The position numbers were made by a program, and so were the translations under genes. Under the pieces are notes generated by a model that was given only the letters and a program-made list of their open reading frames with translations, searched no databases and was not told the origin of the DNA. A stretch of 64,000 bases of DNA, taken from positions 3,560,501 through 3,624,500 of the forward strand of contig NZ_CP047045.1 of assembly GCF_009792355.1 (NCBI RefSeq), in the 5' to 3' direction. How positions within the stretch are numbered: position 1 is the first letter of the stretch; each line of letters starts with the position of its first letter. This DNA is from Terricaulis silvestris (GTDB lineage Bacteria > Pseudomonadota > Alphaproteobacteria > Caulobacterales > Aquidulcibacteraceae). Positions 1 to 64,000 of this stretch are shown piece by piece.

Positions 1-1146
1 ATCAATTTTGTTCGTGATGCCGTGATGCACCGCAGCAAGCAGCGCCGCCAAAGCCAGCGCCGGATGTGCGTCGGCGCCCGCGACGCGGTGCTCGATATGG
101 CGTGTGTTTGGCGCGCCAGCCGGCACGCGGAACGAGACTGTACGGTTGTTAACGCCCCAAGTCGGCGCCACCGGTGCGTAAGAATTGGCTCGGAAGCGCC
201 GGAACGAGTTGGCGTTCGGTGCAAAGATCGCCATCGAATCCCCGAGCAGCGCCTTCATGCCGCCAACGGCGTGCGCCAGCACGGGCTCGCCCTCGGGCTT
301 GTCCGAGGCAAAGATATTCTTGCCCGCCTTGTCGTTGACGCTGACGTGCAGATGCATGCCCGAACCGGCCAGCTCACCGAATGGCTTGGCCATGAACGTC
401 GCTTCATAGCCATGCCGCAACGCGCAGCCCTTCGCCGCGCGCTTATACAGCACCGCATCGTCCGCCGCGCGCAACGCGTCAGCATGATGCTTCAGCGTAA
501 GCTCCAACTGCCCGGGTGCGTATTCGGAGATCGCGCCTTCCAACGGCACGCCCATCGCGTCCGCCGCGATCCACAAATCGCGCAAGAAGCCGCTCGCCTC
601 CTCCACTTCGCGTAAGCCGTAGACTTGATGCTGCGTCGGCCGCTCGCCTGTCAGCGGCGATTTCGGCGGCTGGATACGGCCATCCGCCGTGCGCTCTGCA
701 TCGACGAGATAATACTCCAACTCGCACGCCACGACCGGCACGAGCCCATCTGCCGCAAAGCGGTCGATCACGCGCTTCAGCACGTGACGCGGATCGAGAT
801 CGTGCGGCGTGCCGTCGAGTTCGTACATCGACACCGGAATCTGCGCGACATCATCGCCGAGCCATGGCGCCGGCGTCAGTCGCCCAGCAATCGGCCGCGC
901 CATGCGATCGGCATCGCCATCTTCCCAAACCAGCCCCGTCGCCTCGACGTCCTGTCCCGTAATGTCATTCACCAGGATCGAGCCCGGCAGAAAGCGCCCC
1001 TGCGCGTACACGGCTTCGATCTCATGGCGCCGCAGCCGCTTGCCGCGCGGCACGCCGCACATGTTCGTAAACAGGATTTCGAAGAACTGGATTTCTGGAT
1101 GCTTCTCCAGAAACGTCTTAACTTCTTTCGGGTCGGCGATCGTCAT
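1..1146 (-). CDS. Glutamine synthetase family protein, PuuA-like (C-terminus beyond window)
   Basis: The 382 visible codons read as a type I glutamine synthetase fold. The N-terminal region has FTNMCGVPRGKRL, typical of gamma-glutamylpolyamine synthetases. A metal-binding segment ACELEYYL follows, then GSGMHLHVS and the late GS signature HIEHRVAGADAHP. The subgroup that includes PuuA ligates glutamate to putrescine or other amines using ATP. The start ATG overlaps the stop of the upstream aminotransferase gene as ATGA, so the two are probably co-translated. That pairing supports a role in amine catabolism rather than ammonia assimilation. The distal end lies outside the window, so total length and the last active-site residues cannot be checked. 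The exact substrate is inferred. Confidence 0.9.
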   Translation of the reverse strand, partial: MTIADPKEVKTFLEKHPEIQFFEILFTNMCGVPRGKRLRRHEIEAVYAQGRFLPGSILVNDITGQDVEATGLVWEDGDADRMARPIAGRLTPAPWLGDDVAQIPVSMYELDGTPHDLDPRHVLKRVIDRFAADGLVPVVACELEYYLVDAERTADGRIQPPKSPLTGERPTQHQVYGLREVEEASGFLRDLWIAADAMGVPLEGAISEYAPGQLELTLKHHADALRAADDAVLYKRAAKGCALRHGYEATFMAKPFGELAGSGMHLHVSVNDKAGKNIFASDKPEGEPVLAHAVGGMKALLGDSMAIFAPNANSFRRFRANSYAPVAPTWGVNNRTVSFRVPAGAPNTRHIEHRVAGADAHPALALAALLAAVHHGITNKID

Positions 1147-2483
1147 GCACTCTCTCTGGCGAACTCTTCGGCGAAGCTATCGACCGCCGCGACCAGCCGG
1201 TCAATCTGTTGCGTCGTCGTGGCGGGACAAACCAGCATCATCATGTGAAACGGCGCGATCAGCACACCGCGATTGATTAAGTACAAATGCAGCGCATGGT
1301 TCAGCTCGCCTTGCGCGAGCGCCGGCCGCATCTCCGCCGCGTTCCTCGGCGGCTCCGGCGCAAACACGATCTCCGCCCGCGCGCCCACATGCACCACGCA
1401 CCACGGCAACGCGCGCTTGGCGATGACGGCACGTAGCTTCGCCACCAGCGCCTCGGCGCCAGCGAGCATCACGTCATATGCTTCCGCCGTCGCCACCTCG
1501 CGCAGCGTCGCGCCAATCGCCGCGATCCCCATCGCGTTGCCGGCGAGCGTCGTGCCGATCCCCGATCGCCCGCCGCTCGTCTTCGCCGCCGTAATCTTCT
1601 CGCCCAGCTCTGCGCTGACACCCCACACCGCCGCCGGAAACCCACCCGCGATCGCCTTGCCGATAACCAATGCATCCGGCGCCAAACCCCAAGTCTTCGT
1701 CGCACCACCCGGCCCTGTCGACAAAGTGTGCGTCTCATCCAGGATCAGCAGTGCTCCGGCCTTCGTCGCCAACGCCTGCGCGCGCTTCCAGAAGTTCGGC
1801 TCCGGCAGTATCATCCCGCAATTCGTCATTGCAGGCTCGGCCAACACCGCCGCCACATCGCCCTGCGCCAGCGCCGCTTCCAGCGCACCAATGTCATTGA
1901 ACGACACCGCGCGTGTCGTCCGCGTCATGTCGAACACCTGGCCGATCAGTCCCGCATCCGGCCGCGTTCGCCCGTGACGCAGTTCAACTAAGCAATCCTC
2001 GACCATGCCGTGATAGCAGCCGTCGAACACCACGATCACGGACTTGCCTGTCACCGCTCGCGCCCAGCGGATCAATGCACGGTTCGCATCCGATGCCGAC
2101 AACGTCGTTTGCCAAAACGGCAACCCGAACCGCTCCGCTAGCAACGCGCCAACTTCCGCGGACTCTTGCGTCGGCAACATAAACGTCGCCCCACGCCGCG
2201 CCTGCTCCGCCACCGCGCGCGCGATCTCCGGCCGCCCATGACCAAACATGCCCGGCGTGTCGCCGAGGCAGAAATCGTCGTATGTGTTGTCGTCGATATC
2301 CGTCAGCACCGCGCCTTCGCCGTCTTCAGCGATGATCACCACCGGCGCTGCCCAATCCTTCATCCAGTGAAACGGCGCGCCGAACAGCCAATGCGCATCG
2401 AGCGCCTTCGCTTGCGCAGCGCTCTTCGGGTGTGTCTCCAAGAAACGCTGTGTCTCGCGCGCGATGAGATTGGCCAGGCTCAT
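1143..2483 (-). CDS. Class III (PLP-dependent) aminotransferase
   Basis: This 446-residue protein is a class III aminotransferase. LLILDETHTL holds the PLP-ring Asp (D249) and LVIGKAIAGG holds the Schiff-base Lys (K276). The overall pattern is closest to the glutamate-1-semialdehyde aminomutase-like branch. It probably transfers an amino group from an amine or omega-amino acid to a keto acid in the cytosol. It is the first gene of a two-gene unit with the PuuA-like synthetase, with ATGA overlap at its 3' end. A role as the chromosomal hemL cannot be excluded from sequence alone, but the neighbour and the ETHTL variant of the motif make a catabolic transaminase more likely. Confidence 0.85.
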   Translation of the reverse strand: MSLANLIARETQRFLETHPKSAAQAKALDAHWLFGAPFHWMKDWAAPVVIIAEDGEGAVLTDIDDNTYDDFCLGDTPGMFGHGRPEIARAVAEQARRGATFMLPTQESAEVGALLAERFGLPFWQTTLSASDANRALIRWARAVTGKSVIVVFDGCYHGMVEDCLVELRHGRTRPDAGLIGQVFDMTRTTRAVSFNDIGALEAALAQGDVAAVLAEPAMTNCGMILPEPNFWKRAQALATKAGALLILDETHTLSTGPGGATKTWGLAPDALVIGKAIAGGFPAAVWGVSAELGEKITAAKTSGGRSGIGTTLAGNAMGIAAIGATLREVATAEAYDVMLAGAEALVAKLRAVIAKRALPWCVVHVGARAEIVFAPEPPRNAAEMRPALAQGELNHALHLYLINRGVLIAPFHMMMLVCPATTTQQIDRLVAAVDSFAEEFARESA

Positions 2484-2513
2484 GTATGCGGCTTAACCAA
2501 CTCTAGCTCCATC

Positions 2514-2613
2514 GTCATCCCGGAGCCGCGTAGCGGCATCCGGGACCCAGGGGATCGCAGAGCGCCGCGTTTGCCCCTGGGTCCCGGGTCTCGCTTCGCT
2601 CGCCCGGGATGAC
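2514..2613. repeat. REP-like intergenic palindrome
   Basis: A long imperfect palindrome fills the gap between two divergent genes. The outer arms are GTCATCCCGG (2514-2523) and its exact complement at 2604-2613. The inner arms are 13 bases, perfect, at 2541-2553 and 2574-2586. A small GCCGC/GCGGC hairpin lies at 2525-2537. The GTCATCCCGG...CCGGGATGAC frame is a familiar type of dispersed intergenic repeat in alphaproteobacteria. No other full copy was found in this window. Confidence 0.75.
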
Positions 2614-2672
2614 GGAAGGGCATGCTTGAGTTTGTGCGTACGGGCAGACAAGTTGCGCCGCGAGGGGATCAC

Positions 2673-4703
2673 ATGAAGAAGCTCGCGGCGCTTGCTCTGA
2701 CGTTTGCGCTCGCCACCTGCGGCCCGCCGCCCGCGACGCCGCCAGCGGAGAGCTTCTCCCCCACCATCACCCGCAACGAATACGGCGTGCCACACGTCCA
2801 CGGTCGAACCGACGCCGAAGCCGCCTACGGCATGGCCTACGCCCACGCGCAGGACAATTTCGAGACCATCCAGATCACCGTGCTGCTCGGCCGCGGCAAA
2901 CTCGGCGCTCATCTCGGCGAAGAAGGCGCCAAGTCCGATTTCCTGTGGCACCTGCTCGGCATCCAACGCTCGGTCGACGAACGCTACGAGCGCGACCTCT
3001 CGCCCGAATTCCGCGCCGTCGTCGAAGCCTACGCCGCCGGCCTCAACGCCTACGCCGCCGAACACGCCGACGAAGTTCTTCCGGGTGCGCGCAACATCAC
3101 GGGCCGCGATGTCATCGCCGGCTCCGCGCTCACCGTCCCTTTGTTCTGGGGTTTTGAGCGCACGCTCGGTCAGGTCGTAACGGAAGACGCGCATCCCTGC
3201 TCGCCGCTCCAAGCCAGCGCAGAGCAGATCGACTGGGGCTCAAACGCCTTCGCCGTCTCTCCGCGCCGCAGTGACGACGGCCACACCCGTCTCATCGTCA
3301 ACTCGCACCAGCCTTGGGCCGGACCGGTTGCGTGGTACGAAGCCGGCATCTCGTCCGACACCGGCTGGCGCATGCACGGCGGCCTCTTCCCCGGCTCACC
3401 CTTCCCGGTGCTCGGCACCAACGGCCACATCGGCTTCGCCGCCACCGTGAACTTGCCGGACCTCGCCGACATCTACCGCCTCACCACCGACGACCAGCAT
3501 CGCGGCCAGTATCAAATCGACGGCGGATGGCGGCGCTTCGAAGAGCGGACGATCTGGCTCTGGGTGAAGATGGGCTGGTTCACGATCCCGATCGCCCGCA
3601 CGCTACGCTACACGGTTCACGGCCCTGCTTTCGAAACCGCCGACGGCTGGGTCGCCGTGCGCTACGCCGGCCAAGGCGAACTCCGCGCGCTCGAACAATT
3701 CTGGCGCATGGGCCGCGCGCAGAACTACGAGCAGTGGCGCGAAGCCATGCGCATGCGCGCCATTCCGTCCTTCAATTTTATGTACGCCGATGAAACCGGA
3801 CGCATCTCGTACCTCTACAACGCCATCATCCCGCGCCGCGCTGCGGGCCACGATTGGAGCGGCTGCGTCGCCGGCGACACCAGCGCCAACATCTGGCCGA
3901 TGGACGAGTACGCTGAGACACCCGAGCTGCTCGATCCCGCCTCAGGCTGGGCCGTAAGCACCAACGGCGCGCCCTGGTACGTCACCGACGAAGCCTCGAA
4001 CCTGTCGCCCGCACAATTCCCTGACGCCGCGCCGGCCATCGAAACCTACGTCACCAATCGCGGCTACCGCGCCGTCGAAATCCTCTCGCCGCTGCGCACC
4101 ATCAGCGACGCGCAACTGCTCGCCGCCAAATTCGATCTCACCTCCAGCGAGCGCTCAGCCACCGTCGCCGCCGTCAACGCCGTGCTCGCCGCCGATGCCA
4201 GCAACGACGCCGAACTCGCCGAAATCCAAACGCTGCTCCGCACCTGGGATCGCCGCGCCGCCAACGACAGCGCGGCCGCAGCGCTCGTCGGCCTGATCTA
4301 TCAGCCGATCTACAACGCCGGCCGCGCCGCCACCGATCCGCCCGACCGGGTCGCCACCGCACGCGAAGCGGCGCAACGCCTGCGCACCCACTTCGGCCGC
4401 ATCGATCCGCCACTCGGCGATCTGCTGCGTCTCCGCCGCGGCGACGTCGATCTTGCTCTCGAAGGCGCGCCCGATGTGCTCCGCGCGCTACGCTGGCACG
4501 ACGATCCCGATGGCCGCGCCGTCGCCGATTTCGGCGATGGTCTGATGATGGTGATGGACTGGGCCCCCGATGGAACGCTCACCACACGCGTCATCCACCA
4601 ATGGGGCTCAAGCGAACACGCCGACAGCCCGCACTACAATGATCAGTCCGCCATGTTCGCACGGCGTGAGTGGCGCACCGTGGAGTCGCCGCCCGCACAA
4701 TAA
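2673..4703 (+). CDS. Penicillin acylase family protein (Ntn hydrolase), secreted
   Basis: About 676 residues of the penicillin amidase/acyl-homoserine lactone acylase family. DWGSNAFAVS carries the Ser (S190) that in this family becomes the N-terminal nucleophile of the beta chain after self-cleavage. The preceding segment would be the alpha chain and linker. The N-terminus MKKLAALALTFALATC is a signal peptide, with a Cys in an imperfect lipobox (Thr at -1). ATG 2673 was chosen because GAGGGG lies 5 bases upstream and the signal peptide starts there; an upstream in-frame ATG at 2622 would bury it. Probable action: hydrolysis of an amide bond in the periplasm. Substrates in this family range from beta-lactams to acyl-homoserine lactones, so the true one is unknown. 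Confidence 0.9.
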   Translation: MKKLAALALTFALATCGPPPATPPAESFSPTITRNEYGVPHVHGRTDAEAAYGMAYAHAQDNFETIQITVLLGRGKLGAHLGEEGAKSDFLWHLLGIQRSVDERYERDLSPEFRAVVEAYAAGLNAYAAEHADEVLPGARNITGRDVIAGSALTVPLFWGFERTLGQVVTEDAHPCSPLQASAEQIDWGSNAFAVSPRRSDDGHTRLIVNSHQPWAGPVAWYEAGISSDTGWRMHGGLFPGSPFPVLGTNGHIGFAATVNLPDLADIYRLTTDDQHRGQYQIDGGWRRFEERTIWLWVKMGWFTIPIARTLRYTVHGPAFETADGWVAVRYAGQGELRALEQFWRMGRAQNYEQWREAMRMRAIPSFNFMYADETGRISYLYNAIIPRRAAGHDWSGCVAGDTSANIWPMDEYAETPELLDPASGWAVSTNGAPWYVTDEASNLSPAQFPDAAPAIETYVTNRGYRAVEILSPLRTISDAQLLAAKFDLTSSERSATVAAVNAVLAADASNDAELAEIQTLLRTWDRRAANDSAAAALVGLIYQPIYNAGRAATDPPDRVATAREAAQRLRTHFGRIDPPLGDLLRLRRGDVDLALEGAPDVLRALRWHDDPDGRAVADFGDGLMMVMDWAPDGTLTTRVIHQWGSSEHADSPHYNDQSAMFARREWRTVESPPAQ

Positions 4704-4753
4704 AGTCACGCGCGGGTGTTGCGCGTGTGATCGCAGCGGCGGACAATGCGCGC

Positions 4754-6070
4754 ATGCCTGACACGCTGCGCCCCAACTCGCTCGACTCGTTCTGGATGCC
4801 ATTCACGCCGAATAAGGCGTTCAAAGCTGACCCGCGCATGGTCGTGCGCGCCGGGGGCATGCACTATTACACGCCCGACAACCGCGCGATCCTCGACGCC
4901 ACGTCCGGCCTTTGGTGCTGCGCCGCGGGCCACGGCGTGCCGCGCATTGTCGAAGCCATCCAACGCGCCGCCGCCGAACTCGACTACGCCACCACCTTCA
5001 ACCTCGGCCACCCCAGCGCGTTCGAGTTCGCCAACCGCCTCGGCCAAATCCTGCCCGACGGCCTCGATCGCATCTTCTTCACCAACAGCGGCTCAGAATC
5101 CGCCGACACCGCGCTCAAGATTGCGCTCGCCTACCAGCAAGCGCGCGGCAAGCCCGGCAAGTATCGCCTGATCGGCCGCGAGAAAGGCTATCACGGCACC
5201 AATTTCGGCGGCATCAGCGTCGGCGGCATCGTCCGCAACCGGCGCACCTATGGGCCGATGGTGTCAGGCGTCGATCACCTGCCGCACACGCTCGACGTTG
5301 CGCGCAGCGCCTTCTCACGCGGCCAGCCCGCGCAAGGCGCTGAACTCGCCGACGCGCTCGAACGCATCGTGCAACTCCACGATCCGAGCACCATCGCCGC
5401 CGTCATCGTCGAACCCGTCGCGGGCTCCGCTGGCGTAATCATCCCGCCGCAAGGCTATCTGAAGCGCCTGCGCGAACTCTGCACCAAGCACGACATTCTG
5501 CTCATCTTCGACGAAGTCATCACCGGCTTCGGCCGTCTCGGCACGCCGTTCGCGTCGCACTTCTTCGACGTGAAGCCCGACATCCTCACCATGGCGAAAG
5601 CCATCACCAACGCCGCGGTACCGATGGGCGCCGTCGCCGCCTCGCGCGAGATCTACGACACCATCCTCAACAACGCCGAAACCCCGATCGAACTCTTCCA
5701 CGGCTACACCACCAGCGGCCACCCACTCGCTTGCGCCGCCGGCATCGCCACGCTCGACACCTTCAAAGAAGAGCGCCTGTTCGAACGCGCCGCCAAAATC
5801 GCGCCGTATTGGGAAGACGCGCTGCATTCACTGAAGGGCGAACCCCACATCGTCGACATCCGCAATCTCGGCCTCATCGGCGGCATCGAACTCAGCCCCC
5901 GCGCCGACAACAACCGCGCCGGCGAAGTCTTCCGCAAGTGCTTCGACGCCGGCGTCTTCGTTCGCTACACCGGCGACGTACTCGCCTTCTCACCGCCTCT
6001 GATCATCGAGAAGGCGCAGATTGACCAGATCGTGGACACGGTGCGCACGGCGCTGAAGCAGGTCACCTAA
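4754..6070 (+). CDS. Omega-amino acid--pyruvate aminotransferase (class III)
   Basis: This 438-residue class III transaminase resembles beta-alanine/omega-amino acid:pyruvate aminotransferases. Visible marks are the N-terminal SFWMPFTPN, FFTNSGSESADTALK for phosphate binding, IFDEVITGFGR with the PLP Asp (D253), and MAKAIT with the Schiff-base Lys (K282). It likely moves amino groups from omega-amino acids or amines to pyruvate. The start ATG 4754 gives the usual family N-terminus; an upstream in-frame extension reads as low-complexity Arg/Ala. It follows the acylase by 50 bases on the same strand, and with the upstream GS/transaminase pair suggests an amine-degradation neighbourhood. Confidence 0.9.
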   Translation: MPDTLRPNSLDSFWMPFTPNKAFKADPRMVVRAGGMHYYTPDNRAILDATSGLWCCAAGHGVPRIVEAIQRAAAELDYATTFNLGHPSAFEFANRLGQILPDGLDRIFFTNSGSESADTALKIALAYQQARGKPGKYRLIGREKGYHGTNFGGISVGGIVRNRRTYGPMVSGVDHLPHTLDVARSAFSRGQPAQGAELADALERIVQLHDPSTIAAVIVEPVAGSAGVIIPPQGYLKRLRELCTKHDILLIFDEVITGFGRLGTPFASHFFDVKPDILTMAKAITNAAVPMGAVAASREIYDTILNNAETPIELFHGYTTSGHPLACAAGIATLDTFKEERLFERAAKIAPYWEDALHSLKGEPHIVDIRNLGLIGGIELSPRADNNRAGEVFRKCFDAGVFVRYTGDVLAFSPPLIIEKAQIDQIVDTVRTALKQVT

Positions 6071-6072
6071 CG

Positions 6073-6297
6073 ATGGACATCGGCGAACTTGAGCCGTGGC
6101 AAATTCTCCTCGGGCTGGTCGTGGTGCTATTTGGTGGAATTCAAACTTGGTGGGACTTCGCCGAGGGACGCGTCCAAGGTCCCATCGGCACGTTTGATCG
6201 CAAAACCAATCCAGCGGGATTTTGGTGGATTCAGATCGGACGAATTGTTTTCGTCATTCTTGCGATAGTCATGATTGCAACGTCAATTTTCCGATAG
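6073..6297 (+). CDS. Small two-helix membrane protein, unknown function
   Basis: A 74-residue protein beginning 2 bases after the transaminase stop. It has two hydrophobic segments (about residues 11-22 and 56-72) separated by an aromatic, polar loop with WWDF and FWWIQIG. Base composition is clearly more A/T-rich than the flanking genes, for example in its last 60 bases. I do not recognise the family. Tight spacing suggests co-transcription with the transaminase. It may be a recently acquired small ORF. Confidence 0.55.
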   Translation: MDIGELEPWQILLGLVVVLFGGIQTWWDFAEGRVQGPIGTFDRKTNPAGFWWIQIGRIVFVILAIVMIATSIFR

Positions 6298-6300
6298 CGT

Positions 6301-8319
6301 TCAGCTGAATCGCCCCCGCGCCCGCGCAGCGAGATCAATCTTCGGCAGCGGCCCGCGATCTTGCACGCCATCGACGCCCTCCCCCGGCGCCCACGCCATC
6401 TGCTCGAACTTCGGCAGAATGTTCGTCGGCACAAAGCGCGAGCGGATCGCATAGACGTGCTTGTCGCCGCCCTTGCCCTGCTGCGTGTGATAGAAACGCT
6501 GCGGCGTGATGAGATGCAGCTCATCCTTCGCCCGCGTCATCGCCACATAGAGCAGCCGCCGCTCCTCCTCCAACTCCGCCGTCGAGCCCGCGCCCAAATC
6601 CGACGGCATGCAGCCATCGACAACGTTCAGCACGAACACGTTCTTCCACTCCTGACCCTTGGCCGAGTGGATCGTCGAGAGGATCAGATAGTCATCATCC
6701 TTATGCGCCGGCCCTGACTCATCGCTGGTCGAGTTCGGCGGATCGAGCGTCAGCTCCGTGAGAAAACTCGTGCGCGAGCCAAACGTCGAACCAATCCGCT
6801 GCAACTGCTCCACATCGCCCGTCCGCACACGCGCATCCTCATAGCGCTCATTCATCAGCGGCCCGTACCAACGCGCCGCCAATTCCAAATCACCCGGCCA
6901 CGTCGCGCCGCGCAGATCATCGAGCATGCCTTTGAGCGTATCCCACGCCTCGCCCGCACCCGCCGGCGGCGCCGTGTTGCGCACGACGCCGTAAGCGCCC
7001 GTCTCATCCATCGCGTCCAAGATCCGCGCCGCCTTCGCTGGCCCAACACCGGGCACCAGCTGCAACGTGCGGAAACCCGCAATGCGATCGCCACCGTTCT
7101 GCGCCCAGCGCAGGATCGCCAGAAAATCCTTCACGTGCGCGGCTTCGAGAAACTTCAGCCCGCCAAACTTCACGAACGGAATATCGCGCTTGGCCAACTC
7201 CAACTCCACTGGCGCCGAAAAATCCGCCGCGCGGAACAGCACCGCTTGCTGCGTCAGCGCCACGCCGCGCTCGCGCGCCTCCAGCACGCACTCGGCGACA
7301 TACGACGCTTGCGCCACCTCATCGCGCACGCTCACCAGCTTAGGGGCGCCGCCGCCGCTCCGCGTCGTGCGCAGATTTTTGGTGAAGCGCTCCTGCGCCA
7401 AATCGATCACGGCGTTCGACGCCTCAAGGATCGGCACCGTCGAGCGATAATTTTGCTCCAGCGTCACCAGCCGCGTCTCACGCGCGTACGCTTTCGGAAA
7501 CTCCAAGATGTTGCGCACGTCCGCCGCGCGGAACGAATAGATCGACTGCGCGTCATCGCCCACGACAGTCACGCCCTGCCCATCCGGCTTCATCGCCAGC
7601 AGAATGCGCGCCTGCAGCTTGTTCGTGTCCTGATATTCATCGACCAGCACGTGATCGAACCGCGCGCCGACCTCGCGCGCCAACGCCGGCTCATTCATCG
7701 CCTCGGCCCAGAGCCAAAGCAGATCGTCATAGTCCAACACGTTCTGCTTTTGCTTTGCTTCCACATACGCCGCGAACAGCCGCTTCAGCTCCGCTTCCCA
7801 CTCGCGGCACCACGGAAACGCCGCCGCCAGCGCGTCGGCCACGCTCTCATCCGCATTCACGACGCGCGAATAAATCGCGAGGCACGTGCCCTTCATCGGA
7901 AAGCGCTTCGCGCCCGTCGCCACGCCAAGCTCCTGGCGCACCATGCCCATCAGATCGGCGCTATCGCTGCGATCGTGGATCGTAAATTCCGGATCGATGC
8001 CAATCACCGGCGCCAGTTCGCGCAACAACCGCGCGCCAATCGCGTGAAACGTCCCCGCCCACGGAATCCGCACATCGCCGGCCATCACGTTGCCAATGCG
8101 CGCAATCATCTCACTCGCCGCGCGCCGCGAAAACGTCAGCAACAAAATGCGCGACGGATCGGCCCCCTGCGCCACCAGATGCGCAACGCGGCACGACAAC
8201 GTCTTCGTCTTCCCCGACCCCGCGCCCGCAATCACCAGGAGCGGCTCAAGCCCATGCTCAACGGCAGCGCGCTGCTCCGCGTTCAGATCGTCCAAAGCTG
8301 CACTGATGATTCGCGACAT
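6301..8319 (-). CDS. UvrD/PcrA/Rep-type superfamily I DNA helicase
   Basis: The 672-residue protein has the complete SF1A helicase motif set. These are AGAGSGKT (31-38, Walker A), TFSRRAA, WAGTFHAIGARLL, VLVDEYQDTN (Walker B), VVGDDAQSIYSFR (motif III), LEQNYRS (motif IV), STIHSAKGQEWKNVF (motif V) and YVAMTRAKDEL (motif VI). It is predicted to be an ATP-driven 3'-5' DNA translocase in repair or replication restart. ATG 8319 starts just before the conserved N-terminus (LNAEQRAAV). The reading frame stays open for another 65 codons upstream, but that stretch is Arg-rich with no helicase character. It is shorter than the main UvrD, so it is likely an additional family member. Confidence 0.92.
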   Translation of the reverse strand: MSRIISAALDDLNAEQRAAVEHGLEPLLVIAGAGSGKTKTLSCRVAHLVAQGADPSRILLLTFSRRAASEMIARIGNVMAGDVRIPWAGTFHAIGARLLRELAPVIGIDPEFTIHDRSDSADLMGMVRQELGVATGAKRFPMKGTCLAIYSRVVNADESVADALAAAFPWCREWEAELKRLFAAYVEAKQKQNVLDYDDLLWLWAEAMNEPALAREVGARFDHVLVDEYQDTNKLQARILLAMKPDGQGVTVVGDDAQSIYSFRAADVRNILEFPKAYARETRLVTLEQNYRSTVPILEASNAVIDLAQERFTKNLRTTRSGGGAPKLVSVRDEVAQASYVAECVLEARERGVALTQQAVLFRAADFSAPVELELAKRDIPFVKFGGLKFLEAAHVKDFLAILRWAQNGGDRIAGFRTLQLVPGVGPAKAARILDAMDETGAYGVVRNTAPPAGAGEAWDTLKGMLDDLRGATWPGDLELAARWYGPLMNERYEDARVRTGDVEQLQRIGSTFGSRTSFLTELTLDPPNSTSDESGPAHKDDDYLILSTIHSAKGQEWKNVFVLNVVDGCMPSDLGAGSTAELEEERRLLYVAMTRAKDELHLITPQRFYHTQQGKGGDKHVYAIRSRFVPTNILPKFEQMAWAPGEGVDGVQDRGPLPKIDLAARARGRFS

Positions 8320-8371
8320 GCGCGAAGGCTGCCGTGTTTCGTCTTTGTTCGCAACGAAGGGAGTGTTAAGA

Positions 8372-8764
8372 TTGCTTGTGAGCGACCATCCACGCACCGA
8401 CGATCGGCGTTTACGGAATGCGATCCGCAACGTCCGTTGGAGTAACCTTCGGGCAGACCTAGTTCGCCTTCGCCCGTATTTGTTGGTTGGCGGTCTTCTG
8501 GTGGCCGTTCTCACCTACGGTTCGACTGAACCGCGACAGGACGCAGGTATCGAATCTGGCAACGTGATCAGCACTGCGCGCTCGGACTCCAAGTGGCCCG
8601 AGCCATTGCAGACAGTCACCGTGCGCTTGGATGACGGTCGCACTGCCGTTGTGACGACTCGAGGGCGCTTCATTCTTCACAACGGCTCGCGTGTCACGCT
8701 CCGCGAAACCAGACATTTGGGATGGTGGAGACGCTCGACCTTCAGGTTGGAGTCGGCTCCATGA
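8372..8764 (+). CDS. Hypothetical single-pass membrane protein
   Basis: An approximately 130-residue protein with a basic N-terminus, one transmembrane helix (YLLVGGLLVAVLTYG) and a C-terminal domain of alternating hydrophobic strands (TVTVRLDDGRTAVVTT). I do not recognise it. The start is uncertain: TTG 8372 follows AAGGGAG with 8 bases spacing, and GTG 8378 is an alternative. It is divergent from the helicase gene, with 52 bases between starts. Codon use matches the neighbours, which favours a real gene. Confidence 0.5.
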   Translation: MLVSDHPRTDDRRLRNAIRNVRWSNLRADLVRLRPYLLVGGLLVAVLTYGSTEPRQDAGIESGNVISTARSDSKWPEPLQTVTVRLDDGRTAVVTTRGRFILHNGSRVTLRETRHLGWWRRSTFRLESAP

Positions 8765-8799
8765 TCTCCAACGGCACCGTCCGCGACGTCGCAAGCACA

Positions 8800-8850
8800 G
8801 CGTCCCTTCTCCTGGTTGAGAAGGTGGCCCGAAGGGCCGGATGAGGTTTA
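8800..8850 (+). repeat. Left inverted repeat (copy A) of DUF559 unit 1
   Basis: A two-hairpin repeat. The first arm pair is CTTCTC/GAGAAG around a TGGTT loop. A second hairpin, GGCCC-GAA-GGGCC, follows, and the unit ends GGATGAGGTTTA. It is the inverted counterpart of copy C at 9317-9370. The second hairpin is written with different bases in the two copies but stays fully paired. Confidence 0.75.
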
Positions 8851-8864
8851 CTGGAGGTGCAAGG

Positions 8865-9272
8865 ATGAAGCACGATCCTGACTCCGTCAGCCGTGCGCGA
8901 GCAAGCCGCAAGGATCAAACGGGCGCTGAAGCAAAGTTATGGTCGCTCTTACGCAATCGACGCCTGATCAAGCACAAATTCAGACGCCAGTATCCGATCG
9001 GCCCATGGGTGGCGGATTTCGCATGTCCAGCCATCAAGTTGGCGATCGAAGTAGATGGCCCGTCGCACGACACATCAGACCAACAAGCGTGGGACGAGAT
9101 GAAGACCGGATATTTGAGAACATCCGGCTGGCGCGTCATCCGCGTCAAGAACGCCGATGTCTACCAAGCTCTCGGCGAAGTCGAAGCCGCATCATCGCAG
9201 AAGTTGGCGACTAAGGCGTCCCCTCTCCCGGTTAGGGAGAGGGTGTCAGTGAGCGAAGCGAACGACGGGTGA
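8865..9272 (+). CDS. DUF559 domain protein (Vsr-like endonuclease fold)
   Basis: This 135-residue protein carries the DUF559 core. RARASRKDQTGAEAKLW leads into FRRQYPIGPWVADFAC, then LAIEVDGPSHD and WRVIRVKN. DUF559 belongs to the PD-(D/E)XK/Vsr-like nuclease clan. The candidate catalytic residues are the D of VADF and the E-x-D of EVDG. ATG 8865 is preceded by GGAGG at 8853-8857. The reading frame runs into repeat copy B, so the last ~20 residues are encoded by the repeat. Inverted repeats A and C enclose gene and copy B. Activity as a nuclease is inferred from the fold. Confidence 0.85.
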   Translation: MKHDPDSVSRARASRKDQTGAEAKLWSLLRNRRLIKHKFRRQYPIGPWVADFACPAIKLAIEVDGPSHDTSDQQAWDEMKTGYLRTSGWRVIRVKNADVYQALGEVEAASSQKLATKASPLPVRERVSVSEANDG

Positions 9273-9280
9273 GGTTTGCC
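9216..9280 (+). repeat. Internal direct repeat (copy B) of DUF559 unit 1
   Basis: Begins GCGTCCCCTCTCCC and pairs with GGGAGAGGG, continues with a hairpin around GAGCGAAGCG, and ends GGGTGAGGTTTGCC. It has the same order of parts as copy A and the same orientation. It overlaps the 3' end of the DUF559 gene and supplies its stop codon. Confidence 0.65.
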
Positions 9281-9316
9281 GACCCATCGGAATGAGACTC
9301 AATCTGCTGCGCGCGG

Positions 9317-9370
9317 TAAACCTCATCCGGCGCTTCGCGCCACCTTCTCCTTAACCAGGAGAAGGAACGC
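9317..9370 (-). repeat. Right inverted repeat (copy C) of DUF559 unit 1
   Basis: Read on the minus strand this is nearly identical to copy A: CCTTCTCCTGGTT, AGAAGGTGG, then a GGCGC-GAA-GCGCC hairpin and GGATGAGGTTTA. Copies A and C differ by a 2-base indel and a few substitutions. The hairpin change (GGCCC/GGGCC against GGCGC/GCGCC) is compensatory. Its outer end contains AGGAGAAGGA, which is well placed to act as the ribosome-binding site of the next gene. Confidence 0.75.
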
Positions 9371-9371
9371 A

Positions 9372-9854
9372 GTGTCTGAAGCAGTAGAGCTCCCCATGAT
9401 CTCCCCAAACGGCATCGCCCACATCCAGCTCACCGTTCGCGACGTTGACGCGTCGCGACCGTTCTATCATCGCCTGCTCGTCGAAACCTTCGGCATGTCG
9501 ATCCAGTACGATGTGCCGACGCAAATCTTCTACTGCATCGGCGCGCGCACCGGCGTACTGATCCGCCCCGCCGCGCCCGAGCATCGCGACACGCCGTTCG
9601 ATCAATGGCGCGTCGGCCTGCATCATTTCTGCTTCCGCTTGCGCTCACGCGAGGACGTGGACGCACTGCACACCTCGATGCGAGAGTTTGGCGCCACCAT
9701 CATCCGCGCGCCGCAAGAAGATGCTTGGGCGCCCGGGTATTACTCGATCCTCATGGAAGATCCCGACGGCATCCGCATCGAAGGCGTGTTCATCCCTGGC
9801 AGCGGCAATCTCGATCGCATCAAGGACGCGCCGCTAACGCCGACGCTGGTCTAA
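9372..9854 (+). CDS. VOC (glyoxalase/bleomycin resistance) family protein
   Basis: About 160 residues with one vicinal-oxygen-chelate module pair. GIAHIQLTVRDVDASRPFYH opens the domain, LHHFCFRL starts the second half, and YYSILMEDPDGIRIEG closes it. The His, His and Glu of these segments are the usual metal ligands. VOC proteins include glyoxalase I, dioxygenases and resistance proteins, and this one cannot be assigned further. GTG 9372 is chosen because AAGGA lies 5 bases upstream, within repeat copy C; ATG 9396 is the alternative and begins directly at the domain. The stop overlaps that of the convergent GGEEF gene by 3 bases. Confidence 0.85.
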   Translation: MSEAVELPMISPNGIAHIQLTVRDVDASRPFYHRLLVETFGMSIQYDVPTQIFYCIGARTGVLIRPAAPEHRDTPFDQWRVGLHHFCFRLRSREDVDALHTSMREFGATIIRAPQEDAWAPGYYSILMEDPDGIRIEGVFIPGSGNLDRIKDAPLTPTLV

Positions 9855-10909
9855 GCCGCGCTTTGCCGATCCAATTGCGCGTCGGTGACGATGCGGTCGC
9901 GGCCGCCGTGCTTGGCGGCGAGCATGCAAGCTTCCGCCCGCGCGGCCAGATCGCCCGATTGATCCGCGTCGCGGAAGCGCGCGATCCCGATCGACACCGT
10001 GATTTCGCCGATCACGTCGCCCGTCGATTTCAGCGACAGCCGCTTCGACTTCACCGCGCGGCTGATGCGCGCCGCCAGCGCCTCGGCCAGGTTCACATTG
10101 GTGCGCGGCATGATCAGGGCGAATTCCTCGCCGCCGAACCGCGCCGCCAACACGTCGCCCTGCGCATGGGCGCGCATCACCGACGCGATGTAGCGCAGCA
10201 CCTGATCGCCCAACGCATGGCCCCAGGCCTCATTGATGCGCTTGAACTGATCGATGTCGAACACCAGCACACAGAGATCGCTGCTATCCGCTGCCGCGTC
10301 GTTCATACGCCGGCGCAGCGTTTCATCGAACATGCGACGGTTGGCGAGCCCGGTGAGCCCATCTGTCAGCGCTTCGACCTTCACGCTCTGCAGCGCCGTT
10401 TGCAGCTCCTCGACCTGACGCGATTGCGCCTCGATCTGCTCGGCCAGCTTCAGATTGCTCTCGACCATTTCGTGCGTTGTCACCGCGAGGTGTTCGACGA
10501 TGGTGCGAAACTCGGCAGAATCCACGCCGCCTTCGAAGCGGCTCGCCGCTTCTTGCAGCACTTTCGCGTACGATCCCGCCTGCCCGCCCGCGCCGCGCAG
10601 GCTCGACACCGTATCGTCGAGTTCGCGTGCGATGGTTTCGCTGGTTTCCAGCATCTGGATGGAGAGACGCGTGTTGGCGAAGAAGCGCTCGAACAGTTCT
10701 TCGTTGGTCTCGTCAGTGAACGCTTCGCCACGCTGCAACCGCGCTTCGATCTCGCGGCTCAGATCCGGCTTCACGCCGGCGACGTGGGTCGTCCAGATTT
10801 CGTAGTTCGCCGGGCTGGTCGGGATTTGCTGCTTCCCCATGCGCTCGATGATTTCGCGCGCCCGCTCCACGCCGGGAGGGCCGCGAAACAGGGACAGATC
10901 ATTGATCAT
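9851..10909 (-). CDS. Diguanylate cyclase, GGEEF domain, cytosolic
   Basis: The 352 residues have an N-terminal helical region (about 1-180) with no membrane segment. A GGDEF domain follows with DGLTGLANRR, VLVFDIDQFKRIN (metal-binding Asp) and RFGGEEF at about 257-263. The signature is intact, so c-di-GMP synthesis from two GTP is expected. The allosteric inhibitory I-site (RxxD just upstream of the signature) is absent; the corresponding stretch reads AQGDVLAA. The helical N-terminus probably senses or oligomerises. It faces the VOC gene with stops overlapping. Confidence 0.92.
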   Translation of the reverse strand: MINDLSLFRGPPGVERAREIIERMGKQQIPTSPANYEIWTTHVAGVKPDLSREIEARLQRGEAFTDETNEELFERFFANTRLSIQMLETSETIARELDDTVSSLRGAGGQAGSYAKVLQEAASRFEGGVDSAEFRTIVEHLAVTTHEMVESNLKLAEQIEAQSRQVEELQTALQSVKVEALTDGLTGLANRRMFDETLRRRMNDAAADSSDLCVLVFDIDQFKRINEAWGHALGDQVLRYIASVMRAHAQGDVLAARFGGEEFALIMPRTNVNLAEALAARISRAVKSKRLSLKSTGDVIGEITVSIGIARFRDADQSGDLAARAEACMLAAKHGGRDRIVTDAQLDRQSAA

Positions 10910-10983
10910 GGATGCTCCGCATCGACGCGGGAGAATTCACGATCAGCCCTAAAGGCCCGGTTAACTTTTGTGCGCTTCGGCAG

Positions 10984-12843
10984 TTACGCGACGCTCTCCA
11001 TCGCCTCGCTCGCCTCAAGCCAAGCCGCCTCCGCCCGCGCCAGCGCGGTCGCCGCGTGCGCGCGCTCCTTCAGCAAGCTCTCCCCGCGCTTTTGATCCTT
11101 CGTGAACAGCTCCGGATCGGCCAGCGCCGAATCGATCCGCGTTAGCGCTTCGTTGGCCTGCTCGATCTCCTTCTCTGCCGCCTCAAGCTTGCGTTGCAGC
11201 GTGTACTTCGAAGCCTTTGGTTTCGGCGTCACCTGCTCAACCAGCGCGGCAACATGCTTCTCGCCGTCATCCGCCGGCCGGTCCGCCGCCGCGACGAGCT
11301 TGCGATAATCTTCCAGGTCGCCGTCATACTGCCGCGCGCGCCCGTGATAGACGAGCCACAACCGATCCGCGCACGCTTCGGCCAGATAGATGTCGTGCGT
11401 GATCAGCAGCACGGCGCCTTCATATTCATTGATCGCGTGGATCAGCGCTTCACGGCTATCGATGTCCAAGTGCGACGTCGGCTCGTCGAGGATCAGCACA
11501 TGCGGTTTCGCGTGCGCCATCAGCCCGAGCAGCAAGCGCACCTTCTCGCCGCCGCTCAGGTTCTGCACCTTGGTGTCGATTTTCTCTTGCCCAAACCCCA
11601 TCCGCGCCGCGAGCCCACGCAAGCGCGGCGGCGCCCAATCAGGCTCCAGATCGCGCACGTGCTCCAGCACCGTTTCGCCTTCGCGCAATTCGTCGAGCTG
11701 ATCCTGGCTGAAATAGCCCATCACCGCTTTGCCCGAAGCGACGCGCTTGCCGGAGAGCAACGCCAGCCGCGCCGCGATCGACTTCACCAATGTCGTCTTG
11801 CCCTGCCCGTTTGGACCGATGACGACGACGCGGTCGTCGTGATCAAGCCGCAGCGACACCTTCTTCAGCACCGGCTTGCCTTCGACGTAGCCCAGATCGG
11901 CTTCATCCAGCACTACAAGCGGCGAAGCGAGCTGCACTGGGTCTTCGAAATGAAACGGGATCGTGCGCTCTTCGAGCGGCACGGCGATGTCCTGCATCTT
12001 TTCAAGCTGTTTGATCCGGCTCTGCGCCTGCGTGGCTTTGGAAGCCTTGGCGCGGAAGCGATCGATGAACTTCTGCAAGTGCGCGCGCTGCGCATCCTGC
12101 TTGGCCTTCATGCCGACAGCGAGCGACATGCGCTCGGCGCGCTTGCGCAGATACGCATCATAGCCGCCGACAAACACTTCGAGCTTCTTATCGTCCAGCG
12201 CCAGAATGTGCGTCACCGAGCGGTTCAGCATTTCGCGGTCGTGGCTGACGCACACCACGGTGTGCTCATACTCGCGCAGATATTCTTCGAGCCACGCCGC
12301 GCCTTCGAGATCGAGATAGTTGGTCGGTTCGTCGAGCACCAACAGATCGGGCGCCGAAAACAACACGCCTGCCAACGCCGCGCGCATGCGCCAACCGCCG
12401 GAGAATTCGCGCGCCGGCCGGCGCAATTCGTCTTGCTCAAAGCCCAGGCCGACCATGATCGCGCTCGCCCGCGCTTCACCGGAATAGCCGTCGATCTCGG
12501 CCAGGCGCATGTGAATGTCGGCGATGCGCTGGGGATCTTCCGCCGTCTCCGCTTCGGCGAGCAGCGATGTCATCTCTGCGTCCGCCGCCATCACTAGGTC
12601 GAGCAGCGGCGTGTCCACTTGCGGCGCCTCCTGCGCCACGAACCCGATCCGCGCACCGCGCCGCACACGGATCGACGCATTGGGCTTGCCCACCTCGTCC
12701 TGGATCAGCCTGAGCAGCGTCGACTTGCCGGTGCCATTCCGCCCGACGAGCCCGACCTTCCAGCCCTCCGCGATGAACGCGTTGGCGTTCTCGAACAGCG
12801 GCCGCGCGCCGACGCGATAGGTGAGGTCCGAAATTTCAAGCAT
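10984..12843 (-). CDS. ABC-F family ATPase (Uup/YheS-like)
   Basis: A 619-residue soluble protein with two ABC ATPase domains in one chain. Domain 1 has GRNGTGKST (34-42), the signature FSGGWRMR and LVLDEPTNYLDL. Domain 2 has GPNGQGKTT, NLSGGEKVR and LILDEPTSHLDI. The linker region is charged and Lys/Gln-rich, as in ABC-F proteins, and the C-terminal tail is helical with coiled-coil character. Members act on ribosomes in translation control or antibiotic protection, not in transport. The C-terminal extension fits the Uup/YheS group. The final subgroup is uncertain. Confidence 0.93.
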   Translation of the reverse strand: MLEISDLTYRVGARPLFENANAFIAEGWKVGLVGRNGTGKSTLLRLIQDEVGKPNASIRVRRGARIGFVAQEAPQVDTPLLDLVMAADAEMTSLLAEAETAEDPQRIADIHMRLAEIDGYSGEARASAIMVGLGFEQDELRRPAREFSGGWRMRAALAGVLFSAPDLLVLDEPTNYLDLEGAAWLEEYLREYEHTVVCVSHDREMLNRSVTHILALDDKKLEVFVGGYDAYLRKRAERMSLAVGMKAKQDAQRAHLQKFIDRFRAKASKATQAQSRIKQLEKMQDIAVPLEERTIPFHFEDPVQLASPLVVLDEADLGYVEGKPVLKKVSLRLDHDDRVVVIGPNGQGKTTLVKSIAARLALLSGKRVASGKAVMGYFSQDQLDELREGETVLEHVRDLEPDWAPPRLRGLAARMGFGQEKIDTKVQNLSGGEKVRLLLGLMAHAKPHVLILDEPTSHLDIDSREALIHAINEYEGAVLLITHDIYLAEACADRLWLVYHGRARQYDGDLEDYRKLVAAADRPADDGEKHVAALVEQVTPKPKASKYTLQRKLEAAEKEIEQANEALTRIDSALADPELFTKDQKRGESLLKERAHAATALARAEAAWLEASEAMESVA

Positions 12844-12927
12844 GGGAGCGGGGTGCTTAGCGGCAGCGCGGCGGTTTGCCTATGTCAGACACGGGAACCA
12901 GCCCACATCGCGCCGTTCCTCCTCGCC

Positions 12928-13074
12928 ATGTTTGACGCACTCCCCTCCGACGACCCCGATATCGCCGGCCACGAAGTCTCCGAAGACGGCTCGATGTGGC
13001 GCCCATTCGATCCCGAGCGCGACCAGGGGCGCACGCTGCATCGCCGCATCAGATTCGCCCCGATCGACGGGTGA
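12928..13074 (+). CDS. Possible small acidic protein
   Basis: A 48-codon frame starting at ATG 12928, rich in Asp/Pro (MFDALPSDDPDIAGHEVSED and onward), ending IRFAPIDG. No Shine-Dalgarno is visible and no family is recognised. The acidic start and basic end look protein-like rather than random Ala/Arg, which is why it is listed. It starts 84 bases from the divergent ABC-F gene. It could equally be a chance frame. Confidence 0.3.
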   Translation: MFDALPSDDPDIAGHEVSEDGSMWRPFDPERDQGRTLHRRIRFAPIDG

Positions 13075-13516
13075 GCAAGCGCAAGCTTCTCGTAGCGGCA
13101 GTTTGCGCGGAGGCTTGCCTAGCCGTAGCTGCGCTGTGCAGTGGTCCGCCTTCGCCGTGCGGGCTTCGGCGAGGCAGCTCGCTCCGCTTTCGCGCAGCGA
13201 AGGATGGTGGTGTGGACAGTCGCGAGATAACGGCCCTCTGGTCCAAATTCCCTGCAAACAGGAAGATACAGGGAAAAAGAGCCTCACCCGCTATCGCAGA
13301 ACTTGACGGCTGCTGAAAACCTTTGAAACCACGGCAAAAGTCGTAGTTGGAGCCGGTGATCGCGCGTTTCGCGAACAGGGAATGACAGACGTTCGATTCA
13401 ACCGCCGAACGGGCAGCCCGAAAACGGACATCCAAGGTCTTTCGCCGCCGCGCAGACTCTGTTCGCGACAGAATGAGATGTGGGGAGTAAGCTCCACCCA
13501 ACGGGAGTTGGGACGG
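13075..13516. other. Gene-free stretch with hairpin-forming sequence
   Basis: There is no convincing reading frame here. The stretch includes a GC-rich segment with paired CTTCGCC/GGCGAGG-type motifs (about 13140-13210) and an interrupted palindrome at 13248-13275. A further 200 bases before the lipoprotein gene have no recognisable promoter. The mixture looks like repeat debris rather than a regulatory region. Confidence 0.4.
13248..13275. repeat. TTCCCTG...CAGGGAA interrupted palindrome
   Basis: TTCCCTG (13248-13254) and CAGGGAA (13269-13275) are exact complements. An additional CAGG between the arms can also pair with CCTG. It lies in the gene-free stretch at the left side of the presumed island. 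It may be a binding or recombination-associated site, or a weak hairpin; there is no T-run to make it a terminator. Confidence 0.45.
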
Positions 13517-16093
13517 ATGCGTCTGCGGGACCTCGTTGCAGCGTGCCTTTTCGCAGCGTTGACGGCGTGTTCGCCGCCGCCGGCGCCGACGGAGCCGCCC
13601 TTCACCGGTGTGTGGAGCGGCCCGTTGCCGGTCAGCGCCACCGAGCAACGCACCTTCGCCGTGGTGCTGCACGAACGCGCTGATCTGAAGCTCATGGGAT
13701 ATCAGCTGGGCGGCACCTCGGATCGTCTCTTGCAAGGCGCGTTGCGCAGCGGTGATCGCATGTTGATGGCCTTTCGCACCAGAAGTGGCGAGGGCGCTCA
13801 GATCCTGCTGAGCGGCGCAGTCTCCGGCGATACTTTGACCGGCACGGCATTTCTCGACGACGGCGAGTTTCCCGTTACATGGACGAGAGGCACGGATGCG
13901 CTCGATGTGCGCAGGTTCGTGTTGGCCCCATCCGTCGAGGGCGGAGGCGCGCCGAGCGAACTCTCAATCGTGCAGGACAGTGCGGGCGCGCTGGTCGCAG
14001 GCGGCTTCACCGGTGGTGATTGCGCGTTCATCACCTGTGCGGCGTCGGTGACCTCATTCGCGGAAACCCCCGCAGGCGGTATCATGATTGGCCTCGCTGC
14101 GGACGGCGCCTGCCCGGGCGCCAGCACAATCACGGCGTCGTTCAATGCCACCACGTCCCTTTACAACGGCGCATGGACGCACACCGACGGGGGCGCGTGC
14201 GGCGGCGCGACGACGACTGGGGCGCTGATCGGAGCGCGCGATCTGGGCACGCGTTCCGCTCACGTCGCGAGCGTCCTGGCCAACCTTGGCCAGATCGCCG
14301 ACGACATCGAGGATGGCGCAGCATTTGGGTCGATGCATGCAGCGCTCGCGCCGGCCTATCTGCACTTCGGTGAAACCGCGGCGGACTTTCTCGCCGCGCG
14401 CAATGCTGAAGTCGCCGCGCACCCGGACGCGCACGTGGAACTTCACAGCTTTACCTCCATCCGCACCGTGACGCCTGCGGGCCATCACCCGATGCTGTCG
14501 AGCACGCTCGGGGTGACGTTTGCTGACGAGCGGCGCGATGGGTCTGGTGTTTACCGCTCGGCCACAGCAGGCGCGCCAGCGCAAAGCGGATATTATTATC
14601 TCGTCGAGGACGCCGGGTCATGGCGGCTGAATGGCAACCAAGTCGGTCCGTTCGACCTTCCATTTGCCTACACGGTCGGCGCCGAGCGCCTGATAGTGCC
14701 GACATCGATCGCGGACGCGCCCTTGCACTTGAGCCTCGGCGGCTGGGGCGCGCACTTCGGTCCGCAGACCGGCCACCTCGAAGGGAACGCCAAGATCGAC
14801 ATGATGGCGCAGTTCGTGGGCAGCGTCGGCGATCTCACTGAACTCGTGCCCGGCGCCGGCGGCACGCCCGAGACGTGCGATCAGAATTTGGTTTGGGCGG
14901 GGACAGAGATTTGCGGCGTGTGGGGCGGGCTTTCGGGCGAACTCATCCGCGCGCGCATTTTCACGTATCGCGCGCCCTATGCCGGCACGGTGACTGAGGT
15001 CGCCTACGAAGAACGCCCGCGCCTGGCCTCGGCCCCCACCACGCACTATTTCGACAACGTCCCGCATTGGAGCGTCACCGTCGAATTTTCCGGCGGCATG
15101 ACGATTCGCTTTGGGCATCTGGGTCAAATCGTCGGCTCGGTGCGCGCAGGGCTGATGGCCAACGGGATCAATCCGGATACCTACACGCCATCCTCGACCG
15201 TCGGCGCGTGGAATTATTGTCCGCCCTCGCCGGGGCGCTGCCGCGTCAATGTTCTGAACGGCGCGACCTTCACGATCGCGGCTGGCGATGAGATCGCGAA
15301 AGCCCAGACCGATGCTGCGCGAATTTCCGGCCATGACGGGTACTATCGCGGCCAACTCGGGCCATCGATCCCGCCTTGGAGCCAGGTCGAGTTCTTCATG
15401 AGCGAAGCGCTTGGCTTTCGCGGCGCCGACGTCTGCGCCTATCAATACCTTCCAGCAGCGCGACGCACCGAACTTGCCGCGTTGATGACCGCTGACATGC
15501 TGAACTCACACTCGCTCCGCTACGCGGAGAACGGCTTCGTGCGGGCCTGGAAATTTCGCGCCGAGGCCGAGCTTTGCAACAATGACGGCTATCTCTTGCG
15601 TGACGAGAACGATTTCCGCTCGATCCACGCTCAGCTCGGCGGCTGGTTCGAGCGACCGGCGCCCGGCGTCACGCCCAACGAGCAATTTTCCATCGCTCGG
15701 ATTCACCAGGCCGCGAGCGCCTATGACGCCAGTCTCTACGACGTGTTGCTCGGGACCGCCCAGCCAAGCGAGTATCTGATCGGCCGCGTGCGCACCGATG
15801 GCGCGGCCTTCTCCTGGACCGTACCCGGGATCGCCGTGCCCATCGCCGTCCACTATCCAACTGGGGAAGTGCTCGAGCTGAACGACGGAGGCTTTGTCGT
15901 GAAGTGGCGCGAGATTGGACCGGCCTCGCTTACGCTCTATCAGCGCGCAGCTTACGAACTCGATGGCGACGGCTTGCGCATCCAGTGGGGCGGCCTCGCA
16001 ACGACACTCGCCGGCGCGGTCGCGCCGGCCATGACGCCCGGCGCGGCCTGCAACGATACGACGACGCTTTGCTACGACCACTCACGTCATTAG
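13517..16093 (+). CDS. Large secreted lipoprotein, unknown function
   Basis: An 858-residue protein. MRLRDLVAACLFAALTAC is a lipoprotein signal with a good LTAC lipobox, followed by a Pro-rich linker. ATG 13517 is chosen because the signal begins there and purine-rich GGGAG/GGGACGG lies upstream. The mature part is rich in Gly and aromatic residues and has several Cys (for example AWNYCPPSPGRC). The segment around MTIRFGHLGQIV with a later AGDEIAKAQ loosely resembles the HxG/GxxIG layout of LytM/M23-type folds, but the catalytic set is not clear. I do not recognise the family. It is convergent with the T4SS operon. Confidence 0.7.
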   Translation: MRLRDLVAACLFAALTACSPPPAPTEPPFTGVWSGPLPVSATEQRTFAVVLHERADLKLMGYQLGGTSDRLLQGALRSGDRMLMAFRTRSGEGAQILLSGAVSGDTLTGTAFLDDGEFPVTWTRGTDALDVRRFVLAPSVEGGGAPSELSIVQDSAGALVAGGFTGGDCAFITCAASVTSFAETPAGGIMIGLAADGACPGASTITASFNATTSLYNGAWTHTDGGACGGATTTGALIGARDLGTRSAHVASVLANLGQIADDIEDGAAFGSMHAALAPAYLHFGETAADFLAARNAEVAAHPDAHVELHSFTSIRTVTPAGHHPMLSSTLGVTFADERRDGSGVYRSATAGAPAQSGYYYLVEDAGSWRLNGNQVGPFDLPFAYTVGAERLIVPTSIADAPLHLSLGGWGAHFGPQTGHLEGNAKIDMMAQFVGSVGDLTELVPGAGGTPETCDQNLVWAGTEICGVWGGLSGELIRARIFTYRAPYAGTVTEVAYEERPRLASAPTTHYFDNVPHWSVTVEFSGGMTIRFGHLGQIVGSVRAGLMANGINPDTYTPSSTVGAWNYCPPSPGRCRVNVLNGATFTIAAGDEIAKAQTDAARISGHDGYYRGQLGPSIPPWSQVEFFMSEALGFRGADVCAYQYLPAARRTELAALMTADMLNSHSLRYAENGFVRAWKFRAEAELCNNDGYLLRDENDFRSIHAQLGGWFERPAPGVTPNEQFSIARIHQAASAYDASLYDVLLGTAQPSEYLIGRVRTDGAAFSWTVPGIAVPIAVHYPTGEVLELNDGGFVVKWREIGPASLTLYQRAAYELDGDGLRIQWGGLATTLAGAVAPAMTPGAACNDTTTLCYDHSRH

Positions 16094-16346
16094 CAAGTTC
16101 GACGTCCTGTCCCGACAAATCCCACAAACCGACATTCCCCCTTCGCGTTCCCTTAGCGGATATGGGCCGCGAGACGGACGCTTCGGTGCGCTCGACCTGC
16201 GATCGAAAGCGTTGCTATGGCCGCACGCGAGCTGCTCTGCTTCGCCAGCGAATTGGTTTTCGATTTCGAGAGGCCGCTACGCAATGCCATTGCCGCCGAG
16301 GGCAAGTGCGTTGGCGCGCGCTATCGGCGAGCGCGGCGACGTTCTC

Positions 16347-17351
16347 TCACCTGGCGCGAGCGACGAACTCGATTCCGGTGATTGCGCGGTTTCCGTTGGC
16401 GCGACTTAGTTGCACGACCACGTCGATGACGCCGCGCGCATACTCCAACACGTCCGTGCGCGTGAGGTTCGTGCCCGCTTGCATCGCCATGAAGGCTATT
16501 TGATCGAACGCGCCCCGCGGGCTGTCAGCATGGACGGTCGTCATCGACCCTGGGTGGCCTGTATTGATGGCGCGCAAGAACGAGAACGCCTCCTCGCCCC
16601 GGATTTCGCCGACGAGCAGCCGATCGGGCCGCATGCGCAGCGCCGCCTTCAGCAATTCCTCGGCGCCGACGCGCGTTTCGCCGAGCTCGCCGCGCACTGC
16701 GACCAGGCCGACCGAGTTGGGTTGCGCGATGTGAATCTCCGGCGTGTCCTCGATAACAATAACGCGCTCCTCGCGCGGCACTTCCTTCAGAAGCGCGTTG
16801 AGGAAGGTGGTCTTTCCCGACGCCGTGCCGCCGGAGATCAGGAACGTCTTACCGGCGCGCACGGCCATGGAAAGAAACGCCTGCACTTCACCCGCATCGA
16901 GCAAAGCGGACAAGCGCACGTCCATTTCATCCTCTTCATCGCCACGGAGCCGCGCGACGTGTGAAAAGACACCACTCGATGCGTAGTCGTCGAGACAGAG
17001 ATCGCCGATGTCGTGCTTGCGAACGGCGAGGGCGTAGTGGCGGCGTGTGGCGGGCGGAGCGACCACCTGCACGCGGGCGCCGCTCGGCAGGGTCGCGGCC
17101 AAGAGCGGATGTTCGCGGTTCACACCCTGATGCGAAGCGGCGGCGATCTGCTGTGCCAAGCGCTGCAGCATGACTGCACTCACCTGTGGCGCGTCCACAC
17201 GCGTCAGCGGCGCGGAACGGGTTTCGAACCAAACTTCGCCGGGTTCATTGACAAGAATGTCCGTGACGTCGGCGCGATCGAGCCAAGGCGCCAGCGGAGC
17301 GAGGAAGGCGCGCAAATAGACGCCACCCTCGCCAAGCTCCGCCGCGCTCAT
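16347..17351 (-). CDS. virB11: VirB11-type T4SS ATPase
   Basis: 334 residues of the VirB11/secretion ATPase family. GGTASGKT (174-181) is Walker A, VIVIEDTPEIHI contains the Asp box/Walker B region, and LRMRPDRLLVGEIRGEEAF and the His of NTGHPGSMTTVHAD complete the family pattern. The hexameric ATPase sits at the cytosolic face of the inner membrane and powers pilus assembly and substrate transfer. It is the last gene of the virB operon. The start overlaps the virB10 stop by 4 bases. Confidence 0.95.
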   Translation of the reverse strand: MSAAELGEGGVYLRAFLAPLAPWLDRADVTDILVNEPGEVWFETRSAPLTRVDAPQVSAVMLQRLAQQIAAASHQGVNREHPLLAATLPSGARVQVVAPPATRRHYALAVRKHDIGDLCLDDYASSGVFSHVARLRGDEEDEMDVRLSALLDAGEVQAFLSMAVRAGKTFLISGGTASGKTTFLNALLKEVPREERVIVIEDTPEIHIAQPNSVGLVAVRGELGETRVGAEELLKAALRMRPDRLLVGEIRGEEAFSFLRAINTGHPGSMTTVHADSPRGAFDQIAFMAMQAGTNLTRTDVLEYARGVIDVVVQLSRANGNRAITGIEFVARAR

Positions 17352-18421
17352 GGCGCTCGGCCGCTGACGTTCGAGAAATCGAGATCGCGCGCGACGAAAA
17401 TCCGCACTGGCGTTCCCTGCGCGACGCTGATGGTCGGTGGAATGTTGATCTCCTCGGAGAGCGCCGCCGAAGCGGCGTCGCTACCTCCGCGCGCGACGCC
17501 GACAATGACCTGGGTGTCGTTGTCATCCCCCACCGCGTCGGCGGCGCCGCCAAGCAACGTCAGCAGAATGGCGCCGCCGAAGCGGCGCAAGAAGTGCCTG
17601 TCCGTTTCGCCCTCTAGGCCCCCGCGCCCGAGTGCGTCGGCGCCTGGCGAGTTGATATCGATCGACACACCGTCGGGGCGGATCAGACGCGTCCAGATCA
17701 CGAAGGCGCGCGATTGGCCAAGCTCGGAACTCGCGCGATACTGTCCGATCAATCGACTCCCGCGCGGTACGAGAACGGCGCCGCCATCGAAGGCGCGCAC
17801 ATCGCGGCTGACCAGCGCGCGCGCATAACCGGGGAGATCCGAATTGATCGCCGTCTCCAGTACACCGGCAATGATCACGCCCTGCGGGATCGTCATGTTC
17901 GGATTAGCGAGCGGGCGCGCATGCGCCGCCTGCCCCGCGCCGTAGCGCGCGGCGAAACGCTCATTGCCCGAAAGCGCATCGCCGGCAACGGCTCCGGCGA
18001 TCGCCTGCGCATTCGGACCGCCAAGCGCGCCTTCCGATTGACTGAGATCGATGATCAACGCTGGGGAGTGAAGACGCGCATCCGGGCTTAGCGGATCGGA
18101 CGCAGGCGTCTCAATCGGCATTGCTTCGACGGCGAGGTCCTCCTCGAAGGCCAGCTCAGGCTCGAGCTCCGCATCGTACGCCGGCGGCGCGACATAGGTC
18201 GGCCGCTGAACCACACCACTTTCGGGTGGAGACGGCTCGATCTTCGCGCTTTGCAAACGGCTCCCATTGAGCGCTGCAAAAATCAGGAGTCCAAGCACGG
18301 CGGCGCCGAAGATTCCAAATCCCACCGCCCATGGCGAAGAGGCGACGCCAACGCTCGGCGCTGCTTGGAAGGCGGAGAGGTTGTCTCGTCGCAAGGGTTC
18401 GAGATCGTCGGCGGCGGTCAT
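17348..18421 (-). CDS. virB10: VirB10/TrbI-type T4SS core-complex protein
   Basis: 357 residues. A cytosolic N-terminus is followed by one inner-membrane helix (AVGFGIFGAAVLGLLIFAA, about 32-50), a Pro/Glu-rich periplasmic linker, and a C-terminal VirB10 domain. That domain holds GVIIAGVLETAINSDLPG, VLVPRGSRLIGQY and FLRRFGGAILLTLLGG; the last probably forms the outer-membrane antenna. It would bridge inner and outer membranes. It overlaps virB9 and virB11 by 4 bases on each side, consistent with fixed stoichiometry. Confidence 0.95.
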   Translation of the reverse strand: MTAADDLEPLRRDNLSAFQAAPSVGVASSPWAVGFGIFGAAVLGLLIFAALNGSRLQSAKIEPSPPESGVVQRPTYVAPPAYDAELEPELAFEEDLAVEAMPIETPASDPLSPDARLHSPALIIDLSQSEGALGGPNAQAIAGAVAGDALSGNERFAARYGAGQAAHARPLANPNMTIPQGVIIAGVLETAINSDLPGYARALVSRDVRAFDGGAVLVPRGSRLIGQYRASSELGQSRAFVIWTRLIRPDGVSIDINSPGADALGRGGLEGETDRHFLRRFGGAILLTLLGGAADAVGDDNDTQVIVGVARGGSDAASAALSEEINIPPTISVAQGTPVRIFVARDLDFSNVSGRAP

Positions 18422-19155
18422 GATCGCCTGCCCCGCCGCGTACTGGGCGGACGTTCGCGCGCGTCGGCCGGAGGGGCGACGCCGCTGCGCACGATTGCCG
18501 CGTCCCGGCCGTAGCGGAGCACGAATGCGTCCGCAACCCGATCGACGATCGTAATATCGCCGCGCATCTGCGAGTTGACGAGTTCTTCTTCGCCGTGGCT
18601 GTCCAAGGCAAAGATAGCGGGGACTTCCCCGCCTTCTCGCATCTGGAAGTAGGTGAAGCGTCCGTCGTCAAAAACCTGGAGCGGCGTGAGCGTTTGCGAT
18701 CCCGTCGTCGCATAGTTGAAGTTGAACGCCGACGGCGCGACTACTGCTTCCGCCGCGGCTTGCCCCCCGGCATAACTGAAACGCAGTCCGTAGATGATGC
18801 GCGCATCATCCGGCCCGACCGGTTCCCGTGCGCGCAGCGTAAAGGCGTAACGCCGGCGCGTGGTCACGACCGTCATGTTGGTGACGGCATGGGCGACAAT
18901 GGGTTTGACGAAGAGCAGCGTCGCGGCACGATTGGGCGTGATCTGCCAAGCGAGGCTATCGCCGATGGAGACGTTTTCGATTCGCTCCTGTGGGTCGAAC
19001 TCGATCATCATCTGATAACCGAGGTGACCGTCGAGCGAGATCACTTGGCCCTCCTCATACGGCAGCACCTGTAGCCGCGGATCGCGCGGCGTTTCCTGCG
19101 CCAGTGCGACGCCGGCCACGCAAAGGAAGACTATGAAAGCGAGCGCCGACTTCAT
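18418..19155 (-). CDS. virB9: VirB9/TrbG-type T4SS outer-membrane core protein
   Basis: 245 residues with signal peptide MKSALAFIVFLCVAGVALA. The N-terminal VirB9 domain (GYQMMIEFDPQERIENVS, LAWQITPN, HAVTNMTVVTTRRRYAFTL) is typical. The C-terminal half carries FNFNYATTG, FDDGRFTYFQM and the VNSQMRGDITIVDR stretch. It would form the outer-membrane ring with VirB10 and VirB7. No VirB7 gene is visible beside it. Confidence 0.93.
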   Translation of the reverse strand: MKSALAFIVFLCVAGVALAQETPRDPRLQVLPYEEGQVISLDGHLGYQMMIEFDPQERIENVSIGDSLAWQITPNRAATLLFVKPIVAHAVTNMTVVTTRRRYAFTLRAREPVGPDDARIIYGLRFSYAGGQAAAEAVVAPSAFNFNYATTGSQTLTPLQVFDDGRFTYFQMREGGEVPAIFALDSHGEEELVNSQMRGDITIVDRVADAFVLRYGRDAAIVRSGVAPPADARERPPSTRRGRRS

Positions 19156-20258
19156 GCGTGCCCCCCACTCGTTCTGAGCGGCGCGCGCGATAGGCGGCGA
19201 TAGGATTGACCGAGGCGTTCGTTCACGGCGAGGCGTTCGAATTGCGGGGCCTCGCGCACGATCTCGGTCCGCCGCACCAAGGCGGCCGCCGGAGTTGCGT
19301 CGGTCCGGCTTGCCTCAGAGGCTAACGGCGCGCCCGCTGCGCTCGGCTGACGCGCGAAGCGCATCTCCATCATCACATCGCTGGCAACCGCCTCGCCCCG
19401 CCGTGCGCTGTCGAATCCGCCCGCAATCGTTGCGGTTGCTCGCAGCGCCATGCCCATGACAATGGCGAACACGGCGACGATGAGCCCAATCGTGACGATC
19501 GGCCCCATGTCGAACACCTCCGCCGTTGCATTCTCCGAGAGCGTGCTGAGAAACGGCGACATCATGATGAGCATGGCGGCGGCGAACACATTGGCCGCAA
19601 GCGGCGCTATGGCGAAGGCGATCGTGGCGCGCAGCCAGCCGTCGAACAATCCGCGCGTGGTGTCGAACAGGAAGAGCGCTATGAAAACGGGGCCGATCGC
19701 CAGCAGGAAACCCAACACGATCTTCGAGGCGAGGATGACCCCCACGGTAACGAGCAGCAGGCCCAAGGCGGAGAGCCAGAGCAAGCCCGACCCCAGCATT
19801 GGCCCGCCCTGGAGGATGTTCGCCGCTGCATCGGCTTGCCCGCCATAAACTCCGGCGGCAACCGACAAGGTCATGTAGGCGCCCTCCACGCCGTCATAGA
19901 CGTCGCGGCCAAAGCCCATGGGAGACAATAGAACGCCCACCAGTTCGCGCGGACCGTCGAACAGGAAGGAGAAGATCACCGTCTGATACGCAGCCCAGCT
20001 GGTGAGGAAAGCCATGATCAGGCCGATCTTCAGCGCCGTCACGGGCAAGACTGTCAGGCGCAGATTTCCCCGCCCCAGCAATAACTGATAACCGATCAGC
20101 GCGATATAGATCGTGAGCATCGCGGTAAGCACGGCGGCAAACGTCGTGCCCGGCCCTACAAGGTCGCGAAACGATTCCTGCACCAGCACGCGTATGTGGC
20201 AATCGATCGTGTCGATCAGGCCGCCGACGAGGCTGTTGGAGGCGGGGCACGCCATCAT
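19152..20258 (-). CDS. virB6: VirB6-type polytopic T4SS membrane protein
   Basis: 368 residues with about six hydrophobic segments, including TFAAVLTAMLTIYIALIGYQ, LLVTVGVILASKIVLGFLLA and IVTIGLIVAVFAIVMGMALR. This matches the VirB6/TrbL family. The hydrophilic Ala/Arg-rich C-terminus (about residue 290 on) is cytosolic. It is thought to form part of the inner-membrane channel. Two consecutive ATGs exist at the start (20258 and 20255); either is possible. It lies 3 bases downstream of virB4. Confidence 0.9.
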   Translation of the reverse strand: MMACPASNSLVGGLIDTIDCHIRVLVQESFRDLVGPGTTFAAVLTAMLTIYIALIGYQLLLGRGNLRLTVLPVTALKIGLIMAFLTSWAAYQTVIFSFLFDGPRELVGVLLSPMGFGRDVYDGVEGAYMTLSVAAGVYGGQADAAANILQGGPMLGSGLLWLSALGLLLVTVGVILASKIVLGFLLAIGPVFIALFLFDTTRGLFDGWLRATIAFAIAPLAANVFAAAMLIMMSPFLSTLSENATAEVFDMGPIVTIGLIVAVFAIVMGMALRATATIAGGFDSARRGEAVASDVMMEMRFARQPSAAGAPLASEASRTDATPAAALVRRTEIVREAPQFERLAVNERLGQSYRRLSRAPLRTSGGHA

Positions 20259-20261
20259 GGA

Positions 20262-22643
20262 TCAGCCCACCCTCTCCAAGAAACGCGGCAGCCAAGCCTG
20301 CGGCGCATCGCCCGTTTCAGCCCGCAGCTCGTCGAGCAAGCGAATGGTGCGCTCGCGGCCCGACAGCACGCTCAATGTCCCTTTCATGCCCGACAAGTCC
20401 AGCCGCGCCACAACGCTGTCGCCGCCATGACGGATCAGGAAGCAGCGCGACGAATCCGGCAACGAGGCGATGATCTCGAACTCGTGCTCTGTGAGGCCGA
20501 AGCCCTCGCAATAGTCCTTCGCTTGCGCCTTGGGATTGGGCAGGAAGATTTGCGTCGGCGATTGCTCAATGATGGCGTTGGCGATGCGGCTGTCGAGCGC
20601 GTCGCGCGCGCTTTGCGTCGAGAAGCCAACGATGCCGTTACGCTTGCGGATGGTTTTTTCCCAATCGCGAATGCGCGCGACGAAGACGTCGTCATCCAGC
20701 GCTTTCCATCCCTCATCCACCACGATGATCGAAGGCTCTCCGTCCAGCCGCTCCTCGACGCGATGGAAGAGGTACATCATCGCCGGCGTGCGGCCGACGA
20801 CGTCGTCTAAGAGCTGCGTCATGTCGAAGCCGATCATGCGCTCTTCGAGGTCGAGGAGGTCAGCGTCGTTGTCGAAGAGCCACGCACGCTCGCCCTCGCC
20901 GACCCATGGCAGTAAACGCGCCGCGAGATCGCCCACGGTTGGCCGGCGCCCGCCGGCGAACAACTCGCGGAAGTAGCGCAGGCGCCGGAATTCCCGCGCC
21001 TGCTCGAAGTTCGCCGACACCGCTTCGGCGATCACGTTCACATCGTCGGCCGACAGCGTCTCGCCGTTCGACGTCAGGAGCTTCGCCGTCCAATCGTGTA
21101 GGAAGCGCCGGTTAGCGGGCGTATCGGGCAATTGCAGCGGGTTCATGCCCGAAGGCGAGCCGGCGCGGAGCACATCGTAGCGTGCTCCCATCGCACGCAG
21201 GAAAATCTCGCTGCTGCGGTCTTTGTCGAAGAAGACGAGCCGTGGCGAGAACCTCTGCGCCTGCGCCAACAAGAAGTTCAGCAGAACGGTTTTGCCGGCG
21301 CCCGAAGGGCCGATGATGAGAAAATTGCCGAGATCGCCCTGATGGAAGTTGAAATGATATGGAGAGGCCGCGGTCGTCTCCAGCACCGTGACAGCCGGTC
21401 CCCAATGGTTTCCCGCGGCCTTGCCGGTCGGGTGGTTGTGGTAGCTCGCCAACCCCGCGAAGTTGGCCGAAGACACCAGCGCCTTGCGCGGGATGAAAGC
21501 GCCATTCCCGGGAAACTGCCCCCAAAAGCCCGGCTCCATCGCGACGTCTTCGCGCACGCTGATGGCGCCAATTTCGGTGAACGCGGCCTGCACGTCGGCC
21601 ACGCGCTCATTGAGCTCGCGCGGGCTTGGCGCTTTCACCATGATGGTGAGGTGATGCTCGCCGAAGGCTTGTCGTCCCGCGGCCGCGTCATCCTTCGCCG
21701 CGCTCAAGTCGCGCCGCAAGGAAAGCGCGTCGTCATCGGCGGCGCGCATGCGGCGAAGCGCCAGGTTCATGCGGTCAAGGGCGATCTGGCGATCGACGAA
21801 CGCAAAACTCTCCGTCAGCGTGAGTTCGCAGGGAAGCGCGAAGAGCGCATCGAGCTGCCCCGGCGCGGTGTGGGGCGGATACTCCTTCACCGCGATCATC
21901 GCCGCATAGGCTCTCTCGCTATCGCCGGTCGCGGACAGCTCGAACATATCGAGGCCGAAGCTCACCCGCCGCTGCGCGATCGCCTCGCCCGCCTCCCCCG
22001 CGGGCATCAAGCGCGGGCGCAGCTCGCCATCGAACACGCAGCCGAGAAATTCGAGCGGTTCCGAGCAGCGCCGGCTTCTCGCCTTGTAGGTTGTGAGCAG
22101 ACGCGGCTTATAGGCGGCAAGCGATGCGAGAACGGAATCGCGCGCGGCGTCCAGCTCGCGCAGATCGCGTGCCATAGACGCCGCGTTCATATCGGCGCCG
22201 CGGCCGAGGACATCGCCCAGCAGGCCGCTGCGAAGGGAAGCCGGTTTGCGCAGCAAGGTAATGTAGAGGTCATTCACGTAGAGACGGCGCGCAGCCATGC
22301 GCTGACGCCATTCCGCATCGAGCGTCTGTGCGAATGCCGCATCGATCGCGCCAGGCGCCTCAGGTGATACACGCCGCCGCACGACGTGGTGGTAGAGGCT
22401 GAGCCGTGACGAGGCGATGGCGCGGAGCATCGTGTTGCGCACGCCCTTGCGGTAGTTCAGATCGTCGCTATCGGAGGTCTCGAAAGCGAGGCCGCCGATC
22501 TTGATGACCTGCATCAGCGAACCATCGCGCGTAAGCAGCGTCGCGTCGTCGACGTGACGCACGTACGGCAGCATGTCGGTGATGGTTTTCTCGCGCCGCC
22601 AAAGGCGAAGCCGGTCAGCCGCGGTCAGAGACGCGCTTGTCAT
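20262..22643 (-). CDS. virB4: VirB4-type T4SS ATPase
   Basis: 793 residues. IIGPSGAGKTVLLNFLL is Walker A (K451), PSIIVVDEGWKALDD is Walker B, and IVGFSTQSARDAL and NPKAQAKDYCEGFGLTEHE are typical of VirB4. The N-terminal half is the CagE/TrbE-type domain. ATG 22643 is chosen because it gives the family N-terminus (LRREKTITDMLPYVRHVD soon after). The frame is open further upstream, but that part is the virB3/virB2 region read in another frame. The start overlaps the virB3 stop (ATGA). Confidence 0.95.
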   Translation of the reverse strand: MTSASLTAADRLRLWRREKTITDMLPYVRHVDDATLLTRDGSLMQVIKIGGLAFETSDSDDLNYRKGVRNTMLRAIASSRLSLYHHVVRRRVSPEAPGAIDAAFAQTLDAEWRQRMAARRLYVNDLYITLLRKPASLRSGLLGDVLGRGADMNAASMARDLRELDAARDSVLASLAAYKPRLLTTYKARSRRCSEPLEFLGCVFDGELRPRLMPAGEAGEAIAQRRVSFGLDMFELSATGDSERAYAAMIAVKEYPPHTAPGQLDALFALPCELTLTESFAFVDRQIALDRMNLALRRMRAADDDALSLRRDLSAAKDDAAAGRQAFGEHHLTIMVKAPSPRELNERVADVQAAFTEIGAISVREDVAMEPGFWGQFPGNGAFIPRKALVSSANFAGLASYHNHPTGKAAGNHWGPAVTVLETTAASPYHFNFHQGDLGNFLIIGPSGAGKTVLLNFLLAQAQRFSPRLVFFDKDRSSEIFLRAMGARYDVLRAGSPSGMNPLQLPDTPANRRFLHDWTAKLLTSNGETLSADDVNVIAEAVSANFEQAREFRRLRYFRELFAGGRRPTVGDLAARLLPWVGEGERAWLFDNDADLLDLEERMIGFDMTQLLDDVVGRTPAMMYLFHRVEERLDGEPSIIVVDEGWKALDDDVFVARIRDWEKTIRKRNGIVGFSTQSARDALDSRIANAIIEQSPTQIFLPNPKAQAKDYCEGFGLTEHEFEIIASLPDSSRCFLIRHGGDSVVARLDLSGMKGTLSVLSGRERTIRLLDELRAETGDAPQAWLPRFLERVG

Positions 22644-22924
22644 GGCGCGTACGAGTTGCAATGCCAGAAGCCGAAGTTCGCCACGCGCGGGCATTTGCTG
22701 CCGCGCAGGATCCAGAGATCGAGAAAGCGAGGTTCGCGCTGGCACGCGACCCAGCCGACTCCATGGAGAATAAGCGCCGCGACAATGGCCCAGAACGACT
22801 TGGTGATCAGGAAGATCTCGGTGGTCACTACGAGATTGAGCACAAAATAGGAGTAAGAGACCCCCGCGAACATCTGCGGACGGGTGAGCGCCGTGAACAC
22901 GATATCGCGATCGAGCGGCGGCAT
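22640..22924 (-). CDS. virB3: VirB3-type T4SS membrane protein
   Basis: 94 residues: MPPLDRDIVFTALTRPQMFAG is a classical VirB3/TrbD opening. A hairpin of two hydrophobic helices (YFVLNLVVTTEIFLI and FWAIVAALILHGVGWVAC) and a soluble tail with REPRFLDLW follow. GGAGGA precedes the start by 8 bases. It assists VirB4 and the pilus base at the inner membrane. It lies between virB2 and virB4 in the usual order. Confidence 0.93.
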   Translation of the reverse strand: MPPLDRDIVFTALTRPQMFAGVSYSYFVLNLVVTTEIFLITKSFWAIVAALILHGVGWVACQREPRFLDLWILRGSKCPRVANFGFWHCNSYAP

Positions 22925-22929
22925 CGTTT

Positions 22930-23238
22930 CTATCCTCCAGCGGCGCGGGCGGCGGCCTGGATGCCCGCGACAATGGCGGCGGCGCCGAACAGGATGAAGC
23001 AACCGAGAATGACGGTGACGCCGTGGCGCCAATTCATCCGACCCGTCAGCATCATGAAGCCCACCACGGCGACGGCGATCACCGCAACGCTCGTCGCCAC
23101 GTTGCCGAGCAGCGTGCCTTGAATCCATTGCATAGCCGCGAGGATTGGCCCCGCGCCCTGCGGATTATTCGTTTGAGCGGCGGCGTCACTCCAAACCGCG
23201 AGCCCAGCGGCGAGCGGTGCAACAGCGATACTCTTCAT
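22930..23238 (-). CDS. virB2: VirB2-type pilin (TrbC/VirB2 family)
   Basis: 102 residues. A signal-type N-terminus ending about WSDAAAQ is followed by a short polar stretch and two hydrophobic helices (NVATSVAVIAVAVVGFMML and VTVILGCFILFGAAAIVAGI) joined by TGRMNWRHG. This is the layout of T4SS major pilins. The start at 23238 has GGAGGAG immediately upstream. It is the first gene of the operon, so a promoter should lie in the 185 bases between it and the upstream lipoprotein gene. Confidence 0.92.
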   Translation of the reverse strand: MKSIAVAPLAAGLAVWSDAAAQTNNPQGAGPILAAMQWIQGTLLGNVATSVAVIAVAVVGFMMLTGRMNWRHGVTVILGCFILFGAAAIVAGIQAAARAAGG

Positions 23239-23423
23239 GGCGCTCCTCCGCTTGCGACCGCGCGCACAGGCTGCCTCACGCAGCCGCCAATCCCGCACAC
23301 CTGACGCGCGGTCGGAGAATTCCTCCTGCATCACGCACCCGCGGGCATGCATTGTGTACGCTTCTGGCGCCGCCCTGGAAATCGCTGCAAGCCCCCCGCC
23401 AGAGCTGTGCTGCGTGTCCACGC

Positions 23424-24602
23424 CTAAGGAACGACCTGGCCCGCCTCGTTAAGTGTGACGGAGTATGTTCCGACCATTGTGCCGCCCTGTTGGACCGAGG
23501 CGCGGAATACATAGTTCGCCGCGTTCAAATTGAGAGGGATGCGATAGCGCGTGTCGCCGACTGGCGCCGGCAGCCCACCGCCGCCAGCATTGGGCAGCGT
23601 TATTGTTTGCCACGAAGCTCCGTTATTGGAGGAGTATTCGACGACGATCCGATCGATCTGCGTGGTGAAGATCGGGCTGACCGCTGGCAGCGGGTTCGAC
23701 GAGAGCTCAACCATTCGGTCTAGGTTGCTGCCGGAGACGTTGTCGTCATCCACAACGGTTGGGTCTGTCGTGCAGTTCGGATCGGTCGGCGTTGGGTCCG
23801 CCGCGCCTATGCACCAGAGCACGTTGTAGTAACGAATGGTAGATGTGTTGTCGTAAACCCAGGCCTGCGCGAAGCCAGGCGCCACATTGATGATCGAATT
23901 CACGATCGTGATTTCGGTGTCATCCCAGGCTCGCAGGCCCCGATTGGCGCTCGTGAACGTGACGTTCATCAGGCTAACGCCGGTCGATTTCGTATCGACG
24001 CCGCCGTCGCTTACGTTCCTGGCCGTCGCGCCGCGAACGTAAATCGGCGCGCCATTGAACTCCACGCCAAGGAAATCGACGTTCCGAACGTAGGTTGGAT
24101 CCGGCTGTTGCTGCTCGTCGGCGAACACACGTTGAATGTAGGTCGGCGCCGCGGATGATCGCTCGAGCTTGATGGCGGCGCCGTGAATGCTGCCGCCGCC
24201 GTTAAACCCAACCGAAGAATAGTTATAGATTGAGACCGCGCCCGATCCGATGATGTGTGCGCCATACTTCTCTTGCGTGACGTGCGCATTGCTCACGAGT
24301 GTTGTCTGACCGCCATCGATATCAGGCACGGAATTGACGTTGGCGAAGGTGCGCTGCGGGCCGGCTGGCGCGAACGGATCATAGATTTGCTCAAGCACAC
24401 GCACGTACGCCGTCCCGTCCGGATCGCGTTCAACAAATATCTCCGGACGATAAACGCCAGGCGGCGGGGGTGGCGGGGGCGGGGGAGGAGGGGGCGGAGA
24501 ACCACCGCCCCCTCCTCCTCCCCCGCCGCCGCCGCCGCAGCCAGCGAGAACAAGCGCCAGAATAAGGACGAGCTGAAAATTCTTGCTGGATAGCGTGGCC
24601 AT
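23424..24602 (-). CDS. Lipoprotein with Gly12-Ser-Pro13 spacer and beta-helix-like domain
   Basis: 392 residues. The signal peptide ends LVLAGC (clean lipobox), followed by twelve Gly, one Ser and thirteen Pro as a flexible then rigid spacer. The mature domain has short repeating strands (SIYNYSSVGFNGGGSIHGAAI, MNVTFTSANRGLRAWDD, ITIVNSIINVAPG), resembling a right-handed parallel beta-helix. A small Ig-like C-terminal domain (residues ~300-392, SSNNGASWQTITLP) follows. GGAGGGAC precedes ATG 24602. It lies upstream of virB2 on the same strand. Function is unknown; a surface-exposed adhesin or glycan-binding protein is possible. Confidence 0.8.
   Translation of the reverse strand: MATLSSKNFQLVLILALVLAGCGGGGGGGGGGGGSPPPPPPPPPPPPPGVYRPEIFVERDPDGTAYVRVLEQIYDPFAPAGPQRTFANVNSVPDIDGGQTTLVSNAHVTQEKYGAHIIGSGAVSIYNYSSVGFNGGGSIHGAAIKLERSSAAPTYIQRVFADEQQQPDPTYVRNVDFLGVEFNGAPIYVRGATARNVSDGGVDTKSTGVSLMNVTFTSANRGLRAWDDTEITIVNSIINVAPGFAQAWVYDNTSTIRYYNVLWCIGAADPTPTDPNCTTDPTVVDDDNVSGSNLDRMVELSSNPLPAVSPIFTTQIDRIVVEYSSNNGASWQTITLPNAGGGGLPAPVGDTRYRIPLNLNAANYVFRASVQQGGTMVGTYSVTLNEAGQVVP
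24484..24518. repeat. Perfect 14-bp palindrome in the Gly/Pro-coding tract
   Basis: GGAGGAGGGGGCGG (24484-24497) and its exact complement (24505-24518) flank a 7-base loop. The arms encode the Pro and Gly runs of the lipoprotein. Pro and Gly codons are reverse complements of each other, so adjacent poly-Gly and poly-Pro tracts form a hairpin automatically. The site is prone to slippage and to sequencing error. Confidence 0.7.
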
Positions 24603-24729
24603 TGCCGTCCCTCCACGAACCCCCGCGCCCGCAATACAGAAGACCCCGAAGCGGTCTTGTGGCATTCGGCAACCACGTTCGCCCGATAGGCGAAGGCGGA
24701 CGGACTAGGGATCAATCCATCGCGTTCCG

Positions 24730-24942
24730 ATGACGGGGCTGGAAGACGCTGTCTTTGGAGAAGTCACGCCGCATCTTGCCGCGACCTGGAACTCAGAGAT
24801 CACCGATACTGCGCTTCGCGCACTTGATGCTGTGCTGCGCGTTCGGGTCTTTCCCACGGAACTGCTGATCGACATCATCGCGGAAGGCCTAGGCGCAGAC
24901 CCCAGTGCTGGGCCTGTCACAATCAAATGCCCGGTGTCCTGA
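24730..24942 (+). CDS. Orphan small ORF, unknown
   Basis: A 70-codon frame starting MTGLEDAVFGEVTPHLAATW, moderately acidic, with a predicted helical middle (TALRALDAVLRVRVFPTELL). No Shine-Dalgarno and no recognised family. It lies between the T4SS-side lipoprotein and the decayed recombinase, so it may be a fragment of a former gene. Kept at low confidence. Confidence 0.25.
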   Translation: MTGLEDAVFGEVTPHLAATWNSEITDTALRALDAVLRVRVFPTELLIDIIAEGLGADPSAGPVTIKCPVS

Positions 24943-25295
24943 GACCGCGCGATTCGACAACGCTGATCCGAAGCGGCGCAGCGGTCCCGACCCAGGTCGA
25001 TCGCTCCCTCGTCCGCGCTGTTGTGATGGCTCCTGCCTGGGTGAAACGACTAGAGGCCGGCGAGCCCCACTCCATCAAGGGATTGGCTCGCGACGAGGAG
25101 ATCTGCGTCCTTCATACGGCAAAGCTCCTACCCCTCGCTTTTCTGGCGCCCGACTTGGTGGCGCAGATTCTGGAGGGCCGGCAGCCGAGGACTCTGACGC
25201 TAACAGCGGCGAGAGAGACACGCGCTCAAAGGCGCCGCGTGGCGCGCTTTCACGCCACCACTACGCCGTCTCTCACCACCTGTTGCTCGGAATAG
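24927..25295 (+). pseudogene. Remnant of serine recombinase C-terminal region
   Basis: The frame from about 24984 to 25210 resembles the C-terminal tail of large serine site-specific recombinases. VDRSLVRAVVMAPAWVKRLE matches the usual VKALARAxxWxxxLE helix, GEPHSIKGLA matches the SIxxLAxxE segment, and LLPLAFLAPDLVAQILEGRQP is nearly the family consensus. The N-terminal catalytic domain is missing and the helix-turn-helix part reads abnormally (RDEEICVLHTAK), so it cannot function. It ends about 60 bases from tRNA-Ala. This points to a former integrated element. Confidence 0.65.
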
Positions 25296-25356
25296 CGCCG
25301 GGAAGTCCGCCGCTTGCGGTGGGCACTCCGAACACCGCGTGCGCACGAAAAGTGGT

Positions 25357-25432
25357 TGGTGGACCCGAGGAGGATCGAACTCCTGACCTCTGCATTGCGA
25401 ACGCAGCGCTCTCCCAGCTGAGCTACGGGCCC
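25357..25432 (-). tRNA. tRNA-Ala (anticodon CGC)
   Basis: On the minus strand the 5' acceptor arm is GGGCCCG, followed by TAGCTCAGCTGGGAGAGC, then the anticodon stem CTGCG with loop TTCGCAA (anticodon CGC). The T arm with GTTCGATCC and 3' acceptor CGGGTCC follow. The discriminator A and CCA are encoded. Reads GCG alanine codons. Its 3' end faces the recombinase remnant. Confidence 0.95.
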
Positions 25433-25523
25433 TCACCTTGGGACGGGGGATATAGTGCCCCCTCGAACGGGGCGTCAACAGCGCTTGCTGGACGAATCTG
25501 CGCCGCTCGGGCTATGGGGCATA

Positions 25524-25853
25524 ATGGATTCCAACGGCGGCCTTTTGGCCATCCTTTTCCGGCTCGTCGACACGGTCATCGGCCTCTTCATTGTGGTCTT
25601 GATCGTCTATGTCGTGATTTCGTGGCTATTCGCCTTCGACATCGTCAGCCGCCGCAATGGCTTCGTGAACGCGATCTTCGAGTTTACGCGCCGGCTGTGT
25701 GACCCGATCTTACGTCCCCTGCGGCGCTTAATCCCGCCGATCGGCGGCGTCGATCTTTCGGTGTTGGTGCTGCTGCTGGTGCTGCAGGGACTCGTTCGCC
25801 CCGGCCTCTGGTGGCTCCACGGCGTGCTGACCGGCAACGGTCCGGTGCTCTGA
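25524..25853 (+). CDS. YggT family membrane protein
   Basis: 109 residues with two hydrophobic segments. LFRLVDTVIGLFIVVLIVYV leads into VVISWLFAFDIVSRRN, and the family signature PILRPLRRLIPPIGGVDLS precedes the second helix (VLVLLLVLQGLV). YggT proteins are inner-membrane proteins linked to cell division and osmotic stability in several bacteria. ATG 25524 was chosen to match the family start. The adjacent DUF167 gene is the usual partner. Confidence 0.93.
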   Translation: MDSNGGLLAILFRLVDTVIGLFIVVLIVYVVISWLFAFDIVSRRNGFVNAIFEFTRRLCDPILRPLRRLIPPIGGVDLSVLVLLLVLQGLVRPGLWWLHGVLTGNGPVL

Positions 25854-26140
25854 GCAAGCTCCGCGTCCGCCTCACGCCCGCCGGCGGCGCCGACCGTATC
25901 GACGGCCGCGCCCAAGACGCTGACGGAAACACCTACTTGAAGGCGCGCGTCCGCGCCGCGCCCGAGAACAACGAAGCCAACCGAGCGCTAGAAGCGCTGA
26001 TCGCCAAGGCGTTCGGCGTGCCGAAGAGCAAAGTCACCGTGTCACGTGGTCAAACTGCGCGACTCAAAGTGCTAGAGATCGACGGCACCGGCGACGCCGA
26101 GATCGCCGCGTTCGTCGCCAAGTACGAGGGAAAGTCATGA
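25811..26140 (+). CDS. DUF167 (YggU) family protein
   Basis: A small basic protein with the DUF167 pattern: [44 protein letters not shown] and [16 protein letters not shown]. The start is unclear. GTG 25811 lies inside yggT and gives a non-family extension. The family N-terminus (SKLRVRLTP) begins at the yggT stop, where only CTG (25850, reading CTGA) is available. A CTG start coupled to yggT termination is therefore plausible. The stop overlaps the folD start (ATGA). Molecular function of the family is unknown. Confidence 0.85.
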
Positions 26141-27027
26141 CCGCCCGCAGCATCGACGGCAAAGCCATCGCCGCCAAAGTCCGCGCCGATGTCGCGGCAG
26201 CGGTGAAGCAGCTCTCCGCTCAACCCGCGCTCGCCGTCGTTCTCACCGGCGACGATCCCGCGAGCCAAGTTTACGTCGCTTCCAAAGGCAAAGCGACGAT
26301 CGAAGCCGGCATGCGCAGCGTCGAAATCCGCCTCCCCGCCGACACGACCGAAGCCGATCTCATTGCCCGCGTCGACGCGCTCTCGCGCGATCCGGACATT
26401 GACGGCATCCTCGTGCAGCTGCCGCTGCCGAAGCACATCAGCGAAGCCAACGTGCTCGCCGTCATCGATCCGTTGAAGGATGTTGACGGCCTGACGGAAG
26501 CCAGCGCCGGCAAACTGGTGCTCGGCAAGCCCGGCTTGCGCCCCTGCACTCCGGTCGGTTGCGTCATCCTCGCAAAAACGGAACGCCCCGATCTCAGCGG
26601 CGCCAACGTCGTCGTCATCGGCCGCTCTATTCTGGTTGGAAAACCGGCGGCGCTGCTCTTCCTCGAACAGAACGCCACCGTCACCATCGCGCACTCCAAG
26701 ACGCGCGATCTCAAAATGGTCTGCCGCGGCGCCGACATTCTGGTCGCCGCGGTCGGCCGCCCCGAAATGGTGCGCGGCGATTGGATTCGCCCCGGCGCCA
26801 TCGTCATCGATGTTGGCACCAACCGCGTGCCTGCCCCCGAGAAAGGCGAAGGCAAGACCAAGCTGGCTGGCGACGTGCACTTTGCTGAGGCCATCGAAGT
26901 CGCCGCCGCCGTCTCTCCCTCTCCAGGCGGGGTCGGGCCGATGACCATCGCCTGTCTGTTGCGCAATACCGTGATCGCCGCCTGCGCTCGGCGCGGCTGG
27001 GACCTTCCCGCCCAACTCGCAGGGTGA
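26137..27027 (+). CDS. folD: Bifunctional methylene-THF dehydrogenase/cyclohydrolase FolD
   Basis: 296 residues with all FolD marks: [15 protein letters not shown] with the YxxxK catalytic pair (Y46, K50), [33 protein letters not shown] (nucleotide-binding) and [16 protein letters not shown] at the C-terminus, although its second Pro-Gly element is written PGGVGPMT as normal. It interconverts 5,10-methylene- and 10-formyl-tetrahydrofolate in one-carbon metabolism. It overlaps the DUF167 gene by 4 bases. Confidence 0.97.
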
Positions 27028-27089
27028 CGCCTGTAACGGCGCCCCACTCGCATCGACGCTAAGTTGCAAGCGGCCCAATGGAGGTCGTC

Positions 27090-27395
27090 ATGCTTCGCTT
27101 CACATCTACAGCCGTCTGCGTCGGGTTCGTCCTCTGTCTCAGCGCGCACGCTGCTCCCGCACAAGCTCGCACCATCCCGCCCATCGCGCTCTCGGAGGAC
27201 GCCGAGTGCTGGTATGGCGAGCTTTACGGCATCACCGGCATCATTTGCCGCGACGACGGTAAACTCTATCGCTGCACCGTCGCGCGCACCGAATGCTGGT
27301 TCGCCATACCACCCGGCCCCTACACGCGCGGCAACGGCTTCAATCCGCTTTCTGATATCGCGGTGTCACCGACTGCGACGCGTACGCGCCGCTAG
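27090..27395 (+). CDS. Small secreted Cys-containing protein, unknown
   Basis: 101 residues. Signal peptide MLRFTSTAVCVGFVLCLSAHAAPAQA, then a short mature part with four Cys (ECWYGELY, IICRDDG, YRCTV, ECWFA) likely forming two disulfides in the periplasm. ATG 27090 has GGAGG 5 bases upstream (27080-27084); an in-frame ATG at 27078 would place that Shine-Dalgarno inside the gene. No family recognised. Confidence 0.65.
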   Translation: MLRFTSTAVCVGFVLCLSAHAAPAQARTIPPIALSEDAECWYGELYGITGIICRDDGKLYRCTVARTECWFAIPPGPYTRGNGFNPLSDIAVSPTATRTRR

Positions 27396-27571
27396 GTCGT
27401 CCTGCTGCGCCTGCGAAACGCGCAAGCCGGCGCCCCTTTAGCGCGCATTGCTGAAACAAAGCTGCGTTCAGGCGGCGTGGACCCGGTTAATTGCGACCCT
27501 CGGCGCTTGTGCGCCCCTAACACCCTCGTTAGCTTCCGGCCCCACATACGAACCCAGGGAGGGGATCGAAC

Positions 27572-29209
27572 GTGGCAAACACATCGAATACTGGCGGCGG
27601 CAAAGTTACGCCTCCGCTCGGGCGCCTGTTCATGCGCAAGAGCGTCGAACAGATGCACGCCGAGCACGCGGGCGGCGAACTGAAGAAGTCGCTCGGCGCG
27701 CTCAACCTCGTTCTGCTCGGCATCGGCTGCATCATCGGCACCGGCATCTTCGTGCTGACCGGCCGCGCCGCCGCCAATTTCGCCGGCCCCGGCATCATGA
27801 TCTCGTTCGTGATCACCGGCTTCCTCTGCGCCTTCGTTGCGCTCGCCTATTCCGAACTGGCCGCGGCGATCCCGGTCTCCGGTTCCGCCTATTCTTACTC
27901 CTACGCCTCCATGGGCGAGTTCGTCGCGTGGATCATGGGTCTACTGCTGTTGCTCGAATACGGCGTCGCCGCTTCGACCGTCGCGGTCGGCTGGTCGGGT
28001 TATGTGGTCAGCCTGCTGCAAGATTTCGGGATACACATACCACCCGCACTGACGGCCGCGCCTGGCGTGATGGCGACCGATGCGGTTACGGGCGCCGAAG
28101 TCGCCGGCATCGTCAATCTGCCAGCGCTCATCGGCATCATCGGCGTCACGTGTCTACTCTCGATCGGCATTTCGGAATCGGCGACGGTCAACAACATCGT
28201 CGTGGCGATCAAAGTCACGGTCGTTGTGGCGTTCATCGTGATCGGCTCGGCCTATGTGAAGCCTGAACTCTGGGACCCGCTGGTGCCGCCACGCGAGCCG
28301 GCGCTTCCCGAAGGCATGTCGCTGTGGGCTCAAATCACCGGCGCGCTCGGTGACGTCATCAGTGGTCAAAACAACGGCAAGTACGGCATCGGCGGCCTGA
28401 TCCAAGGCGCGGCGGTCATCTTCTTCGCCTATATCGGCTTCGAAGCGGTCTCCACCGCGGGCGCTGAATCGAAGAACCCGGCGCGCGATATGCCGATCGG
28501 CATTCTCGGCTCGCTGGCCATCTGCACGGTCCTCTACATCGCCACCTGCGCGGTGCTGGTTGGCATCGTGCCCTACACTGAACTCAACACCCCCGCACCC
28601 ATCGCCACCGCAGTCAACGCCATCGGTCTGCCGTGGTTTGCCTTGCTGGTGAAGCTCGGCGCGGTAGCAGGCCTGACTTCGGTGATGCTGGTGCTGCTCT
28701 ACGGCCAGACGCGCATCTTCTATACGATGTCGCGTGACGGCCTGCTGCCGTCGATCTTCGCCCGTGTAAACAAGAAGACGAAGACGCCGGTGCTCAACAC
28801 GATACTGGTCGGCGCGGTCGCTGCGGGCTTCGCGGGCTTCAAGGGTCTCGACTTCCTGGGCGACATTACCAATGTCGGCACGCTCGTCGCCTTCGGCTTG
28901 ATCTGCATCACGGTGATTTATCTGCGCTTTGCGCGGCCCAACTTGAACCGCCCGTTCAGCATGCCCGGCTGGCTCGCGATCACGATCGCGGCGATGGGCG
29001 CCATCATGTGCTTCATCCTGTTTATGTCGCTGATGTCCAACGAGCACATGCGCCAATTCTTCGGCTGGTATTTGGCCGGCGGCGTCGTGGTCTATTTCAT
29101 CTACGGCATGTGGAACTCGAAGCTCGGCCGCGGCATCACCGTGACCGGCCACGAACCGCAACCCGATCTGGGCGCCACCGGCCAACAGCGCGACGATACC
29201 AACCGGTAA
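27572..29209 (+). CDS. APC-family amino acid permease (cationic amino acid transporter-like)
   Basis: 545 residues with about 12-14 transmembrane segments. GIGCIIGTGIFVLTGRAA is the first-helix APC signature. AYSELAAAIPVSGSAYSYSY follows, FFAYIGFEAVSTAGAESKNP is the substrate-loop signature, and LLYGQTRIFYTMSRDGLLP is typical of the CAT subgroup. It imports amino acids with H+ or by exchange. The GTG start 27572 has GGGAGGGGA upstream. The terminator right after the gene implies a single-gene unit. The preferred substrate cannot be told. Confidence 0.93.
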   Translation: MANTSNTGGGKVTPPLGRLFMRKSVEQMHAEHAGGELKKSLGALNLVLLGIGCIIGTGIFVLTGRAAANFAGPGIMISFVITGFLCAFVALAYSELAAAIPVSGSAYSYSYASMGEFVAWIMGLLLLLEYGVAASTVAVGWSGYVVSLLQDFGIHIPPALTAAPGVMATDAVTGAEVAGIVNLPALIGIIGVTCLLSIGISESATVNNIVVAIKVTVVVAFIVIGSAYVKPELWDPLVPPREPALPEGMSLWAQITGALGDVISGQNNGKYGIGGLIQGAAVIFFAYIGFEAVSTAGAESKNPARDMPIGILGSLAICTVLYIATCAVLVGIVPYTELNTPAPIATAVNAIGLPWFALLVKLGAVAGLTSVMLVLLYGQTRIFYTMSRDGLLPSIFARVNKKTKTPVLNTILVGAVAAGFAGFKGLDFLGDITNVGTLVAFGLICITVIYLRFARPNLNRPFSMPGWLAITIAAMGAIMCFILFMSLMSNEHMRQFFGWYLAGGVVVYFIYGMWNSKLGRGITVTGHEPQPDLGATGQQRDDTNR

Positions 29210-29232
29210 GTTTTCGCGCACAAATCTGCATC

Positions 29233-29267
29233 AACGCCGCTGTCGCAAGACGGCGGCGTTTTTGTTT
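29233..29267 (+). terminator. Rho-independent terminator of the permease gene
   Basis: AACGCCGCTGTC (29233-29244) pairs with GACGGCGGCGTT (29249-29260) through 12 base pairs with one G-U, closed by a GCAA tetraloop and followed by TTTGTTT. It lies 23 bases after the stop. Confidence 0.9.
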
Positions 29268-29913
29268 GCGGGCATGGGTTCGCGTCGTGCGGACTTGAGG
29301 TCCACGAAGATGGGAGTCCGGGGCGCGCGATCCGCGCTGAGTAGTCTCTGTAGGGTGCATCGATCGTCTCCGATCCATGCCGCGCACTTCGCGCACCCCG
29401 GTTGCCGGTCGTTTTTTCCCGGCCTGGGACGAGGAGTTGTAGAACGCTGACGATGGCCAGCTCGCCTCCGCACGGTGCGCTTCCGGGGCTACCCTTCGAA
29501 GGATCTCCCCTTAGGGCTTAGCTCCATTCCCAATTCGCCGGTGCTGAGTGCGGCGCTTCCGTTGCGCTGGGCTTTGCGGTTTCACTCCCCGCAAACAGAA
29601 CCACTCCGACCGTGTCCACACATTCCAAAGTTTCGGACGTCTCAGAAATCTCCCGTGTGCGGACGGACGCACTGTAGGCGCGGAGTCAATTCGGTCGGAT
29701 AGATTGGCGCAAATATTTTCAGGTTGGAGCGCGCGCCTCCGGCGCGCATTGGGCGCTTAAGCCTGAAAGTAAAGGCGTAAAAGATGCGGGCCGGAGGCCC
29801 GCGCTCCAACCTTCTTCGTGCGGAAGTGTTGGATAGAGGGGGCATCTATCCCCGCATTTCTGCGCTGGCCGGCGAGACGCCGGCGCTCCATATCTGAGCT
29901 GAAGGAGCCGCCC
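29268..29913. other. Gene-poor intergenic stretch, 646 bases
   Basis: No reading frame here has coding character on either strand. The first 450 bases lack recognisable repeats and could be decayed sequence. From 29722 a pair of inverted repeats and hairpins begins, and a further hairpin (GCCGGCG...CGCCGGC, about 29868-29885) lies just upstream of phhB. No tRNA, SRP, RNase P or tmRNA signature was recognised. Confidence 0.5.
29722..29811. repeat. Inverted repeat pair with internal GC hairpins
   Basis: GGTTGGAGCGCG (29722-29733) and its exact complement (29800-29811) bracket 66 bases. Each arm carries its own 7-bp hairpin with a triloop: GCGCGCC-TCC-GGCGCGC at 29731-29747 and GCGGGCC-GGA-GGCCCGC at 29787-29803. 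This is a miniature palindromic element of a dispersed intergenic kind. No coding content lies between the arms. Confidence 0.7.
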
Positions 29914-30198
29914 ATGCCTGCATCCAAGATCGGCGCCGACGTCGCCCTCGCCCGGCTTGACAGCTGGCGCGCCGTCGAAGGCCGCGACGCCATCACCAAG
30001 GAATTCCGCTTCAAGGATTTCAACGCCGCCTTCGGCTTCATGGCGCGCGTCGCGCTCTACGCGGAGAAGCAGGATCACCATCCGGAGTGGTTCAACGTTT
30101 ACAATCGCGTCGACGTTACGCTCTCAACGCACGACAGCGGCGGCGTGACGGATAAGGACGTGGCGCTGGCGCACTTTATGGATCAGGTGGCGGGCTAG
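29914..30198 (+). CDS. phhB: 4a-hydroxytetrahydrobiopterin dehydratase (pterin-4a-carbinolamine dehydratase)
   Basis: 94 residues covering the whole PCD/DCoH fold. [19 protein letters not shown] precedes the catalytic [20 protein letters not shown] (H55, H56), with the third His in STHDSGG (H73) and the closing [15 protein letters not shown]. It dehydrates the pterin intermediate of aromatic amino acid hydroxylases. ATG 29914 follows GAAGGAG with 6-base spacing. The first repeat of DUF559 unit 2 begins 1 base after its stop. Confidence 0.95.
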
Positions 30199-30199
30199 T

Positions 30200-30249
30200 C
30201 CCTCGCCCCGCGCAGCGGGGGAGGGTGTCGCGAAGCGACGGGAGGGGGA
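30200..30249 (+). repeat. Left inverted repeat of DUF559 unit 2
   Basis: Arms CCCTCGCCCCGC and GCGGGGGAGGG form one hairpin around GCA. A second hairpin GTCGC-GAA-GCGAC follows, and the unit ends GGGAGGGGGA. The inverted partner is at 30644-30684. The order of parts equals that of the repeats around unit 1. GGAGGGGG at its end is well placed as the Shine-Dalgarno for GTG 30252. Confidence 0.75.
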
Positions 30250-30251
30250 CA

Positions 30252-30657
30252 GTGAAACATCCTCCAGAGGTGAACCGCGCAAGGCCTGCGCCAAACGCAA
30301 AGCGTCGCAGAGACGGTTTTGTGGGAGCGCTTGCGCCGCAATCAGCTCAACGGTTGGGGCTTTCGCAGACAGGCGCCGCTGGGTGGATATGTTGTGGATT
30401 TTCTTTGCCACAAGCCCGCGCTGATCGTGGAAGTCGATGGCGCCGCGCATGACGACGAAGAGCAGAAAACGTTCGACGCAGCTCGAACAGCGAAGCTTGA
30501 AGAGCTCGGTTACTTGGTTATCCGCGTGAGGGAGCATGTTGTGCGCGACGGCGTGGAGCATGTGCTTGCGTGGGTCGCGAGGGTTGGCGCGCTGGTTTTG
30601 GAAACGAAGTTTGTGCCGGTCTTGCTTCGGAGAATGGATAGCGTCCCCCTCCCTTGA
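30252..30657 (+). pseudogene. DUF559 gene (Vsr-like endonuclease fold), apparent 5' frameshift
   Basis: The core reads cleanly from about 30286: LRQTQSVAETVLWERLRRN, then GFRRQAPLGGYVVDFLC, LIVEVDGAAHDD and LGYLVIRVRE, with the same candidate catalytic D and ExD as the intact copy at 8865. The proper N-terminus lies in another frame from GTG 30252, reading VKHPPEVNRAR against MKHDPDSVSRAR of unit 1. The frames join only if 1 base is removed or 2 added near 30284. A shortened product from TTG 30319 remains possible. The reading frame ends inside the right repeat. Confidence 0.6.
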
Positions 30658-30684
30658 TCCCTCCCCCGCTTTGCGGGGCGAGGG
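30644..30684 (-). repeat. Right inverted repeat of DUF559 unit 2
   Basis: On the minus strand: CCCTCGCCCCGC, AAA, GCGGGGGAGGG, a short ATCAA where the left copy has its second hairpin, then GGGAGGGGGA. Apart from that replacement and the loop it matches the left copy base for base over 33 positions. It ends 3 bases before the stop of the convergent DUF2474 gene. Confidence 0.75.
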
Positions 30685-30687
30685 AAA

Positions 30688-30834
30688 TTAGAGGATCAGC
30701 GCCCGCAGCGCGTATGCCACCGCTGCCACCGCCGCCAAACTCCCGCACCACAGCGCTACGAACCACAGCAAGCGTTTGCCCAGCGGACGCGGGGCTTCGC
30801 CGGGTTCGGGCGGGCCTTCAATGATAGGCGGCAT
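30688..30834 (-). CDS. DUF2474-type small subunit associated with cytochrome bd oxidase
   Basis: 48 residues: a Pro/Glu-rich soluble start (MPPIIEGPPEPGEAPRP) and one transmembrane helix (LLWFVALWCGSLAAVAAVAYAL). Position and size match DUF2474, a CydX-like accessory peptide found after cydB in cyanide-insensitive-type oxidases. The start lies inside cydB (17-base overlap), which implies coupled translation. Confidence 0.8.
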   Translation of the reverse strand: MPPIIEGPPEPGEAPRPLGKRLLWFVALWCGSLAAVAAVAYALRALIL

Positions 30835-31852
30835 CGTCGTCCACCTTGGCGCGGAAGGTCCAATACACATAAGCGGTATACGCGAGGATCAGCGGCAGCA
30901 TTGGCGCTGCGCCCCACAACATGAACTCTAGCGCGTTGTCGGCGGCGGCAGCATCGGCCGGCGTCATCGCGAAAGGCACGATGTAGGGGAAGAGCGACAC
31001 CGCGAGTCCGATGTAGCCGACCGCAAATAAACCCACCGCCAACAGATACGGCGCAATCAGCGGCTCGCCTTTCCAACGGCGCCACAACGCGAAGCACACC
31101 GCGCCGGCGATCAGGGGCAATGGCGCAAGCTTCGCAAACACCGGCCAATCGACGCTTGTCATCGTCAGACCCCAGCGCGCCGTCACGCGCGGATCGACGC
31201 CGAGCGTGGCTAAGCTCACCGCGCCCATCGCCAGCGCCGTCAGCACCGCGAGTTGCTTCACCCAATTGCGCGCGCGCTCGTAGAGTTCGCCGCGCGTCTT
31301 GAACACCATCCAGCAGGCGCCAAGCAGCGCGTATCCAGCGACGAGCGATGCTGCGACCAGCAACGAGAACGGAGTCAGCCAATCCAGCGCGCCGCCTGCG
31401 AACTGACCGTCGGCGCCGATGGACACGCCTTGAATGAAACCGCCTAGCACCAGCCCCTGCGCCACAGCGGCGACGATCGAGCCGGCGGAGAACGCGAACG
31501 TCCACCACTTCTTCCCTGCCCCGCGCCCGTGATGGCGAAACTCAAAGGCGACACCGCGAAAGATCAGCGCGAGCAGCATGAGGTAGATCGGCAAGTACAA
31601 AGCCGGCATCAAAGCCGCGTAGGCTTTCGGAAACGCCGCGAACAAACCGCCGCCGCCGAGCACGAGCCAAGTTTCGTTGCCGTCCCACACCGGCGCGATG
31701 GCGGACTGCATCTGATCGCGCTCGCGCGTATCCTTTGCGAACGGAAAGAGGATGCCGACGCCGAGATCGAAGCCATCGAGCGCCACATAGAGAAACACCG
31801 CGACGGCGATCAGCACCGCCCAGATCATCGAAAGCTCGGCGCCGAAGACCAT
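30818..31852 (-). CDS. cydB: Cytochrome bd-type ubiquinol oxidase subunit II
   Basis: 344 residues, about eight or nine membrane helices. LYVALDGFDLGVGILFPF, the conserved WDGNETWLVLGGGGLFAAFP and AYALMPALYLPI are diagnostic of CydB. It stabilises the haem b595/d site formed with CydA and helps deliver protons. It starts directly after the cydA stop. Subgroup features fit the CioB line. Confidence 0.96.
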   Translation of the reverse strand: MVFGAELSMIWAVLIAVAVFLYVALDGFDLGVGILFPFAKDTRERDQMQSAIAPVWDGNETWLVLGGGGLFAAFPKAYAALMPALYLPIYLMLLALIFRGVAFEFRHHGRGAGKKWWTFAFSAGSIVAAVAQGLVLGGFIQGVSIGADGQFAGGALDWLTPFSLLVAASLVAGYALLGACWMVFKTRGELYERARNWVKQLAVLTALAMGAVSLATLGVDPRVTARWGLTMTSVDWPVFAKLAPLPLIAGAVCFALWRRWKGEPLIAPYLLAVGLFAVGYIGLAVSLFPYIVPFAMTPADAAAADNALEFMLWGAAPMLPLILAYTAYVYWTFRAKVDDDAAYH

Positions 31853-33232
31853 CTAAGCCTCCTTCACGCCGGCGGCGATCGGCGAGCCTGGCGGTTGATC
31901 GGATGTCGGCGGCGCTTCGTCGGTGTCGGGGCCTTTGCCCATCAGCCGCAAAATGTAGAGCGCGCCGGCGCTGAACACGATCGCGTATGTCACGATGAAG
32001 AAGAGCAACGATGTCGCCACCGAAGCAGCGCTCACCGGCGATACAGCGTCCGCGGTGCGCATCACGCCGTACACAACGAACGGCTGGCGCCCGACCTCAG
32101 CGGTGATCCAGCCCGCCAGCACCGCAACGAATCCGCTCGGCGCCGCGAGCACCAACGCGCGGTGATACCAGCGCGACGTATCGAGCCGCTTCAGCGCCCA
32201 CGCGCCGGCGCCCCACACGCCAAGCGCCAGCATCGCCACGCCCATCGCCACCATGACGCGGAAGGCCCAGAACACGATCCAAACCGGCGGGCGGTCTTCG
32301 GGCGCGAACGAGTCGAGGCCGGGTAGGACGTCGTCGGGTCCAGCGTTGTTCACCGCAGAACCGAGGCCAGGCATGGAAAGTTCAAAATGATTGCGCTCCG
32401 CCTCCTCGTCCGGCCAGCCGATCAACACGGTTGGCTGCTGCGTCCGCGTCGTCCACCAACCCTCGAGCGCTGCAACTTTCGCCGGCTGATGCTCACCGGC
32501 GACGACGCCGCTTTCGTGACCGACCATGATCTGCACCGGCGTCACCAGCGCCATCATCAGCACCGCCATCCGCAATGCGACGCGGCTCTCGGCCAACGCT
32601 TTCTTGCTGAGCAATGCGAAGGCCGACGCGCCCGCCACCACCATCGCTGTCGTCAAAAACGCCGCCAGCACCATGTGAGCGAGGCGCGACGGCATCGACG
32701 GATTGAAGATTACTTCGGCAAAATTTGTCGCCACCATCGTGCCGTCTTCGGCGAAGGCGAAGCCTTGCGGCGTTTGCATCCAGCTGTTGGCGGCAAGAAT
32801 CCAGAAGGCGGAGATCAAAGTGCCGATGGCGACCATGCAGGTGGAGAAGAAGTGCAAGCCCGGCCCTACCCGCTTCCAGCCGAACAGCATGATGCCGAGG
32901 AACGAGGCTTCGAGGAAAAACGCGGTCAGCACTTCGTAGGCCAACAGCGGCCCGATGACGCTGCCGACGTGCTCGGAGAAGACGCTCCAATTAGTGCCGA
33001 ACTGGTAGGACATGACGACGCCGGAAACGACGCCCATGCCGAACGAGATCGCGAATATCTTGACCCAGAACAGGTAGAGATTTTTGTAGATCGGCTTTTT
33101 GGTGAAGAGCCAAAGCCCTTCGAGCACGGCGAGAAACGACGCCAACCCGATCGTGAACGACGGGAAGATGATGTGCCAGCCGATCGTGAATGCGAATTGC
33201 AAACGCGACAGCAGCAATGCGTCCCATTCCAT
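31853..33232 (-). CDS. cydA: Cytochrome bd-type ubiquinol oxidase subunit I (CIO type)
   Basis: 459 residues. LLLSRLQFAFTIGWHIIFPSF includes the haem b595/d ligand His20. GMGVVSGVVMSYQFGTNW and AFFLEASFLGIMLFGW follow, with a short quinol loop region (VAALEGWWTTRTQQPTVLIGWPDEEAERN). The total length and short Q-loop fit cyanide-insensitive-type oxidases. It oxidises ubiquinol and reduces O2 to water at the inner membrane. The 113-base gap to the divergent SDR gene holds its promoter; no FNR-type box was seen. Confidence 0.96.
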   Translation of the reverse strand: MEWDALLLSRLQFAFTIGWHIIFPSFTIGLASFLAVLEGLWLFTKKPIYKNLYLFWVKIFAISFGMGVVSGVVMSYQFGTNWSVFSEHVGSVIGPLLAYEVLTAFFLEASFLGIMLFGWKRVGPGLHFFSTCMVAIGTLISAFWILAANSWMQTPQGFAFAEDGTMVATNFAEVIFNPSMPSRLAHMVLAAFLTTAMVVAGASAFALLSKKALAESRVALRMAVLMMALVTPVQIMVGHESGVVAGEHQPAKVAALEGWWTTRTQQPTVLIGWPDEEAERNHFELSMPGLGSAVNNAGPDDVLPGLDSFAPEDRPPVWIVFWAFRVMVAMGVAMLALGVWGAGAWALKRLDTSRWYHRALVLAAPSGFVAVLAGWITAEVGRQPFVVYGVMRTADAVSPVSAASVATSLLFFIVTYAIVFSAGALYILRLMGKGPDTDEAPPTSDQPPGSPIAAGVKEA

Positions 33233-33345
33233 GCGGAAGCCCCTCCGAAGAAGCGCAGCGCCAACTTAGAGCGCGCCGCATCGCGTCGCTACTTGCGATT
33301 TGCCGCGCCGGGGCAGAAAGTCGCGCGACAAAAGTGGAGGACGAC

Positions 33346-34125
33346 ATGGCGGGCCGCGTTCAGGGCAAGAAGGTCTTCATCACCGGTGGCGCGCAAGGCC
33401 TGGGCGCGGCGATGGCGAGCGCTCTCGCGGCGGAAGGCGCCAAGGTTGCGTTGGCTGACATCAACTTCGTCGGCGCGGAGAAAACTGCCGATGACCTCAA
33501 CAAGACGTTCGGCGCTGAGACAGCGACCGCCTACGAACTTGACGTCACCGACGAAGGCCAATGGATCGCAGCGCTCGAAGGCGCCAACGGCGCGATGGGC
33601 GGCATCTCTGGGCTCATCAACAATGCGGGTATCTCATCGCGCGAAGGCGGGATTGAAGAATTGTCGCTCGAGGGCTTCCGGCGGCTGATGAGCGTGAACG
33701 TGGACTCTGTATTCCTCGGCGCCAAGCACGGCATCAAGTACCTGGCCAAGAACCAGCCGGGCTCGATCGTGAACATCAGCTCGATCGCGGGGCTGATCGC
33801 GAACCACACCTCCCCCGGCTACAACGCCAGCAAGGCCGCGGTGTGGATGCTGTCGAAGAACATCGCGCTCTATTGCGCCAAGAAGGGCCTCAACGTGCGC
33901 TCCAACTCGGTGCACCCGACCTTCATCGACACGCCCATTCTCGATCCGATCCGCGGCATGTTCGGCAAGGAAGAGGCCGAGGCAAAGCTTGGCCGCCAGG
34001 TGCCGATGGGCCGGATCGGCAAGCCGGAGGAGATCGGCGCGACGGCTGTCTTTCTCATTTCAGACGAAAGCAGCTTCATCACCGGCGCGGAAATCAAAGT
34101 GGACGGCGGCATTTCGGCGATGTGA
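33346..34125 (+). CDS. Short-chain dehydrogenase/reductase
   Basis: 259 residues. The cofactor motif is VFITGGAQGLGAAM and ADIN suggests NAD(H). NNAGISS, the catalytic Ser of NISSIAG and the YNASK (Tyr and Lys) are all present. The ending FLISDESSFITGAEIKVDGG is a standard SDR C-terminus. ATG 33346 is preceded by GTGGAGGA. The pattern resembles cyclic alcohol/3-hydroxysteroid dehydrogenases, but the substrate is unknown. Confidence 0.92.
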   Translation: MAGRVQGKKVFITGGAQGLGAAMASALAAEGAKVALADINFVGAEKTADDLNKTFGAETATAYELDVTDEGQWIAALEGANGAMGGISGLINNAGISSREGGIEELSLEGFRRLMSVNVDSVFLGAKHGIKYLAKNQPGSIVNISSIAGLIANHTSPGYNASKAAVWMLSKNIALYCAKKGLNVRSNSVHPTFIDTPILDPIRGMFGKEEAEAKLGRQVPMGRIGKPEEIGATAVFLISDESSFITGAEIKVDGGISAM

Positions 34126-34162
34126 CTTGTCCTTGCCGCAATCCCGAACAAGATCAGAGGCC

Positions 34163-34717
34163 ATGACCTTACGCACGCTCGCTTGCGCCATCGCCGCGCT
34201 CACCCTCACCGCCTGCGGCCAGCCGCAACAAGACGGCGCGCCCGCCGCGCCATCCGATGGCTCCGTCACGCTCGGTTCGGCCCAGAGCTTGCCGGATTGG
34301 CTGCTCGTCGCCCGTCAGCGCGATTGCCGCGGTGAAACGCCGGCGGAGGAGCGCGAATGCATCGGCGAAGTGCATTTCAATCAGCGCACCATCACCCGCA
34401 ACACCGCCGACGGCACCGCGGACATCTGGATTCAGGTCCGCCACGCGCAGCCGCAATTGTTCGAAATGGAGTCCGCGACCACGGAAACGCTGATCCGGTT
34501 CACCAACGAGCGCCTGCACTATCGCTTCCAATGCCGCGAGACCGACGCCAACGGCGCGCCGTTGGAGAATTTCGGACACTTCATCGTGGTTGAACGCCAG
34601 ATCATGGGCGAAGCCGAAGTCGTGATCGCGCGCGACGAGCCGACGCCGATCTACCGCGCGCCTATCCGTGGCAGCGTTACTGGGATTATTCAGCCGATCG
34701 CGTGCCGGGGTTCGTAA
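34163..34717 (+). CDS. Hypothetical lipoprotein
   Basis: 184 residues with a clean lipoprotein signal (MTLRTLACAIAALTLTAC). The mature part has paired Cys (DCRGETPAEERECIGE) and a beta-strand-rich domain (TADIWIQVRHAQPQLFEME, FTNERLHYRFQCRETD), ending in a Cys three residues from the terminus. I do not recognise the family. It follows the SDR gene by 37 bases and could be co-transcribed. Confidence 0.6.
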   Translation: MTLRTLACAIAALTLTACGQPQQDGAPAAPSDGSVTLGSAQSLPDWLLVARQRDCRGETPAEERECIGEVHFNQRTITRNTADGTADIWIQVRHAQPQLFEMESATTETLIRFTNERLHYRFQCRETDANGAPLENFGHFIVVERQIMGEAEVVIARDEPTPIYRAPIRGSVTGIIQPIACRGS

Positions 34718-34720
34718 GCG

Positions 34721-35170
34721 TCAGCCCTGGCGGCGTTGGTAGATGATGTTCACAAGCAGCACGCGCGCGCCTTGGGCGCCGAGGACGCGATCTATCTGCT
34801 GTTGCATAATGCGCGTTAGCACCGTTGGGTCGGGCGCGGTGCGGTCGCGATAATAGGTGGAGGCATAGGTCGCCAGCGCGGTGCGCAACGCATCGCGCAG
34901 ACGCGGCGCGTTGAGCTGGGCGCGACGGCGCAGCGCTTCGTCCGGCACATCGATGCCCATATCGACCACAATCGTGCCGAGCGTCGAACTCCGCTGCAGC
35001 ACGCCGGCCGAGAGCGTGGGCAGCGGCACAAACGATTCCGCGCTGGTCAGACGCTCCTGGCGGCTCGCCGGCGCCTGCTCCGGCGCAGCGTTGCCGCCGC
35101 CGGAGGCCATGGCTGGTCCGGCAAGCGCCGCGAGGACGACGGCAAATGCAAAGGAACGCGCGAAACGCAT
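34721..35170 (-). CDS. Hypothetical periplasmic protein
   Basis: 149 residues. Signal peptide MRFARSFAFAVVLAALAGPAMA is followed by a Gly/Ala/Pro linker and a domain with IVVDMGIDVPDEALRRRAQ, APRLRDALRTALATYAS and a final strand VLLVNIIYQ. The layout (strand, long helix, strand) recalls FliL-like periplasmic domains, but without a membrane anchor. Proteins of this kind are common in Caulobacterales. The function is unknown. It is convergent with the upstream lipoprotein gene, 3 bases apart. Confidence 0.6.
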   Translation of the reverse strand: MRFARSFAFAVVLAALAGPAMASGGGNAAPEQAPASRQERLTSAESFVPLPTLSAGVLQRSSTLGTIVVDMGIDVPDEALRRRAQLNAPRLRDALRTALATYASTYYRDRTAPDPTVLTRIMQQQIDRVLGAQGARVLLVNIIYQRRQG

Positions 35171-35212
35171 GCGCGCAACCTCGCTGCTTCGCCGCTAAGG
35201 AATCGTTAGCGA

Positions 35213-35995
35213 CTACGCCGCCGTCCAGCCGCCGTCGACATTGAGCGCAGCGCCATTGATCTCATCGGCTGCCGGCGAGGTGAGAAAGAGCGCCACGCCC
35301 GCGATTTGCTCGACTTTGACGAACTCCTTGGTCGGCTGGGCCGCCAACAGGACGTCGTTGATCACCTGGTCCCGCGTCAACCCACGCGCCTTCATGGTGT
35401 CGGGAATCTGCCCCTCCACCAAAGTCGTGAACACGTAACCCGGTGAAATCGCGTTGCAGCGGACATTGAACATGGCGCCCTCGAGCGCCACCGTCTTGGT
35501 CAGGCCCAGCACGCCGTGCTTGGCAGCCACGTAGGCGGACTTGAACGGCGACGCGACATGCGCATGCGCCGAGGCGATGTTGATGATGCGGCCATAGCGG
35601 CGCTCCTTCATGCCGCGCATCGCGGCGCGAATGGTGTGAAACGATGCCGACAGATTGAGCGCGATGATCGCGTTCCATTTCTCGACCGGGAAATCCTCGA
35701 TCGGCGACACGAACTGGATGCCGGCGTTGTTCACAAGCACGTCCAGCCGCCCGAACGCGCCGATGGCGCTCTCGACCATCCCTGTACACGCCTCGGCTTG
35801 CATCAGATTGGCGCCGTCGTAGCGCACTGTGACACCGGCCTCGCGCTCCAGGACGCTGCGAATGCTCTCGATCTCGCCCGCGTCGCCTAGGCCGTTGAGC
35901 GTCACGTCCATGCCTGCCTTGGCGAACGCCGTTGCTACCGCCAGCCCAATGCCGCTGGTGGAGCCCGTCACCAAAGCCGCTTTACGTTCGCTCAT
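35213..35995 (-). CDS. bdhA: 3-hydroxybutyrate dehydrogenase (SDR)
   Basis: 260 residues. ALVTGSTSGIGLAVA is the cofactor loop, LVNNAGIQFVSPIEDFP and IINIASAHAHVASPFKSAYVAAKHG hold the Ser/Tyr/Lys centre, and CNAISPGYVFTTLVE and AAQPTKEFV are characteristic of D-3-hydroxybutyrate dehydrogenases. It converts 3-hydroxybutyrate and NAD+ to acetoacetate, which fits PHB turnover. Assignment within the SDRs rests on the QPTKEFV segment. Confidence 0.88.
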   Translation of the reverse strand: MSERKAALVTGSTSGIGLAVATAFAKAGMDVTLNGLGDAGEIESIRSVLEREAGVTVRYDGANLMQAEACTGMVESAIGAFGRLDVLVNNAGIQFVSPIEDFPVEKWNAIIALNLSASFHTIRAAMRGMKERRYGRIINIASAHAHVASPFKSAYVAAKHGVLGLTKTVALEGAMFNVRCNAISPGYVFTTLVEGQIPDTMKARGLTRDQVINDVLLAAQPTKEFVKVEQIAGVALFLTSPAADEINGAALNVDGGWTAA

Positions 35996-36088
35996 CTGCT
36001 TACCCTCGCCTGCTCGCCTTGCGTCCCCGCGCCGGAACCGCTAGCGCAGGCCATATAAGCCAGCTGCGGCTGTTGAGGGACCCCGCTC

Positions 36089-36535
36089 ATGGATTTCACC
36101 GCGCCTTTGAACGCTTTCGTTGCGGGATTTCCCGATTTCATCATTCAGCTGGGCGCGGCGCTCGGTCTCTTCATCGTGTCGATCATAATCTACGTGATCA
36201 TGACGCCACACAAAGAACTGGCGCTGATCCGCGCCGGCAACCCCTCCGCCGCACTTGCCTTCGCCGGCGTCGTCATCGGCCTCGCCATTCCGCTGGGGTC
36301 GTGCCTGGCCTACGCCTTCAGCCTGTTCGACCTCCTGATCTGGGGTATCATCACGCTGTTGCTGCAGTTGATCGCATTTCGGTTCACCGACATGTTCCTG
36401 CGCGGACTACCCCGGCGCATCGCCGAAGGCGACGTCGCCGCCGCCGTATTTCTGATGAGCGTGAAGATCGGCGTGGCGCTGATCATCTCGGGTGCGCTCG
36501 CCGATCCGAACGTCGCCATCTATCGGGGCGGATAG
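36089..36535 (+). CDS. DUF350 family membrane protein
   Basis: 148 residues with about four hydrophobic segments in two similar halves: FPDFIIQLGAALGLFIVSII, ALAFAGVVIGLAIPLGSCLAYA, IWGIITLLLQLIAFRFTDMF and AAAVFLMSVKIGVALIISGAL. Short polar loops include the conserved LIRAGNPSAA. DUF350 proteins are inner-membrane proteins of unknown function. The downstream protease starts 1 base after the stop, so they are likely co-translated. Confidence 0.88.
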   Translation: MDFTAPLNAFVAGFPDFIIQLGAALGLFIVSIIIYVIMTPHKELALIRAGNPSAALAFAGVVIGLAIPLGSCLAYAFSLFDLLIWGIITLLLQLIAFRFTDMFLRGLPRRIAEGDVAAAVFLMSVKIGVALIISGALADPNVAIYRGG

Positions 36536-36536
36536 T

Positions 36537-37379
36537 TTGATCCGTCTCATTCCTGACTGGCTGCTGTACATCATCGTGATCGTCACGGTGGTGTTCGTGC
36601 TGTTCCGCATCGACCAGCGCGCCGATGCGCCGGAAGCGCTACCGGATCAGCCCGAGATCGGCGCCTTCTTGCCGCCGCCGTCGATCTACGATCCCGAAGT
36701 GCTGGTGGAAGTCGGCCCGGTCGCGTCGGGGCTCGGCAGCGCGTTTGCGATTTCCGAGGACGGCTGGTGGGTTACAGCGCGCCACGTCGTGGACGCCTGC
36801 GAACGCGTCGGCATCATTGTCGGCCAGGGCTCGGCGACGCCGGTGACGGAAGTGAAAGTCGCTCTGTTCGCCGATCTCGCGCTGCTGAAAACCGATGGCG
36901 CGCCGGCGGCCCTGGCGCTCGATACGTCCGAGCGGCGGTTTCAAGTCGGCCAGCGCGCCTATCACGTCGGCTTCCCGCAGGGGCGTCCCGGCGAAGCGTA
37001 TTCGCGCTTGATTGGGCGCGAAACTTTGGTCGCGCGTGGGCGCTATGAAGTGGAAGAACCGGTGCTGGCGTGGGCGGAGCTTGGCCGCACCGGGGGCATG
37101 CGCGGCTCGCTCGCCGGCATTAGTGGCGGGCCGGCGATCTCGGCCAGCGGTCAAGTGATTGGCGTCACCGTCGCGGAATCGGCGCGGCGCGGCCGCATCT
37201 ACACCGCGGCTCCGTCCTCGATCCTGCGTCTCCTTCGCGTCGAGCAAGTGGAGGCCGAAGGCCGTCCCTCGCCGCGGCTGACGCCGCAGAATTACGGTGA
37301 AGAATCCGACGATCTCCGCCGCGAGCTCATCGTGGCGCAAGTTGTCTGCGTCGCGCCCGGGGATGGACCGCGTCGATGA
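36537..37379 (+). CDS. Membrane-anchored trypsin-like serine protease
   Basis: About 280 residues with an N-terminal anchor (WLLYIIVIVTVVFVLF) and a periplasmic S1 protease domain. The triad is intact: His83 in TARHVVDAC, Asp113 in ALFADLALLK and Ser196 in GISGGPAIS. TTG 36537 is chosen because it follows directly on the DUF350 stop. No PDZ domain follows, unlike DegP/DegS. Overlap with pyrF is ATGA. The substrate is unknown. Confidence 0.85.
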   Translation: MIRLIPDWLLYIIVIVTVVFVLFRIDQRADAPEALPDQPEIGAFLPPPSIYDPEVLVEVGPVASGLGSAFAISEDGWWVTARHVVDACERVGIIVGQGSATPVTEVKVALFADLALLKTDGAPAALALDTSERRFQVGQRAYHVGFPQGRPGEAYSRLIGRETLVARGRYEVEEPVLAWAELGRTGGMRGSLAGISGGPAISASGQVIGVTVAESARRGRIYTAAPSSILRLLRVEQVEAEGRPSPRLTPQNYGEESDDLRRELIVAQVVCVAPGDGPRR

Positions 37380-38266
37380 GCGCGTACGCCGACCGCCTCA
37401 TCGAAGCGGTGCGCCGCAAGGACACACCGCTCTGCGTTGGGCTCGACCCGTTCACCGATCGCATTCCGGCGCTGTTTGGCGACGCGCGCGAAGACACCAG
37501 CGCGGTGCTGAAGTTCGGCGCTTCGATCATCGAGATCGCGCAGCAGCACGCGGCCGTGCTGAAGCCGCAGCTCGGGCTGTTCGAGCAGTTCGGTGAAATG
37601 GGTTACGCCACGGCGCGGTTGCTGACGGAGCAAGCGCGCGGAGCCGGCATGATCGTGCTGCTTGATGCGAAACGCGGCGATATCGGCACGACGGCTGAAG
37701 GTTATGCACGCGCGACGCTTGGGCCGAAGCCTGGGTTCGATGCCGATTGCGTCACGGTGAATCCGTATATGGGCTTGGACACGCTTGAGCCGTTTCTCAG
37801 CGTGGCAGAGCGCGCGAGCAAAGGCGTTGCGGTGCTGGTGCGGACGTCCAATCCGGGCGCGGGCGATGTGCAGGATTTGCAAGTCGGGGGCGCGCCGGTG
37901 TGGCGGCGTGTTGGTGAGATGCTGTCGGGCGCGACGCAGCGTTTGAAGGGCGTGAGCGGTTGGTCGGGGCTGATGGCTGTCGCTGGCGCCACCTATCCCG
38001 AAGAAGCACGTGCGCTGCGTGAAGTGATGCCGGATGCGCTTTTCCTGGTGCCGGGCTACGGCGCACAGGGTGCAAGCGCGGCGGATGCGGTCGCGGGCTT
38101 CGTTACAAAGCCGAAGGGCTTGGAAGGTGGCGTCGTCTCCTCCTCTCGCGCCGTGCTTTATCCACAAGCGGCGCAAGCCGCGAAAAACATGAGCGAATGG
38201 CGCGCCGCGATCGGTGACGCCATGGCGGCGGCGGCAGCTGAACTCCGCGCCGCCTGTGCACGCTGA
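37376..38266 (+). CDS. pyrF: Orotidine 5'-phosphate decarboxylase, type 2
   Basis: 296 residues matching the longer type 2 form: CVGLDPFTDRIPALF near the start, the catalytic VLLDAKRGDIGTTAEGYA (K99 with the following Asp), TVNPYMGLDTLEPF and a phosphate-binding end FLVPGYGAQGA. It makes UMP from OMP. Being translationally coupled to a serine protease is unusual and probably incidental. Confidence 0.96.
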   Translation: MSAYADRLIEAVRRKDTPLCVGLDPFTDRIPALFGDAREDTSAVLKFGASIIEIAQQHAAVLKPQLGLFEQFGEMGYATARLLTEQARGAGMIVLLDAKRGDIGTTAEGYARATLGPKPGFDADCVTVNPYMGLDTLEPFLSVAERASKGVAVLVRTSNPGAGDVQDLQVGGAPVWRRVGEMLSGATQRLKGVSGWSGLMAVAGATYPEEARALREVMPDALFLVPGYGAQGASAADAVAGFVTKPKGLEGGVVSSSRAVLYPQAAQAAKNMSEWRAAIGDAMAAAAAELRAACAR

Positions 38267-38340
38267 CAGCGCGACAAAGCCAAACGAACCCGCTAATCGT
38301 TCGACTCGGGGAACGCGCTAAACGGCGAGGGAGAAGTTCC

Positions 38341-39291
38341 ATGCGCAAGAATTTGACGCACGCTTTGGCTGCTATCGCGGCGTTGTTGTTCGCGGCGCCG
38401 GCGTTCGCGGACGGCACCGGCAATGCTGGCCCTGACGTGGCCGCGCCGCCGGTGCGCGCGCAACCGCTGCAACCGACGGCCGAGCCTTCGACGGCGGCAG
38501 GCCGTACGGGCATCATTCCGCTGGGCGACGCCGGACTCTCGATCAACGTGCCGGACGGCTACCGCTTCTACTCCGCCGAAGAAGCGCAGCGCTGGCTACA
38601 GCGCAACAACGCCGCAGCGCCAAGCGGCATTGTCTACGGCCTGCTCGCACCGGCGAGCACCGACATCAATCAGCCGGGCGCGTGGGCGACAGTCGTGAGC
38701 TATGACGCGATCGGTTACGTGCAACCGGAAACCGCGTCTGGCCTCGCTGACACGAATTTCGAGACCAGTGTGCGCGACGCGCGCCAAACCCAGAGCCGCA
38801 CCTTTGAGGGCTTCGCCGCGACGCCAGCGTTCGAAGCCGCCGCGCCAACACTGACCTGGGCCGAGCGCATCGCCGCGCCTGGCTCGGGGGCCAAGGATTT
38901 GCGCTACGAGCAGAAGGTGCTCGGCAGGAGCGGCGTCGCTGGCCTCACCTCGATCGGCAGCGCCGATCAGATGACGGAGATCGCGGCGGCCGCTGCCGAC
39001 ATGCAAGCGATGCTGAGTTTCGCCGAGGGCCAACGGCATCAGGACTTCCAACCGGCGTCGGATCAAGTTTCGCAATACTCGGTACCGGGCCTGGTCACTG
39101 GCGTGCCGACGGCGCAGGCGCAAGCCTTGGCGGAAAACGCTTCGACCACGGGTGGTACGGGCCAGACTGCGTTTGGCGGTCTCTCAGGCTACTTCCCGTG
39201 GATCGCACTCGGCGTGATCGTGCTCGCCGGCGCCGGCTACATGGCCATGCGCAAGAAGGGTGATGACGACGAGGAAGAAGAAGCGGCGTAA
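38341..39291 (+). CDS. DUF2167 family membrane protein
   Basis: 316 residues. A signal peptide (MRKNLTHALAAIAALLFAAPAFA) leads into a periplasmic domain with INVPDGYRFYSAEEAQRWL, WATVVSYDAIGYV, TFEGFAATPAFEAAAPTLTW and MLSFAEGQRHQDFQPASDQ, which fit DUF2167. One C-terminal transmembrane helix (FPWIALGVIVLAGAGYMAM) and an acidic tail (DDDEEEEAA) follow. The family function is not known. Confidence 0.75.
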   Translation: MRKNLTHALAAIAALLFAAPAFADGTGNAGPDVAAPPVRAQPLQPTAEPSTAAGRTGIIPLGDAGLSINVPDGYRFYSAEEAQRWLQRNNAAAPSGIVYGLLAPASTDINQPGAWATVVSYDAIGYVQPETASGLADTNFETSVRDARQTQSRTFEGFAATPAFEAAAPTLTWAERIAAPGSGAKDLRYEQKVLGRSGVAGLTSIGSADQMTEIAAAAADMQAMLSFAEGQRHQDFQPASDQVSQYSVPGLVTGVPTAQAQALAENASTTGGTGQTAFGGLSGYFPWIALGVIVLAGAGYMAMRKKGDDDEEEEAA

Positions 39292-39624
39292 CTACGCCAC
39301 GCTGACAATTCCGTCCGAAACAACAACGGCGATGCGCTCCAAGCCATCGCCGTTGCACGGGCCGCCGGCGCAAGCGCCATCTTCCAGCCCGAAGCTTGCG
39401 CCATGCGCGGCGCAGACCATGTAGCGGCCTTCTTGCACGACGATGCGGCCGTCTGCGCGTTGCAGCGGATAACCGGCGTGTGGGCACTTGTTGCGAAACG
39501 CGGAGATCACGTCGCCGCGCCGCGTTAAGACAACCGACGCGAACGGATCGTCCTCGAAGCGCACGACGATGGCGCATGGGTCAGCGAGATCGGCGAGCCG
39601 CGCCAAGACGTGGCCCGGCGTCAC
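39292..39624 (-). CDS. Rieske [2Fe-2S] ferredoxin-like protein
   Basis: 110 residues. The two Rieske boxes are [10 protein letters not shown] (C47, H49) and [10 protein letters not shown] (C71, H74). No membrane anchor is present, so this is a small soluble electron carrier of the type used by oxygenases or assimilatory reductases. It starts inside the gpsA stop (4-base overlap) and converges on the DUF2167 gene with no gap. Confidence 0.93.
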
Positions 39625-40625
39625 GCGCTCTCCGCTTTGAACGGGCGCGAGAGCAGCGCCGTGATGGCTTCGTCGATGCCGATGCGTTCGCCGACGATGG
39701 CGTCGACCGCGGCGCAGATCGGCATTTCCACGTTGTACTTCGCCGCCAGCGCGACAACGGCCGGCGCGCTCTCCATGCCTTCGGCGACGGAGCGGCGTTC
39801 GGCCAGGATGTCTTTCAGCTTGCGCCCTTCGCCCAGCGCCGCGCCGAGCGAGGTGTTGCGCGACGTGAGCGAGGCGCAGGTGAGCACCAGGTCGCCGAGG
39901 CCACAGAGACCGGACAGTGTTTCCGCTTTTGCGCCCATGGCCAGGCCGAGGCGCGTGAGTTCGGCGAAGCCGCGCGTGATCAAGGCGGCGCGCGCGCCGT
40001 CTCCGAGCTTGCGGCCCTCGGCGACGCCACAGGCGATGGCGATGACGTTTTTCACCGCGCCGCCAATCTCGGCGCCGATCAGGTCGTCGGCGAAGTACGG
40101 GCGGAATGTCGGCAGGCCGATGGTGGCGACGATGCGCTGCGCGAGGTCTGGATCGGGGCTAGCGATGGTGGTGGCCGTGGGAAGCCCGCGAGCGACATCC
40201 TTGGCGAAGCCGGGACCGGAGAGCACGGCAGGGACGACTCCGGGGATCTCCTCGGCCAGCACGTCGGTCATCAGCGCCAGCGAGCCGCGCTCGACACCCT
40301 TGGCGCAGAGCACCAGGGGCGCGCCTGACCTCAAGTGCGGGCGGAGGCTGCGCAGCACGGCGCGCATGTGCTGGGCGGGCGGGACGGCGAGGATCAGCTC
40401 TGCCTTAGCCGCCTCCTCGATCGAGTTGGTGGCTCTTACTTTGGCGTTGAGGGCGATGCCGGGCAGGAAAAGCGGGTTTTCGTGGGCGCTGTTCACGCCC
40501 TCGACCACTTCCGGCTCGCGGGCCCACAACGTGACGTCTCGGCCGGCGGCGGCGGCCACTTGCGCCAAGGCAGTGCCCCAGGCCCCCGCCCCCAGGACAG
40601 CGACGCTACGGTAAGCCCCGTTCAC
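39621..40625 (-). CDS. gpsA: NAD(P)+-dependent glycerol-3-phosphate dehydrogenase
   Basis: 334 residues. [16 protein letters not shown] is the nucleotide-binding start, CAKGVERGS and [17 protein letters not shown] are the substrate region, and [17 protein letters not shown] with the catalytic Lys is diagnostic. [11 protein letters not shown] and the [12 protein letters not shown] end also match. It supplies glycerol-3-phosphate for phospholipids. Its start is 51 bases from the divergent TetR gene, and a palindrome lies in this gap. Confidence 0.97.
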
Positions 40626-40637
40626 AATCCTGAATCC

Positions 40638-40652
40638 TTCATTGAACGTTCA
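40638..40652. promoter_or_regulatory. Palindromic operator candidate between gpsA and the TetR gene
   Basis: TTCATTGAACGTTCA contains two overlapping symmetries, TTCAtTGAA and TGAACGTTCA. It lies 25 bases before the TetR start and 13 bases before the gpsA start, so a bound repressor could block both. A related TTCATTGA occurs at 41348-41355. Confidence 0.5.
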
Positions 40653-40676
40653 GGCAAAACCCGCTATCCTGTAGGG

Positions 40677-41309
40677 ATGGATGAGAAAAACGCTACCCGG
40701 GACCGCATTCTCCACGCGGCCATGAACCGCATCAAGCACTACGGCTACGGCAAGACCACGATGGCCGAAATCGCCGCCGATTGCGACATGTCGCCGGGCA
40801 ATATCTATCGCTTCTTCGAAGCCAAGATCGACATCGCCGAAGCCATGGCGCGCAACCACTACGAGGAGGAGCGCGCCGAACTCGCCGCGATCGCACGCAA
40901 GAAGGATTGGCCGGCCGACAAGCGAATCCGCGAAATCTTCTTCAAACGCATGCGCGATTCCTACTGCATGTTCGAGGAAAACGCGAAAATCCTTGAGGTA
41001 GCTGAAGTGCTGACACGTGAGCGGCCGATGTTCTCGAATGAACAAATGGCTCTGGAGCGCGTGTTTCTGGGCGCCGTTCTGGAGGACGGTGAGAAGGCCG
41101 GTTTGTTTGCAGCGGGAGACCACACCTTCACCGCCGAGATGATGCAGTCCGCCACCATGAAGTTCTCGGTGCCGCAACTCTTCTCCAAGCTCACCTTGCC
41201 GAAGCTCGAACGCGAGCTGGAAGGCGTGCTGAATCTGCTTTTGAACGGGCTCTATGCTCGCAGTGCCGAGGCGCCAGCCAAGGCCCGCTCCAAGGAGAGC
41301 GTGAGCTAA
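40677..41309 (+). CDS. TetR/AcrR family transcriptional regulator
   Basis: 210 residues. The N-terminal TetR helix-turn-helix is clear: RDRILHAAMNRIKHYGYGKT, then MAEIAADCDMSPGNIYRFF (29-47) as the recognition helix region. The C-terminal domain is helical and has no recognisable ligand signature. ATG 40677 follows GTAGGG. Palindromes lie on both sides of the gene (40638-40652 and 41320-41335), which suggests autoregulation and control of the small downstream ORF. Confidence 0.92.
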   Translation: MDEKNATRDRILHAAMNRIKHYGYGKTTMAEIAADCDMSPGNIYRFFEAKIDIAEAMARNHYEEERAELAAIARKKDWPADKRIREIFFKRMRDSYCMFEENAKILEVAEVLTRERPMFSNEQMALERVFLGAVLEDGEKAGLFAAGDHTFTAEMMQSATMKFSVPQLFSKLTLPKLERELEGVLNLLLNGLYARSAEAPAKARSKESVS

Positions 41310-41319
41310 CATTACATCT

Positions 41320-41335
41320 CGTTCACCGGTGAACG
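41320..41335. promoter_or_regulatory. Perfect 16-bp palindrome, operator candidate
   Basis: CGTTCACCGGTGAACG is fully symmetric. It shares the TTCA/TGAA half-sites of the element upstream of the TetR gene, with wider spacing. It lies 10 bases after the TetR stop and 81 bases before the first 38-residue ORF, a good place for an operator of that ORF. Confidence 0.6.
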
Positions 41336-41416
41336 AAAATGATTTTATTCATTGATCATTGCTTGGGGCGGTGCTACAACAAGCTCATCGAACTTCTGAG
41401 CCCTGGAGCAACCCCA

Positions 41417-41533
41417 ATGACCGCCACCCGCCCTTCCTCCATCATCATGACCGCGTTCGTCCTCGCAGCCGCCGTCCTGGTCGCAACCGCCGCCTCGCCG
41501 CTGCTGCAGATCGCCGCCTCGGTCATCGCCTAG
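41417..41533 (+). CDS. Tiny single-helix membrane protein, 38 residues (twin 1)
   Basis: 38 codons from ATG 41417, with GGAG 8 bases upstream. A short polar start (MTATRPSS) is followed by one helix (IIMTAFVLAAAVLVATAASP) and a short helical tail ending in Ala. It is followed by a strong terminator. It is the same length as the ORF at 41766 and aligns with it gap-free at about 14 of 38 positions, including LVATA and a Pro at residue 28. Expression is not proven. Confidence 0.55.
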   Translation: MTATRPSSIIMTAFVLAAAVLVATAASPLLQIAASVIA

Positions 41534-41578
41534 TCTTCTGCCCCGAAACGCGTCTCCCAGAGCGTTCCGGACCTTGTG

Positions 41579-41613
41579 CAGGCGCGAAGGCGAAAGCCTC
41601 GCGCCTGTCTTTT
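41579..41613 (+). terminator. Rho-independent terminator after twin 1
   Basis: CAGGCGCGAAGGC (41579-41591) pairs with GCCTCGCGCCTG (41596-41607), with one bulged A and a GAAA tetraloop. The run TCTTTTGTC follows. Confidence 0.85.
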
Positions 41614-41765
41614 GTCTGCGTGAATGGGGTGTAATTAACGTTTCGTCTCCATTTCTGCATAGCTGGCCCCGTGTTTTCCTGACTACACCGCGTGACCGAG
41701 AAGGCGCATCTACCGGCTCACGGTGTTCGCACATGCAGCACCGCTTCTTTGTTTCGGAGTTTCCA

Positions 41766-41882
41766 ATGTCTGCGCAAGACCTGCCTGCCATCACCCGGGC
41801 CCTGTCCGTTGTGGTCGCGATTGCACTGGTCGCGACCGCGCTGGCGCCTGTGATTTTCACGGCCGCACGGATCGTGGCCTAA
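41766..41882 (+). CDS. Tiny single-helix membrane protein, 38 residues (twin 2)
   Basis: 38 codons from ATG 41766, with CGGAG 6 bases upstream. MSAQDLPAITRA precedes one hydrophobic helix (LSVVVAIALVATALAPVIF) and the tail TAARIVA. The length is identical to the ORF at 41417; shared positions include LVATA, the Pro at residue 28 and a C-terminal Ala. It has its own terminator. Likely role: regulatory or toxin-like membrane peptide, by inference from size only. Confidence 0.55.
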   Translation: MSAQDLPAITRALSVVVAIALVATALAPVIFTAARIVA

Positions 41883-41964
41883 GCCTCCCGCTCCGGTGCC
41901 TGGGACCCCAAGCCCAGCGCCGGAGCGACCCGGCTTCCGCTGAATCATCCAGATTCAATTCAAG

Positions 41965-41995
41965 AGCCCGCCCTCACAGGCGGGCTTTTGTGTTT
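41965..41995 (+). terminator. Rho-independent terminator after twin 2
   Basis: AGCCCGCC (41965-41972) pairs with GGCGGGCT (41979-41986) across a CTCACA loop, followed by TTTGTGTTTT. It separates the small ORF from hemC. Confidence 0.85.
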
Positions 41996-42007
41996 TAAGA
42001 CGCTCCC

Positions 42008-42952
42008 ATGGCTCCTGCCTCCCTCTTCCGGATCGGCGCGCGCGGCTCGAAGCTGTCGCTGGCGCAGACGAGGCTGGTGCAGGCGGCGCTGGCGGCGCGG
42101 CTGGGGGTGGAGCCCGGCGTGCTGGAGATCGTGCCGATCGTCACCAGCGGCGACCGCATTCAGGACCGGCGCCTGATCGAGGCCGGCGGCAAGGGGCTTT
42201 TCACCAAGGAGCTGGACGAAGCGCTGCGCGACGGGCGCATCGACCTCGCCATTCACTCGCTCAAGGATCTGCCGACAGCGCTGCCGGACGACATCGTGCT
42301 CGCGTGCGTGCCGGAACGCGAAGATCCGCGCGACGCGTTTGTGTCGTTACGCGCGAAGGCGTTGGCAGATCTGCCGGCTGGCGCAGTGGTTGGCACCGCG
42401 AGCTTGCGGCGGCAGGCGCAGACTTTGTTCGCGCGGCCGGATCTCAAAGTCACGACGCTGCGCGGCAATGTCGATACGCGGCTGGCGAAGCTGGAAGCGG
42501 GCGACGTGGACGCGACGTTCCTGGCGCTCGCTGGATTGAAGCGGCTTGGGTTGGAGTCACGCGCGGCGAGCTTGGTTGATCCAGAAGAAGCGCCGCCGGC
42601 GGCCTGCCAAGGCGCGCTGGCTATCACGACGCGCGTAGACGATGCGCGTGTGCGTGAGGCGCTTGAAGGCTTCGAGGATTTGAATGCGCGCGTTGAGATC
42701 GAGGCCGAGCGCGCATTTCTTGCCGCTCTTGATGGATCGTGTCGCACACCGATTTCGGCGCTGGCGCGCGTCAGTGGCGACGCTATAAGCTTTATTGGCG
42801 AAACGCTGACGCCGGATGGAAAAAAGCGTTGGCAGCGCAGGGAATCCGTTGCGTTGGGCGATGATCGCGTTGCAACGGCGAGAGCGCTTGGTGCGCGGCT
42901 TGGCGGCGAAATTCGTGACGAGGCCGGCGACGCTATCGTGATGGACGCGTGA
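42008..42952 (+). CDS. hemC: Porphobilinogen deaminase (hydroxymethylbilane synthase)
   Basis: 314 residues. RIGARGSKLSLAQT opens the protein, FTKELDEAL and IHSLKDLPT bind substrate, GTASLRRQAQ follows, and LDGSCRTPISA holds Cys245, which anchors the dipyrromethane cofactor. It condenses four porphobilinogen molecules. The ATG is 12 bases after the upstream terminator region, so the promoter must overlap it or lie upstream. The hemD start overlaps its stop by one base. Confidence 0.97.
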   Translation: MAPASLFRIGARGSKLSLAQTRLVQAALAARLGVEPGVLEIVPIVTSGDRIQDRRLIEAGGKGLFTKELDEALRDGRIDLAIHSLKDLPTALPDDIVLACVPEREDPRDAFVSLRAKALADLPAGAVVGTASLRRQAQTLFARPDLKVTTLRGNVDTRLAKLEAGDVDATFLALAGLKRLGLESRAASLVDPEEAPPAACQGALAITTRVDDARVREALEGFEDLNARVEIEAERAFLAALDGSCRTPISALARVSGDAISFIGETLTPDGKKRWQRRESVALGDDRVATARALGARLGGEIRDEAGDAIVMDA

Positions 42953-43626
42953 TGCGCGTCGCGATTACGCGCGCGGCGCCGGAGAATGCCCGGACGGCGG
43001 AACGTGTGCGGGCGCGTGGCGGCGAAGCGGTGCTAGCACCGCTGCTCACAATTGTGCCGTGCGGGTACGACACCAATACAGCGGGCGCACAGGCGATCAT
43101 CTTTACCAGCAGCAATGGCGTGCGCGCGTTTCCCGATGTGCGCGGTGCGCGCAATCGCGTTGTGCTGGCGGTCGGTGACGTAACAGCGGAGGCCGCGCGC
43201 GAAGCCGGCTTCACTGACGTGCGAGCGGCCGACGGCGACGTGGAGTCTTTGGCCGCGCTGGTGCACACCTCGCTCGATCCGGCTAAAGAAAAGCTCATTC
43301 ACATCGCAGGCGATCACGTCGCCGGCGATCTTGGCGGTGCGTTGCGCGCGGCCGGCTTCACGGTGGAGCGACGGCTTGCGTATGCGTCTGTCGCGGTATC
43401 GGCCCTGCCCGCCGCCTTCAACGCGCCGTTGGATGCCGTGCTATTTCATAGCGCGCGCGCAGCCGAAACGTTTCTGGTGCTTGGCGCGCCGGGGGCTGTA
43501 CAGCTCACGGCAGCCTGTTTTAGCCAGACCATTGCAGATGCGGCGACGGCGGCCCCGTGGAAGCGGCTGATCGTGTCGCCGGCGCCACGGGATGAGGCGC
43601 TGCTCGACGCTTTGTTCTCTGGGTAA
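42952..43626 (+). CDS. hemD: Uroporphyrinogen-III synthase
   Basis: 224 residues. This family is divergent; support comes from RVAITRAAPENARTAERVRARG, the IIFTSSNGVRAF segment typical of HemD, VLAVGDVTAEAAREAGF and position right after hemC. It closes and inverts ring D of hydroxymethylbilane. ATG 42952 reads TGATG with the hemC stop. Confidence 0.9.
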   Translation: MRVAITRAAPENARTAERVRARGGEAVLAPLLTIVPCGYDTNTAGAQAIIFTSSNGVRAFPDVRGARNRVVLAVGDVTAEAAREAGFTDVRAADGDVESLAALVHTSLDPAKEKLIHIAGDHVAGDLGGALRAAGFTVERRLAYASVAVSALPAAFNAPLDAVLFHSARAAETFLVLGAPGAVQLTAACFSQTIADAATAAPWKRLIVSPAPRDEALLDALFSG

Positions 43627-43761
43627 AACTCCCCTGCTGGCGCAACCGCTTGAGCGCCCCGGCGACGGGGCCTAAGTTTCCGCTTCGGCCCGACTCGTTT
43701 CTCGCTCGAAACAGCGGAAATGTCAGGGAAAAGTCACGGAAGCTGGCTTGGGGAAAAAGCT

Positions 43762-44760
43762 ATGAGCAGAGACGACGATGAGGGCGAGCGCGGCCGCGCG
43801 GAGCCGATCGACGTTGAGTATGAGCCGGCGTACCGCGAGGAACGTCGCGGCGGCATTGGCGGTGGCACGGCTTTGGTGCTGGCGATCGCGGCAGCTGGCG
43901 TCGGCGCGGCGGGTGGTGCGGTTGCGCCGCGCGTGCCGGCGGTGGAGTCCGCGCTGAACGCGAGCTTCCCAATTTCAGGGGCAGGCGCTGAAGCAGCGGC
44001 CACGCCTGAAGGCCCGGCTGCGCTCGATGCGAGGCTCGATGCGATTGAAGCGGTGGTCAATGCGCCGTTGGCGGTTGCGGCCAGTGGTGATGCCGGTGAT
44101 GCGGGCACGGCAGCGCGCGTGTTTGCAATACAATCAGGTTTGCGTGACGTGGAAACGCGCTTGAGCGCGATGCCTTCGACGCAGGAAGTGACGGCGCTCG
44201 TTGCCGAAGTGCGCCGACTGCAAGAGGATTTGCCGGCGGTGGCGGCAGAAGCGCGTTCGGCGGCCACTGCGGCGCGTGCATCGTATGCGGTGGTGGCGGC
44301 GGCGGAAGCGTCGCGCTCATCCGGCCCCTTCCCGCAAGCGCATGCGGCGCTGGCGGCGTTGTTGCCGAACGATCCGAATGTGGCGGCGCTTGAGCCGTTG
44401 TCGCGCCAAGGCGCGCCGACGACGATCGAACTGCGCGACAGCTTCGCCCGGCTCGACAACGAGATCATTCGCGCCGCGCGGCAAAGCCAAGCAGGCGCCG
44501 GGTTCTGGGGCCGCATCCAAGCGGCGCTGGCGCAATGGATCGTCGTGCGCCGTGCAGGCTCGGGCGACACGCCTGAAGGCATTGTCGAGCGCGCCGATCA
44601 ACGCTTGCAGGCGGGACGGCTCGATCAGGCCATCGCTGAACTCAACCGCTTGCCCGCCGCGCCGAAGCGCGTCGCGCAGGCGTGGATCAATGACGCCCAG
44701 CGCCGTCTCGAAATCGACACGCGGCTCGCGGCCATCCGACAAGAATTGTCGCGGAGCTAA
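43762..44760 (+). CDS. Mitofilin-like inner membrane protein (COG4223 type)
   Basis: About 332 residues: a charged start, one transmembrane helix (GTALVLAIAAAGVGAAGGAV), then a long helical region with heptad-like spacing (ARLDAIEAVVNAP, VETRLSAMPSTQEVTALVAEV) and a C-terminal helical mitofilin-like domain (SFARLDNEIIRAARQ, RLDQAIAELNRLP). ATG 43762 is preferred over 43720 because GGGGA lies 7 bases upstream. hemC-hemD followed by this gene and hemY is a common alphaproteobacterial order. Its role is envelope organisation by homology. Confidence 0.8.
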   Translation: MSRDDDEGERGRAEPIDVEYEPAYREERRGGIGGGTALVLAIAAAGVGAAGGAVAPRVPAVESALNASFPISGAGAEAAATPEGPAALDARLDAIEAVVNAPLAVAASGDAGDAGTAARVFAIQSGLRDVETRLSAMPSTQEVTALVAEVRRLQEDLPAVAAEARSAATAARASYAVVAAAEASRSSGPFPQAHAALAALLPNDPNVAALEPLSRQGAPTTIELRDSFARLDNEIIRAARQSQAGAGFWGRIQAALAQWIVVRRAGSGDTPEGIVERADQRLQAGRLDQAIAELNRLPAAPKRVAQAWINDAQRRLEIDTRLAAIRQELSRS

Positions 44761-44765
44761 CACTC

Positions 44766-46187
44766 ATGTTGCGCGTAGCCCTTCTGCTCATCGTCGCCGT
44801 CGTGGCTGCACTTGCGTCGTGGCAAGTGATCAGCACCGACCAGGGCTCGGTCGAGATCAACTGGTTCGGCACCGAGATCACGACCAGCGCGCTGTTCGGC
44901 TTGCTGTTGCTCGTGCTGATCATCGCGGTGGCGCTGCCGATCCTGCGGCTGGTCATGTTCTTGATGGATGCGCCGGGGCGGCTTGGCAAAGTCAGCCAGC
45001 GCGCGCGGGTGCGTCGTGGGCAAGAAGCGTTGGCGCTGGGCCTGATCGCGGCTGAAGCCGGCGAGTTTGAAGAAGCGCGCCGGCAAGCGGACAAAGCGGA
45101 AGATCTGATCGACGAACCGCGCTTAGCGTTGCTGCTGCAAGCGCGGTCGGCGGAAGTCTCGGGCGATACGGCGGGCGCGGAGCGCGCTTATGCCGGCATG
45201 CTGCAGAATGAAGATACCGAAGTGCTCGGCCGCAAGGGATTGATGGCGGCAGCGCTGAAACGCGGCGACCGCACCGCGGCGCGGACGCACGCGGAAGCGG
45301 CGCTGAAAGCGTCGAAGACGGCGGTGTGGCCGTTCCAGTACGCGTTCGATCTGGCTGTGCAGCAGGCCGATTGGGAAAACGCGATCGAGACGCTCGATGC
45401 GGGCGACAAGCGCAAGATCGTTGAAGACCGCATCGCCAAACGTCGCCGCGCTGTGCTGATGACGGCGCAAGCGGCGAAGCTCGAGCGCGAGCGGCGCGCC
45501 GATAAAGCGGCCGAGATGGCGCAGAAGGCGTTCCGCATGGCGCCGGCCTTCGCACCTGCTGGTGCAATGGCGGCGCGATTGCTGGTTGGCGAAGCCAAGC
45601 CAGAGCGCGCGGCGGCGATTTTGGAAGAAGCCTGGGAGAATGGTCCGCACCCGGCATTGGCGCATGCTTACCGCGATCTCGTGCCTGGCGAGACGCGCGA
45701 AGCGCGGGCTGAGCGCTTGCGAACGTTCGCCGAGAAGCGGCGCGATCATCGCGAGTCGAAGATCGTGCTCGCGGAGCTCGCCATGGAGCGCGGCGATTGG
45801 GGCGCCGCGCAAGCGGCGCTCGAAGACGCCTATCGCGAAAATCCCTCTTCACGGATTTGCATCCTGTTCGCGCAAGTCGCGCGCGGGCGCGGCGATGACA
45901 ACGCGGCGCGGACCTGGCTGGCGCAAGCGGCCGCGGCGCCGCGTGAAGCCGACTGGTCGGATCTCGATCCGGAAGGCCCGGCGTTCCTCTACGACGACAG
46001 CGACTGGGCGCGGATGGTCTATGTGTTCGGCGACGGCGGCCAACTCGTGCACCCGCGCATGGAGCGCGGGCAGAACGATGCGCTTGGCCCGGTGCTGGCG
46101 CTGCCGACAGCCGCGCTGACGCCGCCGAAGCCGGACCTCACGGCGCAGCCGGCGCCGGACGACGTTGAAGTCGAGGAAGTGCGCTAG
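44766..46187 (+). CDS. hemY: HemY-type TPR membrane protein
   Basis: 473 residues. Two N-terminal membrane segments (LRVALLLIVAVVAALASWQV and LFGLLLLVLIIAVALPILRL) enclose the typical HemY loop with GSVEINWFGTEI. The rest is a chain of TPR-like helices (LALGLIAAEAGEFEEARRQA, AERAYAGMLQNEDTEV and more). This is the membrane HemY of enteric and alphaproteobacterial hem clusters, not protoporphyrinogen oxidase. It starts 5 bases after the mitofilin-like stop. Function in tetrapyrrole synthesis is still not clear. Confidence 0.9.
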   Translation: MLRVALLLIVAVVAALASWQVISTDQGSVEINWFGTEITTSALFGLLLLVLIIAVALPILRLVMFLMDAPGRLGKVSQRARVRRGQEALALGLIAAEAGEFEEARRQADKAEDLIDEPRLALLLQARSAEVSGDTAGAERAYAGMLQNEDTEVLGRKGLMAAALKRGDRTAARTHAEAALKASKTAVWPFQYAFDLAVQQADWENAIETLDAGDKRKIVEDRIAKRRRAVLMTAQAAKLERERRADKAAEMAQKAFRMAPAFAPAGAMAARLLVGEAKPERAAAILEEAWENGPHPALAHAYRDLVPGETREARAERLRTFAEKRRDHRESKIVLAELAMERGDWGAAQAALEDAYRENPSSRICILFAQVARGRGDDNAARTWLAQAAAAPREADWSDLDPEGPAFLYDDSDWARMVYVFGDGGQLVHPRMERGQNDALGPVLALPTAALTPPKPDLTAQPAPDDVEVEEVR

Positions 46188-46279
46188 GACGCGCCGGCTG
46201 ATCGACGAGCGCACGCAGCTCATCGACGCCACGCAGCGTACGCGAAGTAAATCGGCTACCTGCACGCGCGGAGGCATTC

Positions 46280-47182
46280 GTGGCGGATTGGACGCGGCTA
46301 GGCTTGTGCGGCGTGCTGGCGGCGCTGGCGTGTGGTTGCGCGACGCAGCCCGGTGCGCCAGCGTTCAGCGTTGTGGGCGAGGCGGAGCTGTTCGCCCCTG
46401 GTGTGGTCTCGACAGACTTTGCGGAAATCCGGCTCACGATCAGTCCGGACGGACGTACGGCGTTGTGGTTCAGCCGCAATCGGCCAGGCGGCGCGGGCGG
46501 CTACGATATTTGGATGTCGCGGCGCACAGGCGATGCGTGGGGCGAAGCGGCGCCGGTTTCATTCAATACTGCGGGGCGTGACTTCGATCCGGCGTTCAGC
46601 GCGGACGGACGGTATGTATATTTCTGCTCGGATCGGCCGGGTGGCTTGGGCGGCGACGATCTCTATCGCGTCGCGGTGACGGCCGATGGGTTTGGCGCGG
46701 TGGAGCATCTGGGCGCCGGTGTAAACAGCGCCAGCAACGAATGGGCGCCTATGCTCTCCCCTGACGGCGCGCGGCTGTTGTTCTCAAGCAATCGACCGGG
46801 CGGCGCTGGCAGGATGGATTTGTTCGTGGCGGCTCGAGCCGGCGATGGCTTCGCGGCAGCGGCGCCCGTGCCTGGCGGCGTGAACACGGCGGCGGATGAA
46901 TTCGACTCTACATATCTGGCGGACGGGACGACGATCATCTTCTCGCGCGCGCCGGACTTGGCCGCGGATCGGATCGATCTGGTGTTCGCGGCTTTGACCG
47001 CCGGCGCCTACGGCGCGGGCGAGACGCTGCCGCTGGGCGTGAACGATGCTCAGGCCGATACTTATGGGCCGATGCTGGATTGGTCGGATCGGCAGCAGAT
47101 CACGTTCTCGGGCCGCCGCGGCGGGACCGGCGACATGGATCTTTTTGTTGTGCGCTATCGCCTTGAGGGCGGCGGGCGCTAG
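46280..47182 (+). CDS. PD40 beta-propeller lipoprotein
   Basis: 300 residues. The N-terminus has a signal with two Cys (LAALACGCAT); either might be the lipidated residue, though neither lipobox is ideal. The mature protein holds WD40-like PD40 repeats: FSRNRPGGAGGYDIWMSRR, FCSDRPGGLGGDDLYRV and FSSNRPGGAGRMDLFV, with a fourth ITFSGRRGGTGDMDLFV. TolB-like propellers bind proteins in the periplasm. GTG 46280 is the likely start. The partner is unknown. Confidence 0.85.
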   Translation: MADWTRLGLCGVLAALACGCATQPGAPAFSVVGEAELFAPGVVSTDFAEIRLTISPDGRTALWFSRNRPGGAGGYDIWMSRRTGDAWGEAAPVSFNTAGRDFDPAFSADGRYVYFCSDRPGGLGGDDLYRVAVTADGFGAVEHLGAGVNSASNEWAPMLSPDGARLLFSSNRPGGAGRMDLFVAARAGDGFAAAAPVPGGVNTAADEFDSTYLADGTTIIFSRAPDLAADRIDLVFAALTAGAYGAGETLPLGVNDAQADTYGPMLDWSDRQQITFSGRRGGTGDMDLFVVRYRLEGGGR

Positions 47183-47191
47183 ATCGGGGCC

Positions 47192-47665
47192 ATGATGGAC
47201 ACGTTTGTCACCGCCCTGCTCTGGTTTTGCGCCATTGGCTGCGCGGTCATTGGCGGGCTCTTCTTCGCGTTCTCGACTTTCATCATGACAGCGCTGGGCC
47301 AGATCGATCGGCCGGCTGGAATCGCGGCGATGAACGCGATCAACGTGGTGATCCTGCGCTCCCTCTTCATGCCGGTGTTTTTCGGGACAACGTTGGCGGC
47401 GCTGGCGCTGACCGTGATCGGCGTGATGCGCTGGGGCGACCCAGGCGCGCTGGCGATGGCCGCCGGCGGCGTCATCTACGTGCTGGGCATGTTCGTCGTG
47501 ACGATGGCGTTCAACGTGCCGCTGAACAACGAGCTGGCGCGCACTCCATCCGACGAAGCGTGGGCGCGGTATCTGAAAGACTGGACGCTGTGGAATCACG
47601 TGCGAACGATCGCGCCGATCGTCTCAAGCGCACTCTTCATCTGCGCGCTGATCGCGGCAACGTAA
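47192..47665 (+). CDS. DUF1772 family membrane protein
   Basis: 157 residues with four hydrophobic segments (ALLWFCAIGCAVIGGLFFAF, LAALALTVIGVM, MAAGGVIYVLGMFVVTMAFN and IVSSALFICALIA). NVPLNNELA and YLKDWTLWNHVRT are typical of DUF1772, the anthrone-oxygenase-like group. It lies 9 bases after the PD40 gene. Start 47192 or 47195 (two adjacent ATGs). Function unknown. Confidence 0.88.
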   Translation: MMDTFVTALLWFCAIGCAVIGGLFFAFSTFIMTALGQIDRPAGIAAMNAINVVILRSLFMPVFFGTTLAALALTVIGVMRWGDPGALAMAAGGVIYVLGMFVVTMAFNVPLNNELARTPSDEAWARYLKDWTLWNHVRTIAPIVSSALFICALIAAT

Positions 47666-47730
47666 CGGTGATTGCAGTTAATTGCGGCGCGTATTTGCGG
47701 CGCGGATACGCGGTTGTGGATCGGCGCCGC

Positions 47731-48240
47731 TTAAGCCACAGCGCTGCGGCGCGGGAGCTTCCAGTTCGGCCGGACCCAGTGGCAGGTGTAGCCATCGGGA
47801 ATGCGTTCCAGATAATCCTGGTGCTCCGGCTCGGCTTCCCAGTACGGGCCGACGGGCTCGACCGTCGTTACGACTTTGCCCGGCCAGATGCCTGACGCAT
47901 CGACGTCGGCGATGGTGTCCTCAGCAACGCGCTTTTGCTCGTCGGTCGTATAGAAAATCGCCGAGCGATAGCTGGTCCCGACATCGTTGCCTTGACGATT
48001 GCGCGTGGTTGGATCGTGAATCTGGAAGAAGAATTCCAGCAGATCGCGATACGAGATTTTCTCGGGATCGAAGAGGATCTCCACGGCTTCGGCGTGCGTG
48101 CCATGATTGCGATAGGTCGCGTTCGGGACGTCGCCACCTGAATAGCCGACGCTGCTGCTGATCACGCCCGGCAGCTTGCGGACCAGGTCCTGGACGCCCC
48201 AAAAGCATCCGCCAGCCAAAACAGCGCGTTCAGTAGACAT
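47731..48240 (-). CDS. msrA: Peptide methionine (S)-S-oxide reductase
   Basis: 169 residues. [20 protein letters not shown] carries the catalytic Cys12. [47 protein letters not shown] and [18 protein letters not shown] are all standard MsrA blocks. It repairs oxidised methionine in proteins. The C-terminus lacks the additional resolving-Cys tail seen in some forms, so a thioredoxin-dependent mechanism with few Cys is expected. Confidence 0.96.
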
Positions 48241-48389
48241 CGCTCGCTCCTTGATACCTTGACGCCAATATGTGGCTGCGCCCTGCCCCGCGCCAGCCGC
48301 GCGAGGGTGATACGATCGTACCGGTCGGCTAGATACACGGGTAGCGACGCTCGGATAGCGCCTGTTTCCGCGGTCGTGCTTGGGAGTTG

Positions 48390-48465
48390 TGGTGCCGCCT
48401 AGGTGACTCGAACACCTGACCTACGCATTACGAATGCGCCGCTCTACCAGCTGAGCTAAGGCGGC
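48390..48465 (-). tRNA. tRNA-Thr (anticodon CGT)
   Basis: Minus strand: GCCGCCT acceptor, TAGCTCAGCTGGTAGAGC D arm, GCGCA/TGCGT anticodon stem with loop TTCGTAA (CGT), T arm with GTTCGAGTC and acceptor AGGCGGC, discriminator A and encoded CCA. It reads ACG threonine codons. Confidence 0.95.
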
Positions 48466-48484
48466 CCCGAACCCGAACTTGGGC

Positions 48485-48502
48485 CTCCGGCCGAGGCCGG
48501 AG
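48485..48502. repeat. Perfect 18-bp palindrome
   Basis: CTCCGGCC-GA-GGCCGGAG lies between the 5' end of tRNA-Thr and the end of the gene at 48582. It could stop transcription of the 48582-49718 gene entering the tRNA, but no T-run accompanies it on either strand. Confidence 0.5.
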
Positions 48503-48581
48503 CGGGAGGGCGGTTTCCTACGCGCTGGGGCGAGCCAGGGCAAGGCCAGGACTGGTCAAGTTGGGTGGCGGATGGCCGCTA

Positions 48582-49718
48582 TCAGGCCGCTTTGCTGGCG
48601 CCGTCAGGTTTCACGAAATCGACCCCGGCGATGGTGCTCTCGAAATCGTGGAGAACCTCGATGGCTTCGTCGGCGTCCATCATCGGCGTCGACGAATCCG
48701 GGAAACGGAAGCGCCAGAATGAATCGATGTGGCGGATCACGCCGACCGCCTCCCCAATCGGGATAAAGAGCGACGGCGCCTTCAGGAGGAAGTTTCGGAA
48801 CGCCTGCGGCTGCCCGTCGGCCAACGCCGCGAATGCGGTGGCGTATTCGAGCAGCGTGTTGTCCACGTTCTGAAGCGCCAGGGCCATCTTCTGGAGGATG
48901 TCCTTGCGCGTGTTGGCCAGATCCTGACGCTCGTCACTGGTGGCGCCGGAGATCCGGAGCGCCGCGAAGCGCGGCTTGAAGTGCGCGAGGCCCGGACGGA
49001 TCTCGTCCATCAGCCATTTGTAGTAGAGGAAGCCTTTCCAGGCGAAGACGCCTTCGATGTATTCCTCGCCAGAGAGGCGCAGCGTTTGGCGCAGCGGATC
49101 GAGCGTCTTGGCTGTCTCGTCCGTCATCAACTTGTCAGCGAGGCGTTGTGAAAGCCCGCCAGAGTCGACGCCGCCAGTGGCGAAGGCAAGGTTCACGAGC
49201 TGCGCGATTTCGCGGCCGACAAAAGCGCGCATGCGCGCGACATCCGCTTCAGCGATGTCGAAATAGGCCCGGGCGGGATCGACGCCGAGATGGCGCAAGC
49301 GCTCGCGCATCAGGAAGGGATCGAAAGACGGCAGCGCCGCCATGACGCGCAGCAATTCGGCGTCGGCGATGAACATGGCTTCGTCTTCGTAGCCGCCCAC
49401 GGCATCGCGTAGCAGTTTCTCAAAGCGGATTTCATTGATCATGAAACTGATGCCGCCGAGTTCAAGCTCGGTGGCGGCATACGGCAGGATCACTTTGGTG
49501 GCGGTCATCGTGGGGCGCGTGAAGAGATCGCGTTCGTGTGGACGGACCACGTGTTTCAGGATCAGCGCGCGATTCAGGCGCGGATTTCGGAACAACGGTT
49601 TTGTTTGATATTCCTCGGTTTGGCCAAAACGCTCGAACGTTAGCGCGAGATTGAGCACGCGCGCCGTCGAGCCACTCGCTCGGATCAGCGAAAGATCGCG
49701 TCTGCCGTCTTTAGCCAC
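48582..49718 (-). CDS. Conserved-looking hypothetical protein, unknown
   Basis: 378 residues, soluble, mainly helical. It shows [20 protein letters not shown] near the start, then EVRFEKL-like and long amphipathic helices ([55 protein letters not shown]). Codon use is like the neighbours. I do not recognise a domain, and there is no signal or membrane helix. The aromatic [11 protein letters not shown] segment is distinctive. It stands alone between tRNA-Thr and a membrane protein gene. Confidence 0.65.
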
Positions 49719-49769
49719 AGGAAAGTCCCCTCGGAGTACCTTCCTCGCACGAGCGGCCTAAAGGATCGA

Positions 49770-50318
49770 TTAACCGGTGGGCGGCAGAGCGCGTTCGGGA
49801 ATCGCGTCGATCGGCACGCCACGCGGCATGCTCTTGATCACCCAGCGCCAGAACACCGGCAGCATGGCGAGTATGACGGCGACCTTGAGCAAGGGCGCGA
49901 AGGCGTACTGATCGAGCGGCGTACGCACGGTCGCCAGCACGAACGCCAAACCACCGAGCGCGAAGAGCGCCAGCAGCAGCAGGAAGAAGTAGCGCTTCGG
50001 CGTTTCACCAATCAGCGCTTGAGCGCCAGGCTTGGCGGCAGCGAAACGCTCGGCGGCGGCCCGGACGAAAGGCGTGTAGGCCGAAGAGCGATCCTGGTAG
50101 CTGCCGGCGCTGATATAGTGGGCGTTGTCGATGACGATCTTGCGCTTGTGCTTGGGCTGCAGCTCCAAGACGTAGCGCCAGGGCCGGTCTCGCGCGGGTT
50201 CGGCGCAGAGGCGGATCGAAGCCATGTCTTTCCAGAGGTAGCGCCGCTCGCGGATGGAATTGCCGCGCGTCACCAGCGCGTCTTCTTCGACGCGCCATTC
50301 CCGCTCGCTGCGGGACAT
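49770..50318 (-). CDS. Hypothetical membrane protein with PH-like N-terminal domain
   Basis: About 182 residues. A soluble first half has strand patterns reminiscent of PH-like domains ([45 protein letters not shown]). Two membrane helices ([20 protein letters not shown] and [19 protein letters not shown]) follow, with a short tail. ATG 50318 follows GAAGGCG; ATG 50354 with GGGGAC upstream is an alternative. Any longer reading would translate tRNA-Arg and is wrong. Function unknown. Confidence 0.65.
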
Positions 50319-50376
50319 CGCATTTCGCCTTCTGCGATAAACGACCGGCTGCATTGTCCCCACGTTGCCACAAGTC

Positions 50377-50453
<77 letters not shown>

Positions 50454-50539
50454 TGGTCCGGAACCCAGCTTGACCGGGCGCGCGGCGGGCGACACCTCTA
50501 ACCGAGGTCGGCCACAAAGGCGAGCCTGGGAAAACCTCG

Positions 50540-51412
50540 ATGCGCGCCCTCCTTGCCGCCCTGCTCGCCGCGACCGCGTGGGCGCTCGCCGCCTGCAGTC
50601 CGCCAGCCGAACCGGCGATGTGGCGGATCGCGGATGAGGACAGCGAAATCTGGCTGTTCGGTTCGGTGCATTTGCTGCCCGAAGAGGTGAAGTGGGACGG
50701 ACCGCGCTGGCAGGCGGCGTTCGCGAACGCTGAAGAGTTTGTCACCGAGACCGACACCAGCGCGGAAGCCAGCGCCGCCTTTCCACAACTCGCGGCGCAG
50801 TATGGGACGTTGCCGGAGGGACAACGCCTCTCCGACCTGATGAATGCCGACGACCGCGCGAGACTAGGACGAGCGGCGGCGTTGTCGGGACTAAATCCCG
50901 CCGCACTTGAAGGATTGCGGCCATGGCTTGCGGCGCTGCAGCTTTCTTACGGCTATGCCCAGCGCGCCGGGCACCACTCCGAACTTGGCGTTGAGGGCGT
51001 ACTCGCGCGCCGCGCGCGCGCCGAAGGCAAGTGGCTTTCGTTTTTCGAAACGCCGGAGGAGCAGGTGCGAATTTTGGCGGATTTGGCGCCAGCGGACGAA
51101 GCGCGCTTTCTCTCCATCACGTTGCGCCAGATCGAGGAAGAAGCGGACACGATGCGCGTACTGGATCGCGCGTGGGCGCGCGGCGATGTTGCCACGCTCG
51201 ACCGCGCGCTGTCGCAAGAATGGACCGAAGGCGGCGCGGCGGTGCACGAGGCAGTCATCCTACGCCGCAACCGCGCTTGGGCTGACGAAATCGAGCGACG
51301 CCTACAGGGTTCGGGCCGCATCTTCATCGCAGTGGGCGCGGCGCATTTGATCGGCGACGATAGTGTCGTCGATCTTTTGCGCACGCGCGGCGTCGAGGTC
51401 GAAGGTCCCTAG
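50540..51412 (+). CDS. TraB/GumN family lipoprotein
   Basis: 290 residues with lipoprotein signal MRALLAALLAATAWALAAC. The family marks are the first GxH in WLFGSVHLLPEEV and the second in IFIAVGAAHLIGDDSV, a pair characteristic of TraB/GumN proteins, which resemble Tiki-type metalloproteases. Between them lies an all-helical domain. It likely acts in the periplasm, anchored to a membrane. The stop overlaps the convergent lipoprotein gene. Confidence 0.9.
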   Translation: MRALLAALLAATAWALAACSPPAEPAMWRIADEDSEIWLFGSVHLLPEEVKWDGPRWQAAFANAEEFVTETDTSAEASAAFPQLAAQYGTLPEGQRLSDLMNADDRARLGRAAALSGLNPAALEGLRPWLAALQLSYGYAQRAGHHSELGVEGVLARRARAEGKWLSFFETPEEQVRILADLAPADEARFLSITLRQIEEEADTMRVLDRAWARGDVATLDRALSQEWTEGGAAVHEAVILRRNRAWADEIERRLQGSGRIFIAVGAAHLIGDDSVVDLLRTRGVEVEGP

Positions 51413-51933
51413 CCTGCCGGCGCCGGCGGGCGAACGACACGGCCTTGCAGGTTGGCCTGCACCTCTCGCGCATCGAAGGCGTCCGGATCGTTCGCGGGCT
51501 TGGCGCCGTCAAACATCGCGATCTCGGCCACGGCTTCGTACCGGTTCACTTCGCGATAGCTCGCCGGCTCATCCCAGAACGGATCGTACCAGGGGCTCCA
51601 GCCGCGCCGGGGCGAGAAGTACCAATAGTCGTAGGCGAAGCGAGACGGGAACGGGTCGCGGCGCACGCGGGTGTCCTCGTCGGTCGCGCGGTTGGCGACG
51701 ATGAAATAGTCGTTGCCGCTTTCCAGCGTCACTTCGGCGGCGCGGTAGAGCAGATAGGTCTCGACCGTCTCACGGTCCGTCAGCGTGTTGCCGCGGAAGG
51801 TGATGCGGACGCGGTTGTTCTCGATGCGCTGTTCTTGGAAGCCGTATCGGTCGGTATTGGCCGCCTGGTACGGGGTCGCCGTTGCGCAGGCCGCCAACAG
51901 CCCCGTGGCCAGCGCAAGCAAAAGGGTTCTCAT
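51409..51933 (-). CDS. CC0125/CC1285-type lipoprotein
   Basis: 174 residues. Signal and lipobox MRTLLLALATGLLAAC, then TPYQAANTDRYGFQEQRIEN, IENNRVRITFRGN, TVETYLLYRAAEVTLESGNDYF and RGWSPWYDPFW. The YGFQEQRIENNRVRITFRGN block matches the Caulobacterales CC0125/CC1285 lipoprotein group. The function is not known; an envelope role is likely. Confidence 0.82.
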   Translation of the reverse strand: MRTLLLALATGLLAACATATPYQAANTDRYGFQEQRIENNRVRITFRGNTLTDRETVETYLLYRAAEVTLESGNDYFIVANRATDEDTRVRRDPFPSRFAYDYWYFSPRRGWSPWYDPFWDEPASYREVNRYEAVAEIAMFDGAKPANDPDAFDAREVQANLQGRVVRPPAPAG

Positions 51934-51998
51934 GGCGAGTTCTCCGGTATCCCTCGCTTTAACTATGTAGGACCCGGCGTGGTTGCGCCAATGTCAAT

Positions 51999-52265
51999 CT
52001 AGTGATGCAGGATCACATCGGCCGTCTGGATGCGGGCCGGCGCCAGATGCTCGCCGGTGGCCAGGCGGACGGAATGGATCACGGCATCGATCTCACTGCG
52101 CCAGAAATTCAGGAAACGGTGGATGCGCGGGTATTGGGGCGCCAGGTCGAGCGTCTGCCACATGAAGCTCTGCAGCAGCGAGGGGTGGTCAGGCATGTAG
52201 TAAAGCACTTCGGCGGTGGCTAAGCGCCAGCCTTTCAAGCGGAGTGAGAGCTCGTCTGTCTCCAT
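51999..52265 (-). CDS. usg: Usg family protein
   Basis: 88 residues: LRLKGWRLATAEVLYYMPDHP, LLQSFMWQTLDLAPQYPRIH and FLNFWRSEIDAVIHSVRL. This is the small Usg protein of alphaproteobacteria, named for its place near trp genes in some species. No trp gene is adjacent here. Biochemical role unknown. Confidence 0.9.
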   Translation of the reverse strand: METDELSLRLKGWRLATAEVLYYMPDHPSLLQSFMWQTLDLAPQYPRIHRFLNFWRSEIDAVIHSVRLATGEHLAPARIQTADVILHH

Positions 52266-52361
52266 GCGGCTGCGAGCGTGCTTGCGCGTTGGTTACCAAG
52301 TCAATACCGCGCACCCAGCTAGCACTGCGGGGTCCCGGCTGCTTGATGAATGCGCGAACGG

Positions 52362-52616
52362 TTAGCGACGCGGGGCTTCGAGCGCCTTGGCCTTCACCAT
52401 ACGCTGTGACGCGAAGTGGCACGCCAGGTAGCCAAGAATGATTGGCGGCGCGCCGATGGCGATGGGCAGAACCGGCGACATGCCCTCCGGCGAGAGCGCT
52501 TGCGCGGCGAGGATCAGCGTCGTCGGGAAGCCGACCCCGAGCAGGATCAGGCCCGCCATGGTCAACAGCTTCGCTTCGGCGCGGAGCGCGGCGGCCGTGG
52601 GACATGTCGAGCGCAT
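52362..52616 (-). CDS. Hypothetical small membrane protein
   Basis: 84 residues from ATG 52616 (52667 is an in-frame alternative with an Arg-rich extension). Two hydrophobic helices, LTMAGLILLGVGFPTTLILAA and VLPIAIGAPPIILGYLACHFA, are joined by a short loop (LSPEGMSP), and the tail is basic. No family recognised. Confidence 0.55.
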   Translation of the reverse strand: MRSTCPTAAALRAEAKLLTMAGLILLGVGFPTTLILAAQALSPEGMSPVLPIAIGAPPIILGYLACHFASQRMVKAKALEAPRR

Positions 52617-52734
52617 GACTCGACTTCTGCGAAAATCGCGCCACTCGCGAACACGCGCGGCGCGCATGGTTGACGTTGCGCGCGCGCCTCACGCTCACGT
52701 GCTTGTGTTGCGTGGAATCCTCGGTCTTCCTCAT

Positions 52735-52785
52735 CAGACATTAAGGCGGAGGAACTATACCTATGTCTGAGGCGTCCCTCAGACA
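52735..52785 (+). promoter_or_regulatory. Leader with two mutually exclusive hairpins upstream of the hemolysin III gene
   Basis: Segment 1, CAGACAT (52735-52741), can pair with ATGTCTG (52763-52769), closing a 21-base loop that holds the Shine-Dalgarno GGAGGA (52748-52753). The same segment 2, as TGTCTGAGG (52764-52772), can instead pair over nine positions with CCTCAGACA (52777-52785) across a CGTC loop. The two structures exclude each other and include the start codon of a 10-codon ORF. The downstream dyad could alternatively be a DNA operator. Confidence 0.5.
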
Positions 52786-52795
52786 GAACGACTGA
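52763..52795 (+). CDS. Possible 10-residue leader peptide
   Basis: ATG 52763 follows GGAGGA at 9 bases spacing and encodes MSEASLRQND before TGA at 52793. The hemolysin III start is 18 bases further on, with only a weak purine stretch in front. A strong Shine-Dalgarno on the tiny frame and a weak one on the gene suggest translational coupling. Too short to be sure. Confidence 0.35.
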   Translation: MSEASLRQND

Positions 52796-52813
52796 CAAAG
52801 AAGACGCACTGGT

Positions 52814-53491
52814 ATGGCACTATCGGACCTATTGACCGCAGACGAGCATGAGCTCGCAGAGCACTACCCGAACCGGGTAGAGCACGCGGCCGATGGCATA
52901 GTGCACGCAGTCGGCATTCTCGCGGCCCTGGTGGGCGGCGGACTTCTGGTAGCAGTGGCCTTGGTAAACCGCGGCGTGCCGATGGCGACCGCGGGCGCGA
53001 TTTACGCGATGTGCCTGATGGCGATGCTCGCCGCCTCCGCCGTCTATAACCTTACCCGCCCTTCCCGCTATCGCCGGGTTCTGCGCCGGATCGATGAAGC
53101 CGCGATCTTCCTGATGATCGCCGGCTCCTACACGCCGTTCACAATCCAGCTGCTGCCGCCGCAATTTGCCGTTAGCGTCACCGTGGCGATCTGGATCGCC
53201 GCGCTCGCCGGCGCCGCCGGCAAGGTGTTGTGGACCAAGCTCTCGGACCGCGCCTGGAGCCTGATCTATCTCGCGTTCGGCTGGTTGGCCGTGCTGGTGC
53301 TTGGCCCGGTTGTGCCGACGCTGCCGCCGCTGGCGATCGCTATGCTGGTCGTCGCAGGCGTCACATATTCGGGCGGCGTGCTGCTCTACCTGAACCACGC
53401 CATACCGTTCCGCCGCGCGCTCTGGCACGCCTGCGTGATCATAGGCGCCGCGGGGCATTACGGCGCCGTGCTCTACGGCCTCGTGCTCTAG
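52814..53491 (+). CDS. Hemolysin III family protein (PAQR-type)
   Basis: 225 residues, seven membrane helices. HYPNRVEHAADGIVHAVG is the conserved first metal-site block, the middle shows AIFLMIAGSYTPFTI, and IPFRRALWHACVIIGAAGHYGAVL carries the last His pair. PAQR proteins are metal-dependent membrane hydrolase-like proteins; despite the name, haemolysis is not general. Translation may depend on the leader upstream. Confidence 0.92.
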   Translation: MALSDLLTADEHELAEHYPNRVEHAADGIVHAVGILAALVGGGLLVAVALVNRGVPMATAGAIYAMCLMAMLAASAVYNLTRPSRYRRVLRRIDEAAIFLMIAGSYTPFTIQLLPPQFAVSVTVAIWIAALAGAAGKVLWTKLSDRAWSLIYLAFGWLAVLVLGPVVPTLPPLAIAMLVVAGVTYSGGVLLYLNHAIPFRRALWHACVIIGAAGHYGAVLYGLVL

Positions 53492-53548
53492 GAACTGCTT
53501 CGCAAAATTGCGGTTGTTCAAGCTCCCCTATTCGAGAGGAGCGTCCCC

Positions 53549-53914
53549 ATGCCCACAGCCACCGGCCACACCACCGCCATTCGCGCCAAGAAAGTCATCG
53601 GCACCGCCGTGAAAGACACGAGCGGCGAAAAGATCGGCACCGTTGAAGACCTTGTGCTCGACAAGCAAAACAACGCCATCCTGTTCGCCGTCGTCGGTTT
53701 CGGCGGCGTGCTGAAGATGGGCGAGAAGTTTCACCCGCTGCCGTGGGCGGTGTTAAATTACGACGAGGACGAGGACGCGTATGTCGTCCCGTACACCAAG
53801 GACGAATTGAAATCGGCGCCGGCCGACACGATCGGCGAACTCACCAAGAATGACGGCCTTGCGTATCGCGATCAAAGCTTCGCGTTCTACAAGGTCGATC
53901 AGTACTGGACCTAA
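53549..53914 (+). CDS. PRC-barrel domain protein
   Basis: 121 residues. AKKVIGTAVKDTSGEKIGTVEDLVLDK is the typical PRC-barrel opening, followed by ILFAVVGFGGVLKMGEKFHPLPWAVL and YDEDEDAYVVPYTKDEL. Such proteins are small soluble, often stress-linked, beta-barrels. GAGAGGAGCG precedes the start, and a terminator follows the gene. Confidence 0.92.
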   Translation: MPTATGHTTAIRAKKVIGTAVKDTSGEKIGTVEDLVLDKQNNAILFAVVGFGGVLKMGEKFHPLPWAVLNYDEDEDAYVVPYTKDELKSAPADTIGELTKNDGLAYRDQSFAFYKVDQYWT

Positions 53915-53936
53915 GCGACCAATCGCTTAAACGAAG

Positions 53937-53969
53937 CGCGCCTGCCTAACGGTGGGCGCGTTTTGCTTT
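53937..53969 (+). terminator. Rho-independent terminator after the PRC-barrel gene
   Basis: CGCGCCTGCC (53937-53946) pairs with GGTGGGCGCG (53951-53960) with two G-U pairs and a TAAC loop, followed by TTTTGCTTT. The KTSC gene starts 7 bases beyond. Confidence 0.8.
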
Positions 53970-53976
53970 GAGCGTC

Positions 53977-54177
53977 ATGCCGCGATCCAGCCTCATCCAA
54001 CGCGCCATCTATGACGGCGCCAAGCGAACGCTGGCGGTGACCTTCACCACCGGCCGCACCTATCTCTATTTCGACATTCCGGCCGATATCTATTCGGAGT
54101 TCGTCACCGCGCCGTCGCAAGGCCAGTTCTTCAACTGGCGCATCCGCGATCAGTACGAATTTCGCGAGCTGGATTAA
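53977..54177 (+). CDS. KTSC domain protein
   Basis: 66 residues: SSLIQRAIYDGAKRTLAVTF, TGRTYLYFDIPADIYSEFV and GQFFNWRIRDQYEF fit the KTSC domain named after a C-terminal fusion to Lys-tRNA synthetases. Free-standing copies are common and of unknown role. ATG 53977 is chosen over an upstream TTG (53968) that lies in the terminator tail. There is no good Shine-Dalgarno because the terminator occupies that region. Confidence 0.85.
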   Translation: MPRSSLIQRAIYDGAKRTLAVTFTTGRTYLYFDIPADIYSEFVTAPSQGQFFNWRIRDQYEFRELD

Positions 54178-54221
54178 GCGCCGCCAAAAGCTGACGCGGG
54201 GTGTCAGGTATAGCCGGTTAG

Positions 54222-54252
54222 AACCTCCTCCAGTCCCTGAGGAGGTTTTTCT
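54222..54252 (+). terminator. Terminator-like hairpin whose 3' arm contains a Shine-Dalgarno
   Basis: AACCTCCTC (54222-54230) and GAGGAGGTT (54239-54247) form nine perfect pairs with a CAGTCCCT loop, followed by TTTTTCTTT. The 3' arm contains AGGAGG, placed 7 bases before TTG 54253. The same element therefore can end transcription and carry the ribosome-binding site of the next gene, held paired. Confidence 0.7.
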
Positions 54253-54840
54253 TTGTCCGAACCGTCACCCACCCGCCGCGATGCGCTCGTTGCGGCGCTT
54301 GCAGCCAGCGCCGCGCTTTCCCTTCCCGCCATCGCACAAACTGGAGATCACACCGTGTCCGACCCGAGCCTCGAACAACATCGTCACGATTGGGATTGGC
54401 TTGTTGGCGCCTGGAATGTGCGACATCGCCGCTTGAAAGAGCGGCTGACGGGTAACACGGAATGGGACGAGTTCAACGGCACCAGCCGGATGTGGCAGAC
54501 CGTGAACGGCTTCGGCACCGTCGATGACGATTGGCTCGACATCCCGGGCGGCGCCTATCGCGCCATGGCCGTGCGTGGGTTCGATACGCAAACACGGCAA
54601 TGGTCGATCTGGTGGTTCGACGAACGCTATCCGCAAAGCCTAGGCGAGCCGGTGCGCGGCGGCTTTCGCGACGGCGTCGGCGAATTCATCGGCGACGACA
54701 CGCTGCGCGGTCAGCCGATCAAAGCGCGCTTCCGCTGGACCGAGATCACCGCGACCAGCGCGCGCTGGGAGCAAGCGTTCTCGCCTGACAATGGCGCGAC
54801 TTGGGAAGTGAACTGGTGGATGGCGTTTACGCGGGCTTAA
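54253..54840 (+). CDS. Hypothetical exported protein, Tat-type signal, DUF1579-like
   Basis: 195 residues from TTG 54253. TRRDALVAALAASAALSLPAIA is a twin-arginine-style signal peptide. The mature part contains DWDWLVGAWNVRHRRLKERL, EWDEFNGTSRMWQT and RQWSIWWFDERYP, reminiscent of DUF1579/lipocalin-like ligand-binding folds. An in-frame GTG 54355 with GGAG upstream would give a cytosolic form without signal. The Shine-Dalgarno of TTG lies in a hairpin, so initiation there may be controlled or weak. Confidence 0.7.
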   Translation: MSEPSPTRRDALVAALAASAALSLPAIAQTGDHTVSDPSLEQHRHDWDWLVGAWNVRHRRLKERLTGNTEWDEFNGTSRMWQTVNGFGTVDDDWLDIPGGAYRAMAVRGFDTQTRQWSIWWFDERYPQSLGEPVRGGFRDGVGEFIGDDTLRGQPIKARFRWTEITATSARWEQAFSPDNGATWEVNWWMAFTRA

Positions 54841-54843
54841 GGC

Positions 54844-55428
54844 TCAGCCGTAGCCAGCGGGCTCGTAGACGCCGCCCCACTCGTCGTCCCACGTCATCGC
54901 GCCGCTTTCGACTTTGGCGGCGATCATCTCGATGAATTCTGTGAGCGAAGGCGCGATCAGGCCGCGAACGGAATCGTCGTGCCACATCGTGATGATCTGG
55001 CCGACGTTTCCACCAGCCGCCGGCTCCATGTCAGCGCACAGGTGATTGCCACCGCCATCGCCAGTGATGGGAATCCATGTGAGCCGCCACCATTCGTCGC
55101 CGTGAATCGGCCCTTCTGGGTCGCACGTGAGCCCGTCGGGCTTGAATTCTTCGCGTCGGAGCTCTTCCCAGATGCGCCATTCGCGGACGATCCGTTCAGT
55201 CGAGAACAACTCCCAGCCCGGCAGCACTTGCGCCTCGGCGCCGTTGTGTAGGCTGAGCAGGTGGCGCACGTCCGGCGGCAGGACAGAGCCGATCGTCCGT
55301 TCTGTTTCGGCAATCTGAGCCAGCGTTGCGCCCGTCGCGAAGTAGCTCATGAAGGCTGGATGCTGCTTGGTCAGCGCCTCGGTATAGCGCCGCCATGCTG
55401 CGTTGAAGCGATCCAGATCGAAAGCCAT
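54844..55428 (-). CDS. SMI1/KNR4 (SUKH) family protein
   Basis: 194 residues with the SUKH layout: ETERTIGSVLPPDVRHLLSLHNG near residue 60, ELFSTERIVREWRIWEELRR, WIPITGDGGGNHLCADMEP and IITMWHDDSVRGLIAPSLTEF. Such proteins often act as immunity proteins or scaffolds. No toxin gene is adjacent. It lies 5 bases after argG in the same direction, an unusual position. ATG 55428 fits; a longer frame upstream is argG sequence in another frame. Confidence 0.9.
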   Translation of the reverse strand: MAFDLDRFNAAWRRYTEALTKQHPAFMSYFATGATLAQIAETERTIGSVLPPDVRHLLSLHNGAEAQVLPGWELFSTERIVREWRIWEELRREEFKPDGLTCDPEGPIHGDEWWRLTWIPITGDGGGNHLCADMEPAAGGNVGQIITMWHDDSVRGLIAPSLTEFIEMIAAKVESGAMTWDDEWGGVYEPAGYG

Positions 55429-55433
55429 CGGCC

Positions 55434-56681
55434 CTACTCGTTCTTGCCGCGTTTCTTGTCGCGCTCCGCAAGGATCCGCAGCCGCAGCGCATTGAGCTTG
55501 ATGAAGCCTTCGGCGTCGGCTTGGTTGTAGCCGCCGGCTTCGTCGAAGCCGACCAGCGCTTTGGAGTAGAGCGAGTATGGCGAGGAGCGGCCGATGGTGC
55601 GGACGCCGCCTTTGTAGAGCTTCAGTTTCACGTCGCCCGCGACACTGCCTTGGCTCGCATCGATCGCGGCTTGCAGCATCACGCGTTCGGGCGTCCACCA
55701 GAAGCCGTTATAGATGAGCGACGCGTAGCGCGGCATCAGCTCGTCTTTGAGGTGTGCTGCGCCGCGATCGAGCGTGATCTGTTCGATGGCGCGGTGTCCG
55801 TACCACAGGATGGTGCCGCCCGGCGTTTCGTAATAGCCGCGCGACTTCATGCCGACATAACGGTTCTCAACCAGATCGAGCCCGCCAATGCCGTGCTTCG
55901 AGCCGAGGCGGTTGAGTTCCGCGAGCAGCTCGTGCGCCTTCATCGGCTTGCCGTTGATGGCGACGAGATCGCCGCGCTCGAAGCTCAGCGTCACTGTCTC
56001 GGCCTGATCCGGCGCCTCTTCCGGCGTGATGGTGCGGCGATCGCCGCGCTTGGAGACAATGTCCGGCACCTCGACGTCAGGATCTTCCAACGCCAAGCCT
56101 TCGCTCGAGGTATGCAGCAAGTTGGCGTCGATCGAGAACGGCGCGGCTTGCTCCTTGCCTTGCGCGATCTGGATGCCGTGCTTCTTGGCGTAGGCGATCA
56201 GATCGGGGCGGCCCTCGAACTCCCACTCTCGCCACGGCGCGATCACCTTCACGTCCGGCTTCAAAGCGTAGTAGCTAACCTCGAAGCGGACTTGGTCGTT
56301 GCCCTTCCCCGTTGCGCCGTGACAGACCGCATCGGCGCCGACCATGTTGGCGATCTCGATCTGGCGCTTGGCGATCAGCGGCCGCGCGATCGAGGTGCCG
56401 AGCAGATACTGGCCCTCATAGAGCGTGTTGGCGCGGAACATCGGGAAGACGAAGTCGCGCACGAACTCTTCGCGGAGATCGTCGATGAAAATGTTGTCGG
56501 GCTTCACGCCCATCTTCAGCGCTTTCTCGCGCGCCGGCGCCAGCTCCTCGCCTTGGCCGAGATCCGCCGTGAAGGTGACGATCTCGCAGCCATAGGTGTC
56601 CTCGAGCCATTTGAGGATGATCGAGGTGTCGAGGCCGCCGGAATAGGCGAGCACAACCTTTTTCACGCCGCTTTTCGTCAC
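55434..56681 (-). CDS. argG: Argininosuccinate synthase
   Basis: 415 residues. [17 protein letters not shown] holds the ATP-pyrophosphatase loop (SGGLDTS 14-20), followed by [40 protein letters not shown] and [19 protein letters not shown]. It joins citrulline and aspartate in arginine synthesis. All canonical blocks are intact and the length is normal. Confidence 0.98.
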
Positions 56682-56748
56682 TGCACAGACTCCATGTCGC
56701 GGCGCGAGCCATAGCGGCGCGCGTGATTGCGCGCCATATAAATTGCGT

Positions 56749-57642
56749 ATGGCCCGCCTGCCCGCGCCTCTGCAACAGCGCCTCGAAGACGCCGCGCGCG
56801 GCTATTTCGACACGCCCGGTCACCGGATCGACTTTACAGAGCCGCAAGGCGCAGCGGCGCTATTCGCGCCGACCTCTGTGGCATGGCGCGTGATGAAGAA
56901 CCCGGTGGCGTTGGCCATCGGCGGCGTCGCGGCCGTGATCCTGGAACTGGCGGAGCCGCGCGTCCGCACCGGCGTGTGGGAGCACACCACGTTTCGCACC
57001 GACCCGGTGGCGCGGATGCGCCGCACCGGCATGGCGGCGATGGTGACGGTGTATGGCCCCGCCGACGCCGCGCGGGCGATGATCGCGGGCGTGGTGCGTG
57101 CGCATGGACGCGTTGAGGGCGTGACGCCGGCGGGCGCGCCCTATCGGGCCAATGACGAAGAGCTGCTAAACTGGGTCAACGCAACCGCAGGCTACGGCTT
57201 CTTCGAAGCGTACCACCGCTTCGTGCGGCCGTTGTCATCGCGCGAAATGGATCAGGTCTACGCCGAGGGGGAGGAAGCGGCGGCGCTCTATGGCGCGCAC
57301 GGGGCGCCGAAGTCGGCTGCGGAGATGGCGGCGCTGTTCGCCGCGATGCGTCCAAAGCTGGAGCGATCAGAGATCGTGCTGGATTTTCTGGAGATCGCGC
57401 GCAACGCGCCGCTGCTGCCGTCACGCTCGGTGCAGCGGCTGATGGTGCGCGCGGCGGTGGAGCTCACGCCGGACTGGGCGCGCAGCATTCTGGGATTGGG
57501 CTCAGGCTTTGGCTTACGTCCTGGCGGCGAAAGCGCACTGCGTGCACTCGGCGCGGCGTCGGATCACATCGTGCTCGAAAGCGCACCGCCGTCGCGGGCG
57601 TGCACGCGGCTGGAGCTGCCGGCGGATTATTTGTACCGCTAG
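56749..57642 (+). CDS. Oxygenase MpaB family protein (DUF2236)
   Basis: 297 residues. [31 protein letters not shown] and the following [17 protein letters not shown] contain the Arg and HxR-type residues of the MpaB/Lcp haem-oxygenase-like family. [25 protein letters not shown] is a further family block. The substrate is unknown. It is divergent from argG (67 bases) and its stop overlaps kup by 4 bases. Confidence 0.88.
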
Positions 57643-59585
57643 ACCATCACCTGATTGCCCAACTCCACGGCCCTGCCTGACGGGATGTGGAAGAAGTCCG
57701 TCGCATTGGTCGCGTTGCGCGCGAGGAAGATGAAGAGGTGATCTTGCCAGAGCGGCATGCCGCTCTTCTCGCTTGGCACAATGGTGCGGCGGGAGAGGAA
57801 GAAGCTCGTTTTCATGATGTCGAACTTCAGGCCGTGCTTGCGTGCTTCGGTCAGCGCCTTGACGACGTTCGGCGTTTCCATGAAGCCGAAGGTGAGGATC
57901 ACGCGCTTCACGTCTGGCATGAAGTCCTCGACTTTGACGCGCTCGCTTTCGGGCGCGCGCGGCGCGTTGATGGTCTTCACGGTCAAGATGATGATCTGCT
58001 CGTGCAGAACCTGATTGTGTTTCAGGTTGTGCATCATCGCCGCCGGCGCAACGTCGGGATCGCCGGTGAGGAAGATGGCGGCCCCACGCACGCGGTGCGG
58101 CGGATGGTGAGAGAGCGTTTCGAACAATTTCGCCAACGGCTCGTCGCGGCGGGTGGTTTCCGTCAGCAGCCGCGTGCCGCGCACCCAGGTCCACATTAGG
58201 ATGACTAGGCCCAGCGCCAGCGCCAGCGGCACGAAGCCGCCTGACCAGACCTTGGTCATGTTCGAGGCCAGGAACACGCTCTCGATCACCAGGAACGGCG
58301 CGCACAACAACGCGGCGACCCATTTCGGTTGCTTCCAGAGTTTCCAGATCGCGACGAAGGCGAGCAGCGTCGTCACCACCATCTCGCCGGTGACGGCGAT
58401 GCCGTACGCGTTGGCGAGGCGCGACGACGAGCCGAACGCGAGCGTCAGAATGATAACGCCGACCAGCACCAGCCAGTTGATCTGTGGCATGTAGATCTGC
58501 CCGGCTTGCGTTTCGGACGTGCGGCGGATTTCCATACGCGGCAGGAAGCCCAGTTGGATTGCCTGCTGCGTCAGCGAGAACGCGCCGGTGATGACGGCTT
58601 GGCTGGCGATAATGGTCGCCATCGTCGCCAAGATCACAAGCGGCAGGCGCATCATGTCGGGCGCCGTTTCGAAGAAGATGTTTTCCAGCGCTTCCGGCCG
58701 CGCCAGCACCAACGCGCCTTGGCCGAGATAATTGAGCGTGAGGCACGGCAACACCAGCAACACCCAGACGAACTGGATCGGGCGGCGGCCGAAATGGCCC
58801 ATGTCTGCGTAAAGCGCTTCCGCACCTGTCACCGCCAAGAACACCGAGCCAAGCACGATGAAGGCGAGAAAGCCGTGGCTAAGCAGAAATGTGAACGCAG
58901 GGATGGGTGAGAGCGCTTCGAGAATTCCCGGATCGTCGCCGATGTGCCAAAGGCCAAGGCCACCGATGGTCAAAAACCAGATTACCGTGATCGGCCCGAA
59001 CCAAGCGCCGACGCGCCCAGTGCCGCGGCTCTGAACAACGAAGAGCCCAACCAAAACGGCAATGCTAATTGGCAGCACGAATGTGTCGATGCGGCCTTCG
59101 AGGCCGGGCACGACCTGCAAACCCTCGACCGCCGAAAGAACGGAGATCGCCGGCGTAATCAGCGCGTCACCGTAAAAAAGTGCCGCGCCGAGCAATCCGA
59201 TGATGAACACGAACGCTGTGCGTTTACCCAGTGCGCGTTGCGCGAGCGCCATCAGTGCGAGCGTGCCGCCCTCGCCCTTGTTGTCGAGGCGCATCAGCGC
59301 GAACACGTATTTAATTGTGACGATCAGTACGAGCGCCCAGAAGATGAGCGAGACCGTGCCGATGACCTCGTGACGTTCGAGCCCGCCGGGGCCCAAGGCG
59401 ACGTGCTTTAACGATTCGCGCAATGCGTAGATCGGGCTGGTGCCGATATCGCCGAACACGACGCCGACAGATCCCATCGCAAGCGTCCAGAAGCCGCCGT
59501 GCACAGCCGCGCGCGCACGGCCGCCGCCTTGGGCGCCGCCGGGAGAGCTTTGAGGTTGAGGCGCGTCGGCTGGAGCCTGCGCCAT
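57639..59585 (-). CDS. kup: KUP-type potassium transporter
   Basis: 648 residues. GSVGVVFGDIGTSPIYALRES opens the membrane part, with twelve helices including YFG-free ALFYGDALITPAISVLSAVEG and FSLTQQAIQLGFLPRMEIRRTS. TEALYADMGHFGRRPI appears as GAEALYADMGHFGRRPIQ. A cytosolic C-terminal domain ends the protein. It imports K+ with H+. All signature blocks are intact. Confidence 0.97.
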   Translation of the reverse strand: MAQAPADAPQPQSSPGGAQGGGRARAAVHGGFWTLAMGSVGVVFGDIGTSPIYALRESLKHVALGPGGLERHEVIGTVSLIFWALVLIVTIKYVFALMRLDNKGEGGTLALMALAQRALGKRTAFVFIIGLLGAALFYGDALITPAISVLSAVEGLQVVPGLEGRIDTFVLPISIAVLVGLFVVQSRGTGRVGAWFGPITVIWFLTIGGLGLWHIGDDPGILEALSPIPAFTFLLSHGFLAFIVLGSVFLAVTGAEALYADMGHFGRRPIQFVWVLLVLPCLTLNYLGQGALVLARPEALENIFFETAPDMMRLPLVILATMATIIASQAVITGAFSLTQQAIQLGFLPRMEIRRTSETQAGQIYMPQINWLVLVGVIILTLAFGSSSRLANAYGIAVTGEMVVTTLLAFVAIWKLWKQPKWVAALLCAPFLVIESVFLASNMTKVWSGGFVPLALALGLVILMWTWVRGTRLLTETTRRDEPLAKLFETLSHHPPHRVRGAAIFLTGDPDVAPAAMMHNLKHNQVLHEQIIILTVKTINAPRAPESERVKVEDFMPDVKRVILTFGFMETPNVVKALTEARKHGLKFDIMKTSFFLSRRTIVPSEKSGMPLWQDHLFIFLARNATNATDFFHIPSGRAVELGNQVMV

Positions 59586-59694
59586 GCGGAATTCCCCTTT
59601 GGGCGAGCGTCGGCCCGAACCCGGGCCGGGCGTTTACGCCCTTTCACCTAGAGGGGCAAATGCTTGCGCCCAGGCGCCTTGTCGCTTCGTTACC

Positions 59695-60087
59695 TTAACG
59701 GCAGCCGCAGCCGCCGCCGCCATGCCCGCCGCCGTGACCGCGTCCGCCGCCGCGCGCGCTGGCCCGGGCTGAAGCAAATGCGAACGCCGAGGCGCTCGTG
59801 CTGCCGCCACGAATTATGACAGTCGTGCTGGAATACGAGCCGCCGCCAATGTCGGCGCCAACGCCACCAGCCGAGCCGGCAAAGAATGCGTTGGAAAGCG
59901 TCACTGTCTCGGGGCCGCTATATTCGATCGCCGGCGCCGGAGCTGGGGCGACGGGTTCAGGGCGCGGACGCGGACGTTGACGCGCCGGACGCGGGCGTTC
60001 GATGCCGTCGGCATACGCGACGCTGGGCGCGGCGAGCATTGGTGTGGCAACCAGCGCAAGTGCGGCAAAGAACGTTAGCGCACGCAT
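59695..60087 (-). CDS. Hypothetical exported Gly/His-rich protein
   Basis: 130 residues. Signal peptide MRALTFFAALALVATPMLAAP, then a Pro/Arg-rich linker (RPRPARQRPRPRPEPVAPAP), a Gly/Ser strand region (TVTLSNAFFAGSAGGVGADI) and an ending GGGRGHGGGHGGGGCGC with His and Cys that could bind metal. The start is the ATG at the signal peptide. Not recognised. Confidence 0.6.
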   Translation of the reverse strand: MRALTFFAALALVATPMLAAPSVAYADGIERPRPARQRPRPRPEPVAPAPAPAIEYSGPETVTLSNAFFAGSAGGVGADIGGGSYSSTTVIIRGGSTSASAFAFASARASARGGGRGHGGGHGGGGCGCR

Positions 60088-60194
60088 TGAGACGTCTCCC
60101 GATTGAAGCGGGCGCAGTTTCGCGCGCGATGCGCCGCGTTGCAAAGCCGCTTCGCCAGCAGCGGGTGAAGTTCGCGTCAGTGCAGCGACGTTAA

Positions 60195-60374
60195 TCAGAA
60201 ATCGGAGGCGATGCCCTTGCGCTCCCAGTCGCCGTAGCGCGTCGGTTCCGGCCCTGCCGGGCCTCCGTGTTCTGGAGGCTGAGCGGCCGCATCCTTGCGC
60301 CGCGCTTCAGCTTCGGCGAGCGCACGCTGCGCTTCCGGCGTCAAAGCGCGCTTCGGCTCTTCCGCATCCGCCAT
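60195..60374 (-). CDS. DUF1674 family protein (SDHAF4-like)
   Basis: 59 residues. The end block PEPTRYGDWERKGIASDF is the DUF1674 signature, as in the mitochondrial succinate dehydrogenase assembly factor SDHAF4. The N-terminus is charged and helical (LTPEAQRALAEAEARRK). It would help flavinylated SdhA assemble. No sdh gene is nearby. Confidence 0.93.
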   Translation of the reverse strand: MADAEEPKRALTPEAQRALAEAEARRKDAAAQPPEHGGPAGPEPTRYGDWERKGIASDF

Positions 60375-60598
60375 ATTGAACCTCGTCACGCGCTCGTTTC
60401 GACTGGCGAATAACAGCGCAGCGACCTGGTCTGCAATGGACCGCCGCACGCAGTCTGCATTAAAGGCCCGCAAAGGCGCCACGCGCGCTTCCTTCCGCAT
60501 TGATTTTATGAACTATTCCGTCAGGCGCGGGGTGCGGACGCGCGTTTATGGTTGATGAAGCCTTAACTGCCGCGCTGCGAGCTTGGCTGAAGCTCGCG

Positions 60599-62362
60599 AT
60601 GCGCCTTTTGTCCATCCTTCCCGCCGCGCTTTGCGTGGCGATCGGCGTCGCCGCCGATCCGCCGCGCGCGTGGGCGGATTCGCCCGTCGTGCTCGATGGC
60701 GTCGATGGCGATACGCGCAAAGCGATCCTCGATCTGCTGCCCGACCGCGACACACCAGAAAGCCTGTTCGACGCCGAGCGCATTGCTGAAGAAGCAGCTG
60801 CGCGTGCCTTGGTGTGGCTGCGCTCGGAGGGCTACTACGCCGCGACGGTGACGCCCGAAGCGGAGGAAAACCCGATCGCGGCGCGGTTGCTGATTTCGAC
60901 CGGGCCGCGCTTTCTGTTTGAGCCGCCGCAGCTCGTTTACGACGGCGACACACCGACCACGACCGCCTCGCAAGCAGCGGCGCACGCGATCAACGCGGTA
61001 CATGCGAACGCTCCGGCGCGCGCCGCGAACGTGCTGGAAGCGGAAGCAGGCGCCGTCGCTGCGCTGCAGAATGCAGGTTACGCCGACGCTGTCGCAGGGC
61101 CGCGGCGTGTCGTTGTCGATCACGCAACGTCGCGCGTCGCGCCAGAGTTTCACCTGAGCGCCGGCCAGATCGCACGGCTGGGGCGCGTCCGCGCTGAACC
61201 AGATACGGTGTTTCGACCGGGCTTCATCGCAGGCTTGCAGAACTGGGAGACTGGCGAAGCCTATTCGCCCGATCGCATCTCGCGCTTGCGCCGCGATTTG
61301 ACGTCGACCGGCGCTGTATCTCTGGCGACAACGCGACTTGCGGAGCCCGGACCTGACGGACTACGCGACGTCGTCGTCGCGGTGGAACCCGCGCGGCGCA
61401 ACGCTTATGAGCTGGGCCTCGGTTACTCCACGACCGAGGGGTTCGGCATTCAGGCGGAATGGACGCGTCGCAACTTCACTGGCCGCGCCGATTCTCTCAG
61501 CGTGGAAGCAACGCTGGCGGAAATGCAGCAGGGCCTAACCGTGGAGCTGCTGCGCCCGCACGCGGCGGGGCTCGGTCACTCCATCACGTACGGCGCCTCG
61601 GCGGATCACGAGGAGCTCGACGCTTACACGCGCCAGGGCGTCGCCCTCTTCGCTTCGGTGGATGCGTCCACCCGATTGCGTCTCGGGCAAAGCTACGGTG
61701 TCCGGCTTTCGGCGGATGAATATGACGATCTGCTCGGCAGCGTCACCGACGCCATCATTCTTTCTGGCTTCTATAATCTGCGCAACGACAGCACCGGCTA
61801 CACGCTCGATCCACGCGACGGCTCGATCGTGGAAATGCGCGTCGAGCCGTCGGTGTCCACGGGCGACGAAACACTGGGCTTTGTGCGCGGGACGGCGGAA
61901 GGCCGCGTCTATGAATCGTTCGATGACGAGGATCGGCTCACGCTCGCCGCGCGCGTGCGCACCGGTTGGCTCGAACCGGTTGCGGGTAGCGCCGACGATG
62001 TGCCCCCAGATCGGCGCTTCTACGCCGGCGGCGGCGGTTCGGTGCGCGGATATGCGTACAACACGCTTTATCCGGCCGAGCGCGACACGCTAGGGCTCAC
62101 GCCCGGCGGGCAAGGCTTGCTCGAGGGCTCGGTCGAAGCGCGTTGGCGCTTTGGCGATCGCTGGGGCGCGGCAGCGTTTGTCGATGGCGGCACGGCGTTC
62201 GACGATTGGAGCGAAGCTGGCGATCTAAGCTGGGGCGTCGGCGTCGGCGCACGCTACGATCTGGGCTTTGCGCCATTGCGTATCGATCTCGCGGTGCCGC
62301 TCGATCAAGACGAAACAGACGATGATTTCGCGCTCTATATCAGCTTGGGCCAGGCGTTCTGA
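60599..62362 (+). CDS. tamA: TamA-type outer-membrane translocation protein (Omp85 superfamily)
   Basis: 587 residues from ATG 60599, with signal peptide MRLLSILPAALCVAIGVAADPPRAWA; ATG 60548 is an in-frame alternative. POTRA-like domains (ALVWLRSEGYYAATVTPEAE, AVAALQNAGYADA) precede a beta-barrel. The Omp85 signatures GLGYSTTEGFGIQAEWTRRN, PDRRFYAGGGGSVRGYAYNT and the final strand DFALYISLGQAF are present. With TamB it moves material such as autotransporters or lipids to the outer membrane. The stop overlaps the tamB start. Confidence 0.95.
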   Translation: MRLLSILPAALCVAIGVAADPPRAWADSPVVLDGVDGDTRKAILDLLPDRDTPESLFDAERIAEEAAARALVWLRSEGYYAATVTPEAEENPIAARLLISTGPRFLFEPPQLVYDGDTPTTTASQAAAHAINAVHANAPARAANVLEAEAGAVAALQNAGYADAVAGPRRVVVDHATSRVAPEFHLSAGQIARLGRVRAEPDTVFRPGFIAGLQNWETGEAYSPDRISRLRRDLTSTGAVSLATTRLAEPGPDGLRDVVVAVEPARRNAYELGLGYSTTEGFGIQAEWTRRNFTGRADSLSVEATLAEMQQGLTVELLRPHAAGLGHSITYGASADHEELDAYTRQGVALFASVDASTRLRLGQSYGVRLSADEYDDLLGSVTDAIILSGFYNLRNDSTGYTLDPRDGSIVEMRVEPSVSTGDETLGFVRGTAEGRVYESFDDEDRLTLAARVRTGWLEPVAGSADDVPPDRRFYAGGGGSVRGYAYNTLYPAERDTLGLTPGGQGLLEGSVEARWRFGDRWGAAAFVDGGTAFDDWSEAGDLSWGVGVGARYDLGFAPLRIDLAVPLDQDETDDDFALYISLGQAF

Positions 62363-64000
62363 TGACGGACGCGCCGGACACCCCGCCTCCTCCGAAGCGA
62401 AAGCGCCGCTGGCTCTATCCCGCTGTCGGCGTCGCCATCGTCGCCAGCGGCGCCGCGATCGGCATCGGACCGGCTGCGCCGTACGTCGTCGATCACGTCG
62501 CGGACGGTGCGCGAATTTGGCGGCTGGGAAATCTAAAGGTCGATGGCGTCAGCGGCGGCTGGCTTGGGGCGCTACGCGCCGACCACATCACGATCGCGGA
62601 CGAAGAAGGCGTTTGGATCGAGGCGCACGACGTGGCGCTGAACTGGGCTCCGCAGGAGATTCTGTTCGGCCAAGTGCAGCTCAACCGCGCGCGCGCAAGC
62701 TCCATTGTCATGCACCGGCAACCGCGCCTGCTGGCGCCGCGGCCGCCGCAAGGCGCTTCGCTCGACGTGCGGATCAGCAACATTCAAATCGAAACCATTG
62801 TACTCGAGGAAGCAGCATTCGGTACGCCGGCGCGTTTCACCGCCGATTTCGCGATGGACCTGCAGGACAAGCAGATCCAGTCGCTGGCGCTCGGGCTGCG
62901 ACGCGAGGACAGCAATGACGACCGCGCCGTCATCGTCTATCAGGGCAGCGCGCTTTATGCGCTTTCTGCCGACATCGAGAGCTTGCCCGGCGGCATCATT
63001 GCGCGCGCGCTGGGCGTGAGCGAGCAAGGCGTCCGCGCGACGGCGCGTGGCGAAGGCGACCTCGACACCGGCCGGGCTCAGTTCGACGCGACGATTGGCG
63101 AAACACAATTGCTGACGGGCGCCAGCGAATGGGCGCAAGGCCGTTGGTCCACCACCGCACACGCCGATCTCATGGCGCTGCCCGCGCTCGCCGATATTGC
63201 GCGCCGGATCGGACCAAGCGCCGATGTCCGCCTCGCCGGCGCATCGGATCGCACGTTCATGGCGCACGCGGAAACACCGTTCCTCGCTGTTGATGCCTCC
63301 GGTGCACTGGATGAAGAAGGTCAGCTCGATGGCGGCGCGCGCATCGTAGCGACGACGACGCGGCTTTCCGATATCGCACATGAATCACCCTTTGCGTTGG
63401 GCGCGGCGCGTCTGGAGGGTGAGTTACGGCGGGCGCGCGGGACAACGGCGATCGAAGGCGAGTTTGTCGCGCAGGACATCGATGCGCTCGGCCGGCGCGT
63501 TTCGCTAAGGGGCCCTGTCAGCGCCTCGTTGACAGATGAGCGCTTTCACCTCGCCGCGCAGCTCGCGGCGCCGGAGGATGCACCTGCCCTGTTCGCGCAA
63601 GCGCGTCTGCGCACCGAGCTGAGCTATGATCGCCGCAGGCATCGCTTTGAGTTGGACGAGGCGGAGCTTGTTGGTGACGCGCTCGCGCTTGATGCGCAAG
63701 GCTGGGTCAATGGCGGCGACGGCGAGTTCTCGGGGGCGTGGCGTGTGCGCCGGCTCGAAGCGTTGACAGGCGAACTCTCGGGCGAAGCGGGCGGCAACTG
63801 GCGCGCCTTTGCGGAGGACGCGAATGGCGCGCGCGTTTGGACGACAGCGGTGGAGGGACAAGGCGCACGCATTGGCGGCTCGCCGGCCGTTGTCGCGCAA
63901 TTGCTTGGCGCCACGCCGCGTCTCGACGCGCGGCTGGCGTACGTAAACGGCGGCATCACAGTGTCGCACGCGCGCGTCGATGGCGCGCAACTGCGCGCCG
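62362..64000 (+). CDS. tamB: TamB-type translocation protein (C-terminus beyond window)
   Basis: 546 residues are visible. A proline-rich cytosolic start and one membrane anchor (LYPAVGVAIVASGAAIGIGPA) are followed by a long series of short beta strands, e.g. GLGALRADHITIADEEGVWIEAHDVALNW read as GWLGALRADHITIADEEG, typical of the TamB/AsmA-like repeating groove. The DUF490 C-terminus would lie past the edge. ATG 62362 overlaps the tamA stop (TGATG). Confidence 0.93.
   Translation, partial: MTDAPDTPPPPKRKRRWLYPAVGVAIVASGAAIGIGPAAPYVVDHVADGARIWRLGNLKVDGVSGGWLGALRADHITIADEEGVWIEAHDVALNWAPQEILFGQVQLNRARASSIVMHRQPRLLAPRPPQGASLDVRISNIQIETIVLEEAAFGTPARFTADFAMDLQDKQIQSLALGLRREDSNDDRAVIVYQGSALYALSADIESLPGGIIARALGVSEQGVRATARGEGDLDTGRAQFDATIGETQLLTGASEWAQGRWSTTAHADLMALPALADIARRIGPSADVRLAGASDRTFMAHAETPFLAVDASGALDEEGQLDGGARIVATTTRLSDIAHESPFALGAARLEGELRRARGTTAIEGEFVAQDIDALGRRVSLRGPVSASLTDERFHLAAQLAAPEDAPALFAQARLRTELSYDRRRHRFELDEAELVGDALALDAQGWVNGGDGEFSGAWRVRRLEALTGELSGEAGGNWRAFAEDANGARVWTTAVEGQGARIGGSPAVVAQLLGATPRLDARLAYVNGGITVSHARVDGAQLRA

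What the first reader, a model, noticed from the sequence alone, without database searches (positions are those of the whole stretch)
30200..30684. Second, independent DUF559 unit with the same plan but different repeat sequence
Left (30200-30249) and right (30644-30684) inverted repeats match over 33 positions, but differ in sequence from unit 1. They keep the order C-rich arm, G-rich arm, GAA-loop hairpin, purine-rich end. As in unit 1, the DUF559 reading frame ends inside the right repeat. The unit fits exactly between phhB and a convergent gene, 1 and 3 bases from their stops. Two occurrences with a shared architecture but different sequence argue for a real system of cognate repeat and protein pairs rather than chance.
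Basis: partly seen in the sequence, partly recalled or inferred. Interest (0 to 1): 0.7.

Follow-up and report, generated by a model that had tools for sequence, protein, structure and literature searches.

The report
DUF559 nuclease bracketed by triplex-type repeats
A small nuclease gene sits between two inverted copies of a folding DNA repeat, and this pairing recurs in many bacteria, which suggests that the nuclease is the enzyme behind a widespread repeat family whose origin was unexplained.

Summary
At window 30199-30686 a DUF559 reading frame lies between inverted repeats and ends inside the right one. Only the left repeat has the GAA-loop hairpin, and the frame lacks a normal start, so this copy is probably decayed.
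The pattern is general. Inverted repeats (score 36 or more) flank 75 of 96 DUF559 units from the genus and order and 68 of 97 in a wider set. Controls of the same geometry give 5 of 5501 and 1 of 795.
Each repeat is C-arm, G-arm, linker or hairpin, then a second G-arm mirroring the first. This is the anatomy of the E. coli BoxC/PIT/"intrastrand triplex" repeat, near whose copies its 2015 survey found no mobility gene.
Repeat type tracks the DUF559 protein, even when shuffled within genomes. Motif and DUF559 co-occur across genomes, with exceptions. The window's family has gene-less copies, empty sites in relatives and a member at another locus. E. coli K-12 ycjD ends inside a BoxC copy.
Best reading: DUF559 is the dedicated nuclease of these repeats, with REP/RAYT-like logic but a different enzyme and DNA structure. 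Cleavage and movement are inferred, not shown.

The parts
30199..30252 (+). Left arm: C-arm, G-arm (hairpin 1), GAA-loop hairpin 2, second G-arm
   Evidence: DNA fold z -3.4
30274..30657 (+). DUF559 (PF04480) reading frame; TGA just upstream, first in-frame standard start TTG 30319; stop 30655-30657 inside the right arm; probably decayed at the N-terminus
   Evidence: (E 9.7e-32)
30642..30686 (-). Right arm, inverted copy: C-arm, G-arm, short linker, second G-arm; its bases code for the last residues VPLP
   Evidence: DNA fold z -3.5
30688..30870 (-). Short convergent gene next to cydB/cydA-like genes (names recalled), right neighbour
8796..8851 (+). Unit 1, left outer arm (CCTTCTCC type)
8865..9272 (+). 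Unit 1 DUF559 gene; stop 9270-9272 inside an internal repeat at 9217-9274
9316..9374 (-). Unit 1, right outer arm

Best explanation
The unit is one (decayed) member of a widespread class of very small elements: two inverted structure-forming ends around a single gene for a DUF559 nuclease of about 110-140 residues (PD-(D/E)XK type, Vsr/I-Bth0305I-like fold). The ends belong to, or extend, the BoxC/PIT/intrastrand-triplex repeat family. The nuclease most likely recognises its own type of end, probably when single-stranded and folded (hairpin plus mirrored third strand), and cuts there. Repair or recombination then copies the element, or a gene-less two-end version, into intergenic sites, at least sometimes just behind stop codons. 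Shown here by sequence: the association, cognate pairing, mirrored third arm, gene-less derivatives, empty sites and different loci, and the nuclease fold of a relative. Inferred: binding and cleavage of the ends, the single-stranded substrate, and the repair route.
For: Flanking inverted repeats: 75/96 and 68/97 units against 5/5501 and 1/795 controls. Linker class agrees left-right in 98 of 110 units with both arms parsed. The second G-arm mirrors its own first G-arm: 5.08 against 3.74, 0 of 1000 permutations; mirror beats direct 65 to 16, 22 ties. Protein-repeat covariation. Co-occurrence (both/motif only/DUF559 only/neither): 77 Alphaproteobacteria, one per family, 18/3/3/53, p 9e-12; counting only copies beyond two per gene, 12 of 21 against 2 of 56, p 5.5e-7; 103 non-alpha genomes 11/7/3/82, p 5e-8. 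Gene-less copies of the window's repeat at G000:1219396-1219505 and 3018575-3018694 with the same long-arm/short-arm asymmetry, each starting 3 bases behind an open frame. A 76%-identical protein lies on another contig in G022, whose phhB site has no unit. The own genome has 8 DUF559 and no Y1 transposase hit. Fold: PDB 3hrl, 3r3p (I-Bth0305I), more weakly Vsr. A BoxC copy lies across the ycjD stop codon in E. coli, E 1.2e-8.
Against: No cleavage, binding or movement was observed. No clear target-site duplication. Genome G075 has 42 motif copies and no DUF559 hit; 7 of 18 non-alpha motif-bearing genomes lack a strong DUF559 hit. 21 of 96 and 29 of 97 units lack a flanking pair at score 36. A unit's own right flank is its best partner among 96 in only 26 cases, in the best three in 56, since related units share repeats. 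Only two gene-less two-arm copies of the window's family were found in its genome. E. coli ycjD has no BoxC on its 5' side. PMC4666352 (section read) reports that in vivo footprinting did not support stable triplex formation. A Caulobacter DUF559 protein has been proposed to be a mismatch-repair enzyme (PMC12907096).
Confidence: 0.6

Rival explanations
1. Homing-type element: DUF559 is a free-standing homing or recombination-promoting endonuclease that cuts unoccupied intergenic sites; the repeats are boundaries or by-products and the unit spreads by gene conversion at preferred sites.
For: Fold match to homing endonuclease I-Bth0305I. A DUF559 unit directly behind phhB was seen in three of 28 genus genomes with a phhB match: G000, G005, and G012 with another repeat type. 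The window protein is no closer to the one at the same site in G005 (74%) than to the one elsewhere in G022 (76%).
Against: Units of one family sit at different loci, and gene-less copies keep only the ends, so the ends rather than a target are conserved. Repeat type covaries with the protein.
Confidence: 0.2
2. Passenger: the repeats are moved or maintained by something else, or kept as terminators or RNA structures, and DUF559 is cargo or a neighbour.
For: G075 has many copies without DUF559; many motif pairs enclose no gene. Arms fold as hairpins.
Against: Inverted pairs of this geometry are rare away from DUF559 genes; in G056 the three inverted motif pairs 230-360 nt apart enclose its three DUF559 hits. 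Cognate covariation. PMC4666352 (passages and sections read) cites a lack of promoter and terminator activity of PIT elements and reports no mobility gene near the E. coli copies.
Confidence: 0.13
3. Housekeeping repair: DUF559 is a Vsr-like mismatch nuclease serving a cytosine methyltransferase, as proposed for Caulobacter VsrA; the repeats are incidental.
For: PMC12907096 (passages read): VsrA (CCNA_02930) has a DUF559 domain, and the SOS response of cells without the ScmA methyltransferase depends on it. Vsr fold similarity.
Against: Several divergent copies per genome (8 here) with differing repeat types, and signs of mobility, are not expected of a repair enzyme. VSP repair activity is a hypothesis in that paper.
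Confidence: 0.07

Closest known systems
REPtron: REP repeats with RAYT/TnpA-REP (Y1 HUH) gene
   Same: One small nuclease gene between inverted structured repeats; gene-less dimers in intergenic DNA; repeat type pairs with enzyme type (the last recalled for RAYTs)
   Different: Enzyme is a PD-(D/E)XK Vsr-like nuclease, not a Y1 HUH transposase; repeat is C-arm/G-arm/mirrored G-arm; no Y1_Tnp hit in the window's genome
BoxC / PIT / TM (intrastrand triplex motif) repeats, PMC4666352
   Same: Same anatomy, and near-identical sequence for the short-linker type (CCCTCTCCC..GGGAGAGGGTTAGGGTGAGGG)
   Different: That paper names no associated gene in what I read; here long-linker types with hairpin 2 are added and both are tied to DUF559
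Caulobacter VsrA (CCNA_02930), PMC12907096
   Same: DUF559 domain, Vsr-like fold
   Different: Studied as a putative repair nuclease linked to ScmA methylation; the passages read mention no flanking inverted repeats; its flanks were not examined here
Homing endonuclease I-Bth0305I (PDB 3r3p)
   Same: Second-best solved structure by profile and by fold, after a DUF559 protein itself
   Different: Intron-encoded, cuts a defined intronless site (recalled); here there are structured ends, gene-less copies and different loci
CGTC REPs, PMC3733652
   Same: Small palindromic repeats, mostly of Alphaproteobacteria, stated to lack a dedicated transposase
   Different: 8-9 bp stem, 4-5 nt loop and CCA tail in that paper; not the repeat found around DUF559 here

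Membership tests
DUF559 (PF04480) | Profile match above the curated cut-off | tested here: met
   109.5 bits against cut-off 20.6
DUF559 (PF04480) | Conserved PD-(D/E)XK core | tested here: met
   D42, E53, D55, H59, D68 (first-row numbering) invariant in all 19 aligned proteins, window included; model of a relative (L069) matches 3hrl, 3r3p, Vsr. Assignment to catalysis is recalled, not tested
REPtron / RAYT | Y1 HUH transposase (PF01797) gene | tested here: not met
   No PF01797 hit in G000; the gene here is PF04480
REPtron / RAYT | Gene flanked by inverted structured repeats also found without the gene | tested here: met
REPtron / RAYT | GTAG-tagged repeat | tested here: inconclusive
   No GTAG seen at the arms of the window unit; not counted over the units
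BoxC/PIT/TM repeat | C-arm, G-arm, short linker, purine third arm in mirror register | tested here: met
   110 of 193 units have parsed arms on both sides, 37 of these short-short; mirror test on 118 distinct of 277 arms. The window's left arm is the long-linker variant, its right arm has the short linker
BoxC/PIT/TM repeat | Forms a triplex in single-stranded DNA | not testable with these tools
   Reported in vitro for the E. coli motif, not supported in vivo, in PMC4666352 (abstract and section 20, part 1)
Insertion sequence | Known transposase and target-site duplication | tested here: inconclusive
   No transposase family among the Pfam matches; TAG occurs on both sides of the window unit but may be two stop codons
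Homing endonuclease element | One conserved target sequence interrupted | tested here: inconclusive
   Related units lie at different loci, but target sequences were not compared

The most novel reading that the evidence does not exclude
DUF559 nucleases are the missing mobility enzymes of the BoxC/PIT/intrastrand-triplex repeats of bacteria, E. coli included (YcjD). Together they form a new class of minimal mobile element, about half a kilobase, whose ends are recognised as folded single-stranded triplexes by a lone PD-(D/E)XK nuclease.
Probability: 0.45. Interest if true: 0.92.

Novelty: new variant of a known kind. Interest (0 to 1): 0.82.

Why it matters
BoxC/PIT/triplex repeats are known from E. 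coli and more than 260 bacterial genomes, and the 2015 survey states that their mechanism and origin remain unanswered and that no mobility gene was found beside the E. coli copies (PMC4666352). A gene family that brackets itself with these repeats, covaries with their type and co-occurs with them across genomes turns that into a question testable in E. coli K-12 (ycjD and the 23 listed copies). It would also suggest a function for a large family of unknown-function nucleases, and add a non-transposase enzyme to the short list thought to spread REP-like DNA.

Tried and rejected
Ordinary terminators: rejected as the main account because inverted pairs of this geometry are rare away from DUF559 genes. 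CGTC REPs as the repeat: rejected, since their stem, loop and tail differ (PMC3733652 section 6). RAYT in trans: no PF01797 hit in G000. Known defence gene: only weak partial PADLOC matches, E 2.7e-4 to 4.5e-3, inside longer proteins, and a weak NCBIfam match of one protein to an anti-phage protein, E 8e-4. Structured-RNA family: no Rfam match in the four loci tried reaches its gathering score; sX13 at E 0.042 on L138 is below it. A clean empty site for ycjD in E. coli: of the strains without the K-12 arrangement, the three looked at carry other genes there, so they say nothing about the element's ends. The E. coli BoxC dimer at hrpB-mrcB is absent from one ST131 genome, but without base-exact borders. 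A strict scan for repeats in 864 kb gave 11 calls against 5 on reversed sequence and missed the window unit itself; not used.

Results against my reading: G075 and 7 of 18 non-alpha motif-bearing genomes lack strong DUF559; 18 of 87 typed units have different left and right stems; stop inside the right arm only 31 of 75; own right flank ranks first of 96 in only 26 units. The co-occurrence tests use no phylogenetic or base-composition model; the larger-genome subset (3 Mb or more) still gives p 2e-7.

Rows dropped: one search listed 128 DUF559 hits in 41 genomes (my sum of its table); 97 loci were fetched, chiefly leaving out further copies in order genomes and weak hits. One search used 96 of 100 domain hits (short domains or flanks dropped). 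One search used 97 units from 108 loci, of which L201-L205 repeat loci; one search left these five out. Searches used only parsed arms (118 distinct of 277 arms; 96 and 69 labelled rows of 187; FastTree). DUF559 'strong' means E below 1e-15; the looser cut gives 19/2/10/46, p 5.8e-9. In one search I entered 9 strong hits for G054 where one search shows 8; rerun, the Spearman value stays 0.82. The class sample and phylum sample share some alpha genomes; the alpha part of the latter gives 22/1/4/20.

Full report
What is there. The window is G000:C1:3560501-3624500 of a 3.86 Mb genome. Its genus appears to be Terricaulis (Hyphomonadaceae): two contigs of the same-genus genome G015 have the lengths (1,780,775 and 299,252) of contigs of a Terricaulis MAG. 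Between phhB and a convergent short gene lies a unit of 488 bases, 30199-30686: left arm, DUF559 reading frame, right arm. Arms 30199-30225/30659-30685 match 25 of 27 and 30240-30250/30643-30653 match 11 of 11. The left arm is C-arm, G-arm, GAA hairpin, second G-arm; the right arm has a short linker in place of the hairpin. The DUF559 stop lies in the right arm, whose bases code for the terminal VPLP; the relatives in G005 and G022 also end in VPLP. The frame has TGA at 30271-30273 and no standard start before 30319, while the G005 copy starts with GTG at the equivalent place, so the window copy is probably decayed; its core matches PF04480 at 9.7e-32.

Is it more than chance. I fetched 97 DUF559 loci: 8 of the own genome and 89 from 24 genus and 16 order genomes, of 128 hits in all in those genomes and G000. 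Upstream flank against reverse-complemented downstream flank scores 36 or more in 75 of 96 units; flank pairs from different units do so in 9.4%, part of these being related units. Sliding windows of the same geometry over 864 kb of the own genome reach 36 in 5 of 5501; two of the four places are the DUF559 units of the window. In a wider set (80 named loci; 28 new class loci) 68 of 97 units reach 36 against 1 of 795 control windows in the same loci. Those that do include records named Alphaproteobacteria, Gallionellales, Gammaproteobacteria, Gastranaerophilales and Chloroflexi, many of them MAGs.

The repeat. A parser found C-arm/G-arm/linker/second-G-arm on the left in 130, on the right in 147 and on both sides in 110 of 193 units. 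Linker class (7 nt or less, or 10 nt or more) agrees left-right in 98 of 110. Over 118 distinct arms the second G-arm matches the mirror image of its own first G-arm better than permuted arms do (5.08 against 3.74, 0 of 1000), and mirror beats direct match 65 to 16 with 22 ties among 103 asymmetric arms (binomial 3.6e-8). Mirror symmetry is what a purine third strand needs (established triplex chemistry). This is the anatomy of the E. coli BoxC/PIT/TM repeat: PMC4666352 (abstract, section 18, part 1 of section 20, passages) lists 23 copies in MG1655 and more than 260 genomes with the motif, reports triplex formation in vitro but no support for a stable triplex in vivo, saw no mobility genes near the copies and calls mechanism and origin unanswered.

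Cognate pairs. Left and right stem types agree in 69 of 87 typed units (25.5 expected, maximum 39 of 2000). On a FastTree protein tree of 187 rows the linker class (96 labelled rows) changes 11 times (null 28.6, minimum 23 of 200) and the stem type (69 rows) 18 times (null 32.8, minimum 27); outside the genus/order set 8 against 16.1 (50 rows) and 7 against 12.9 (35 rows). In 67 units of 21 genus genomes, after dropping pairs with homologous flanks (1953 of 2083 kept), protein and arm similarity correlate at 0.299; shuffling arms only within genomes gives 0.049, maximum 0.168 of 500. So the repeat follows the protein and not only the genome.

Mobility. The window's repeat recurs without a gene at G000:1219396-1219505 (left arm 98% identical) and 3018575-3018694, with the same long-arm/short-arm asymmetry; open frames of 267 and 408 codons end 3 bases before them. 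Of 28 genus genomes with a phhB match, G000 and G005 have a unit of this family behind phhB and G012 one of another type. G004, G008, G016, G024, G041 and G044 have phhB within about 10 bases of the convergent gene's end; G019 and G022 have other short sequence there and G023 a different palindromic element; in many others phhB has another neighbour (the output was cut, so L182, G015, was not fully seen). G022 carries a 76%-identical protein with similar arms on another contig; the G005 protein is 74% identical. Base-exact borders could not be set because intergenic DNA is too diverged.

Co-occurrence. A strict motif pattern (reversed control: no hits) and strong DUF559 hits in 77 Alphaproteobacteria, one per family: both 18, motif only 3 (G049, G075, G085), DUF559 only 3 (G073, G100, G108), neither 53; p 9e-12; genomes of 3 Mb or more p 2e-7; Spearman 0.82. 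Requiring at least four motif copies beyond two per gene: 12 of 21 against 2 of 56, p 5.5e-7. In 103 non-alpha Pseudomonadota: 11, 7, 3, 82, p 5e-8; by family 8, 3, 2, 20, p 4e-4. In G056 the three inverted motif pairs 230-360 nt apart enclose its three DUF559 hits, and in G183 a pair encloses another. No PF01797 hit in G000; 16 of 30 genus genomes have one.

E. coli. In the 11 kb stretch of K-12 read there is one annotated DUF559 gene, ycjD. Copy 9 of the published list (1351204-1351239) lies beside it. A profile from six repeat arms at three other K-12 loci finds this copy (3.9e-13) and a second, opposite in strand to ycjD, across the ycjD stop codon (1.2e-8). The 5' side has none.

Enzyme. 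The AlphaFold model, made for a relative from G005 (L069, pLDDT 86.6), matches the DUF559 structure 3hrl, homing endonuclease I-Bth0305I and, more weakly, Vsr (by profile). PMC12907096 (passages) shows a Caulobacter DUF559 protein on which the SOS response of cells without a cytosine methyltransferase depends; this is consistent with nuclease action in the cell and is the basis of a rival reading.

How it most likely works. A DUF559 nuclease recognises its own repeat ends, probably folded in single-stranded DNA, and cuts; repair spreads the unit or the gene-less two-end form. The first half rests on covariation and fold, the second on gene-less copies and co-occurrence; no step of the reaction is shown. 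The logic is that of REPtrons (PMC3733652; section 6, part 1 of section 17, passages), but the enzyme test for REPtron membership fails, so it is not one.

In print. Searches for DUF559 with inverted repeat (0 papers), DUF559 alone (14 papers listed; passages read in one), motif strings (25 of 71 papers listed), ycjD/BoxC/triplex/PIT/Vsr-like (only PMC4666352) and REP/Vsr/RAYT (5 listed) showed me no paper linking DUF559 with these repeats; searches gave no lead beyond PMC3733652, which one search listed. Other papers were seen as listings only. Most subscription papers and all bioRxiv preprints are outside that library.

Noticed in passing
L106:16950-17790 (G000:C1 about 804950-805790): Different palindromic element (CACCCATTCCCGGG...), two inverted copies within 1 kb, no DUF559 hit; resembles CGTC-type REPs as recalled. 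GTCATTCCGG hairpins sit at the phhB site of G022 and G023 (L178, L169).
   Followed up: partly
window 29722-29812: Another inverted repeat (GGTTGGAGCGCG...CGCGCTCCAACC) upstream of phhB, seen by eye only.
   Followed up: no
window 9217-9274: Unit 1 has a third, internal repeat of another stem type (CCCTCTCCC) into which its DUF559 frame reads; a close copy of this repeat lies at G000:C1:2399444-2399496.
   Followed up: partly
L309:6204-6420 (NC_000913.3 about 1351203-1351419): E. coli ycjD and two BoxC copies; 3330 of 5426 genomes keep at least 80% of the K-12 stretch; three others looked at carry different genes there.
   Followed up: partly
G075: Alphaproteobacterial genome with 42 repeat copies and no DUF559 hit: loss of the enzyme, a different enzyme, or an assembly gap.
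   Followed up: no
L177, L168, L192 (phhB 3' ends): Three DUF559 units of two repeat types behind phhB in three genomes: possible preferred insertion site.
   Followed up: partly
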